The notes under the pieces: generated by a model
What the model was told of the DNA's origin: nothing
What the model saw: only the letters and a program-made list of their open reading frames with translations
Database searches by the model: none
Translations under genes and position numbers: made by a program
Part shown: positions 1 to 40,691 of the stretch, in pieces
How positions within the stretch are numbered: the stretch's first letter is position 1
Layout: each line of letters begins with the position of its first letter
From: Desulfovibrionaceae bacterium
Lineage (GTDB): Bacteria; Desulfobacterota; Desulfovibrionia; Desulfovibrionales; Desulfovibrionaceae
Assembly (NCBI GenBank): GCA_015233395.1
Contig: JADFXV010000022.1
Span: 1-40,691, forward strand
Length of the DNA: 40,691 nucleotides
Direction: 5' to 3'

Positions 1-411
1 GAAATCGTTCGCGAGCGATGCAAACGGGTGAAATTGGAACGGATCATGCGAAATTGGATTCCGTTGGGCGCAAAATCCCGTGAGAGACAGGAAAGACAAC
101 AGGTCTCGGAAATTGCGCAGGGGTCTCAATTTACTCAATTCGCAGTATATCTGGTGTGCGAAATTCGATGCAATGATGATTATAATATTTTTATTGGCAT
201 TCAATAATTTATCAAGCGATTGTACATTGAAAATTTGAATTCCGTCTTTGATCCCAGATTTATATGTATCGATAAATCCGGAAAATTGAAGATCACTGCG
301 GAATTTTCTGATCAAAGTGAGCAGTCTGTCCCCTCTTCCCCCAGCGCCATAGATGAGAACGCTGCAATCCTTCGGCAATTTACCGAGAGAATACAGTGGG
401 ATGATTTCCAT
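1..411 (-). CDS. Rossmann-fold protein, 3' part outside window
   Basis: An open frame of 137 codons runs from ATG 411 off the left edge without a stop, so the C-terminus is missing. The N-terminus reads MEIIPLYSLGKLPKDCSVLI, then a glycine-rich turn YGAGGRGDRLL at about residues 21-31, a typical dinucleotide or nucleotide-binding beta-alpha-beta start. An Ile-rich strand (NIIIIIASN) follows near residue 80. Similar modules occur in sugar-nucleotide and capsule-modifying enzymes, and two O-acetylation genes lie on the same strand at 1380-4099, so a polysaccharide role is plausible but not shown. The frame is also open upstream of the ATG to tandem TGA stops near 500, with coding-like codons and a GTG at 465, so the true start may be further upstream. 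Composition is AT-richer than the right half of the window. I do not recognise the exact family. Confidence 0.6.
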   Translation of the reverse strand, partial: MEIIPLYSLGKLPKDCSVLIYGAGGRGDRLLTLIRKFRSDLQFSGFIDTYKSGIKDGIQIFNVQSLDKLLNANKNIIIIIASNFAHQIYCELSKLRPLRNFRDLLSFLSLTGFCAQRNPISHDPFQFHPFASLANDF

Positions 412-729
412 GGCTGCACCTGCTCCTTCGACTTTGAAGTCGCCTTCCGGCGAAAGCAATTGCACGGTCCCGAGGACTTCTACGGAAAATAAACTTCCCT
501 GTCATCAGCCCGGAAAATCGGCGTGCGGCCCTGTCGGCGATCATATTGCTGGGAGCGGAAAATGTCTTCATTTTCGTGCTCCCGGTTATAAGAGACCGCC
601 TTTCTCCGGCGCTGGACACACGCTTCCGCCCAGGGATACGAATGGGCCAATCGAAGAGTTGCACGCTGCCCGGCGCGGGGGGTATGCCATGCTCGACGTC
701 TTTTCTACCTTTCATCCGGAGTATGCATC
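412..729. other. intergenic stretch with one F1 hairpin
   Basis: This stretch separates two divergent genes. It contains one F1-type hairpin (551-583) followed by a remnant of the longer F1 flank (a ttataaga-like segment), and otherwise no frame I can support. The first 85 bases are an open upstream extension of the leftward gene. Confidence 0.5.
551..583 (-). repeat. F1 hairpin B, copy 1
   Basis: 33-nt inverted repeat. On the minus strand it has outer arms GGGAGC and GCTCCC, inner arms GAAAAT and ATTTTC, and the loop GAAGA. It is one of six copies of the same hairpin in this window (551, 2611, 4315, 6123, 8618, 24501). The loop is identical in all copies. Confidence 0.85.
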
Positions 730-1308
730 ATGGCCGAACAACGGACGAAAACCGGCGCCGCCCGCGCCGACACCCTGGCTATTCGCGGAAAGCTGAGCGA
801 TCTGTACTACTTCGCCTACGGTTCCGACATGAACGCGCAGCAGATCACGACGCGTTGCGCCAAACCCGTCGCGGTTGGCGCGGCCCGGCTCGCCGGCTAC
901 CGGCTCGCCTTTTACGGCTATAGCCGGACCTGGGACGGCGGACTGGAAACCGTCGTTCCCGATCCGGGGCGCGAAGTCCTGGGCGTGCTCTATGCCTTGA
1001 ACCTTGCGGACTGGGAACGCCTCGATCAGTGGTGGGACGTCCGCCTGGACGGGGCGGGAGTCTATTTCCACTTTCCGGCCGCGGTGGCCGATACGCAAGG
1101 GAAGACGCACACGGTCCTGCTGTATAAAAAAGACGACTTGTCGGCGCCGCGACCGCCCAGCCGGGAGTACCTCGATTTCATTGTCCAGGGGGGGCTTGAG
1201 CGCGGGCTCGGCGCCGATTACCTTGAAGAATTGCGGCGGATCGAGTCCGGCAAGGCGCAATACGACGTCCCCAGGCGCAAAAAAATCAGTCTCGAATTCC
1301 TTGCCTGA
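730..1308 (+). CDS. gamma-glutamylcyclotransferase-like (AIG2/GGCT fold) protein
   Basis: 192 aa. The YFAYGSDM motif (residues 28-34) is the substrate-binding signature of the GGCT/AIG2-like fold, and VLGVLYALNLADWERLD (83-99) matches the following strand-helix of that fold. Enzymes of the family usually continue as LDxxEGV with a catalytic Glu. Here the aligned segment is LDQWWDV (98-104), so Trp stands where Glu is expected. The protein may therefore lack cyclotransferase activity or use another residue; this depends on an alignment made by eye. CCGGAG lies about 10 nt before ATG 730. The gene is alone, divergent from the partial gene on its left and convergent with the O-acetylation genes on its right. 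Good confidence in fold, low in activity. Confidence 0.8.
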   Translation: MAEQRTKTGAARADTLAIRGKLSDLYYFAYGSDMNAQQITTRCAKPVAVGAARLAGYRLAFYGYSRTWDGGLETVVPDPGREVLGVLYALNLADWERLDQWWDVRLDGAGVYFHFPAAVADTQGKTHTVLLYKKDDLSAPRPPSREYLDFIVQGGLERGLGADYLEELRRIESGKAQYDVPRRKKISLEFLA

Positions 1309-1379
1309 ACCCGCCGGAGCGGCAAGACGATCGGCGTCCAGCCAAAGCCGTCCCGGTCCGATGCAAGGAAAAACGCCGA

Positions 1380-2588
1380 TCAATCCGCGCTGTCGCCAAA
1401 AGCGCGAGCCCAGTCGATGATCCGGCCGGCGTTCGACTCCTCTACAAGCAGGATCACGCGGTCGATGTGCTCCATCTTCTTCACCCGGTCGAGCAAAATC
1501 GGCGCTTGCGAATCCGGCATGTTATTGCTCGTGGCTTGCAACAAACGGCGAAATGCGCCGGCGAACACCTCTGAAGCGTTCGTCCCGAATGAATCGGACA
1601 GCATGAATACCGTTTCGCCGTTAGGAGCGGTGGAGCATGAAAGGATGCGGGTGTCGATCTTTGGAGCGCGAAAAAGATCCTTAATCCGTTTCGCAAACAC
1701 CATGGCCGCCCCTTTGTATTCATGGATTGCATCATTGCCGAAACGATATGCGGGAATATTTTTGACGATTCGATACATCGTCAATATTTCCGCGGGGAAG
1801 CGGCCTGGTTCAAGGCGCTCGTGAGTTGGAATGGCCAGACCCCTGGCCGAAAGATACGCATCGCGAACTACTTTCATACTCATGCCGTAGGCATGGAAGT
1901 TCGCCTTCGGGAAAAAGGCCTCGTCTCCCCGGGCGGCGTTCATTTCAAGGAGCGGATAACAAAAACGGCCAGCGCTGTTGCGTGAAAGCTCAATCAATGG
2001 AGATCTGCCCGCTGCCCGCTCACGACAGGCGCCCCTGATTTTCTCCGGCACCGATTCCGGCAGATAGTCGCCGTACACCGTAGGCAATGTCGGGACCATC
2101 ACGACATCAAAAATAATGCCGCTGCGCTTGGAGTACGCTTGTAACGTCGCCAAGGCGTCGCGCAAGTCTGCGGCGACGGACTCTCGATGCGAGTTGATGC
2201 AAACTTCCTCAAATATGCTAAATACGGTGCTTTCCGTTCCGCCATTCAGAAAAATAAACCCATTTTTTCCAATGGTGATCCGTTTCTGCGGCGGCCTGTC
2301 GAAGACGTTAAGAAGCAATTCCGTACGGAACACCGAAAGTTGAATAATTGGATACACCCGGTCATCAATCCACAATTTGGCGTCTGCAAAATATTTTTTG
2401 GGATCTTCCCATAAGGGGAAACGCGGCCATTCATTCAAAATTCTATTGTGAAAGCTTTCAAGATCGCCGCGACCCTGCAAACCGATCAAAACAACAGGTA
2501 AAGACAATAAAATGGCAACAATCGATGCGATAAACTTGGCGGAAACGGAAATATGGACGTTATCGCGCTTATGTTGTCTTCTAGACAT
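1380..2588 (-). CDS. AlgX/AlgJ-like SGNH-type O-acetylation protein
   Basis: 402 aa, with one N-terminal membrane segment (about residues 16-36) and the rest expected in the periplasm. The C-terminal part carries FMLSDSFGTN, matching the DSF block of AlgJ/AlgX/DHHW proteins, and KANFHAYGM, a degenerate form of their Asp/His block. Proteins of this family accept acetyl groups exported by an MBOAT protein and place them on exopolysaccharide or cell-wall glycans. The MBOAT gene lies directly upstream on the same strand (2681-4099), which supports a two-gene acetylation unit. An F1 hairpin occupies the 92-nt gap between them. Composition is AT-richer than the right half of the window, suggesting acquisition. 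The exact glycan substrate cannot be read from the sequence. Confidence 0.75.
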   Translation of the reverse strand: MSRRQHKRDNVHISVSAKFIASIVAILLSLPVVLIGLQGRGDLESFHNRILNEWPRFPLWEDPKKYFADAKLWIDDRVYPIIQLSVFRTELLLNVFDRPPQKRITIGKNGFIFLNGGTESTVFSIFEEVCINSHRESVAADLRDALATLQAYSKRSGIIFDVVMVPTLPTVYGDYLPESVPEKIRGACRERAAGRSPLIELSRNSAGRFCYPLLEMNAARGDEAFFPKANFHAYGMSMKVVRDAYLSARGLAIPTHERLEPGRFPAEILTMYRIVKNIPAYRFGNDAIHEYKGAAMVFAKRIKDLFRAPKIDTRILSCSTAPNGETVFMLSDSFGTNASEVFAGAFRRLLQATSNNMPDSQAPILLDRVKKMEHIDRVILLVEESNAGRIIDWARAFGDSAD

Positions 2589-2610
2589 TGGATATAAGCC
2601 TTTTACTAAC

Positions 2611-2643
2611 GGAAGCGAAAAATTTCTTCACTTTCGCGCTTCC
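2611..2643 (-). repeat. F1 hairpin B, copy 2 (compensatory arm change)
   Basis: Same 33-nt hairpin as copy 1, but the outer arms read GGAAGC and GCTTCC instead of GGGAGC and GCTCCC. Both arms changed together, which keeps the base pair. The loop GAAGA is unchanged. It sits between the MBOAT gene and the AlgJ-like gene. Confidence 0.8.
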
Positions 2644-2680
2644 AGGAATAGAACACAACGAGCCTATCGAATCCTCGCAT

Positions 2681-4099
2681 TTAAAACCGGAAATAAATGA
2701 ATGGACTGTAAGCCCCCAAGATGATCTTGGCTGACGCCGCACAAAAGACGATCAACGCCATGAGTCCCCCGAGACCATATTCAAGGCCGGTGGCGTCCTT
2801 GCGCCATTGCCCGACAATCGGCAGCGGCAGGCGCCGGTCCAAAATGGCGATCAGAAAGGGAGACGAAAAAAATACCGCCAGACAAAACGCCAATGCCTGT
2901 TCAGGCGTGATGAGCTGAGCGATATGTTCCGCTTGTCCGTCGCCCCAACCGAAAAACATTGTGTGAAGCAGATTTCCGGCTTGGGATATGTTGTCCGATC
3001 TGAAAAGAACCCAACCTACCGCCACGACGAGAAGCGCATAGCATCGTTGAAGAAAAAAAGGAATTTTATCGAGTTGTCGCGCAAATCCTATGCGTTCCAG
3101 TACAAGAAAAAATCCGTGGTAGGCGCCCCAGGCGATGAAAGTCCATGAGGCTCCGTGCCAAAGTCCGCACAGGAGAAAAACGACAATGAGATTTAAATAT
3201 GTCCGAAATGCGCCGAATCTGTTACCACCAAGAGGGATGTAGAGATAATCGCGGAACCACCGAGAAAGACTCATGTGCCATCGACGCCAAAATTCTGTGA
3301 TCGATTTCGATATGTAGGGGAAATTAAAATTTTTTGGAAAATAAAATCCGGTAATCCAGCCAAGACCGATCGCCATATTTGAATATCCGGAAAAGTCGAA
3401 GTAGATTTGCAGAGTATAGGACAACGTGGCGATCCAAGCCTCAAAAGATGTAAGAGCATCAGCCCTTACAAAGAGAGGATTGACCACTTCCGCAAGAGTG
3501 TCGGCTAAAAGCACCTTTTGACCAAGACCAAAGCAGAAAAGCGACAAACCAAAATATAGATGTCTGGCGGTAACGACGCGTCGTTTGAATTGATTGGAAA
3601 CGGTATGAAACCGCAGAATCGGTCCGGCGATCAGCTGGGGAAACATCAATAAATATAAGAGGATGTTTACAAATGAGTGGTCGGCTTTCGCGTCCCCTCG
3701 GTAAACATCAACGAGGTATGAGATGGAGTGAAAGGTAAAAAAAGAAATACCCAGAGGGAGATAAATATGATCGAGAAACTCAACTCCATTTATTTCAAAA
3801 ACATCGTTTACAATGAATTTTGAGTACTTGAAAAAGAATAATATGGCGATATTTAAAAAAATACTGTATGAAAGTATAAGTCGACGATGGAATTGTTTGG
3901 TTGAGCTTGCAATCATCAAGGAAAATATATAATTCATCAGTGCGGAAAAAACTACAATCCCGGCATACCAGGCTTCTCCAACAAAATAGAAAAAAAGGCT
4001 GAAAAGTACATAGATGCAATTTCTATACGGAAAAAAATTATGAGCGATGAGAAACAGAGGAAGGAAGATGAAAAGAAACTCAATCTTTGAAAAAATCAT
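2681..4099 (-). CDS. MBOAT family O-acyltransferase (AlgI/DltB-like)
   Basis: 472 aa polytopic membrane protein. It shows the MBOAT hallmarks FWRRWHMSLSRW followed by FRDYLYIPLGGNR, and LCGLWHGASWTF with the invariant His at about residue 315, followed by WGAYHG. About ten hydrophobic segments are visible. MBOAT proteins of the AlgI type move acetyl groups across the inner membrane for O-acetylation of exopolysaccharides. The next gene on the strand is the AlgJ/X-like partner. No further alginate genes are in the window, so a different polymer is likely. Codon composition is AT-rich. Start at ATG 4099 follows a weak ribosome binding site (AGGGCG). Confidence 0.9.
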   Translation of the reverse strand: MIFSKIEFLFIFLPLFLIAHNFFPYRNCIYVLFSLFFYFVGEAWYAGIVVFSALMNYIFSLMIASSTKQFHRRLILSYSIFLNIAILFFFKYSKFIVNDVFEINGVEFLDHIYLPLGISFFTFHSISYLVDVYRGDAKADHSFVNILLYLLMFPQLIAGPILRFHTVSNQFKRRVVTARHLYFGLSLFCFGLGQKVLLADTLAEVVNPLFVRADALTSFEAWIATLSYTLQIYFDFSGYSNMAIGLGWITGFYFPKNFNFPYISKSITEFWRRWHMSLSRWFRDYLYIPLGGNRFGAFRTYLNLIVVFLLCGLWHGASWTFIAWGAYHGFFLVLERIGFARQLDKIPFFLQRCYALLVVAVGWVLFRSDNISQAGNLLHTMFFGWGDGQAEHIAQLITPEQALAFCLAVFFSSPFLIAILDRRLPLPIVGQWRKDATGLEYGLGGLMALIVFCAASAKIILGAYSPFIYFRF

Positions 4100-4230
4100 T
4101 GCCAGAGCGCCCTATGAACGGTATTGCACATGTCATTTCCTTCGCTGATTGACACGGACAAATCGAATTCGAGGGCTTCGTCCGTGTGGAGGCATAATCT
4201 TTTGTTGTGAATCCTGCTGCTTCGCAGACA

Positions 4231-4352
4231 TTACTGGGAGCAAAAAGGATCTTACTTTTTGCTCCCAGCGGCGGACGCCGCTTGGCCCTGCCAAAAGCGG
4301 GGCCGTACTTATCAATGGGAGCGCAAAAATGAAGATATTTTCTGCTCCCATG
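4231..4352 (+). repeat. F1 composite element (hairpin A - GC linker - hairpin B)
   Basis: Hairpin A has perfect 14-bp arms (4234-4247 CTGGGAGCAAAAAG and 4255-4268) with a 7-nt loop. A GC-rich linker rich in short inverted repeats follows (4269-4305), then GTACTTATCA, then hairpin B (4315-4351) with the GAAGA loop. The same order is found inverted at 6121-6243 and truncated at 14791-14878. Confidence 0.85.
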
Positions 4353-4758
4353 AATAATTCACGCCATCCGGAGACGGATTTCCACTCGCCTCTTAAGCGT
4401 AGGAATGTAACTTTGTATGCAGCGCGCCTAGCGCATTTTATCGGTGATGTCCAGCAACTTGAGGCCACTTGGCGACCGTTGGATCGTCCGGACGCTCGTC
4501 CGGGAGAGCTTCGAACCTTGACGCCGCGTCGAAGCGGCTGAACTCCGGATGAAGGCCGCCTGTCAGTTCATTTTCTTCGGCAAAGAAAACATTGTATTTT
4601 CTCAAAGGAAGAGAGGAAATCAGGAGGAGAATACTTTGTGAGATGGCGGTTATGCATTGGCTCTATCCGGTATTGCTCTGGAAAATTACCGGATTGAACA
4701 AAATGATGATGTGCGCAAGACATTTCACTGCGTTGCGACATCCGTTGATCTGCCTTTT

Positions 4759-4807
4759 ATTACCGGGAGCAAATAGTATTTTCCTTTTTACCGCCAGGGC
4801 GGAGCCG
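4759..4807 (+). repeat. degenerate F1 hairpin A
   Basis: It begins ATTACCGGGAGCAAATAGTA like the copy at 14795, but the right arm is destroyed (TTTTTACCGCCAG instead of TTTTTGCTCCCGG). It ends next to the stop codon of the heme-oxygenase-domain gene. Confidence 0.6.
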
Positions 4808-6088
4808 TTACTTTACGGCCTTGACGGACAACTCCTGGCGTATGGCGGCTAAATGTTCATGAATGGCTTCCACCCAGACCCGGGGAAAACGATTCGGATC
4901 GACCAGCCAGGACAGAAGGCTCGCGATAGAGCCTTCCAAACAGTCCGCCTCGTCCACGACGGCGGAGACCAAGAGGGTGATCGCCTCGGCGCAAGCGAAG
5001 TCGCTCAAGCGTCCGCAGGCTTGCTGAAAATTTCTTTCATGCTCCCGGCGGCGCTCCCGGGAGAGACGGGCGTCGATCTCGCCGCGTATCTTCTTGGCGG
5101 CAGCGTCAAGCATCGACGACCTCTCCGGCTGACCGGTCCCGGCGGCGAGCAGCTCCTGCGCCAGAATTTCCATGTGCCGCGCCAGGAGTATACGCGGCAT
5201 ACCCCGAGCCGAAAGAACCTGTCCCAGCCAGTCCACCTGAGCCTGCATGGCTTCGGTTCCAAGTTCGGGCAATGTGGCCAGCCATGCTCCGTCGGTGTCG
5301 GCGAAACGGCGTCCGCGTTGGCCAAAACGGTAGATAAAATATGGAAATTCAGCCAAACAGCGTTCGGAGGCCCGAAGCACGGCGATCAAGTCTCGTCTAT
5401 CCTGGGGAACCGGATGATCTCCCGCCTCGGGATTGAAAGCCGCAGCGACGTACTGCATGGCGGCGCGATCCAAGGGCCACAGCGCTTCGAAGGCTTCGAG
5501 CAAGCATTGGAAGACAACGCGGGCGGTCGCGCCCATGGCCTTGACCTGTTCGCTATCCGTCACGCAGTCGTCTAGCGCCGCGGCGGCGCGCTCCCACTTT
5601 GCCGGCCCCTGACCGCTATGGCGGGACAGGTAGGAGAGGCCATGTCCAGGGGATAAGCCCAGCGCCTCCATGGCCAAAGGCGCCAGGATGACCGCTCCCT
5701 TGGTGGAGCCGCCGAGCACGTAGAGGCCGCCGAGCAGAGCAACGGGGTTGTCCTTGGACATGAGCAGAATGTGGGAAGCTGCCCGCAGAGCCGCTTGCGC
5801 CGCTTTTGGCGCTTCAGGCGCGAGCTTCCAGCGGAAGGCGTCGTTGTCTTCCAGAAGCTCCGGGAGCCGGCGCAAGTCTTCAGACCATACTTGAGAAACC
5901 AGAGGATGATCGCAGGCGTCGAGACGGCTCTCCAAGGCGGCGTGGATCACCGCCATGACACGGATGTACCCCACGTAGGCGTCCGGATGGATCGATTTGT
6001 CCAAAAGGGATTTGGCGAAGGGCGTCGTCTCGATTCGGGCATGGAGGTCCCTGGTGGCGGCTCGCAGGGCCTCGGTGGCGGTGGCCAT
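4808..6088 (-). CDS. heme oxygenase-like domain protein with long C-terminal extension
   Basis: 426 aa. The first 190 residues match bacterial heme oxygenases. LRAATRDLHARIE (8-20) corresponds to the proximal-His helix, and LYVLGGSTKGAVI corresponds to the glycine-rich distal helix, normally LYVLEGSTLGG. Two positions of that helix differ (Glu to Gly, Leu-Gly to Lys-Gly), so heme turnover is not assured. Residues 190-426 are an unrecognised, mostly helical extension. The open frame continues 78 codons further upstream, but that part only translates the F1 repeat; ATG 6088 has GGAGGAG about 10 nt before it. The gene diverges from the B12-sensor/kinase pair, suggesting a shared signalling context. 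Oxygen-dependent heme cleavage would be unusual in a strict anaerobe. The domain could instead bind heme or bilin as a sensor. Confidence 0.75.
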   Translation of the reverse strand: MATATEALRAATRDLHARIETTPFAKSLLDKSIHPDAYVGYIRVMAVIHAALESRLDACDHPLVSQVWSEDLRRLPELLEDNDAFRWKLAPEAPKAAQAALRAASHILLMSKDNPVALLGGLYVLGGSTKGAVILAPLAMEALGLSPGHGLSYLSRHSGQGPAKWERAAAALDDCVTDSEQVKAMGATARVVFQCLLEAFEALWPLDRAAMQYVAAAFNPEAGDHPVPQDRRDLIAVLRASERCLAEFPYFIYRFGQRGRRFADTDGAWLATLPELGTEAMQAQVDWLGQVLSARGMPRILLARHMEILAQELLAAGTGQPERSSMLDAAAKKIRGEIDARLSRERRREHERNFQQACGRLSDFACAEAITLLVSAVVDEADCLEGSIASLLSWLVDPNRFPRVWVEAIHEHLAAIRQELSVKAVK

Positions 6089-6120
6089 GGCGTATGCTCC
6101 TCCGAGTTTTGGCGAAATAT

Positions 6121-6243
6121 TAATGGAAGCAGAAAATTTCTTCATTTTCGCGCTCCCATTTATAAGAACGGCCACGCCATTGGCGTGGCCCGGCGGCGTC
6201 TGCCGCGGGAGCAAAAAGTTAAAAACTTTTTGCTCCCAGTAAT
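6121..6243 (-). repeat. F1 composite element, inverted, in a divergent promoter region
   Basis: Read on the minus strand: hairpin A (6207-6237, 14-bp arms), a GC linker containing a perfect inverted repeat GGCCACGCCA/TGGCGTGGCC (6170-6190), then hairpin B (6123-6159) with the GAAGA loop. It lies 33 bases upstream of the heme-oxygenase-like start, so transcripts of that gene could include it. Confidence 0.85.
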
Positions 6244-6303
6244 ACCTGCCAAGTATGATGAATGACGGCTTTGCGGTCAAGGCGGAATGGGGGCGGAAAT
6301 CGC

Positions 6304-6331
6304 TTGTCAGTCCCTCCGGCATTATTGTAAA
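6304..6331 (+). promoter_or_regulatory. candidate sigma-70 promoter for the B12-sensor/kinase operon
   Basis: TTGTCA (6304-6309), 16-nt spacer, TGTAAA (6326-6331), about 100 nt upstream of ATG 6434. Matches are 5/6 and 4/6 to the consensus. This is sequence resemblance only. Confidence 0.3.
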
Positions 6332-6433
6332 TTCCTAAACGTCGTTCATCGAGGGCGCCATCTCCCAAGGACGTCGAGCGCACACCTCGGATTTACGGCG
6401 GACGGCAAAATCATGTCATCTTGCGGGAGTGTT

Positions 6434-7123
6434 ATGGCGCTTGAAAATTTGCCCCAGGACAAGCGCCCCAATCCCGGGTTGAACCAACTGGCCTCCCGCT
6501 ACATGGAGTCTCTGCTGCAAGGAGACCGAAGGACGGCGAGCGCCATGATCCTGGAAGCCGTGGATCGGGGGACGCCCGTGGGGAGCGTGTACCTGGATGT
6601 GTTCCAACCGGTGCAACGCGAGGTGGGGCGCCTATGGCAGACGAACGCGATTACCGTCGCCGTGGAGCATTTTTGCACGGCGGTGACTCAGATGGTCATG
6701 TCCCAGCTTTTTCCCCGCATCATCACGGAAAAGAAAAACGGGTTGTCCATGGTGGGGTGCTGCGCCGGCCACGAGCTTCATGAACTCGGAATCCGCATGG
6801 TCTGCGACTTTTTTGAGATGGAGTCCTGGGACACATACTACATGGGGGCCAATTGCCCCTCCGCCGCGGTGATCGAAACTCTGGCAAGCAGAAACGCAGA
6901 CGTTTTATGTCTCTCCGTAACCATGCAGCACAATGTATCCCAGGCTAAGACGTTGATCCAAGAAGCGTTGAAACGCTTTCCGCAAACAAAGATTTTGGCC
7001 GGCGGTTTTCCTTTTCTCCTCAATCCGGACTTGGCCCGGAGCATCGGGGCTCATGGATGGGCCAGGGACGCGAGGGAAGGCGTGGACTTGGCGGCCTCAT
7101 GGCGCCGGAGCAAACAAGTATGA
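6434..7123 (+). CDS. cobalamin-binding protein with CarH-type Wx9EH motif
   Basis: 229 aa. A helical cap domain (about 15-95) includes W68, nine residues, then E78-H79. This is the Wx9EH pattern that marks the adenosylcobalamin light-sensing domain of CarH-type regulators. The B12-binding Rossmann domain (about 104-215) shows ELHELG (114-119), i.e. ExHxxG with H116 as expected lower cobalt ligand, then LSVTMQHN and AGGFPF, the usual SxT and GG blocks. There is no MerR-type DNA-binding domain, so output must be through a partner. The next gene, a PAS histidine kinase, overlaps it by ATGA. The residue after W68 is Gln; as I recall, T. thermophilus CarH has a His there that binds cobalt after light, so the photochemistry may differ. 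Start chosen at ATG 6434 with GGGAG close upstream; ATG 6413 and 6287 are also in frame. Confidence 0.85.
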   Translation: MALENLPQDKRPNPGLNQLASRYMESLLQGDRRTASAMILEAVDRGTPVGSVYLDVFQPVQREVGRLWQTNAITVAVEHFCTAVTQMVMSQLFPRIITEKKNGLSMVGCCAGHELHELGIRMVCDFFEMESWDTYYMGANCPSAAVIETLASRNADVLCLSVTMQHNVSQAKTLIQEALKRFPQTKILAGGFPFLLNPDLARSIGAHGWARDAREGVDLAASWRRSKQV

Positions 7124-8601
7124 GCGACAGCCAGGACGGATTGGTCCTGTCGTGCGACTTTCAGGGGCGCATCCTGCGGGTTTTTCACGACTCAACGGGC
7201 ATTTTCGGTCCCGGTCTCGTGGGCCGGGAACTTTCAGAGCTAGTGGACCAATCCATGCTGTCCAAGCTCGAATCTTTTGTCAGCGAGACCAGGCGAAAAG
7301 GGTCGACGTTTTCCTGGGAATTGACCATGCTTTGGGGCGACCGGTATGAAGTGATGAACTTCTTCGGTTTGGTCAAACATGGCTCTTTGTGCATCATCAT
7401 CTCCAAGTCGCCTCAGAACATTTTCTCCCTCTACGACGAGATGCTGGAAATCATCAACGAGCAGGGCGCCCAACTGCGGGCCCTGCAACAAACATCGTCC
7501 ATAGCGCAAAGAGTGACCGATCCCAAGGCCTTAGACGAGTTCATGAAGCTCAATAATGAGTTGGTGAACGAGCAACGGGAACTGAGTTTGAGCAATGCCC
7601 GTCTGGCCCAACAGGAAGCCCGTTTCCGAAAGATCATCCAGGAAAACCCCGACCTGATCCTTGTCCTGAACAAGCGAGGTCAATTGCTGTTTCTCAACGA
7701 CGCGGCCCAATCCTTTCTGGGCATTGCCCCGCAAGAATTGATCGGAACCGGTCTCAGCCCGATTTTTCTGATCAAAGGCGGCGAAGAGATTGACCTGAGG
7801 GATAAGGATGGGGTCTTTCACACCATGGACCCACGCGAGGTCGAGGCCATCTGGGACGATAAACCCGCCCGGCTCATTTACCTGCGCGACATCACCGAAC
7901 GCAAGCAGATAGAGATTTTGCGGGAGGATATCGACCGTATCTCGCGCCACGATCTCAAGACTCCTCTGAACGGGATCATAAGTTTCCCACAGCTTCTTTT
8001 GATGGACGACAATCTGACAGAAGAGCAACGCCAGATTATCGAGATGATTCAAGACTCTGGCTACAGAATGCTCGACCTCATCAACTTGTCGCTGCATCTT
8101 TTCCAGATGGAAATAGGGTCGTATGAACCAACCCTCGCGCCGGTCGATATCCTTCCGGTGCTACGCAGCGTATTGGTCGAATTGCGATCGCCGCTTGAGC
8201 AAAAGGATACATCCGTGGACGTTTTCCTGTCCAACTCACCTGTGAAGGAACATGATTCCTTTGTTGTCATGGGTGAGGAGATTCTCTGCCATTCCATCTT
8301 GTCAAATCTTGTCAAGAACGCAATTGAGGCGTCTTCGCCCGGGAAGACCATTTCTATCTATTTCGATCAAAACTCTTGGCGCACGGTTCGTGTCCTCAAT
8401 AGCGGCGAGATTCCGCCAGAATTTTTGGATCGTTTTTTCGAGAAATACGCCACGCACGGCAAGAAGGGAGGGACAGGCCTGGGAACTTACTCGGCCAAAC
8501 TCATGATCAAAACCATGGGCGGCGATCTTGAGTTGGACGTTTCAGCGCCGGGGCAGGTGGCGGTGATTGCAAGGTGGCCAGTGGCGCCGGATGTGAAATG
8601 A
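7120..8601 (+). CDS. PAS-PAS sensor histidine kinase coupled to the B12-binding protein
   Basis: 493 aa, no membrane segment, so cytoplasmic. An N-terminal PAS-like domain (about 5-105) is followed by a helical linker (105-165), a second PAS domain (165-265, ending YLRDITERKQ), a HisKA domain with SRHDLKTPLNGI (phosphoacceptor H277), and an HATPase domain with N-box LVKNAIEA and G-box GGTGLGTYSAKLM. The start at 7120 is set by the ATGA overlap with the upstream stop and by CCGGAG 9 nt before. The overlap implies coupled translation and suggests that the cobalamin protein is its sensory input. No receiver domain is fused. The nearest response regulator (10922-11329) is in another operon on the opposite strand, so the cognate partner is uncertain. 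Confidence 0.9.
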   Translation: MSDSQDGLVLSCDFQGRILRVFHDSTGIFGPGLVGRELSELVDQSMLSKLESFVSETRRKGSTFSWELTMLWGDRYEVMNFFGLVKHGSLCIIISKSPQNIFSLYDEMLEIINEQGAQLRALQQTSSIAQRVTDPKALDEFMKLNNELVNEQRELSLSNARLAQQEARFRKIIQENPDLILVLNKRGQLLFLNDAAQSFLGIAPQELIGTGLSPIFLIKGGEEIDLRDKDGVFHTMDPREVEAIWDDKPARLIYLRDITERKQIEILREDIDRISRHDLKTPLNGIISFPQLLLMDDNLTEEQRQIIEMIQDSGYRMLDLINLSLHLFQMEIGSYEPTLAPVDILPVLRSVLVELRSPLEQKDTSVDVFLSNSPVKEHDSFVVMGEEILCHSILSNLVKNAIEASSPGKTISIYFDQNSWRTVRVLNSGEIPPEFLDRFFEKYATHGKKGGTGLGTYSAKLMIKTMGGDLELDVSAPGQVAVIARWPVAPDVK

Positions 8602-8617
8602 GGCCATGGAGTGTTGC

Positions 8618-8652
8618 CGGGAACGCGAAAATGAAGACATTTTCCGCTCCCG
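8618..8652 (+). repeat. F1 hairpin B, copy at a convergent gene junction
   Basis: CGGGAACGCGAAAAT, GAAGA loop, ATTTTCCGCTCCCG. It fills the 51-nt space between the convergent kinase genes and abuts the stop codon (8653-8655) of the leftward one, where it could act as a transcript end or stabiliser for either. Confidence 0.8.
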
Positions 8653-10917
8653 TTAATGAATTTCATCTTGGCAGGACAATTCACCCGCTGCGGGGAACAC
8701 GAGCGTAAACACCGCGCCGTTTCTGTTTTCGGCGAGCATCGTCCCATGAAGTTGGTTCGTCAGAGTGCTCACCAAATTTATGCCGAGGCTCGCCGTTCGC
8801 TTCAAATCAAAGCCATCCGGGAGACCATGACCGTTATCGCCGACTCTGACCGTGATCATGTCGTTTTTGCAGACGATGCTTACACTTATCCGCCCGTCAT
8901 CTTTCCCGCGAAACCCATGCCGTATAGCGTTTGTCACCAGTTCATTGAGAATAAGGGCGAACGGGATGGCTTTATCGATGGTGACGGGGGCATACGATAG
9001 ATCAAGATCCAAACCAATGCCGTTCTTATGAGTATTATATGAATTAATCAGGCGAGGGACAAAAAACTTTACGTAATGCCTCAAGTCTATTTGGGAAAAG
9101 TTTTCCGACTTGTAAAGTTCCTCATGGATGGCCGCCATGGAGGCGACGCGATTTTGGCTTTCTTTTAGAGAGATTTCGACTTCGGGATTGTTCTTATGCT
9201 CCACTTGCAGATGGAGCAGGCTGGAGATAATTTGCAGATTGTTCTTAACTCGGTGATGGATCTCCTTGAGTAATACATCTTTCTCTTTCAAGGATTCAGA
9301 CAGTCGTTCTTCATTTTTCTTACGCTCGGTGATGTCGCTGATGAAACCTTCATAGTGCAGAAGATTCCCCCTCGAGTCACGGACAGCCCGCATGGAAAGG
9401 TCTCCCCATATGATTGAATGATCCTTACGGAAAAGTTTGACCTCCACACTGATTGCAGATTTTCTCTCCAACATTTCTAATATTTCCATGCGATCATTTC
9501 TGTTTACATAATGCTTTAATCCAATGTCTTGCATATTTTCCATAAAGTCTTGAACTGAGTCGTAACCACTTATTTCGGCAAGTCGAATATTTGCCGACAA
9601 ACAGCGTCCCTCGGGCGAGGACTGAAAAATGCCGAGTGGCGCGTATTCTATAAGCTCCCGATTGCTTTTTTCAAGATTGCGTACTGCCTCCTCGGCCCGC
9701 TTGCGCTCTGTGATATCGATTCCAATGCCAGTGAAATACTTCCGTCCTTCAATCTCCAACAGCACTGCAGTGAAGTAGAAAGGTATTTTTTCACCACTCT
9801 TGGTCTGCAACTCGGCTTCTTCAGAGCCGCATCCGTCACGCATGACGCGATTGATGGCCTGGGAGATTTTCTCCTGAGTCGGTTGGTCATCTTTGTACCA
9901 GTCCAGCAGGTGCATTTGGGCAAGCTCATCGCCAGAATATCCAGTGATTGTTTCATGCTGCTTATTCCAGCGAATGAGTAAACCAGTATCATCGTAAAGA
10001 TAGAGCAGGCCCGGAACGCTATCGAGCACGGCGTTTGTAAACTTACGTTCTTCAGCCAATACGAGTTCGGCCTGTTTCCGCTTCGTGATGTCTCGGAATG
10101 TGCCTTCGACTCCGATCGCTTTCCCCGCTTTGTCCAGGATGAGTCTTGAAGCCGTTGCGACATGCACGGGGCTGCCGTCTTTGCGCTTCAAGATCACCTC
10201 GTAGTCGCGCACTTCGCCGCGTTCCTTCAAAATGGAGAGAAATTTCGAGCGTTGTTCGGAATGCATCCAGAAGGACTCATTGGGTCTCCCCAACATCTCT
10301 CGCTCGGAGTCATACCCCAAAAGTTTGATTCCGGATGGGCTGACCATGTCGAGCATACCCCGCGCATCGGTGCGGTAGAACACGTCGGTGATGTTCTCAA
10401 TGACCGCGCGGTATTTTGCCTCGCTGTCGCGCAGCGCCTGTGCGGCCTGTTTCAATCCGGTGATATCTTCGATGCTTGCAAGGACGCAATGCCGGGCGCC
10501 AATGTTCAGAGGCTTGACGGCGAATTTAACCCAAAAAGCGTCCGGGCTTTGGTCGGTGTGAAAAAAGGACTCGCCGCACAATTCCGCAAAATCGCCTTTT
10601 CCTTCGAGCGCTTTTTGAATCGCATTGTTCAGGGAACACTTTTTACAATCCTTGGAATAGCCGCATCCTTTGGGCTCCAGGTGACGATTGCAGCAAGTAA
10701 AGAGATCGCCGCAGCAAAAATTCTTCAATTCCTGGATATTCGATTTGAATGTCGCCTCGGCGACGGGATTGGCGAAAATGACTTTTCGGTCGCTGTCGAT
10801 GAGGAAAATACTAACGGGGGAGGCTTCAAGAATTGAGCGCAGGCTTGTTTGAACGTCCAGCAGAGAGGTATTGTTTATTTGAGTAAGATTATTCATACTG
10901 CTGACTGTCTTTGGCAT
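8653..10917 (-). CDS. four-PAS sensor histidine kinase (HisKA_2 type) with Cys-rich first PAS
   Basis: 754 aa, soluble. PAS1 (about 20-160) contains a Cys cluster: CCGDLFTCC, then GCGYSKDCKKC, eight cysteines within about 30 residues. PAS2, PAS3 and PAS4 follow, each ending in the typical DITxRK motif. The kinase core has EIHHRVKNNLQIISSLL (phosphoacceptor His at 554/555), characteristic of HisKA_2/HWE-like kinases, then an HATPase with NELVTNAIRHGF and DNGHGLP. The cysteines could bind a metal or Fe-S cluster, or act as a redox switch; that is inference. ATG 10917 starts 4 nt after the stop of the upstream response regulator, so the two are one operon. Alternative starts are 10935 and 10896. 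Confidence 0.9.
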   Translation of the reverse strand: MPKTVSSMNNLTQINNTSLLDVQTSLRSILEASPVSIFLIDSDRKVIFANPVAEATFKSNIQELKNFCCGDLFTCCNRHLEPKGCGYSKDCKKCSLNNAIQKALEGKGDFAELCGESFFHTDQSPDAFWVKFAVKPLNIGARHCVLASIEDITGLKQAAQALRDSEAKYRAVIENITDVFYRTDARGMLDMVSPSGIKLLGYDSEREMLGRPNESFWMHSEQRSKFLSILKERGEVRDYEVILKRKDGSPVHVATASRLILDKAGKAIGVEGTFRDITKRKQAELVLAEERKFTNAVLDSVPGLLYLYDDTGLLIRWNKQHETITGYSGDELAQMHLLDWYKDDQPTQEKISQAINRVMRDGCGSEEAELQTKSGEKIPFYFTAVLLEIEGRKYFTGIGIDITERKRAEEAVRNLEKSNRELIEYAPLGIFQSSPEGRCLSANIRLAEISGYDSVQDFMENMQDIGLKHYVNRNDRMEILEMLERKSAISVEVKLFRKDHSIIWGDLSMRAVRDSRGNLLHYEGFISDITERKKNEERLSESLKEKDVLLKEIHHRVKNNLQIISSLLHLQVEHKNNPEVEISLKESQNRVASMAAIHEELYKSENFSQIDLRHYVKFFVPRLINSYNTHKNGIGLDLDLSYAPVTIDKAIPFALILNELVTNAIRHGFRGKDDGRISVSIVCKNDMITVRVGDNGHGLPDGFDLKRTASLGINLVSTLTNQLHGTMLAENRNGAVFTLVFPAAGELSCQDEIH

Positions 10918-10921
10918 TTTG

Positions 10922-11329
10922 CTAGTCGGCGCCACTGCTTGCCCAGCCTGTTATTTTACGATTTATACTAAGGCAACGTTCTATATAATCTGCAACATCT
11001 TCACTGTTGATCGGTTTTTGCAAAAACAAATCCGCATCAAATTTTATCATGTCAGATATGTCTTCGACACCAACGACAGCAGACATTATAATGATCGGCA
11101 GACTTGCCAATTCTGAGTGCCCGCGTAATGTCTTAATTAACATCTTGCCATCCATCTTGGGCATCATGACGTCAGTGATGAGGATGTCAATACGGTTGTC
11201 AGCCAATAGGGTCTGATATGCATGCTCGCCATCCGGACTGACGAGAGGGGTATGCCCAAGTTTTTCGACGATTTTATAGCAAATGATTCGACTTGTGGGG
11301 TCATCTTCCGCAATAAGAATGCGCGCCAT
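10922..11329 (-). CDS. single-domain response regulator (CheY-like receiver)
   Basis: 135 aa, consisting only of a receiver domain. The acidic pair is E8-D9-D10, the phosphoacceptor D53 lies in LITDVMMPKMDG, and K105 in FLQKPI. There is no output domain, so it works by protein contact or as a relay. A strong ribosome binding site AGGAGG lies 7 nt before ATG 11329. The four-PAS kinase follows 4 nt downstream in the same operon and is the probable phosphodonor. A 9-bp inverted repeat AAGCCGGCC/GGCCGGCTT (11357-11376) lies in the leader just upstream. Confidence 0.92.
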   Translation of the reverse strand: MARILIAEDDPTSRIICYKIVEKLGHTPLVSPDGEHAYQTLLADNRIDILITDVMMPKMDGKMLIKTLRGHSELASLPIIIMSAVVGVEDISDMIKFDADLFLQKPINSEDVADYIERCLSINRKITGWASSGAD

Positions 11330-11383
11330 GGCGCCTCCTTTGAAGTGATTCCAAACAAGCCGGCCGTGGCCGGCTTCCTACCC

Positions 11384-11534
11384 GTCTGTTGAAAAATGCC
11401 TCCCTGGCATTTTTCAACTTCGGGTTGGCGAAAGTGAATCTCGCCAACCCTCTCGGATTGCGGGCAAAAAAGTTCGCTCACAATCCGGCGCGCCATCCCT
11501 GGCGCGTAACAGTCCGTTTTTCAACGGGCTGTTA
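11384..11534 (+). repeat. F2 element copy 1: four consecutive hairpins
   Basis: Hairpin 1: GTTGAAAAATGCC/GGCATTTTTCAAC, 13 perfect bp. Hairpin 2: GGGTTGGCGA/TCGCCAACCC. Then TGCGGGCAAAAAAGTT. Hairpin 3: CGCGCCA/TGGCGCG. Hairpin 4: TAACAG-CCGTT paired with AACGG-CTGTTA. A second copy, inverted and without hairpin 2, lies at 16123-16250. Confidence 0.85.
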
Positions 11535-11779
11535 CGGATCAGCAGGAGATTCCTTTTCGGTCTTTCTCACAACCCAAGGCGAATCGCAAGACCGGGCAGG
11601 GCGCACCCCTTGAATTCTCGCAGGCGTCCTGTTCCGGGGTGATGATTCCGGGCCGATGGCGCCGCCCGTAAGCATGCTTGGTTTCTTGTCGGCGCGGCAA
11701 AAGGAGAAGGGGTAGTCTGTTTTGCGGAACTATTGAAGATAAATGTTTGCAATATTTGGAATTACGAGCGGAGACTGGC

Positions 11780-11962
11780 ATGAATCCATTGCCGGACAGC
11801 GCAATTCCGAGCGCCATGAGCCAGGAGGCTTTCGCCGATCGCATGCGGGAGCTTTTCGAAAAAACCGTATCCGAGGCATCGCCAAACTCGCGGTGTCTCT
11901 GGCTGTGGGAAACGCTCCGGAAGCGGCGCTTCAAGCCCATGCGATCCTCAATTCGGCGGTGA
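11780..11962 (+). pseudogene. possible frameshifted small ORF, truncated downstream
   Basis: ATG 11780 follows GGAG by 8 nt and opens a 60-codon frame beginning MNPLPDSAIPSAMSQEAFAD and continuing RMRELFEK. At a run of six A (11859-11864) coding-like sequence continues in the -1 frame as IRGIAKLAVSLAVGNAPEAA and then LQAHAILNSAVM. The combined product would be a short helical protein of a kind I do not recognise. The continuation then runs antisense into the aat fragment, so the original 3' end appears lost. This could be decay or slippage at the A run; the sequence alone does not decide. Confidence 0.3.
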
Positions 11963-12009
11963 TGGTCGGGGCGCGGGAATTTGGCCGATTTGGCGCGTAC
12001 GATGGAAGC

Positions 12010-12087
12010 CACGGCCAAGAGCCCGTCCGGGTCGGCGTGTTCGGGATGGGGAAAGACGATTTCAGGCGGCAAAAGAAACACGGGCAT
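12010..12087 (-). pseudogene. aat: 5' fragment of leucyl/phenylalanyl-tRNA-protein transferase gene
   Basis: From ATG 12087 the frame reads MPVFLLPPEIVFPHPEHADP and then DGLLAV. This matches the N-terminus of Aat enzymes, which have xLPxExVFPxPxxADPDGLLAVGGDLS. Homology stops exactly at LLAV: the expected GGDLSPERLL block and all catalytic parts are absent, and the frame continues with unrelated sequence. Aat attaches Leu or Phe to N-terminal Lys/Arg so that ClpS-ClpA can degrade the protein. clpS and clpA are intact 18 kb away (30414-32981) without an aat neighbour in the window. I read this as a remnant of a deleted or rearranged gene. An intact copy elsewhere cannot be excluded. Confidence 0.65.
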
Positions 12088-12188
12088 GGCGCAGAGATAA
12101 TTCCGCCGGCCCCCCGCGTCAAATAACCGCTCCCGCGAAAGACCGCCTTGCCCCAACTCCGTAAAAGTTTTTTGGAGGCGGGGGGGGG

Positions 12189-12232
12189 CCGGGGGGAGGA
12201 ACCTTTTTTTCAAAAAAGGTTCCTCCCCCCGG
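12189..12232. repeat. F3 long inverted repeat, copy 1
   Basis: Two 21-nt arms (left arm CCGGGGGGAGGAACCTTTTTT) separated by 2 nt, perfectly complementary. It is preceded by the shoulder AAAAGTTTTTTGGAGG (12163-12178) and followed by CTCTCCCC. It lies just downstream of the amidase gene on the minus strand and may end its transcript. A related copy is at 19594-19643. Confidence 0.8.
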
Positions 12233-12256
12233 CTCTCCCCTCTCAAAAAGGTTCGC

Positions 12257-13267
12257 CTACAGGCTGGCGTAGCGTTCGATTTTGCTTTTGTAGTTGAGCA
12301 GGCCCGCGACCAGGCCGGTCGCGAGTTTGTCGAGGTAGGCCTTGTCGGACAGGGCGGCGGCTTCTTCGGGGTTGGTCACGTAGCCGGCTTCGATCAGCAC
12401 GGCCGGCATCTTCGCGCCGAGCAGCACGAAGAACGGGGCCTCGTGGATGCCGTGGTCGCGCAGCGAATGGTAGCGGCTCAGGCCCGCGAGCGCGCCGCCG
12501 TGGACCGAGGCGGCCAGGTCGCCCGACTCCTTGACCTTGGAATTGAGCATCAGGTCGGTCAGGATCGATTGCAGATCGCCGATCCTGCGCTGTTCGCTCG
12601 CGTTTTCGCGCGCCGCCACCTTGGCCGCTTCCTTGCTGCGCGCCAGGTTCATGCTGTAGGTCTCAAGGCCGCTCACGGATTTCTGCTCGTGGGCGTTGCA
12701 GTGGATGGAGACGAACAGGTCGGCGCGCGCGGCGTTGGCCATTTCCGTGCGTTTGGACAGCGGCACGAACACGTCGGCGGTCCGGGTGTAGTGGACGGTG
12801 AAGCCCTGGGCGGTCAGCTTGGCGCCCAGGATCTTGGCCAGAGCCAGAGTGACGTCTTTTTCGTGCAGGCCGCGCGCGCCGGTGGCGCCGTTGTCTTTGC
12901 CGCCGTGGCCCGGGTCGAGCATGATCGTGCGCACGGTCAGGCCGAGCTGGCGCACCAGGCTGCCGGACTGGTTTAAGCTGCCGCTTGGCAGCTTGTAGGG
13001 CGCGGGCTTGCCGGCCTTGCCCAGGTACGCGGACTGGCCCGGCGCGTAGGCCGCGGGTTTGACCGCCGCCTCGCCCTGGACCGTTTTGCCCGCCTGGACA
13101 TCGCGGGGGCCGGCGGCCGGATAGGCCAGCGGCAAGGTGAACAGCGCCGCCGCGAACAGGCAGCGCAGGAAAAATGTCGCCGCGCCGCTATTCCACGGTG
13201 ACGCTTTTGGCGAGGTTGCGGGGCTGATCGACGTCTTTGCCAAGGTAGTCCGCCATTTCGTAGGCAA
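12257..13267 (-). CDS. N-acetylmuramoyl-L-alanine amidase (Amidase_3, AmiC-like)
   Basis: Up to 336 aa. A hydrophobic N-terminal segment (TFFLRCLFAAALFTLPLAYP) looks like an export signal. The catalytic zinc domain runs from about 112 to 330: MLDPGHGGKDNG (His121), LHEKDV (Glu136), FVSIHCNAH, and VLIEAGYVTNPEE with the catalytic Glu. It cleaves the bond between MurNAc and the stem peptide, acting in the periplasm during cell separation or wall turnover. The only ATG in frame (13267) lies 80 nt inside the end of glmS. No ATG, GTG or TTG occurs between the glmS stop and the signal sequence, so either the long overlap is real or a CTG or TTG (13243) is used. The leading residues before the hydrophobic stretch read like out-of-frame glmS. 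Confidence 0.85.
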   Translation of the reverse strand: MPTKWRTTLAKTSISPATSPKASPWNSGAATFFLRCLFAAALFTLPLAYPAAGPRDVQAGKTVQGEAAVKPAAYAPGQSAYLGKAGKPAPYKLPSGSLNQSGSLVRQLGLTVRTIMLDPGHGGKDNGATGARGLHEKDVTLALAKILGAKLTAQGFTVHYTRTADVFVPLSKRTEMANAARADLFVSIHCNAHEQKSVSGLETYSMNLARSKEAAKVAARENASEQRRIGDLQSILTDLMLNSKVKESGDLAASVHGGALAGLSRYHSLRDHGIHEAPFFVLLGAKMPAVLIEAGYVTNPEEAAALSDKAYLDKLATGLVAGLLNYKSKIERYASL

Positions 13268-14752
13268 AAAGTTGCAGGGCGGGAAGCATCAAAAACGTGT
13301 TCAGGGGACCGAAGGCGCGCGGCGCTTCCCAGACGTGATCCACGCGCAAGTCCATGCCGGGATTCGTTAAAGCAATAATCTTGCCACCTCTGGCCTGGAC
13401 TTCCTGCAAATTCGACTTCACCTTGGGGTAGAGCTCGTCGTCCGGGGCCAGGGCGAAGGTCGGAAACTTCGGGTCCACAAGGGCTATCGGGCCGTGCTTC
13501 ATCTCGCCCGCCGCGTAGCCCTCGGCGTGGATATAGGAAATTTCCTTGAGCTTGAGCGCCCCTTCCAGGGCCAGCGGGTAATTCAGCCCGCGACCGAGAT
13601 ATAAAAAACTGCGCGCCTCGGAATAGACGCGCGCCAATTCCTTGGCGCGCTGGCGCATGCCCGGCAAGGCCGCTTCCAACAGGGCCGGCAGGTCTTGCAG
13701 CCCCGCAAGGGGCACCGCGGCCTCCCGCTCGCCGGCAAGGCCTTTCTTGTGGCCGAAGTGCAGGGCCAAAAGCAGAAGCAGCGTGAGCTGGCTGCACATG
13801 GCCTTGGTCGAGGCCACGCTGATCTCGGGACCGGCCTGGGTGTAGATCACCCGGTCGGCGTCGCGCGAGACCGTCGAACCGACCACGTTGCACAGCCCGA
13901 TCACCTTGGCCCCGCGCTCGCGGGCCAGGCGCATGCCTGCCAGGGTGTCGGCGGTTTCGCCGGACTGGCTGATCGCCAGCGCCACGTCGCCCGGACCGAG
14001 GATGGGATCGCGGTAGCGAAACTCCGAGGCGATCTCCACGCGCGTCGGAATCTTGGCCCAGCTCTCAAGCAGCTGCATGCCCCACAGCCCGGAATGATAC
14101 GACGTGCCGCAGGCCACGATGGTCAGCCGCTCGGGAACGGGAAAATCGTCGAGTTCGCGCAGCGTCGCCAGGCCCCGCGAAGCGTCCACGCGCCCGGCCA
14201 GGCAGTCGGCGATCACGCGCGGCTGCTCGAAAATCTCCTTGAGCATGAAATGCTTAAACCCGCCCTTCTGGGCGGCCTGGATGTCCCAGGCGATGCGCAC
14301 CGGTTTTTTCTCGACCGGCGCAAGCCCCGCGACCGTGAACACCTGCCAGGAACCGGCGTCGATGCGCGCCATCTCGCCGTCTTCGAGAAACACCACCTCG
14401 CGGGTGTACGGCAAAAAGGCCGGGATGTCCGAGGCCAGGAAATTCTCGCCCTGGCCCACGCCGAGAACCAGCGGACTGAGCTTGCGCGCGCCGTACACAA
14501 CCCCGGGATTGTCCAGGCTGACCACGGCCACGGCGTAGGAACCCTCGGCGCGGCTGAGCGCCGAGGCCACGGCCCGGCCCAGATCGCCGTGCCCGGCGAG
14601 ACCCAGCCCGATCAAATGGGCCAAAACCTCGGTGTCGGTGTCGGACGCGAAAACGCACCCGGCGCGGGCGAGTTCCTCGCGCAGCTCCTGGTAGTTTTCG
14701 ATGATGCCGTTGTGCACCACCGCTGGCCGCGGTAAGCTATGATGCCGCACAT
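13188..14752 (-). pseudogene. glmS: glmS with deletion of most of the glutaminase domain
   Basis: GlmS converts fructose-6-phosphate and glutamine to glucosamine-6-phosphate. The start is normal: AAGGAG, 5 nt, ATG 14752, then MCGIIAYRGQR with the nucleophile Cys2. Directly after codon 11 the sequence jumps, in another frame, to VVHNGIIENYQELREE, which in GlmS lies near residue 95. The region with YRGYDSAG and HTRWATHG is gone (about 80 codons, not a multiple of three). From there to the C-terminus (SQSGETADTL, KHGPIAL, final DQPRNLAKSVTVE) the isomerase half is intact for 510 codons. A GTG at 14750 would give a 520-aa product in the right frame but without Cys2. So it is a pseudogene or at best an ammonia-dependent isomerase. 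An inverted repeat CCTTAA/TTAAGG (14760-14774) overlaps the ribosome binding site. Confidence 0.85.
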
Positions 14753-15072
14753 GGAAACTCCTTAACGCTTAAGGCGATTTATTCAACAATGTATTACCGG
14801 GAGCAAAAAGTATTTTACTTTTTGCTCCCGGCGGAGGACTCCGCTCGTCTTGCTCCTCGCGGGGCCATACTTGTAAACGGGGGAACGCCCCCATGTTTCG
14901 GCGTCCCAATTCCTTTAGATTGCTGGACTGGCGAATGGCTGGCGGACGAGGTCCTTGCCTTCGCGACGGAGGCTACGGGCAATCCGTTGCCCGTGGCTTG
15001 GCCCGCATCCGTCGGCAGGGAAAGGACGATAGCGTCATCCTTCGAAAGCCCGTGACGCTGGAGACTACCTTT
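14753..15072. other. intergenic stretch holding a truncated F1 composite
   Basis: F1 hairpin A and its linker occupy 14791-14878. A GGGGG/CCCCC hairpin follows at about 14879-14892. The missing 5' part of glmS is not here. No gene is supported. Confidence 0.5.
14791..14878 (+). repeat. F1 composite, 3' truncated (hairpin A plus linker)
   Basis: Hairpin A is the best in the window: 16-bp perfect arms, CCGGGAGCAAAAAGTA (14797-14812) and its complement (14816-14831), with a 3-nt loop. The GC linker ends GGGGCCATACTTGTAAAC, aligning with GGGGCCGTACTTATCAAT at 4300. Hairpin B is absent. It lies 40 bases upstream of the damaged glmS start. Confidence 0.8.
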
Positions 15073-16026
15073 ATGAACATTTTCTCGCCGCGTCTATTTT
15101 TCGCGCTGGGTCTGGCCTTTTGGCTGGGACTTGCACCTTGCCATGGCCTGGCCGGGGCCGGCGAACATGCCGCCGGGCAGACGACCGGCCTCGATGGCCA
15201 AACCGTGAACGACGCCCTCGGGTCGACTCCCGGCCAGCTGAGAGGCCGCGCCGGCAGCGTCCATTCACATGTTTTTTCGCCTCGGGAAGAGGATTTGATT
15301 TTGAACGAGGCGGGGGGGGGAATCAAGCAGACAAGCGTCGGGCTTGGTTCCGCGAAAGCTGTAGACGTCGCCGCCGGGCAAGGCGCCGCCGATGCTGGCC
15401 CGAAGGGGGCGCCGTGCGTCGAGTATGAATCCGGCGGCGACAGCGCCGCCATCGGATACGGCGCCAGGGACGACGTCTCGTACGGATTATACCAAATCGC
15501 ATCGAACTGCGGAACCATGGGGCTGTTTTTAAAATTTCTCGACGCCAAGGCCCCGGATATTTCCAGGAGCTTGGCCACGCCCGGCCCCGGCTATGCCAGC
15601 TCGGATTTAGGCGATATGCCGTCCGCCTGGAGGCGGATCGCCGCCGAGCAAGGCAGGCGTTTCGCGAGCTTGCAGTATGAATTCATACTCAAAAGCCATT
15701 ACGAGCCGGCGGCCAAGGGCATCAGCATGGCCTGCGGCCTGGATGTCGCCCGCAAGCCCATGGTTTTGCGCGAGGTGTTGTGGAGTACGGCGGTGCAACA
15801 CGGGGTGCATGGGGCCACGGAAATTTTCGCCGCCGCGGCGACCAATCTGCGAGTCCAAGGCGATACCATACAGAATTTCGACAGGGCGATGATCGAGGAA
15901 ATCTACCGGCTTCGCTCCGGTCAATTCGAGGGGCGCGAAGCCGGGCTCCAGAAGGCGGCGCTGAACCGTCTGCAAAGCGAGAAGGAAAAGGCCATGGACA
16001 TGCTGAAAAAGGGACGACAAGCGTGA
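15073..16026 (+). CDS. secreted lysozyme-like protein (predicted wall hydrolase)
   Basis: 317 aa from ATG 15073 (GGAG about 12 nt upstream; the frame is open further but without coding character). The N-terminus has a signal peptide (hydrophobic 8-21, Ala/Gly-rich to about 30). Residues 117-150 read EYESGGDSAAIGYG, ARDDVSYGLYQIASNCG and MGLFLKFL. This resembles the ESGG-x-GxxSYGxYQxSSxxGT block of lysozyme- or chitosanase-like proteins, including some phage and type VI spike-associated domains, where the first Glu is catalytic. The C-terminus (about 285-317) is charged and helical. No secretion genes are adjacent. Wall hydrolysis is inferred from this block only. Confidence 0.6.
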   Translation: MNIFSPRLFFALGLAFWLGLAPCHGLAGAGEHAAGQTTGLDGQTVNDALGSTPGQLRGRAGSVHSHVFSPREEDLILNEAGGGIKQTSVGLGSAKAVDVAAGQGAADAGPKGAPCVEYESGGDSAAIGYGARDDVSYGLYQIASNCGTMGLFLKFLDAKAPDISRSLATPGPGYASSDLGDMPSAWRRIAAEQGRRFASLQYEFILKSHYEPAAKGISMACGLDVARKPMVLREVLWSTAVQHGVHGATEIFAAAATNLRVQGDTIQNFDRAMIEEIYRLRSGQFEGREAGLQKAALNRLQSEKEKAMDMLKKGRQA

Positions 16027-16122
16027 TTCGGCAGGCCCGCGGGACGAGATGCGGCAAACCTGCGATTTTGCTGGGGCCGTTATTTGCCCATAGGATTCGG
16101 GAGAAAACGCGGCGGAAGACAT

Positions 16123-16250
16123 CTTAACAGCCCGTTGAAAAACGGGCTGCTGCACGCCAGGGATGGCGCGCCGGATTACTGGCAACTTTTTTGCCCGCAA
16201 GCCGTAGCTGAAAAAATGCCAGGAAGGCATTTTTTCAACAGTCTGTTAAG
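16123..16250 (-). repeat. F2 element copy 2 with terminal inverted repeats
   Basis: Inverted relative to copy 1 at 11384 and bounded by CTTAACAG (16123-16130) and CTGTTAAG (16243-16250). It contains CAGCCCGTT/AACGGGCTG, the GGCGCGCCGGATTA segment, the TTGCCCGCAA segment, and GAAAAAATGCC/GGCATTTTTTC. The second hairpin of copy 1 (about 30 nt) is missing. It lies downstream of the lysozyme-like gene and downstream of the converging membrane gene. Confidence 0.85.
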
Positions 16251-16285
16251 GGGGGAACGTCAGTCATCCCCATCTTAGGTACACC

Positions 16286-17797
16286 TCATCCTGCATTTAG
16301 GCCTTCGGATTTTGTGTCACGTCGAAAATAAATCAGAGTCATTAACGCAGCCCACGTCGTCTTGATTGCTATCGCTATGCTGAGTGCGAGAATAAAAATA
16401 AAAACAGGGATATATGCTGCGATGAAGTTAGGATAATTGCCAAACCAAGTGACTACGCTGACAAGAAGGTAAATTCCTTGCCCCACGGCAAAAGCAAAAG
16501 GCCAAAAGGCCTCCTTCCAAAAGCAAAAGGAAAGGAGCAATGTGGCGATGACCAAGTAGGGAAAAACGATTTTTATCAACAAATGCGCAGGCGAATCCCT
16601 TTCAATCAGACCGAGAAATTCGAAATTGGTGTCGCTCACAGTCAATCCCGCCGCAAAGTTACTGAGAAAATGGCTGATAAAAATATCAGGGCGTTCTTTG
16701 ACCATTTGGAAATACTTGCCGCGATACCATTTCTCGGCTCCCTCCAGGTCGGTGCGGATATTGGGGGCACCCTGGGCCATGGCCCAGATGTTCAAGTTGA
16801 CTTCTCCAGAATCTGGAATTCCCCAAGGATTCTTGTACAATCCCACGCCTTGGAGGAAAAGATGCCACTTCCCCCGGGTGCTGAAGGCGAATTTCCCAAA
16901 ATTAATTTTATTGTAAAGCATTTCCGGAACGATGAATAACGACTGACCCAAGGCAATAACGAGGAGTAGCAATATGCACTTCTTGAAAGATCTCTCGTAT
17001 AACAGAAGTAACGGAGAAATAAAGATTGGAAGAAAAACAAAATATAAACGTACAAATGCCGCAAATCCGATAATTATCCCATACAAAAAAAATGCAAAGT
17101 ATTTTTTTGCTCTGGTAGTCAGCAAGTCTTTGCGATAAATGCAAGAAAAAAAGAAAATACTCAGCGCTGAAAATGGAATTGTCCAATAATAATATCCAAT
17201 ATCACTGGACATTTCCATTGGCATTTTGAATATCGCATAGGATATTCCCGCCATGAACGCCCCCAACAAACCGGCGATCCGTAAACCGGACAGGAAAAGA
17301 AGGATCACTACGGAAAGATCGGCGATAAACTGCCAGCGTGCGACATGTTTGGCCACATTCTCCACACCGCGCACCGAATCGGGGAGAATGAGCCGCAAAA
17401 TCAAAGCCCACCCGATTTCACTGCTGTTGGGGGTGTCGTAGAGATATTTTGGATTTCCTCCCCGTTGATAAATATACGTCTCGGGATCGGTTCGTGTGTC
17501 CGAGAATTCGTCGGGGGAAAACAAACCTGGATTGGTAAAATAAACCGAAGCCATGCTGAAATTTTGTCCGACGGCTTCCTTGGCGTATTGAAAATCCGAC
17601 AGTAAAATCTGGGATCTATACCCCCCGCCGATGATCACGCAACATAACAAGAGTGCACAAGTCAAAACGGTCTTGTGATTGCGGCATTGCTGGTTAATAA
17701 AAGAATAAAAACCAGCAGATGTGTTTCGAATGAGTTGTACAAAAGTTGAATTCATCGGGAACAGGCGATCTCTGCTGGTAGTCCACGATGTTTTCAT
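16286..17797 (-). CDS. polytopic membrane protein, GT-C glycosyltransferase-like
   Basis: 503 aa from ATG 17797 (AGAGAG upstream); starts at 17875 and 17755 are also possible. About ten to twelve hydrophobic segments begin near residue 40. A long first extracytoplasmic loop (about 60-125) contains FTNPGLFSPDEFSDTRTD and TYIYQRGGNP, the acidic-loop arrangement of GT-C enzymes that use polyprenyl-linked sugars. The C-terminal third alternates loops and membrane segments. I cannot name a substrate. Composition is clearly AT-rich against its neighbours, and it is flanked by an F2 element and by a tRNA-proximal region with decayed sequence, so acquisition by transfer is likely. Confidence 0.6.
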   Translation of the reverse strand: MKTSWTTSRDRLFPMNSTFVQLIRNTSAGFYSFINQQCRNHKTVLTCALLLCCVIIGGGYRSQILLSDFQYAKEAVGQNFSMASVYFTNPGLFSPDEFSDTRTDPETYIYQRGGNPKYLYDTPNSSEIGWALILRLILPDSVRGVENVAKHVARWQFIADLSVVILLFLSGLRIAGLLGAFMAGISYAIFKMPMEMSSDIGYYYWTIPFSALSIFFFSCIYRKDLLTTRAKKYFAFFLYGIIIGFAAFVRLYFVFLPIFISPLLLLYERSFKKCILLLLVIALGQSLFIVPEMLYNKINFGKFAFSTRGKWHLFLQGVGLYKNPWGIPDSGEVNLNIWAMAQGAPNIRTDLEGAEKWYRGKYFQMVKERPDIFISHFLSNFAAGLTVSDTNFEFLGLIERDSPAHLLIKIVFPYLVIATLLLSFCFWKEAFWPFAFAVGQGIYLLVSVVTWFGNYPNFIAAYIPVFIFILALSIAIAIKTTWAALMTLIYFRRDTKSEGLNAG

Positions 17798-17986
17798 AAT
17801 TGCAACTCTCTGGAACAGAGTACTTTGAAACATTTCCATCCCGCAAAGTTGCGAGGCCAAATTGACACCCCGCAAGCCGGCTGACCGGCTCTCGCTTCCA
17901 TGCCAAAAGCAATGTTGGTCAATGAACCCTTGGACTAAGCCTGAAATGCAGGCGACTATTCAATTTTCGGGGGCGATTGACCATGA

Positions 17987-18190
17987 GGAGAGCCTATCCC
18001 TGAGGTAGGGGGGAAGTCAAAAGTTAAGTCATGGTCAGACCAGCTGGTTTGCCGGAGGTTTGTCGAAAATTTGCACAAGTTTGAATCGTTTATTCAAAGC
18101 GTTAAAAGCGAGTTGAAAGCGCTGGATAAGATCAGATTGAGAGCAGATAAGAGCGCCAAGACAGTGAACAATCTGCGAACAATAGTTTAG
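17987..18190 (+). pseudogene. start-less open frame, possible decayed gene end
   Basis: 67 sense codons before TAG, without ATG, GTG or a good start. The last 40 residues are coding-like (VENLHKFESFIQSVKSELK, then ALDKIRLRADKSAKTVNNLR), forming a basic helical tail. I do not recognise it. Its place beside a tRNA gene would fit the scar of an integrated element. Confidence 0.3.
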
Positions 18191-18362
18191 GTGGATGGCC
18201 TGTCATTGAGCGAATAAATCAGCACGGGAAGAGTAACACGGATACGCCAAAAGGCAGCACTTGAACGATCCCCGGAAATCACAAAAAGGGAGGCTTCCGG
18301 CAGTCCCCTAAATCGGGGCGAGAGTGGGGGAAGGTCCGAGCGTGGGGGGTATAGTGTGGGGT

Positions 18363-18400
18363 ACAAAAGAGGGGCTACAGGGGAATTTCCTGTAACCCCC
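18363..18400 (-). terminator. rho-independent terminator of tRNA-Arg
   Basis: On the minus strand: GGGGTTACAGG, short loop, CCTGTAGCCCC, then TCTTTTG. It starts 13 nt after the tRNA 3' end. Confidence 0.75.
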
Positions 18401-18412
18401 GTAATTAGTTGC

Positions 18413-18489
18413 TGGCGCGCCCGGAGGGATTCGAACCCCCGGCCTGCGGATTCGAAGTCCGATGCTCTATCCGGCTGAGCTACGGGCGC
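18413..18489 (-). tRNA. tRNA-Arg (anticodon TCG)
   Basis: 77 nt including an encoded CCA. Acceptor arms are GCGCCCG and CGGGCGC, the D-arm GCTC...GAGC, the anticodon loop CTTCGAA giving anticodon TCG (reads CGA), and the T-loop TTCGAAT in a GGGGG/CCCTC stem. The lowest anticodon pair (T27/C43) is mismatched. A gene of unknown function ends 13 nt upstream and a terminator follows. Confidence 0.95.
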
Positions 18490-18502
18490 TTGCGCAAAAA
18501 AG

Positions 18503-18859
18503 CTATTTGATGAGCAGCGGGTTGCCCTTTCCCGCGCCCCCGGCCTTGCCGGCCAGGTTCTTGAGAAGCCGCATGTCGCCGGGCGTGGACAAGGTCAAAT
18601 TGCTCGTGGCTTCGAGATACTTGGTCTTGAGTTCTTCCGGGAATTTCTTGAACCGGTACAAAACATGCTCGCCCTTGATCTCGCCGGAAAAATCCGTGTC
18701 AAAAGGGTAGCCGAAAGGCAGGAGCATCATCTGCACCCCGCCCTGGGACGGAACGGTCTGCAAAACGGCCGCCTCGGTGAGCTTGTCGCCTTCCTCGTCC
18801 CATTTGCCGAGCGCCGTGTCGCCGTTGATCAATTTCACCAAACGAATGTCGTAAGCCAT
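18503..18859 (-). CDS. small uncharacterised protein, possibly Sm-like
   Basis: 118 aa. GGAGGA lies 7 nt before ATG 18859. The N-terminus, MAYDIRLVKLINGDTALGKW, followed further on by MMLLPFGYPF, has the strand pattern (LxNGxxxxGK, then a hydrophobic pair) of Sm/LSm-like beta-barrels seen in some phage and bacterial small proteins. That is a resemblance, not an identification. The C-terminus is Gly/Lys-rich. It lies immediately upstream of tRNA-Arg on the same strand, so the two may be cotranscribed. Confidence 0.65.
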   Translation of the reverse strand: MAYDIRLVKLINGDTALGKWDEEGDKLTEAAVLQTVPSQGGVQMMLLPFGYPFDTDFSGEIKGEHVLYRFKKFPEELKTKYLEATSNLTLSTPGDMRLLKNLAGKAGGAGKGNPLLIK

Positions 18860-19064
18860 GCTTTCGTCCTCCAGGTTCGATTCGAAAACTAAAAGTAGGT
18901 TCGCTTGGGTTCCGTGTCAAGGCGGGCTGTCCGCTCGCGGGGCGTCCCCGCCTCAATTGCCGGACAAGCGGGAGCCCCGGGACGCCAAGCGGGAGACAAA
19001 TATTTCTTTGCCAAGAACCTCACCCGTGCGGTAAGGCGGGGCGAAGATTTTTCGGGAGGCGACC

Positions 19065-19574
19065 ATGCCGCGCATCGACATCAAGAAATTACGCCGGGAA
19101 TGCCAGCGCATTCTGGCCTATACCGAGGGCCTGGCCTTGGACTCGCTGGAACTGGACACCTCGCTTGGCGACGCTGTTTCCTTGCGCGTGAAGCGTCTTT
19201 ACGAGCTGGTCCGCGCCGGAGACGGTCCCGGGGAAACCGGCGCTGCTCATGCGGGCAAGACGGCGGCAAAACGCCACGCCCCGCTGTTCACCCAGATCGA
19301 ACCGGCCGGCGAACCGGGCGAGTCCGCCTATGTCCACACAGACGTGCTTCGGGCCGACATCGAACTCTTGCGCCGCGAACTGACCGCCGCCCAAACCAAG
19401 ATCGCCGAACTGGACGCGGCCGCAACGCGCCCGGACCGGACCAAAAATCGCGAACCGCAAACCCGGCCGCCGGACGACTCTCCCAAATCGCTGCATCTGC
19501 GGGTGCTGCCGCCTCCCCAGCCCCTGGCGCCGGAAGACGAAAACATGACCTTCCTGGGGCTGGCCAAGAAATAA
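19065..19574 (+). CDS. uncharacterised hydrophilic protein
   Basis: 169 aa. GGGAGG lies 5 nt before ATG 19065. The N-terminal 50 residues (MPRIDIKKLRRECQRILAYT) are helical, followed by a Gly/Ala-rich linker, a heptad-like helix around 95-118 (VLRADIELLRRELTAAQTKI), and a Pro-rich tail ending FLGLAKK. There are no membrane segments or catalytic motifs. I do not recognise the family. Good codon use and ribosome binding site make it a real gene. An F3 inverted repeat follows 20 nt after the stop. Confidence 0.65.
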   Translation: MPRIDIKKLRRECQRILAYTEGLALDSLELDTSLGDAVSLRVKRLYELVRAGDGPGETGAAHAGKTAAKRHAPLFTQIEPAGEPGESAYVHTDVLRADIELLRRELTAAQTKIAELDAAATRPDRTKNREPQTRPPDDSPKSLHLRVLPPPQPLAPEDENMTFLGLAKK

Positions 19575-19593
19575 GGGAGGGGAGGAGAGAGAA

Positions 19594-19643
19594 TCTGGGG
19601 GGAAAACCCCTTTTTGTGAACAAAAAGGGGTTTTCCCCCCAGA
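19594..19643. repeat. F3 long inverted repeat, copy 2
   Basis: 23-nt arms, left arm TCTGGGGGGAAAACCCC plus TTTTTG, perfectly complementary across a 4-nt loop. On the minus strand it carries the same shoulder (AAAGTTTTTTTGGGG, complement of about 19652-19666) as copy 1. The inner arm bases differ from copy 1 on both sides in concert. Confidence 0.85.
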
Positions 19644-19756
19644 CCCCCCTTTCCCCAAAAAAACTTTATCGGTTTGAGACGGCCCCAGCCAAGGTTGCAG
19701 CGTGGTTATAGGGCGGCGCCGTTCCCAGCCCTCGCCTAAAATCGTGATAGCCTCAT

Positions 19757-19781
19757 AAAAAAGACCGCCCTTGCGGACGGC
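19757..19781 (-). terminator. rho-independent terminator of hflKC
   Basis: On the minus strand: GCCGTCC, GCAA tetraloop, GGGCGGT, then C and six T. It lies about 90 nt downstream of the hflC stop. Confidence 0.7.
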
Positions 19782-19800
19782 CCTTCTTAATTTCCCCACT

Positions 19801-19845
19801 GAAAAAGTTTTTAGGAGGTGGGGGTTCCTCCCCCGACTCTCTCCT
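19801..19845 (+). repeat. F3 deletion derivative
   Basis: It keeps the shoulder (AAAAAGTTTTTAGGAGG) and the right arm (GGTTCCTCCCCC, then GACTCTCTCC) but lacks most of the left arm, leaving only a GGGGG/CCCCC stem. Confidence 0.6.
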
Positions 19846-19868
19846 TCCCGCGCCTCTCCCCTGAAATC

Positions 19869-20762
19869 TTAGTTCTTCGCCTTGGCGTAGCCGGTGAATA
19901 TCGGGGCCAGGAAGGGTTCCTTGCCGGTCAGGACGAAGCGTTTTTTCGCGTCGCCGCCGAGGCTTGCCTGGGCCGTGGCCAGGTCGCGTTGCAGGGCGAA
20001 GAAGACGGGATTTTGGCCGTAGGCGTCGTTGTAGGTCTTGGCCGCCAGGGCGTCGGCCTCGCCGCGCACCTGGGCGCCGTCGCGTTGGGCGTCGGCCAGG
20101 ATCTGTTGGGCTTCGTAATCGGCGCCGCTTTTGATTTTGGTCGCCTCTTCGTAGCCTTCGCTGCGGTACTGTTTGGCCAGCCGTTCGCGTTCGGCGCGCA
20201 TGCGTCCGAAGATCGAGGCCTTGTTCTGTTCGGGCATATCCACCTGGTTGGTCTGGACCAGGCCGGTGAACACTCCGTATTGCTTGAAGTATTCGTTGGT
20301 CAGCGAGGTGATGTCCTCCATGATCTTCTCGCGGTCGCTGACCACGATCTGCAGCAGGCTGCGCGCGCCCATTTCGGCGCGCAGGGCGCTGTAGACGATG
20401 TCGTCGGCCTTGGCCATGGCGCCGCTGACGCTGCGGGTGGTCTGCAGAAAGGTCGTCGGATTGGTGATGGCCATGGGGCAGAAATTGCTCACCAGGAGCA
20501 CTTTTTTCTCCTGGGTGAAGATTTCCTCGGGCTTGGACTGGTAGATGAAGACCCGTTTTTCCATCAGGTTGGCCGTGTCGAGAAAGGGCATCTTGAGATA
20601 CAGACCGGGCGCGCGGTATTCGGCGATCGGGTTGCCCAGGCGGGTGACCACGCACATTTCGGTTTCGTCGACCACGAAGACTGAAGCGAACGCGAGCGCG
20701 AGCAGCGCGAGCAGGCCGGCGGCGGCCTTGGCGCTCAGCGAGGGATCGGTGAAAAGGCGCAT
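19869..20762 (-). CDS. hflC: HflC, SPFH-domain membrane protease modulator
   Basis: 297 aa. N-terminal membrane anchor (about 10-28), then the SPFH/band-7 domain (FVVDETEMCVVTRLGNP, RAPGLYLKMPF) and a long Ala/Glu/Arg-rich helix (RAERERLAKQYRSEGYEE) typical of the family. With HflK it forms a large periplasm-facing complex around the FtsH protease and tunes degradation of membrane proteins. AGGAG lies 8 nt before ATG 20762. hflK ends 11 nt upstream, so they are one operon. The length is normal for the family. Confidence 0.93.
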   Translation of the reverse strand: MRLFTDPSLSAKAAAGLLALLALAFASVFVVDETEMCVVTRLGNPIAEYRAPGLYLKMPFLDTANLMEKRVFIYQSKPEEIFTQEKKVLLVSNFCPMAITNPTTFLQTTRSVSGAMAKADDIVYSALRAEMGARSLLQIVVSDREKIMEDITSLTNEYFKQYGVFTGLVQTNQVDMPEQNKASIFGRMRAERERLAKQYRSEGYEEATKIKSGADYEAQQILADAQRDGAQVRGEADALAAKTYNDAYGQNPVFFALQRDLATAQASLGGDAKKRFVLTGKEPFLAPIFTGYAKAKN

Positions 20763-20773
20763 ATGTTTCGCTC

Positions 20774-21838
20774 CTATTTGCTCGCGTCCGCTCCGGGAGC
20801 GGGCGTTTTTTTGGCCGGGGCGGACTGGTCCGCCGGCTCGGAAATGTTGAAGAATTTGAGCAGTCCGGCCCCGCCGCCCGCGTCCACGACGAACTCGCCG
20901 CCGTGCAGGACGTTCTGGGTGGCTTCCAGGATCAGCCGTTTGGCGGTGATGTCCGGATTTTGGGAATACTCCTTGGCGACCTTGAGAAAGGCTTGGACCT
21001 CGCCGAGCGCCGACTGGGTGCGGTAGGCGGCGTAGCCCTTGGCCTTGTTGATGATTTCCGCGGCGTTTCCGCGCGCGGTCGGCACGACGCTGTTGCGGTA
21101 GGATTCGGCCTCGTTGATGATCTTGTTCTTGTCTTCCTTGGCGCTGTTGACGTCGCGGAAGGCGTCCTGGACTTCCTTGGAGGGCGGGATGATGTCCTGG
21201 AGCTGGATGGCGACGATTTTCGCGCCGATGCCCACGGCGTCGCAGTGTTTCTGGAGTTTTTCCTTGGCTTCGGATTCGATGGCCTGGCGGCCGGTGGTCA
21301 TGACCTGGTCCAGGTTGGTGCGGCCGACCACGGTGCGCATGTCGCCCTGGGCGAAATCCTTGATCAGGCGGGCCGGTTCGCGGGCGATGAACTGCCAGGC
21401 CTTGGCGTCGGCCGGGCGGTACTGGACGGCGAAATTGAGCATGACCAGGTTTTCGTCGCCGGTGAGCATGAGCGCCTCGGCGGCCACCTGCTGGTACTGG
21501 GCCTGGCCGCCCTGCCCGAGCGCCGCCGGGTTTTCGGTGCGGTAGCCGATCTCGATGCGGCGTATCTCCTGCACCGGCGTGGTCAGGACCGTGGCCACCG
21601 GCCAGGGCGGCGCGAAAAAGAGCCCCGGCCCCTTGGTCTCGGTGTAGCGCCCGAAGATGCGCACGGTGGCGTTTTCGTCCGGCCCGACCGTGTGCCAGCT
21701 GGTCAGGGCCGTGGCCAGGACCAAAAGGACCGCGGCGGCGGAAAGCATCCAGTTGAAGGGCAGAAAGGTGACCCGCCAGGGCGGCGTCAGCGTGGGCTCG
21801 AAGATAAGCCCGTTGAAGGACAAAAATTTGTTGAGCAT
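20774..21838 (-). CDS. hflK: HflK, SPFH-domain membrane protease modulator
   Basis: 354 aa. One membrane span (about 30-48, LSAAAVLLVLATALTSW), then an SPFH domain starting TVGPDENATVRIFGRY and GPGLFFAPPWP, followed by the coiled helix AKEDKNKIINEAESYRN and a Pro/Ala C-tail. It is the partner of HflC in the FtsH-regulating complex. The GAGGT site lies 7 nt before ATG 21838. The glnN terminator sits just upstream, so hflKC must have its own promoter in the 21839-21912 gap, which is short; no clear -35/-10 was identified. Confidence 0.93.
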   Translation of the reverse strand: MLNKFLSFNGLIFEPTLTPPWRVTFLPFNWMLSAAAVLLVLATALTSWHTVGPDENATVRIFGRYTETKGPGLFFAPPWPVATVLTTPVQEIRRIEIGYRTENPAALGQGGQAQYQQVAAEALMLTGDENLVMLNFAVQYRPADAKAWQFIAREPARLIKDFAQGDMRTVVGRTNLDQVMTTGRQAIESEAKEKLQKHCDAVGIGAKIVAIQLQDIIPPSKEVQDAFRDVNSAKEDKNKIINEAESYRNSVVPTARGNAAEIINKAKGYAAYRTQSALGEVQAFLKVAKEYSQNPDITAKRLILEATQNVLHGGEFVVDAGGGAGLLKFFNISEPADQSAPAKKTPAPGADASK

Positions 21839-21912
21839 GGGGATACCTCGATGGGGGTAAAGTGGGCCGATAATGACCGGGTATAGGCCAAAGCGCGGGC
21901 TGCGTCGAGGCC

Positions 21913-21947
21913 GAAAAAAAAGGCCGCCCCCTCGTGGGGGCGGCCTT
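21913..21947 (-). terminator. rho-independent terminator of glnN
   Basis: On the minus strand: AAGGCCGCCCCC, ACGA loop, GGGGGCGGCCTT, then a run of eight T. It starts 24 nt after the glnN stop. Confidence 0.9.
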
Positions 21948-21970
21948 GTCTTGTCGCATAAGCGCCGGGA

Positions 21971-24142
<2,172 letters not shown>

Positions 24143-24260
24143 AAGGTATTCCTCCGCACTGTGTCTTTAGACGTTATCTCCGATTCCGCGCAAGCCCGGG
24201 GAGCGCCCGGCGGGACCATTGAAAAACGAACTCCGGCCGCGAAAGGCTGGAAGGATGTAG

Positions 24261-24288
24261 CTCATAGCCTTTTTGCCCGTATTGTCAA
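24261..24288 (-). promoter_or_regulatory. candidate sigma-70 promoter of glnN
   Basis: On the minus strand TTGACA (24288-24283), 16-nt spacer, TATGAG (24266-24261), about 120 nt upstream of ATG 24142. The -35 box is perfect and the -10 box matches 4/6. Confidence 0.5.
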
Positions 24289-24289
24289 T

Positions 24290-24309
24290 ATTTTACAATA
24301 TTGTAAAAA
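24290..24309. promoter_or_regulatory. perfect 20-bp palindrome next to the glnN -35 box
   Basis: ATTTTACAAT/ATTGTAAAAT, a perfect dyad one base upstream of the TTGACA box. It is very AT-rich in a GC-rich surrounding. Its symmetry and position fit a dimeric regulator site acting on glnN. The regulator is unknown. Confidence 0.5.
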
Positions 24310-24500
24310 TATCTCTCGGCCGAATCCGTCCAAGGCCGCAAACCGTGGCCGCGTCACAATTCCGGGGCTTGCCCGCCCCGGACAAATTTGCGCGGCGGGC
24401 GGCCGGGCGGCCGGGGGAGGATGTTTTTTTAAAAAAATTGTCACCCCGGCGGCAAACGGCCGCCATGCCGGCTCGACATGGTTTCAGGCGCGCGGTATCA

Positions 24501-24537
24501 GCGGGAGCGGAATATTTCTTCATTTTTGCGCTCCCGC
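24501..24537 (-). repeat. F1 hairpin B, rightmost copy
   Basis: GCGGGAGC...GCTCCCGC arms with the GAAGA loop (minus strand) and an A/T change inside the inner arm. It lies 45 nt upstream of the MarC start. No F1 copy was found to its right. Confidence 0.8.
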
Positions 24538-24581
24538 CTATGCGCAAGGCGCGCGGCGGGCGGCGGCTCCCGGGGGGACGC

Positions 24582-25166
24582 ATGGACGAATTCTGGCTGT
24601 GTTTCGTGCCGCTGTTCGTGGCGGTCAACGCCGTGGGCGTATTGCCCATCTTCATGGGCCTGACCGAAAGCCTTGAGCGCCCGGCCGTGAGGCCGCTGAT
24701 CGCCAAGTCCATGATTACGGCCATGTCCGTGGCCACGATGTTCATCTTCTTCGGCTTGCAGCTGCTCGCGGCCATGGGCCTGGCCCCGGGACACTTCATG
24801 ATCGCCGGCGGCATCATGCTTTTTCTCACGGCCATCGTCGATCTCGTGCCCGGCGGCGCCCGCCGGCGCGACGTTTCCCCGGACGACGTGGGCGTGGTGC
24901 CCATCGGCGTTCCCCTGATCTCCGGTCCGGCGGTGCTGACCACGGCCATCATCCAAAGCCAGATCTACGGCGTGTGGATGACGCTTCTGGCCATGTTTCT
25001 CAACGTTCTGATCGCCGGCGCCGTCTTTTGGTCCAGCGGCGCGCTCTACCGCTTCCTGGGCCACACCGGTTCGCTGATCGTCTCCAAGATTTCCCACCTG
25101 CTGCTGGCCTCGGTGGCCGTGAAACTCGTCTTGAAGGGCATCTTGCTGATCGTCGCCCCGCAATGA
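24582..25166 (+). CDS. MarC family integral membrane protein
   Basis: 194 aa with six hydrophobic segments. The N-terminus FVPLFVAVNAVGVLPIFMGL and the later PIGVPLISGPAVLTTAI match the MarC/UPF0056 pattern (xNPxGxxPxF and PLxxGPGxI). The function of the family is unsettled; an early link to multiple antibiotic resistance was not upheld. The start at ATG 24582 has only a GGGGGG stretch as ribosome binding site. It is a single gene, with an F1 hairpin in the leader. Confidence 0.85.
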   Translation: MDEFWLCFVPLFVAVNAVGVLPIFMGLTESLERPAVRPLIAKSMITAMSVATMFIFFGLQLLAAMGLAPGHFMIAGGIMLFLTAIVDLVPGGARRRDVSPDDVGVVPIGVPLISGPAVLTTAIIQSQIYGVWMTLLAMFLNVLIAGAVFWSSGALYRFLGHTGSLIVSKISHLLLASVAVKLVLKGILLIVAPQ

Positions 25167-25381
25167 CTGCGGGGACAAACAGCATTATTTTCCGCCCTTC
25201 CCCGTATAAACAGGGCGCGCCAACGGCTCGCCGCCAAGCCGATGTTTTCGCCCCGGCGCCCGGACAAGGCCTTATTGACTTCGTCGACAGCTCATGATTG
25301 AAGAATGCCTACTTGTAAGGTGGAATTTCCACGGCCGCCAGGTTTTGTTTCCCGGTCGCAACAACCAGCGCGAGGGACCAT

Positions 25382-26524
25382 ATGCCGCCGCCGCAACGTT
25401 TTTTCCCCTGGATCGCGGCGCTGTTGGCCGCCGGCCTGATCTTGATCTTCGCCGGCCGCCTGGACAAGACGCCAAGCTCTCCCCCGCTCCCGGGCCAGAC
25501 CCCAAGCGGGATGTACGGCAGTTACGATTTCGGCGCTCCCGGAAGCCCTGCCGTCAATATCGCCGTGCAACCGCTGTGGGTGCCGACCAGCACCCTCACC
25601 GAACTGATGCGCCGCGACGCCGTGTTGACCGAACAATTGTCCGAACTGGGCCTTGACCCGCGCTTTTTCCCCTTTCTCAAGGGCGCCGACATCAACGCTT
25701 ATCTCGTCTCCGGCCGGCTCGACGCCATGGTGGGCGGCGATATGCCCGCCCTGACCGCCGCCGCCCAAGCGGACGTGGTCGTCGCCGCCCTGGTCAACCA
25801 GGGCTTCATCTCGATCATGGCCAAGCGGCGCATGCAGCTCGCCGAACTGCGGGGCAAGACCCTGGGCTGCGCCTTCGGGGCCAGCGCCCATTTCGCCCTG
25901 CTGCGCGCCCTGGCCGGCGCCGGCGTCGAGGCGAAAGACGTGACGTTCGCCTTCATGGACCTCGGCGCAATGCCCCAGGCCCTGCGAGACGGCCGCATCG
26001 ACGCCTTTTCCTCCTGGGAGCCGGGCACAACCATCATCCGCAACGCCAATCCCGATTTCCCCGTCATCCACCGGGTCGGCTATTCCGGCTACCTCTATTT
26101 CTCCGGAAACTTCGCGAACGCGCGCCCCGAGGCGGCCAAAGCCCTGATCGCCGCGCAACTGCGGGCCATGGCCTGGATGAAGGCCAAACGCGAAAATCTC
26201 CTGACCGCCTGCGTGCTGGCCCTGGAAGCGGCCAAACGCTTCACCGGAACCGACCAGGGCATCTCGGCCGACGAATACGCGGAACTCGTCAAAAGCGAAT
26301 TTCTGGATTTCGTGCCCGTCCCCATCATCCCGGGCAGCGAATTGACCCCGGACGGCCGCCTGCGCCAAGCCTTCGACTTTCTGCGCGACCACGGCCTTCT
26401 CCCGGCCGGCGCCGACTGGGACAAGACGGCCTCGCGCTTCAACCGCGACTTGATCGGCGAAGTGCTCGACCATCCGGGGAAATACCGGCTGGGCGACTTT
26501 CATTACCTGTTGGCGGCGCCGTGA
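25382..26524 (+). CDS. ABC-type nitrate/sulfonate/taurine-like substrate-binding protein, kinase-linked
   Basis: 380 aa. The N-terminal hydrophobic segment (8-25) serves as signal or anchor. The remainder has the two-lobed NMT1/SsuA-type fold: AVQPLWVPTSTLTELMRRDA, GADINAYLVSGRLDAMVGGD, RGKTLGCAFGASAHFALLRA and DAFSSWEPGTT are typical blocks. Such proteins normally deliver a small anion or amine to an ABC importer. No permease or ATPase gene is adjacent. Instead the stop codon overlaps the GTG of a membrane histidine kinase by GTGA. I infer that it presents its ligand to that kinase as a periplasmic sensor subunit. The ligand is unknown. Confidence 0.8.
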   Translation: MPPPQRFFPWIAALLAAGLILIFAGRLDKTPSSPPLPGQTPSGMYGSYDFGAPGSPAVNIAVQPLWVPTSTLTELMRRDAVLTEQLSELGLDPRFFPFLKGADINAYLVSGRLDAMVGGDMPALTAAAQADVVVAALVNQGFISIMAKRRMQLAELRGKTLGCAFGASAHFALLRALAGAGVEAKDVTFAFMDLGAMPQALRDGRIDAFSSWEPGTTIIRNANPDFPVIHRVGYSGYLYFSGNFANARPEAAKALIAAQLRAMAWMKAKRENLLTACVLALEAAKRFTGTDQGISADEYAELVKSEFLDFVPVPIIPGSELTPDGRLRQAFDFLRDHGLLPAGADWDKTASRFNRDLIGEVLDHPGKYRLGDFHYLLAAP

Positions 26525-28443
26525 GAGGCCAAGGGCCCGGCCGCGAAGGCGTTCGCCCGGGGAAACCCGGTTTTTTCCCCTGGTCCGTGAGCGCCAAGCT
26601 GGTCGCGAGTTTTTGCTCGCTTTTCACCGTCGTGCTCTGCCTGATGTTCCTGGCCGGGGCCTACGGCATTCCCCTGACCCGTTACCCGGGCCGGATCGGC
26701 CTGATGAAGGCCGAGGCCTTCCGGGGGCTGGAACTCATCGCCGATCTCAAGCGCTCTCGCCTGGTCAACTGGCTGAACGAACGCGCCGACGACGCCAGGC
26801 AGCTGGCTTCGCTGGACATCGTCCGGAAAAGCCCGGCGCTGGCCGGGCCGCGTCCGGGAGACGGCCGGCCGATCGGCTCCGATCCGGCCCTGCAAAACGT
26901 GCTCGATTCCACGCTGCGCTCCCTGCCCATATACACCGGGATATGCCTCGTTGACGCCGCAAGCCGCCGGATCGTCGTCTCGACCGACCCCAAAGAACTG
27001 GGCGCGAGCCTGGCCGGCCGGCGTTTCGTCGAGGGCGCCCTGACCAACCGCAGCGGCTATCTGGGCGGCGTCGATTATTCGCCGGCCAGCGGCCTGCCCG
27101 CCTTTTTCGCCAGCCACGCGGTGCTCGATTCCTCGGGCGCGCCGGTCGCGGTCCTGGTCATGGGCATCGACGCCGAAGACATCATCCGGCCGATGCTGCA
27201 TCTCGGCGACGGGCTTGGCGAGCGCGGCGAGGCGCTGCTCGTCGACCAGCAGGGACGCATCCTGACCTCGCTCAAATTTCCGCTTGCCGCCGGCTCGTCC
27301 CCCAAGCCGCTGGAATACCGGGTCACCGACCAGCCGGCCATTTTGGCCGCGTCAGGAGAGGAAGGGACCGGAGAAAGCGTGGATTACCGGGGGCAGCGGG
27401 TGCTGGCCGCTTACCGCCACGTGCGTTTGTCTTCGGACGAAGGCTGGGGGCTGGTGGTCAAGCGCGACGAAGCGGAGCTGCTCGCGGCCACCCGCGGCGA
27501 AGCCGTTTACAGCGCGCTCGTCGCCCTGGGAGGCCTGGCCGCGGTCGTGGCCGCGACCGTGCTCCTGAGCCGGCGGCTGACCAGGCCGATACGGGAGCTG
27601 GACGCCGTAGCCCGCGAGATCGCCGCCGGAAAAACCGGAGTCAGGGCGAAAACCGCCAGCGGCGACGAGACCGGACGCCTGGCCCTGGCCTTCAATTCCA
27701 TGCTGGACAAGCTGCACGATCGCCGCGCCGCGCTGGAAGCCGCCGTGGCCGGCCGCACGGCCGCGCTCGATCTGGCCAACAAGGCCCTGGTGGAAAAGAT
27801 CGCCGACCTGGAGCGGGCCGGTGAAAAAATCGCCGCCCAGCTTACGGAAAAGGAAGTCCTGCTCAAGGAAGTCCACCACCGGGTCAAAAACAACCTCCAG
27901 ATCATTTCCAGCCTGCTCTCCCTGCAAGCCGTCCACGTCCTGGATCCGCGCGACAAGGAACTTTTCGAGGACAGCGTCGGCCGGGTCATATCCATGGCCA
28001 TGGTCCACGAAGACCTGTACGCGACCAAGGATTTTACGAAGATCGGACTGCGCGAATACGCCGAAAAGCTGTCCCGGCGGCTGGCCGCGAACCGCTTCCC
28101 CGGCGGCGCCGTCCGCCTTGAAATCCGGGTAGCCGACATCCTGCTGCCCGTGCATCAAGCCATCCCGTGCGGGCTGATCATCAACGAACTGGTGACCAAC
28201 GCCTTCAAGCACGCCTTTCCCGGCGGCCGCGCCGGGACGATCGACCTGAGTCTGCGCGAAACCGAAGGCGGCTACGAACTGCGCGTGGCCGACGACGGCG
28301 TCGGGCTGGCGGCGGATTTCGATTGGAAAAAAACGCAAACTCTGGGACTCACCCTGGTGACCAGCCTGGCGGGCCAGCTGCACGGCGAAGCGACACTCTC
28401 GCCAGGCGGCGGGGCGGCCTTTTCCGTCACCTTCCCGAGATAG
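26521..28443 (+). CDS. membrane sensor histidine kinase with periplasmic domain, HAMP and HisKA_2
   Basis: 640 aa from GTG 26521, set by the GTGA overlap with the binding-protein gene. First membrane segment about 24-47, periplasmic CACHE-like domain about 50-325 (ASRRIVVSTDPKELGASLAG, GGVDYSPASGLPAFFASH), second membrane segment about 328-350, HAMP 350-405 (RRLTRPIRELDAVAREI). A coiled linker leads to EVHHRVKNNLQIISSLLSLQ with phosphoacceptor H452, and an HATPase domain with NELVTNAFKHAFPGG and DDGVGLAADF. The core resembles that of the four-PAS kinase at 8653. It probably senses the ligand-loaded binding protein. No response regulator is adjacent; the next gene is a leftward cyclase. Confidence 0.9.
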   Translation: MRGQGPGREGVRPGKPGFFPWSVSAKLVASFCSLFTVVLCLMFLAGAYGIPLTRYPGRIGLMKAEAFRGLELIADLKRSRLVNWLNERADDARQLASLDIVRKSPALAGPRPGDGRPIGSDPALQNVLDSTLRSLPIYTGICLVDAASRRIVVSTDPKELGASLAGRRFVEGALTNRSGYLGGVDYSPASGLPAFFASHAVLDSSGAPVAVLVMGIDAEDIIRPMLHLGDGLGERGEALLVDQQGRILTSLKFPLAAGSSPKPLEYRVTDQPAILAASGEEGTGESVDYRGQRVLAAYRHVRLSSDEGWGLVVKRDEAELLAATRGEAVYSALVALGGLAAVVAATVLLSRRLTRPIRELDAVAREIAAGKTGVRAKTASGDETGRLALAFNSMLDKLHDRRAALEAAVAGRTAALDLANKALVEKIADLERAGEKIAAQLTEKEVLLKEVHHRVKNNLQIISSLLSLQAVHVLDPRDKELFEDSVGRVISMAMVHEDLYATKDFTKIGLREYAEKLSRRLAANRFPGGAVRLEIRVADILLPVHQAIPCGLIINELVTNAFKHAFPGGRAGTIDLSLRETEGGYELRVADDGVGLAADFDWKKTQTLGLTLVTSLAGQLHGEATLSPGGGAAFSVTFPR

Positions 28444-28538
28444 GCGACCGGCGACCGGCGCCCGATGCCTCGTCCCGCCGCCGGCGCGCCTGGACGCGGC
28501 CGCGCCGGGCGGGCCGGAAACCACGCGGGTTTAGGCGG

Positions 28539-30302
28539 TCAATGCGTTTCGGGCAGGCCCGGCGCGGCGGCGCCGGCCAAAATATAGTTGGACCGGCCGT
28601 TCTCCCGTCCCAGTTCCTTGGCGCGGTACATGGCCTCGTCGGCCGCGTCGAAGAGCCGCTGGCGCTTGGTTCCGTGCTCCGGGAAGAAGGCGATGCCCAT
28701 GCTGAGCGTCGTGCCGACGACCTGGCCCTTGATGTCGAAGGGCGCTTGCATGACGTCCATGATTTTACAGGCGATGTGTTCGGCGGCGGGCACGGGATCG
28801 CTTAAGTCCGGCAGGACCACGATGAACTCGTCGCCGCCGAGCCTGGCGATGGTGTCGCTTTTGCGCACCGCCGAGATCAGCCTTTCGGCCACGGCCTGAA
28901 GCAGGATATCCCCGGCGTAATGGCCCATGGTGTCGTTGACAGTCTTGAAGTTGTCCAGATCGAGCATCATCAGGGCCAGTTCGACGCCGTTGCGCTGCGC
29001 CCGGGCCAGTTCCAGGGACAGGCGCTCGTTGAGCGAAATGCGATTGGGCAGACCGGTCAGGATGTCGTGGAAGGCCATGTAGCGGATGTTCTCCTCGGCC
29101 TTTTTCACCTCGGTGACGTCCTGCAGCACCAGCAGGTATCCGATTCTGACCAGGTTCGCGTCGCGGATGAGCGAAAGACGGCTCTTGATGTAGCGTATTT
29201 CCTCGCCGATCTCGCGCTCGAAGGTGAAATCGTGGCGCACGTCGTTCTCGAGGCTTTCAAGCACCGAGGCGAAGCGTTCGGGCGCAACCCCGTGGGGCAG
29301 GTGCAGCTTGGCCACGCTTTTGCCGATGGCCTCCTTGGCGGCCACTCCCATAATCGACTCGGCCGCCGGATTGAAATAGATGACCGTGAGGTCCTTGTTG
29401 GCCGCGACGATGCCCATGTCGAGCGAGTCGCGCAGGATGTGGTCGAGAAACAGGCTTTTTTCCTCGAGATTTTGCTCCACGATCTTGAGATTGTCGTTTT
29501 TTTCGTCGATCACGTGGCGCAGGATTTTGATGTATTTCGATTCCAGCCCGCGCACGATGTCGCTCTGGGTGACCAGCCCGGCGATCCCGCCCTCGGCGTC
29601 GAGCACCACCACGCGTCTGATCCCGGCGGCGCGCATGAAGCTGGCCGCCTCGGAAATCGTGGCCGTCTTGGGCATGCCAAGGACGGGACTGCGCATCACC
29701 TGCGTCACTGTCAACAGGGGAAACTCGGCCGCGCGCGAAAACATCGAGGCCATGTCGCGCTCGGTCAGCATGCCCACGGGCTTGCCCCGCTCGGTGTAGA
29801 TCACGCAACTGATCGAACGCTCGACCATTTCGGTCAAAATTTCCCGGACCGGCAGATCCTCGTCCACGGTGTGGACCACCCGGCTCATGATCTCGCTGAC
29901 GGGCTGCGTTTCGGCGCCGTCGCCCTGGCCGATCTGATCGACGATGTTCGACAGGGTCATCACCCCGATGATCCGGCGGTCGTCGTCCACCACCACCAGA
30001 TGGCGGATGCGGTTGGCCATCAGGATATGGAAGGCCTCGTAGACGAACATGTCCGCGGTGGCCGTGAGCACCGGCGAACTCATCACCTCGCTGATCGGAT
30101 AATCGGCCCGCCCGCCGGTGCGCGAGAGAAAGCGCACGATGTTGCGCTCGGTGAAGATGCCCACCGGCCGGCCCCGGTCAAGGACGGGCAGGCAACTGAT
30201 CCGGCGCTCGTTCATGAGGGCCACGGCCTCGCTCACCAGCGTCTCGGGCGCGACGCCGACGACGTCGCGGGTGATGATCTCGCTCAATTTCTTCTGCATC
30301 AT
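28539..30302 (-). CDS. diguanylate cyclase with four CBS motifs and a PAS domain
   Basis: 587 aa from ATG 30302 (GGAAAGG about 8 nt before; the frame is open 31 codons further without coding character). Four CBS motifs form two tandem pairs (about 1-125 and 130-265; e.g. SCLPVLDRGRPVGIFTERNI, RHLVVVDDDRRIIGVMTLSN), which bind adenosine nucleotides. A PAS domain (about 295-405) and a GGDEF domain (about 410-575) follow. The active site is intact (RLGGDEFIVVL), and the I-site RKSD stands five residues before it, so product inhibition by c-di-GMP is expected. It makes c-di-GMP from GTP, presumably gated by energy charge (CBS) and a PAS ligand. It occupies the place after clpA where some relatives carry aat. 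Confidence 0.92.
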   Translation of the reverse strand: MMQKKLSEIITRDVVGVAPETLVSEAVALMNERRISCLPVLDRGRPVGIFTERNIVRFLSRTGGRADYPISEVMSSPVLTATADMFVYEAFHILMANRIRHLVVVDDDRRIIGVMTLSNIVDQIGQGDGAETQPVSEIMSRVVHTVDEDLPVREILTEMVERSISCVIYTERGKPVGMLTERDMASMFSRAAEFPLLTVTQVMRSPVLGMPKTATISEAASFMRAAGIRRVVVLDAEGGIAGLVTQSDIVRGLESKYIKILRHVIDEKNDNLKIVEQNLEEKSLFLDHILRDSLDMGIVAANKDLTVIYFNPAAESIMGVAAKEAIGKSVAKLHLPHGVAPERFASVLESLENDVRHDFTFEREIGEEIRYIKSRLSLIRDANLVRIGYLLVLQDVTEVKKAEENIRYMAFHDILTGLPNRISLNERLSLELARAQRNGVELALMMLDLDNFKTVNDTMGHYAGDILLQAVAERLISAVRKSDTIARLGGDEFIVVLPDLSDPVPAAEHIACKIMDVMQAPFDIKGQVVGTTLSMGIAFFPEHGTKRQRLFDAADEAMYRAKELGRENGRSNYILAGAAAPGLPETH

Positions 30303-30413
30303 GCCGCCAACCTTTCCGGTTCCGGATTTGACCGGAAGCCGGTTCCAAAGACCTTCCCGCGAATAGGCAAGCCTCCGAAAAGCGGGCGCGGGCAAAGGGC
30401 CCTTTCGCCCTGT

Positions 30414-32666
30414 CTATTTTTCCGTGTACGCGAAGCGCAGTTTTTCGTCGCTCTCGTCGAGCTCCACGGCCGCCTCGCCGCCCTTGGCCAGCTTGCCGAA
30501 GAGCAGTTCGCCGGTCAGGGGGTCCTTGATCTCGGTCTGGATCAGCCGGGCCAGCGGCCTGGCGCCGAAGTACGGATCAAATCCCTTGCGGGCCAGAAAG
30601 ACGCGCGCCTCGGGAGTCAGGCGGACCGACGCCTTGCGGGGCCGAAGCTGCTCGTTGAGTTCGGCGAGGTACTTGTCCACGATCCGTTCCATGACCTCCT
30701 GACACAGGGGCGCAAACGACACGGTCGCGTCCAGGCGGTTGCGGAACTCGGGGCTGAACAGCTTTTCCACGGCCTTGAGTCCCTGGCCGCTTTGATCGGC
30801 CGGCTTGCATTCGCCAAAGCCGATGCCTTTGGACTGCATTTCCCTGGCCCCGGCGTTGGAGGTCATCAGCAGGATCACATGGCCGAAGTCGGCCTTGCGC
30901 CCGGCGTTGTCGGTCAAAGTGGCGTAGTCCATGACCTGAAGCAGGATGCTGAACATGTCCGGGTGGGCCTTCTCGATCTCGTCGAGCAACAGCACGCTGT
31001 GCGGATGCTTGCGGACGGAGTCGGTGAGAAGCCCGCCCTGCTCGAAGCCGACGTACCCGGGAGGGGCGCCGATCAGCCGCGAGACCGCGTGCTTTTCCAT
31101 GTACTCGCTCATGTCGAAGCGGATGAAGTTCACGCCCAGGACCTTGGCCAGCTGCTTGGCCAGTTCGGTCTTGCCCACCCCGGTCGGGCCGATGAGCAAA
31201 AAAGAGCCGGTCGGCCGGGTTTCGGCGGCCAGGCCCGCGCGCGAGCGTTTGATGGCCAGCACGAGCGTGTCCACGGCAGCGTCCTGGCCGAAGACCCGGG
31301 CCTTGAGCTCGGCGTCCAGGTTCTTCAGCTTTCCGGCGTCGTCCGAGGAAATGCGCTGGCTGGGAATGCGGGCCATTTTGGCCACCACGGCCTCGATGTC
31401 CTTGACCGTGATCAGCGCCCCGTCGCCCGCGCCGAGCAGACGCTTGGCCGCCCCGGCCTCGTCGATGACGTCGATGGCCTTGTCCGGAAGGTAGCGGTCG
31501 TTGACGTGACGCACCGCCAGCTCCACGGCCGCGCCCAGAGCCTTCGGCGCGTAGCGGACCCGGTGGTGCTCCTCGTAATACGGGGCCAGGCCCTTTAAGA
31601 TCTTGACCGCGTCGGCGAGCGAGGGCTCGTCGATGTCGATTTTTTGGAAGCGCCGCGACAGGGCCCGGTCCTTCTCGAAATGGTTTTTGTATTCCTCGTG
31701 GGTGGTCGAGCCGATGCAGCGCAAAGCGCCGCTGGCGAGCACGGGCTTTAAGATGTTGGAGGCGTCCATGCTGCCGCCGCTGGTGGCCCCGGCGCCGACC
31801 ACGGTGTGGATCTCGTCGATGAACAGGATCGCGCCCGGCCGCTTTTTGAGCTCCTCGATCACGCCCTTGAGCCTGGCTTCGAAATCGCCCCGGTATTTCG
31901 TGCCCGCGAGCAGAGAGCCCATGTCCAGGGCGAAGATTTCCGTTTCCGCAAACGCCTTGGGCGCTCGTTCGCCGGCGATGGCCAAAGCCAGGCCCTCGGC
32001 CATGGCGGTCTTGCCCACCCCGGGGTCGCCCACGAACAAGGGATTGTTCTTGCGCCTGCGGCTTAAGACCTGGATGGTGCGCGTCAGCTCGTCCTCGCGG
32101 CCGATGAGCGGGTCGATCTTGCCCGAGCGCGCCTTTTCCACCAGGTTGACGGTGAATTGAGCCAGCGGCGAAGCGCCGGAGCCTGGCGCGTCCCCCTGGC
32201 GCCCGGGCGCGTCCAGGCCTTCGCGGCCCCAGTCCTCGCGGGGCAGGCCGTGGGAGATGAATTCCAGCACGTCCAGACGGTTGACGCCGTGGGACTTCAA
32301 AAAATACACCGCGAAGGAATCCTCTTCCTCGAAGATGGCCGCGAGCACGTCGCCGACCTCCACCCGTTCCTTGCCCGAGGCCTGCATCTGCAGGATGGCC
32401 CGTTGCAGGACGCGCTGCACCCCGAGCGTCTGGACCACCTCGCTGGCCGCCCCCGGGGGCAGCACTTCCATGTGGTCCTGGAAGAACCGTTCGAGCTGGT
32501 GCTTGAGCCGCACCACGTTGGCGCCGCAATTGACCAGGATGGCCTTGCCGCTGTCCTCGAACAAAAAGGCGTAGAGCAGGTGTTCCAGGGTCAGGTACTC
32601 GTGGTTGCGGCGCCGCACTTCCTTGACCGCGCTGCTGAGCGCCTTTTCCAATTTTTTCGAAAGCAT
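30414..32666 (-). CDS. clpA: ClpA, ATPase subunit of the Clp protease
   Basis: 750 aa, full length. The N-domain (1-145) is the ClpS docking site. D1 has GDPGVGKTA at 213-221 and FIDEIHTVVGAG; D2 has GPTGVGKTE near 490 and LLLDEIEKAHPD. The ClpP-contact loop IGFG (in MQSKGIGFGECK) is present. It unfolds N-degron and other substrates and feeds them to ClpP in the cytoplasm. ATG 32666 follows the clpS stop directly, with GAAGAGG inside clpS as ribosome binding site, so the two are translationally coupled. The expected third member of the pathway, aat, is only a fragment at 12010-12087 in this window. Confidence 0.97.
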   Translation of the reverse strand: MLSKKLEKALSSAVKEVRRRNHEYLTLEHLLYAFLFEDSGKAILVNCGANVVRLKHQLERFFQDHMEVLPPGAASEVVQTLGVQRVLQRAILQMQASGKERVEVGDVLAAIFEEEDSFAVYFLKSHGVNRLDVLEFISHGLPREDWGREGLDAPGRQGDAPGSGASPLAQFTVNLVEKARSGKIDPLIGREDELTRTIQVLSRRRKNNPLFVGDPGVGKTAMAEGLALAIAGERAPKAFAETEIFALDMGSLLAGTKYRGDFEARLKGVIEELKKRPGAILFIDEIHTVVGAGATSGGSMDASNILKPVLASGALRCIGSTTHEEYKNHFEKDRALSRRFQKIDIDEPSLADAVKILKGLAPYYEEHHRVRYAPKALGAAVELAVRHVNDRYLPDKAIDVIDEAGAAKRLLGAGDGALITVKDIEAVVAKMARIPSQRISSDDAGKLKNLDAELKARVFGQDAAVDTLVLAIKRSRAGLAAETRPTGSFLLIGPTGVGKTELAKQLAKVLGVNFIRFDMSEYMEKHAVSRLIGAPPGYVGFEQGGLLTDSVRKHPHSVLLLDEIEKAHPDMFSILLQVMDYATLTDNAGRKADFGHVILLMTSNAGAREMQSKGIGFGECKPADQSGQGLKAVEKLFSPEFRNRLDATVSFAPLCQEVMERIVDKYLAELNEQLRPRKASVRLTPEARVFLARKGFDPYFGARPLARLIQTEIKDPLTGELLFGKLAKGGEAAVELDESDEKLRFAYTEK

Positions 32667-32981
32667 CTAAACCTCTTCCATGCTGCATTTGAGCGGGTAG
32701 CCGTCGCGGCGGGCAAGCAAACGCACCAAGGACACCTTGGTCTCCGCCACTTCGGCCGTGTATACCCCGCACACCCCGACGCCCTGGTTATGGACGGCCA
32801 GCATGATCCGGGTGGCTTCGGCCTCGTTTTTATGAAACACGGTGGAAAGCACCTTCACCACGAAATCCATGGTGGTGTAATCGTCGTTGTGCAACAAAAC
32901 CTTGTATTGTCTCGGCTCCTCGATGTCGTCGTCGACATCGGAATCGGGCGCGAAGCGTCCGGCCGCGTTATCCTTGCTCAT
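32667..32981 (-). CDS. clpS: ClpS, N-degron adaptor of ClpAP
   Basis: 104 aa. After a flexible acidic N-tail (1-24), the ClpS core reads [20 protein letters not shown], then H50 and [15 protein letters not shown]. The hydrophobic N-degron pocket residues (HNDD, TTMDF, MLAVH) are present. It delivers proteins with Leu, Phe, Trp or Tyr N-termini to ClpA. ATG 32981 overlaps the TGA of the CYTH gene (ATGA), and clpA begins right after its stop, forming a tightly coupled three-gene operon. Confidence 0.96.
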
Positions 32982-33661
32982 CTGGCGTCCACCTTGGCTT
33001 GACCCGGGTCAATTTCCGCGACTTCCATCAGAAGCGCCAAGCCCGTCTTTGTCAAGGCCTGCGCGCGGGTTGCCGGGTTAAAGAGAAAATCCGGTCCGGC
33101 GCCGCCGTCTTCCAGGGCGGCTTGGCGGCGCAGCTCGTGGTAGGTCTGGACCAGGGCCGCGTCCATGGACAGCCCGAGCCGCCCGGCCAGGGGGGCGATC
33201 AAAGCCGGCGGCCCCTCGATCTCGGCGAAACGCCCGAAGGGCAACAGATCCAGGCATACCGCCAACTGGCTCGACTGGCCCGGTTGGCCCGGTTGGCCGA
33301 TCAGCCACGTCTCGCGGATTTTTTCATAGCGCAAGACCGGTTCATACCCCAGAGCCGCGAAGATCTCCGCGAGGGCGGCAAGGTCGGCGACCTCGGTCTC
33401 GATTTCGCGCATGACTTTCAGGCCGGTCGCGTCCGCGCCGGCTTCCCCGGCTCGCGGGGGTAATTTGAACGTCAGGGTGTTTTTCATGTCCGTGCGCAGG
33501 CGCAAAAGCCGCCCCTCTCTTGTAAGGCTTCGCTCGCGGTCGTCAAGGACCAGGTTGCTCTCCAAGCCGCGCCCGCGCAAGACCGCGCCCAGATTCACGA
33601 GAGCGGTCCGCAGGGGAACGAAAGAGGGCAGCGCGAATTTCACTTCGTGTTCCAGCGTCAT
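32978..33661 (-). CDS. CYTH domain phosphohydrolase (CyaB/thiamine-triphosphatase-like)
   Basis: 227 aa from ATG 33661 (AGGAG 11 nt before; the frame is open 45 codons further, without coding character). LEHEVKF at 3-9 is the ExExK signature of CYTH enzymes, which bind triphosphate and Mg in a beta-tunnel. Further strands contain [28 protein letters not shown] and EIEGPPA, in the right order. Family members hydrolyse inorganic triphosphate or thiamine triphosphate, or cyclise ATP (class IV). The sequence does not decide among these. A GQPGQPGQ insertion comes from a 9-nt tandem repeat. It is first gene of the clpS-clpA operon, coupled by ATGA. Confidence 0.88.
33278..33299. repeat. 9-nt tandem repeat inside the CYTH gene
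   Basis: Two units GGCCCGGTT plus a partial GGCC, encoding Gly-Gln-Pro repeats. Similar 9-nt repeats occur in cheA (40232). Confidence 0.6.
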
Positions 33662-33864
33662 GGCGCGACGGTACTCCTTTGGCCTCCGGGAGAAAAGCCC
33701 CGCCGTCCGGTTTCCTGCACAGTGTAAAAAATATTGGCGCCTACTCGAAGGTTCTTTCAAGCGGTCTTGGCAGCCGTGAGTGGCGGCATGCTGCAATTAT
33801 TAACTATTTTTTTGGCCTGCCCAGGCGATCGCCTGGCATGGCAATTGCCTTGCGGGAATACGCC

Positions 33865-34290
33865 ATGGACACGCCGTTCGCCATCCTGATCGCCGATCGC
33901 AACCGCAACGTGCGCGAGTTCCTGCGCCGGGAGTTGGCCGCCGAGGGCTACCAGGCCCAGACCGCCGGCAACGCCGGGGAGATCGCCGCGCGCCTCAGTT
34001 CGGGACCGTCCGTGGGCCTGGTGATTTTGGACGGCGACATCGCCGGCGCGGACTGCGCCGCCGTGGTGCGCACGATCCGCGCGATGTCGCGTACGCTGCC
34101 GGTGATCGTCCACGTCCACGGCGTCGAGGAGGCCGGGGCGGTCTTAAACGAGCGGTTCACGATTTTCGTCAAGAAGAGCGAAGACTTGACCAGGCTCAAG
34201 GCCGCCGTGGCCGAGGCTTTGCATCATTTTCAAACGGACGGGAACGCTGTCCGGGCATTCCCGGGCCACGCCGGTTCCGCAGGGGGGTAG
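33865..34290 (+). CDS. stand-alone receiver-domain protein with atypical acidic pocket
   Basis: 141 aa from ATG 33865 (GCGGGAA upstream); ATG 33838 is an alternative. Receiver pattern: D11 in LIADRNRNVREFL, probable phosphoacceptor D56 in VILDGDIAG, conserved Lys K103 in FVKKSED. Only one of the usual two acidic residues is seen at the end of strand 1 (A10-D11), and the MP motif after D56 is replaced by DIAG, so phosphorylation is uncertain. The C-tail is short, with no output domain. It diverges from the CYTH operon and lies upstream of the TauE-like gene, without an adjacent kinase. Confidence 0.7.
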   Translation: MDTPFAILIADRNRNVREFLRRELAAEGYQAQTAGNAGEIAARLSSGPSVGLVILDGDIAGADCAAVVRTIRAMSRTLPVIVHVHGVEEAGAVLNERFTIFVKKSEDLTRLKAAVAEALHHFQTDGNAVRAFPGHAGSAGG

Positions 34291-34361
34291 GAGCAGCGCC
34301 ACGCACGCAAACTTACGGCAGCAATCGTTTTTTACGCACATCAACAGCAGGGAGGGGATCG

Positions 34362-35615
34362 ATGAATTTTCCGCGAAAAGTATTCAGACTACTCATAGCC
34401 GGAGCCGAGGCCCAGGCGCGATGGGACATTGAGGTCTCGACGTCCATCATGAAAAACCGCAAGATGGTTTTGCTTCTGGGAGTGATGCTCCTGCCCATCC
34501 TGATCTTCTGCTTCGCCGAGGCCCATGCCTACATCGGCGGCAAGGAAGCCTACATGCCGGCCTTTTACGACACCCAAATCTTTGTGGTGTCCATCATCAT
34601 CGGCCTGCTCGCCGGCCTGATCACGGGCTGCATCGGCGCAGGCGGCGGCTTCATCATCACTCCGGCGCTCATGGCCGCGGGCGTCAAGGGCATCCTGGCG
34701 GTGGGCACGGACCAGTTCCATATCTTCGCCAAGGCGATCATGGGCACGGCCGTGCACAAGAAGCTGGGCAACGTCTCGGGCAAGCTGGCCATCGCCTTCC
34801 TGTGCGGATCGGCGATCGGGACCTTCGTCGGCGGCTACATCAACCGGTTGTTTTACAACATCGACCCGATCCTGTCCGACATGTTCATCAGCTCGACCTA
34901 TGCTCTTCTGCTCGGCTTTCTCGGTTTCTACGCCATGTTCGACTTTTTCAAGCTGGCCCGGGCCAAAGACGGCGGCGACGCCCACGGCGGCCCGGCCGGA
35001 GGCGGCGTCCCGCCCCTGGCCATCAAGGTCCAAAACGTGAAATTCCCGCCGATGATCTCCTTCGACGAGGACTTCGTGCCCGGCGGCCGGCAGATCTCGG
35101 GTGTTTTCGTTGCCGGCGGCGGCTTCATCGTCGGCGTGCTGGCCTCGATCATGGGCGTCGGCGGCGGCTTCGTCACCTTCCCCATGTTCGTTTACATCTT
35201 CGGCGTCTCCTCCATGACCACGGTCGGCACCGACATCTTCCAGATCATCTTCACCGCCGGCCTCTCGGCCATCGCCCAATACGCCATCTACGGCTTCGTG
35301 TTCTACACCCTGGCCATGGGCATGCTGCTGGGCTCGCTGCTCGGCATCCAGATCGGCGCCCTGACCACCAAGATCGTCAAGGGCATCCACATCCGCGGAT
35401 TTTACGCCCTGTCGATCATCTCCGGCTTCATCAACCGCGCCGCCACCCTGCCCAAGAAGGCCACCGAACTCGGCTACATGAGCATCCCCAAGCCTGTCAC
35501 CGAAAATATCGAGTTCGTCGGCAACGTCATCTTCTGGATCTCGGTGGGTCTGTTCGGCATTTGGGTTTTCAGTAAATTCTTCGCCAAGATGGGCGAACTG
35601 CGCGTGGAGGAATAA
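34362..35615 (+). CDS. TauE/SafE family anion exporter
   Basis: 417 aa, about eight to nine membrane segments. The two-repeat architecture of TauE/SafE is clear: LITGCIGAGGGFIITPALMA, GVKGILAVGTDQFHIFAKAI in the first half, and GVLASIMGVGGGFVTFPMFV, SSMTTVGTDIFQIIFTAG in the second. A cytoplasmic loop (about 200-240) and an N-terminal 30-residue extension precede the first and central segments. Members export sulfite, sulfoacetate or related organosulfur anions. GGGAGGGG lies 5 nt before ATG 34362. The gene downstream starts 2 nt after its stop, so they work together. In a sulfate reducer a role in sulfite or sulfonate handling is attractive but unproven. Confidence 0.88.
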   Translation: MNFPRKVFRLLIAGAEAQARWDIEVSTSIMKNRKMVLLLGVMLLPILIFCFAEAHAYIGGKEAYMPAFYDTQIFVVSIIIGLLAGLITGCIGAGGGFIITPALMAAGVKGILAVGTDQFHIFAKAIMGTAVHKKLGNVSGKLAIAFLCGSAIGTFVGGYINRLFYNIDPILSDMFISSTYALLLGFLGFYAMFDFFKLARAKDGGDAHGGPAGGGVPPLAIKVQNVKFPPMISFDEDFVPGGRQISGVFVAGGGFIVGVLASIMGVGGGFVTFPMFVYIFGVSSMTTVGTDIFQIIFTAGLSAIAQYAIYGFVFYTLAMGMLLGSLLGIQIGALTTKIVKGIHIRGFYALSIISGFINRAATLPKKATELGYMSIPKPVTENIEFVGNVIFWISVGLFGIWVFSKFFAKMGELRVEE

Positions 35616-35617
35616 CC

Positions 35618-36346
35618 ATGCTTATCCGCAATAAAGGAATATTCAACCTCGGCTTGTTTCTGCTGGTCACCTTCACGGCGGTGCTCGCCTGCATCCTTTT
35701 GCCCCTCTATGGTCCGGAAGGCAAAAAGATCAACGGCCTGGCCGTTTCCGACGACTTCTTCAACAAACTGGCCAAGGACTCGGCCAATTACCTCTCCATG
35801 ATCACCGAAGAGATCAACACCACGATCGGCGACCAGGCGCTCGACGTGACCGTCAAGATGGCCAAACCCGAGGACGCCGCCGGCGCGGCCGGGATCATCA
35901 CCAAGGCCGGCTTCAGCGCCGAGGCCAAGGACGCCGACATCCACGTGTCCGCCGCGCTCAAGCCCATGCTGCTCAAATTCATCGCCGACGCCCAAGTGGT
36001 GTACGACAACGACCCGGACGGCAAGATCAAGGATTTGTACGGCATGCGCGGCGACAAGGCCCTCGCCCTGGTCTTCGAAGTCGCCAACCGCTCCATCAAG
36101 CTCTTGCAGAAGGAAAAGAAGCTGACCGAAGCGAACATCATCAACTCGTTCAACAAACGCGCCCTGGAGCCGGCGGTCAACTTCTACGGCATCAGCGGCG
36201 AGCCGGTCATGAAGAACATCCCGGCCCTGGCCGGCCTGCTCGTCTTTTACGTGGTCTACACCATGTGGTACGGCTACGCCATTTTCTACCTGTTCGAGGG
36301 CATCGGCATGACCATGAAGAAGTCCAAGGTGAAAAAGGAAGTCTAG
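35618..36346 (+). CDS. uncharacterised membrane-anchored partner of the TauE-like exporter
   Basis: 242 aa. One membrane segment at the N-terminus (about 10-31) and one near the C-terminus (about 204-228), leaving some 170 residues of mainly helical, lysine-rich sequence outside (KLAKDSANYLSMITEEINTT). The tail is basic (MKKSKVKKEV). No catalytic motif is visible and I do not recognise a named family. The GGAGG ribosome binding site overlaps the end of the exporter gene, and only 2 nt separate the genes, so a joint complex is likely. A terminator follows at 36371. Confidence 0.8.
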   Translation: MLIRNKGIFNLGLFLLVTFTAVLACILLPLYGPEGKKINGLAVSDDFFNKLAKDSANYLSMITEEINTTIGDQALDVTVKMAKPEDAAGAAGIITKAGFSAEAKDADIHVSAALKPMLLKFIADAQVVYDNDPDGKIKDLYGMRGDKALALVFEVANRSIKLLQKEKKLTEANIINSFNKRALEPAVNFYGISGEPVMKNIPALAGLLVFYVVYTMWYGYAIFYLFEGIGMTMKKSKVKKEV

Positions 36347-36370
36347 CCCTCCGGCTCGCCACGAGCGTCA

Positions 36371-36399
36371 CGGGGCGGCCGCGAGGCCGCCCCGTTTTC
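36371..36399 (+). terminator. rho-independent terminator of the exporter operon
   Basis: CGGGGCGGCC, GCGA loop, GGCCGCCCCG, then TTTT. It lies 25 nt after the stop of the partner gene. Confidence 0.9.
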
Positions 36400-36537
36400 A
36401 ATTCTCCCGGGACCCGGGCTTGCCAAAAGCGATAATCTCGGACAAAGTCGGCGAGGCGGACGACCTCGCCCGGACGCTTGCCAGACGTCTGACGGCCGCG
36501 GGGCGGGGCGGACGACCCGAAAGGATAACCACACGGC

Positions 36538-37644
36538 ATGGATGCAACGCCCAGGGTTCTCGTCGTCGACGACGAACCGGTCAACGTCAAGCTGCTCGAA
36601 TGGATGCTCAAGGACGCCGGCTTTCTCGTGGATACGGCCCTGTGCGGTCCGGACGGCCGGGCGCTGGCCCTGGCCAAACGGCCTGACCTGATTGTCCTTG
36701 ACGTCATGATGCCGGGCGAGGACGGCTTCGCCACCTGCGCCGCCCTCAAGGCCGAGCCGGCCACCCTGGATATCCCGGTGATCTTCATTTCGGGCGTGGG
36801 CGAGGTGGATTTCAAGGTGCAGGGACTGCAAATCGGCGGCGTGGACTACATCACCAAACCCTTCGCCAAGGAAGAGGTCCTGGCCCGGGTCAAGCTGCAC
36901 ATCAAATTGCGCCAGGCCAACCAGGCCCTGATCCAGGCCCAGGCCGCCAAAATCAACCAGATCCGCGACGCCCAGCAGGCCATCCTGGTCAAGCCCGAAG
37001 ACCTGCCCGAGGCGGGTTTCGCCGTGGCCTACACCCCGGTCCTGGAAGCCGGCGGCGATTTCTACGATGTTTTCCCCGTCAGCGGCAAGGAATTCGGCTA
37101 TTTCGTGGCCGATGTCTCGGGACACGACCTGGCGGCCTCCTTCACCACCTCTTCGCTCAAGGCCCTGGTCCGCCAAAACACCGGGCCGCTGTATTCGCCC
37201 GAGGAAACCTTCCGCAACATCAACGCCGTGCTCCGGGTCATGTTCAAGGACGGCCGGCATCTGACCGCGAGCCAGGTGCGCCTGAACCGGGCGAAGCTCA
37301 CGGTCACGGTGATCAACGCGGGACATCCGCCGCCGGTTCTGGTCAGCGCGGGCAAGGATCTTCTGCTCGAAAGCCGGGGCGACCTGCTCGGCGTCTTCGA
37401 AAGCGTGCAACTCGACGTCCTGACGCTGCGCGTGGCCGCGGGCGACAGGATCTTTCTCTATACCGACGGGCTGATCGAGGATTTCGCCGGCCGCGTGAAC
37501 CGCGACGCGGGCCTTGAGGCGCTTTGCCGGGCCTGCCGGGAGACCACCGGGCTGCCCTTGACCCAGGCCATCACCGAGATTACCGGCAGACTTGCGAGCG
37601 GCCGGCCGGGCGACGACGTGGTCTTGCTCGGCCTTGAAGTTTGA
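36538..37644 (+). CDS. receiver-PP2C (SpoIIE/RsbU-type) phosphatase
   Basis: 368 aa. The receiver domain (1-125) has D11-D12, phosphoacceptor D55 in VLDVMMPGEDG, and ITKPF with the conserved Lys. A helical linker (125-155) follows, then a PP2C-like SpoIIE domain (160-368) with metal-binding acidic motifs EAGGDFYDVF, FVADVSGHD, LYTDGLIED and GDDVVLLGL. It should dephosphorylate a STAS-domain anti-anti-sigma protein when its receiver is phosphorylated. The gene order that follows (anti-sigma-type kinase, STAS protein) completes a partner-switch module. ATG 36538 has AAAGGA 12 nt upstream. Confidence 0.93.
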   Translation: MDATPRVLVVDDEPVNVKLLEWMLKDAGFLVDTALCGPDGRALALAKRPDLIVLDVMMPGEDGFATCAALKAEPATLDIPVIFISGVGEVDFKVQGLQIGGVDYITKPFAKEEVLARVKLHIKLRQANQALIQAQAAKINQIRDAQQAILVKPEDLPEAGFAVAYTPVLEAGGDFYDVFPVSGKEFGYFVADVSGHDLAASFTTSSLKALVRQNTGPLYSPEETFRNINAVLRVMFKDGRHLTASQVRLNRAKLTVTVINAGHPPPVLVSAGKDLLLESRGDLLGVFESVQLDVLTLRVAAGDRIFLYTDGLIEDFAGRVNRDAGLEALCRACRETTGLPLTQAITEITGRLASGRPGDDVVLLGLEV

Positions 37645-37701
37645 CGGCGCGGCATCGCCCGAAACGACCCAAACACCCTGACGAAACATTCCGGGCGCGC
37701 C

Positions 37702-38136
37702 ATGATCGAAACAAGGGGAACACCGGACCAATTGCGGCTGGCCATCTGCGCCACCCTGCCGGAGATCGACCTGGCCTGCGAGGCGGTCAAACGATTTCTC
37801 GGCGAGCGCGGGCTGGCCAAAGCCATTTTCGCGATCATCCTGCTGGCCCGGGAGGCGCTCTTGAACGCCGTGGTCCACGGCAGCGGAAGCGATCCGGCCA
37901 AGCAGGTGGATTTTTCCATCAGCCTGGAAAGCGGCGGCCTGGTCATCCGCGTCGAGGACCAGGGGCCGGGGTTCGACGCCGCGCGGGATTTTTCCCTCGC
38001 CCCGCCGGATCAAAGCCACGGACGGGGACTGTTTATCATGAAAGAGTATTCCGACGGCCTTGTTTTCAACGATAAAGGCAACGCGCTCACCTTGCGCAAA
38101 TCGATCATTCGGGAGAACGGCAATGAGTCAAGTTGA
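37702..38136 (+). CDS. RsbW/SpoIIAB-like serine kinase (HATPase_c_2)
   Basis: 144 aa. GHKL ATPase fold: N-box LLAREALLNAVVHG (about 47-60), G1 box VEDQGPGFD (84-92), G2 box SHGRGLFIMKEYSD (104-117). There is no DHp domain, as expected for the anti-sigma kinase class that phosphorylates a STAS protein and binds either it or a sigma factor/other target. It is followed, with 14 nt overlap, by the STAS gene. No sigma factor is in the window, so the final target may be another protein, such as the chemotaxis-like proteins downstream. Confidence 0.9.
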   Translation: MIETRGTPDQLRLAICATLPEIDLACEAVKRFLGERGLAKAIFAIILLAREALLNAVVHGSGSDPAKQVDFSISLESGGLVIRVEDQGPGFDAARDFSLAPPDQSHGRGLFIMKEYSDGLVFNDKGNALTLRKSIIRENGNESS

Positions 38137-38425
38137 TGCCTTCGACGACAAGGTCGTCATCAGGCCCGGCCGGGACATCGTGGCCTCGGCGGTCGACGAG
38201 CTGCGCGCCGAGTTCGTCGCCATCCTCGACAAAGGCGCAGCGGGCCTGGTCGTCGACATGGCGGGCGTTGCGATGATCGATTCCGTGGGCATCGGGCTGT
38301 TGATCGCCGCCCACAACTCGCTGGCCAAGAAAAACGCCGCGCTCGAACTGCGCAACGTGTCCGCCGACATCCAAAGCCTGTTCCGGACCATGCGCCTGGA
38401 GAAGCATTTCAGCATCGCCAAGTAG
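38123..38425 (+). CDS. STAS-domain anti-anti-sigma factor-like protein
   Basis: 100 aa, a single STAS domain. AMIDSVGIGLLIAAHNSL (50-67) contains the phosphorylatable Ser54 in the conserved D-S/T-x-G context. GGGAG lies 8 nt before ATG 38123, which is inside the preceding kinase gene (14-nt overlap). It is the predicted shared substrate of the upstream kinase and the PP2C phosphatase. Confidence 0.92.
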   Translation: MSQVDAFDDKVVIRPGRDIVASAVDELRAEFVAILDKGAAGLVVDMAGVAMIDSVGIGLLIAAHNSLAKKNAALELRNVSADIQSLFRTMRLEKHFSIAK

Positions 38426-38496
38426 GCGCGGCGCCTTTTCACCGGCAATTGGCCGCAATGGGCCGGCAACCATTTCACCCGCCAGGAAGACACGCC

Positions 38497-39738
38497 ATGG
38501 CCAGCGCCACCGACGACTCCATGATGGACGACGAAATCCTCGCCATGTTCATAGAGGACACCAAGGAACATCTGGGCGGCATCGAAGCCAACCTCATGGA
38601 CATGGAGCGCCAAGCCTCCGACCTCGACCCGGAACTGGTCAACAAGGTCTTCCGCGCCGCCCATTCCATCAAGGGCGGGGCCGGTTTCCTCAACTTAAAC
38701 AACATCCGCGACCTGTCCCACAAGCTCGAAAACGTCCTGCACATGATCCGCAACAAGGAGATCGTGCCCGACAACCGGATCATCTCCAAACTGCTGGGAG
38801 GCTTCGATAAGCTGCTCACTTTGGTGGAAAACGCCCTGGAAAGCGACGAGCAGGACATCTCCGAACACCTGGCCGGACTGTCGGGCCTGACCGAAGAGCT
38901 TTTGCCCGACGAGCAAAAGGGCTCCCAGCATAAAACCGTCGACATCGCCCTGCCGGACGGCCGCCCGGTCTTCGCCGTGGACGCCCTGTCCCTGATCCAG
39001 GCCCTCAAGGGCGGAAATTTCCTGTACCTGGTGGAATACGACCTGATCCACGACGTCCACGCCCAGAGAAAGACCCCGCTCGACGTCATCAAGGCCATGG
39101 AATCGAGCGGGCTGATCGTCGACAGCAAGGTGGACGTGACCGCCGTCGGCGATCTCGACGCCCTGCCGACCAACAAGATTCCCTTCTACGTCCTGTACTC
39201 CACCATTGTCGAACCCGATATCATAAGCTACCTCTTCGCCATCAGCCCGGACCGCATCCACCGCCTGGAGCTCGACCCGGCCAGCCTGGCCGCGGACATG
39301 CCGGCCGGGCAAGCGCCGGACGCCGCCTCCCTTTCGCCCGGCGAGCCCGGTGAATCGGTTACGCCAGTCACGCCCGGCGCGGACGGGCCCTGGAACGAAA
39401 CCGTGGGCGCCGTCGCGCTGACCGGCCAGGGCGGCCTGGTGACGATCGGCGCGGGCGCGTCGGTGACCGTGGACACGGTCCTGGATTTGCGCCAAGCGCT
39501 TTTGCTGGCCCTCTCGCGCTGCCGGGAGACGGTCGTCGATCTCAAGGGGGCCGTGAATATCGATTTGGCGGGCATGCAGCTTTTGTGTTCGGCCTGCAAG
39601 ACCTTTGCGGCCGAGGGCAAAAAAATGTCCCTGAGCGAGGCCGGCGGCGACCTCGGCGGCCAGGCCGAGCGGGCGGGATTTTCCCGGGTGGCGGCGGCGG
39701 GCTGCGACGCGCCCGTCTGTCCGCTGCACGCCGGTTGA
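38497..39738 (+). CDS. Hpt-STAS fusion protein, CheA-P1-like
   Basis: 413 aa from ATG 38497 (AGGAAG 9 nt before). The N-terminal Hpt domain (about 10-120) has the phosphoacceptor H56 in FRAAHSIKGGAGFLNL. The middle part (160-275) reads like the regulatory segment of split CheA proteins (VFAVDALSLIQALKGGNFLY, YVLYSTIVEPDIISYLFAIS). A Gly/Pro linker leads to a C-terminal STAS domain (about 325-405; VNIDLAGMQLLCSACK), where the usual Ser/Thr after Asp is Leu, so it should not be phosphorylated. It joins both signalling languages of this operon, His phosphotransfer and STAS partner switching. It has no kinase domain of its own. Confidence 0.88.
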   Translation: MASATDDSMMDDEILAMFIEDTKEHLGGIEANLMDMERQASDLDPELVNKVFRAAHSIKGGAGFLNLNNIRDLSHKLENVLHMIRNKEIVPDNRIISKLLGGFDKLLTLVENALESDEQDISEHLAGLSGLTEELLPDEQKGSQHKTVDIALPDGRPVFAVDALSLIQALKGGNFLYLVEYDLIHDVHAQRKTPLDVIKAMESSGLIVDSKVDVTAVGDLDALPTNKIPFYVLYSTIVEPDIISYLFAISPDRIHRLELDPASLAADMPAGQAPDAASLSPGEPGESVTPVTPGADGPWNETVGAVALTGQGGLVTIGAGASVTVDTVLDLRQALLLALSRCRETVVDLKGAVNIDLAGMQLLCSACKTFAAEGKKMSLSEAGGDLGGQAERAGFSRVAAAGCDAPVCPLHAG

Positions 39739-39806
39739 GCGGCGAGCCGAGGCCGCGCCCGCCCGCGGGCGCATGAAGAAACATCCGGAAAACCACCTGG
39801 AACGCC

Positions 39807-40691
39807 ATGCCACAAGACGCCAATTTTGCCCTGCTCAAAGACGAAGTCATGGAGATGCTCGGCGATCTGGACGCCGCCCTGCTCGAACTCGACAAGGCTC
39901 CAGGGGACAAGGAGCTCTTAAACCGCGCCTTCCGGGACATCCATACGGTCAAGGGCGCCTGCGACATGTTCGGGCTTGCGGCCATGGTCGCCTTTGCCCA
40001 CGACATGGAAACCGTCTTCGACCAGGTCAGGGGAGGCAAGATTCCCTTTGACCGCGAACTGCTCGACCTCGCCTTCGCCGCCAAGGACATCCTGCTCGCC
40101 ATGCTGGACAACCCCGAGGCGGGCGACGAAAAAAGAACCGCAATCCTGGCCGGCTTCCAGAAAATACTCGAAGGCGGCCACTGCCCCAAACCGGCGGCCC
40201 GGGCCGTCTTTGCCGCGCCCGCGCCGCAAACGCCAGACGGGCCAGACGGGCCAGACGGGCCAGAAACAGCCCCTCACATCGTCTACCGCATCGTCTACAA
40301 GCCCTCCGGGCAAGGACTTCTCTCGCGCTTTGATCCGGTGGCGCTTCTCGACGAACTGCGCGCGCTCGGCGCCTGCGAAATCACGGCCCAAACCGCGCTG
40401 ATACCGCCGCTGCACGAACTCGATCCGCTCAACTGCCTGGTCGCCTGGGAAATCATCCTGCGCACGGACAAGGGAAAAAACGCCATCGAGGACGTCTTCA
40501 TCTTCACCGATAATCCCTCGGACGTGACCATCGAGGAACTCGCTTCCCATACCGAGCTCCCGGTTCGCAAGCCGGCCCAGACCCAGGCACCGGCCCCAAC
40601 CGTCCAGTCCGCACGGCCCGCGCCAATCGCGCCAGTCGCGCCAGTCGCGGCCAAGTCCGCGTCCGGCGCGGGCGCGGCGCAAAAACCGGCC
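39807..40691 (+). CDS. cheA: CheA-type histidine kinase, 3' part outside window
   Basis: 295 codons to the right edge, no stop. The Hpt (P1) domain (1-105) has H46 in FRDIHTVKGACDMFGL. A linker with PDGPDGPDGPE repeats (142-152) is followed by a second globular segment (158-255; YRIVYKPSGQGLLSRFDPVA, ELDPLNCLVAWEIILRTDKG) resembling the P2-like part of large CheA proteins in the same clade. A Pro/Ala linker then runs off the window, before the expected dimerisation and ATPase domains. ATG 39807 has TGGAA close upstream. Position directly after the Hpt-STAS gene implies one operon with further che genes to the right. Confidence 0.85.
   Translation, partial: MPQDANFALLKDEVMEMLGDLDAALLELDKAPGDKELLNRAFRDIHTVKGACDMFGLAAMVAFAHDMETVFDQVRGGKIPFDRELLDLAFAAKDILLAMLDNPEAGDEKRTAILAGFQKILEGGHCPKPAARAVFAAPAPQTPDGPDGPDGPETAPHIVYRIVYKPSGQGLLSRFDPVALLDELRALGACEITAQTALIPPLHELDPLNCLVAWEIILRTDKGKNAIEDVFIFTDNPSDVTIEELASHTELPVRKPAQTQAPAPTVQSARPAPIAPVAPVAAKSASGAGAAQKPA
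40232..40263. repeat. 9-nt tandem repeat in the cheA linker
   Basis: Three units GCCAGACGG and a partial fourth, encoding Pro-Asp-Gly repeats. A second short run (units GCCAGTCGC) lies near 40633-40650. Such repeats can change copy number by slippage without breaking the frame. Confidence 0.7.

Follow-up and report, generated by a model that had tools for sequence, protein, structure and literature searches.

What does a CarH-type cobalamin module control when it has no DNA-binding domain and its gene overlaps that of a histidine kinase? This arrangement occurs in the window, the whole 40,691-nucleotide stretch of Desulfovibrionaceae DNA that was analysed, where a heme-oxygenase gene lies divergently upstream. 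The features considered here are the following.

4808-6088, reverse strand: heme oxygenase of about 426 aa, transcribed away from the B12-kinase pair, with a predicted bilin-type globin at its C-terminus
5486-6079, reverse strand: heme oxygenase domain PF01126 (Pfam, 61.6 bits against a cut-off of 23)
5066-5410, reverse strand: predicted phycobiliprotein/photocobilin-like globin (family profile and predicted fold)
4811-5065, reverse strand: remaining C-terminal helices of the fusion in the structure model, with no fold assigned
6089-6433, no strand: region between the divergent genes, with a palindromic repeat and, on each strand, one promoter-like consensus site
6434-7123, forward strand: photoreceptor-type cobalamin-binding protein of 229 aa with a PF02607 cap and a PF02310 B12 domain
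7120-8601, forward strand: histidine kinase, 493 aa, with PAS and signal helix (residues 1-165), a second PAS (about 167-250), HisKA (H277) and HATPase_c
7120-7614, forward strand: conserved partner domain, a PAS fold with signal helix, 3′ of the B12 module in 73 of 80 loci

The B12 protein and its kinase partner

The B12 protein, whose ATG at 6434 is immediately preceded by GGGAG, contains the PF02607 cap (E 3.4e-16), the PF02310 B12-binding domain (E 3.1e-20) and no other Pfam domain. It has the cap, Rossmann B12 domain, W-x9-EH and E-x-H of a CarH-type AdoCbl photoreceptor module, in the form W68-Q69-x8-E78-H79 and E114-x-H116-xx-G119. All of these residues, together with kinase H277, lie where an earlier note on this DNA had placed them, and the ATGA overlap that it described is seen in the ORFs (6434-7123 and 7120-8601), joining the B12 gene to the kinase gene. 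We also agree with its report that MerR is absent (Pfam). A CarH repressor was rejected on this ground and on the NCBIfam CarH model NF052513, which matches at E 1.9e-12 with 47 bits against a 400-bit cut-off. The assignment to a CarH-type module holds for the motifs, cap and B12 domain, but not for the closest solved relatives, which by phmmer against the PDB are the photocobilins (8j2x/8j2w, E 1.5e-24; 8j2y, 5.9e-20), well ahead of CarH (~1e-6). By sequence comparison the module thus appears closest to the photocobilin subfamily; with only a cap and B12 domain in its 229 aa, and no globin by Pfam, it is not a single-chain photocobilin.

The Gln after W68 had been raised as a caveat against light as the signal. 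We take Q69 to occupy the position of the upper His ligand of TtCarH. In the alignment with SasPcob the Trp is followed by the same Gln, and since SasPcob is photoactive, with a water/hydroxide-ligated light state (PMC10979010), the Gln is no argument against light and the caveat falls away.

Among the best 80 genome matches, W, E78, H79, E114 and H116 are identical in every locus, a count in which only the W and EH are independent because E114, H116 and G119 belonged to the pattern that selected the loci; Gln follows the W in 67. We found a PAS partner, mostly a kinase, in 76 of these 80 loci, and in 73 it is directly downstream of the B12 gene. Within the order, blastp finds a downstream partner in 30 of 40 loci, of which 19 have the N-terminal domain and 11 show a kinase core alone, and a domain scan of 43 partners gave HATPase_c in 38, HisKA in 35 and GGDEF in 5. 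One relative (L166) has the B12 module and a HisKA/HATPase kinase naturally fused in one protein, and the B12-protein/PAS-partner pair also occurs on three Lokiarchaeota MAG contigs. The earlier note had named, as one refutation of its reading, homologues in which the two genes are never neighbours, which the 73 downstream partners contradict; together with the L166 fusion they support its view that a B12 module free of DNA binding acts with a kinase. Motif conservation and recurrent pairing of this extent are unlikely to be accidental. The pair is widespread and appears to form a large signalling system. In the part of the literature searched, we found no experiment with a kinase for this pair, and the open-access papers searched gave no recognised report of either the B12-protein/PAS-kinase pair or a heme-oxygenase/bilin-globin fusion; the photoglobin study discussed below may describe such neighbourhoods.

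The kinase has orthodox boxes (H277, NLVKNA at 396 and GTGLGTY at 451), and Pfam identifies HisKA, HATPase_c and one PAS at about residues 167-250. A second PAS fold is predicted at residues 7-95 (mean pLDDT 88.4; 138 PDB structure matches at E <= 1e-3). Only the fold revealed it, as residues 1-127 had no match in Pfam or among PDB sequences. No response regulator adjoins the kinase in the window, where what follows is a convergent REC-kinase pair. In one relative (L041), a receiver protein follows the kinase.

The heme oxygenase and its C-terminal domain

In 70 of the best 80 related loci the B12 protein itself contains a phycobiliprotein/photocobilin-like globin, which the window protein lacks. 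A profile built from 38 globin domains associated with the B12 module (A4) matches allophycocyanin (1.1e-9), the photocobilin globin (1.5e-7) and smURFP (2.8e-7), whereas a narrower globin profile (A1) reaches photocobilin at E 0.9 at best and gave no useful match in Pfam. The B12 module is present in 28 of the 32 globin genomes of the order (Fisher p 3e-26, kinship ignored). A globin profile search that matched these 32 other genomes found nothing in the window's genome, and a small-globin remnant in the window was ruled out by tblastn (best E 0.55). When 26 globins of the order were aligned, all lacked the bilin Asp and 24 had Asn; given this missing Asp, globin association alone is, as far as the sequences go, no proof of bilin binding.

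The divergent gene, outside the coordinates of the earlier note, offers a candidate partner. Its start at 6088 was picked from an alignment, the ORF being open to 6322. The conserved His of its heme-oxygenase domain, which is presumably the proximal ligand, aligns in all heme oxygenases compared (15 of 15). In the family alignment of the C-terminal domain (A6), D60 occurs in 10 of 10 fusions and W81 in 9 of 10, and through this alignment the window's Asp (codon 5291-5293) and Trp (5228-5230) would correspond to SasPcob Asp270 and Trp296; HMM placement puts Asp at the bilin position in five of the ten fusions and a gap there in the other five, the window's included. The A4 profile detects four of ten fusion ORFs (E 1.9e-6 to 1e-3) and none among 1007 reversed ORFs. 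With filters off, the other six range from E 0.045 to E 2.6, the latter being the value for the window's ORF. Profile-profile comparison by hhalign of A4 with a profile of heme-oxygenase C-termini (A3) gives E 1e-4 at a probability of 58%. A3 against the PDB returned no photocobilin, A1 and the heme-oxygenase C-terminus gave no alignment, a phmmer search with the window's own C-terminus returned nothing, and a plasmid search with the fusion domain had no match.

The AF2 model of the fused globin domain has a pLDDT of 89.6, and its best match by fold comparison is a photocobilin (8j2x, Z 11.4, 2.6 A over 109), with allophycocyanins at Z 10.6-11.2 and phycobiliproteins at 9.0-11.2. Among the matches listed, photocobilins and phycobiliproteins span Z 8.4-11.4, heme globins reach at most 7.0 and the best unrelated structure 7.8, values to be read knowing that mostly helical models may reach Z 13 with this aligner through a common arrangement. 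Foldseek found nothing at E <= 0.001 and globins only at E > 0.3, and part 136-220 of the fusion model had no convincing match. We predict that the C-terminal domain is a bilin-type globin, a prediction for which the sequence evidence from the window's own domain is weak and which draws on relatives and on the modelled fold. Judged by the profile matches of four of ten family members and by the predicted fold, this putative globin would be a bilin-type partner in a separate chain.

The fusion is found in 6 of 297 genomes of the order, all six with the B12 module (p 3.6e-6), and in four further genomes of a phylum sample (n=395), again all with the module. It adjoins the B12 gene in 4 of the 10 fusion genomes; in the other six it lies about 30 kb away on the same contig (G626) or on another contig (five genomes). 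By comparison, only two of five genomes with single-domain heme oxygenases have the module (p 0.13). Among module genomes of the order, the fusion is present in 4 of 11 without a small globin and 2 of 28 with one (p 0.04), so that small-globin absence is tied to the fusion in a way that is suggestive only.

All ten fusion genomes, including the window's, lack a PHY domain, which rules out that the fusion serves as a bacteriophytochrome's heme oxygenase in the window's genome. Such service does account for the single-domain enzymes of G093, G137 and G218, which have PHY genes about 1 kb away; because of these nearby PHY genes, the L041 heme oxygenase is no evidence for a split system. A single-domain heme oxygenase also occurs in two further genomes, G234 and G244, which at the order threshold have neither PHY nor the B12 module. 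The cluster of a close relative runs on into a bacteriophytochrome gene.

Readings of the locus

The observed genes and motifs, predicted domain identities and folds, conserved pairing, co-occurrence and adjacency lead us to favour, at slightly better than even chances, a split photocobilin-type light sensor that drives a two-component kinase in trans; cofactor binding, light response, contacts and signal direction we infer. In the dark, AdoCbl would sit in the B12 protein with H116 as lower ligand and with W68, E78 and H79 keeping the adenosyl group in place at the interface of a dimer. The dark protein would dock on the N-terminal PAS of the kinase made from the same transcript, setting its activity. 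Green light would cut the Co-C bond, the adenosyl group would leave, and the resulting change in the B12 dimer or the PAS contact would switch autophosphorylation at H277 and thereby signal to some response regulator. Action in trans has a precedent in stand-alone photocobilins, which, through protein contact, control a cyclase domain that is not part of their own chain (PMC10979010). In the fusion, the heme-oxygenase domain would make biliverdin and its own globin domain retain it; this globin would substitute for the same-chain globin of photocobilins, dock on the B12 protein and add red-light sensitivity. Such a self-loading bilin antenna in trans, a biliverdin-making fusion that plugs into the AdoCbl photoreceptor of another chain and so feeds into control of a kinase, we put forward only tentatively, as one of the less likely possibilities. 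As the oxygenase requires O2, red sensitivity would be restricted to its presence, and if so, a presumably anaerobic bacterium would sense light and oxygen as a single signal. The O2 need of a heme oxygenase is odd for a presumed anaerobe.

The B12-kinase pair might instead be the entire sensor, responding to green light through AdoCbl alone, with the heme-oxygenase/globin fusion doing another job, such as releasing iron from heme or binding biliverdin without touching the B12 protein. PF01126 is absent from 31 of the 39 module genomes of the order, so the pair usually works without a heme oxygenase. The loss of the bilin Asp in the order's globins points the same way, and palindromic repeats on both flanks of the heme-oxygenase gene would allow for its separate acquisition. 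We nevertheless regard this reading as doubtful, given the B12 module in all ten fusion genomes and its adjacency in four, a fused-domain model closest to photocobilin, and fusion genomes that offer no PHY-type phytochrome to use the biliverdin. That the fused globin is a heme or O2 sensor, or a domain for release of the oxygenase product, seems to us quite improbable: heme globins do match the model and the sequence resembles known photocobilins only weakly, but photocobilins and phycobiliproteins score above every heme globin listed, and the family Asp and Trp fall at bilin positions where the HMM placed them.

Light may not be the signal at all, and the B12 protein could tell the kinase about cobalamin status, whether AdoCbl level, adenosylation or redox/O2 damage. 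Bacteria of this kind are often found in dark habitats. The window's genome (98.9% complete, 158 contigs) has neither of the adenosyltransferases PF02572 and PF01923, so that the form of cobalamin bound is not fixed; PF02572 matches in 21 of the 39 module genomes, 20 of them above cut-off. Against this, the adenosyl-pocket residues of photoactive relatives (PMC10979010) are fully conserved, the association with bilin-type globins is more in keeping with a chromophore than with sensing of a nutrient, and the close relative's cluster continues with its bacteriophytochrome gene. Cobalamin status is therefore unlikely in our estimation. The B12-kinase part of the earlier interpretation survives this weighing; what it missed is the heme-oxygenase/globin neighbour (4808-6088) and the globin of the relatives.

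Comparison with known light sensors

The split arrangement is best read as a variant on known photocobilin-type sensors. Photocobilins such as SasPcob and AbDPcob (8J2W, 8J2X, 8J2Y; PMC10979010) have the same CarH-type B12 module, the Gln after Trp in SasPcob and a bilin-type globin partner, and control enzymes either fused or in trans. The B12 domain may be at either end. The characterised examples are single chains with B12 and globin and a measured GGDEF output, and their authors consider the stand-alone role less clear (PMC10979010). In the window, by contrast, the B12 protein stands alone, the putative globin is joined to a heme oxygenase, and a PAS histidine kinase in a chain of its own serves as the output. 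CarH shares the W-x9-EH and ExH motifs, but has MerR and a His where the window has Gln. Photoglobins, which Schneider et al. (2022) are said to have described, reportedly pair globin and B12-binding domains in association with signalling domains. In most relatives the globin-B12 protein, of 350 aa, looks to be of this kind; in the window such a globin is missing both as a domain and as a gene, and the predicted globin is the one fused to heme oxygenase. The BBAG-2/pre-2 clusters have a stereotyped B12-binding protein and biliverdin-binding globin, some with a heme oxygenase, and BBAG-2 has been shown to bind biliverdin; they differ in having a bilin reductase and in being mostly from Myxococcales, and the terms "histidine kinase" and "fused" are absent from the main text of that report (PMC10151467). 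BphO-BphP bacteriophytochrome systems likewise place a heme oxygenase beside a light-regulated signalling protein, but the window's genome has no PHY domain.

If the split reading is true, a natural B12/bilin/kinase set would show one signalling route for stand-alone receptors and could provide a modular green/red optogenetic kinase. Why a presumed anaerobe should keep an O2-dependent pigment maker beside its light sensor would then need explaining.

A photocobilin-like B12 protein and its PAS-type partner

The genes discussed here are:

4808-6088, minus strand: heme oxygenase extended at its C-terminus by 220 residues, divergent from the next two genes
6434-7123, plus strand: B12 protein, 229 aa
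7120-8601, plus strand: kinase, 493 aa
8653-11329, minus strand: convergent pair, a HisKA_2 kinase with four PAS domains and a single receiver domain protein

The B12 protein contains PF02607 and PF02310 only (Pfam). The earlier note had described a B12 photosensor-like protein coupled to a PAS kinase, and every motif residue it named is present in the translated sequence, as is the ATGA overlap with the kinase gene. In a phmmer search of the PDB the photocobilins rank at the top (8j2x and 8j2w, E 1.5e-24; 8j2y, 5.9e-20), followed by 8jbs (5.3e-16) and the CarH entries (~1e-6); judged by sequence, the protein is photocobilin-like. Gln69, which follows the motif Trp, had been taken to speak against light, an argument that falls because the photocobilin SasPcob, reported to respond to green light (PMC10979010), has the same Gln (LWQANRWSVAQEH in SasPcob, LWQTNAITVAVEH in the window protein, as aligned by phmmer). 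SasPcob differs in carrying a globin in the same chain, which the window protein lacks. Its light state is water/hydroxide-ligated, unlike the bis-His state of CarH, an already-known B12 photoreceptor (PMC10979010). W, E78, H79, E114 and H116 show no variation among the best 80 of 546 related loci. At position 69 Gln predominates (67 loci), with 6 His, 3 Glu, 3 Leu and 1 Met. Since the search pattern included E[LYF]H..G, residues E114, H116 and G119 were pre-selected in these loci, while W and EH are free of selection.

The kinase has HisKA and HATPase_c domains. Pfam finds no domain within its residues 1-165, which are predicted to form a PAS fold and signal helix (pLDDT 88.4; 138 PDB matches at E <= 1e-3); we refer to this region as the partner domain. 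At E <= 1e-15 the B12 protein has 42 matches in 39 of 297 Desulfovibrionales genomes. Using blastp on 40 fetched loci of this order, we found a downstream protein with the partner domain in 19 and a kinase core in 11 more, the partners including a hybrid kinase and diguanylate cyclases; neither was found downstream in the other 10, among them L076, near a contig end. The pairing itself was borne out by a neighborhood survey of the best 80 of the 546 loci, which include Chloroflexi, Paenibacillus, Spirochaetales, Bacteroidales and Lokiarchaeota records: the partner domain is present in 76 and directly behind the B12 gene in 73. It lies 530 bases behind in L127 and upstream in L144. Among the four loci without it, the contig of L103 ends 99 bases past the gene, whereas in L146, L148 and L165 the 2-6 kb available shows no partner. 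A Desulfosporosinus protein (L166, 5854-7578) fuses cap, B12 domain, HisKA and HATPase_c in a single chain, and only a short stretch of it matches the partner profile. Pfam on 43 partners (42 of the 75 listed, plus that of the window) gave HATPase_c in 38, HisKA in 35, GGDEF in 5, receiver in 5 and Hpt in 3. Because the output domains vary and the PAS-type domain recurs, a PAS-type receiving partner is the constant feature.

Three Lokiarchaeota MAG contigs and Methanohalophilus (L128, L147, L153, L138) also have the B12 protein and a PAS-type partner, the match in L138 being short only. No response regulator co-directional with the window kinase was found.

A predicted globin on the heme oxygenase

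The divergent gene, absent from the earlier note, encodes a heme oxygenase (PF01126, 61.6 bits; cut-off 23). We found its C-terminal domain in 6 of 297 genomes of the order and 5 of 395 of the phylum, including the window genome, 10 in total, and in all 10 it shares one ORF with the oxygenase. A profile of 38 B12-associated globin domains, built without these fusion domains, detects the domain in 4 of the 10 ORFs (E 1.9e-6, 2.6e-4, 9.5e-4 and 1.0e-3) and has zero matches in 1007 reversed ORFs; with filters off, the remaining 6 score between 0.045 and 2.6, the window's being weakest. Profile-profile comparison gave E 1e-4 (probability 58%, 80 columns).

An AlphaFold2 model of the window's domain, with ten sequences as input, reached pLDDT 89.6. 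Structural alignment placed photocobilin first (8j2w and 8j2x, Z 11.4; 8j2x at 2.6 A over 109 residues), with allophycocyanins and other phycobiliproteins at 9.0-11.2, 8j2y at 8.4, the top unrelated row at 7.8 and heme globins among the rows listed at <= 7.0; for mostly helical models Z below ~13 may mean a common arrangement only, and the telling point is that two bilin globin families occupy ranks 1-14. Foldseek alone was weaker (best E 0.32, globins), and residues 136-220 of the model have no convincing match. In an alignment of the ten domains an Asp (D60) is identical in 10/10 and a Trp (W81) in 9/10; in the HMM alignment, Asp falls at the bilin position in 5 domains, and the remaining 5, that of the window included, show a gap there. 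Model and profiles together predict that the oxygenase carries a C-terminal bilin-type globin.

Palindromic intergenic repeats (GGGAGCAAAAAG...CTTTTTGCTCCC) occur at 4207-4360, 4759-4797, 6114-6266, 8619-8657 and 14799-14829. Copies flanking the oxygenase gene make up inverted arms of 118 nt (79%), as though it lay in a repeat-bounded cassette.

Linkage of globin, heme oxygenase and B12 module

In 70 of the best 80 of 546 loci, the ORF has 130 or more residues ahead of its B12 module; elsewhere there is a separate small protein before or after it. Pfam on 13 members of this domain gave nothing useful. Against the PDB, the 38-domain profile matches allophycocyanin (E 1.1e-9), the biliverdin protein smURFP (2.8e-7) and the photocobilin globin (1.5e-7; 8j2y, 4.8e-5). 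Its single invariant residue, a Trp, aligns to SasPcob Trp296 and a conserved Asp to Asp270 (numbering offset of 6, counted from the phmmer alignment), both of which touch biliverdin in the crystal structure (PMC10979010). Asp and Trp are kept in 70/70 fused N-terminal globins of the scanned loci. The 26 globins of the order keep Trp (26/26) and have Asp in none (24 Asn, 1 Tyr, 1 Thr; for example L041 7568-8053, L048 3068-3562 and L070 6089-7210), possibly reflecting loss or change of chromophore. AbPcob, with His at the place equivalent to Asp270, is described as binding biliverdin weakly (PMC10979010), and heme oxygenase is absent from 24 of the 28 genomes of the order having both globin and B12 module. 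The window genome (3.37 Mb, 158 contigs, completeness 98.9%) has no profile match to this globin, and tblastn found no remnant in the window.

The order's 6 fusion genomes come from 6 genera, and every one belongs to the 39 that carry the module (Fisher p 3.6e-6, kinship ignored). Of 5 genomes whose heme oxygenase has a single domain, 2 carry the module (p 0.13); the 4 further fusion genomes of the phylum sample all have it (E 6.5e-63 or better). In the window, the fusion and B12 genes are divergent neighbors; in three other genomes they lie next to each other on the same strand, in the orders fusion, B12, kinase, receiver protein (G371, L186), B12, fusion, PAS-kinase (G321, L188) and fusion, globin-B12, kinase with partner domain, LuxR-type regulator (G601, L189). 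G371 is 8% contaminated, yet its genes in this cluster share one contig. Like the window's, the B12 proteins of G371 (211 aa) and G321 (239 aa) have no globin match; G601's has one. The fusion lies ~30 kb from the B12 gene in G626 and on another contig in five genomes. No PHY domain was found in any of the 10 fusion genomes. A relative with 66% identity (G093) encodes on a single strand globin, B12, PAS-kinase, receiver, CheD, single heme oxygenase and bacteriophytochrome-GGDEF (L041, 1289-8281), and here the phytochrome best explains the oxygenase. In this cluster B12 and phytochrome sensing occur next to each other, together with a chemotaxis gene, and the role may be phototaxis.

Proposed mechanism and relation to known systems

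Our model builds on the observed genes, motifs, conserved pairing and co-occurrence, and on predicted folds. In the dark the B12 protein would be an AdoCbl-bound dimer, and photolysis would alter its contact with the kinase PAS domain. The fusion's globin may keep the biliverdin produced by its own chain and, by analogy with the globin inside SasPcob, could dock on the B12 protein and add red light. Since a bilin partner is able to reverse the sign of the output, the direction of signaling cannot be predicted. Photoglobins are reportedly already known.

Photocobilins have the B12 domain at either end and may be fused or stand-alone; illumination of AbDPcob increases the turnover of its fused GGDEF domain over 10-fold, and photocobilins on their own alter a separate cyclase domain's activity via protein contact (PMC10979010). 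These effects on fused and separate outputs are a precedent for the proposed mechanism. BBAG-2 globins are described as accompanying heme oxygenase and B12-binding proteins (PMC10151467). SignatureFinder lists fused outputs of HTH, DGC, BBD, GAF and MEDS types, and the word "kinase" is absent from its main text (PMC11796333). In the open literature searched we found no earlier account of a heme oxygenase fused to a bilin-type globin, of its linkage to the B12 module, or of the trans-acting PAS partner domain.

No cobalamin adenosyltransferase (PF02572 or PF01923) matched in the window genome, despite 14 B12-binding domain matches; PF02572 matches in 21 of the 39 module genomes of the order, 20 above cut-off. 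As PF01126 is absent from 31 of these 39, the bilin component is an optional extra, at least in this order.
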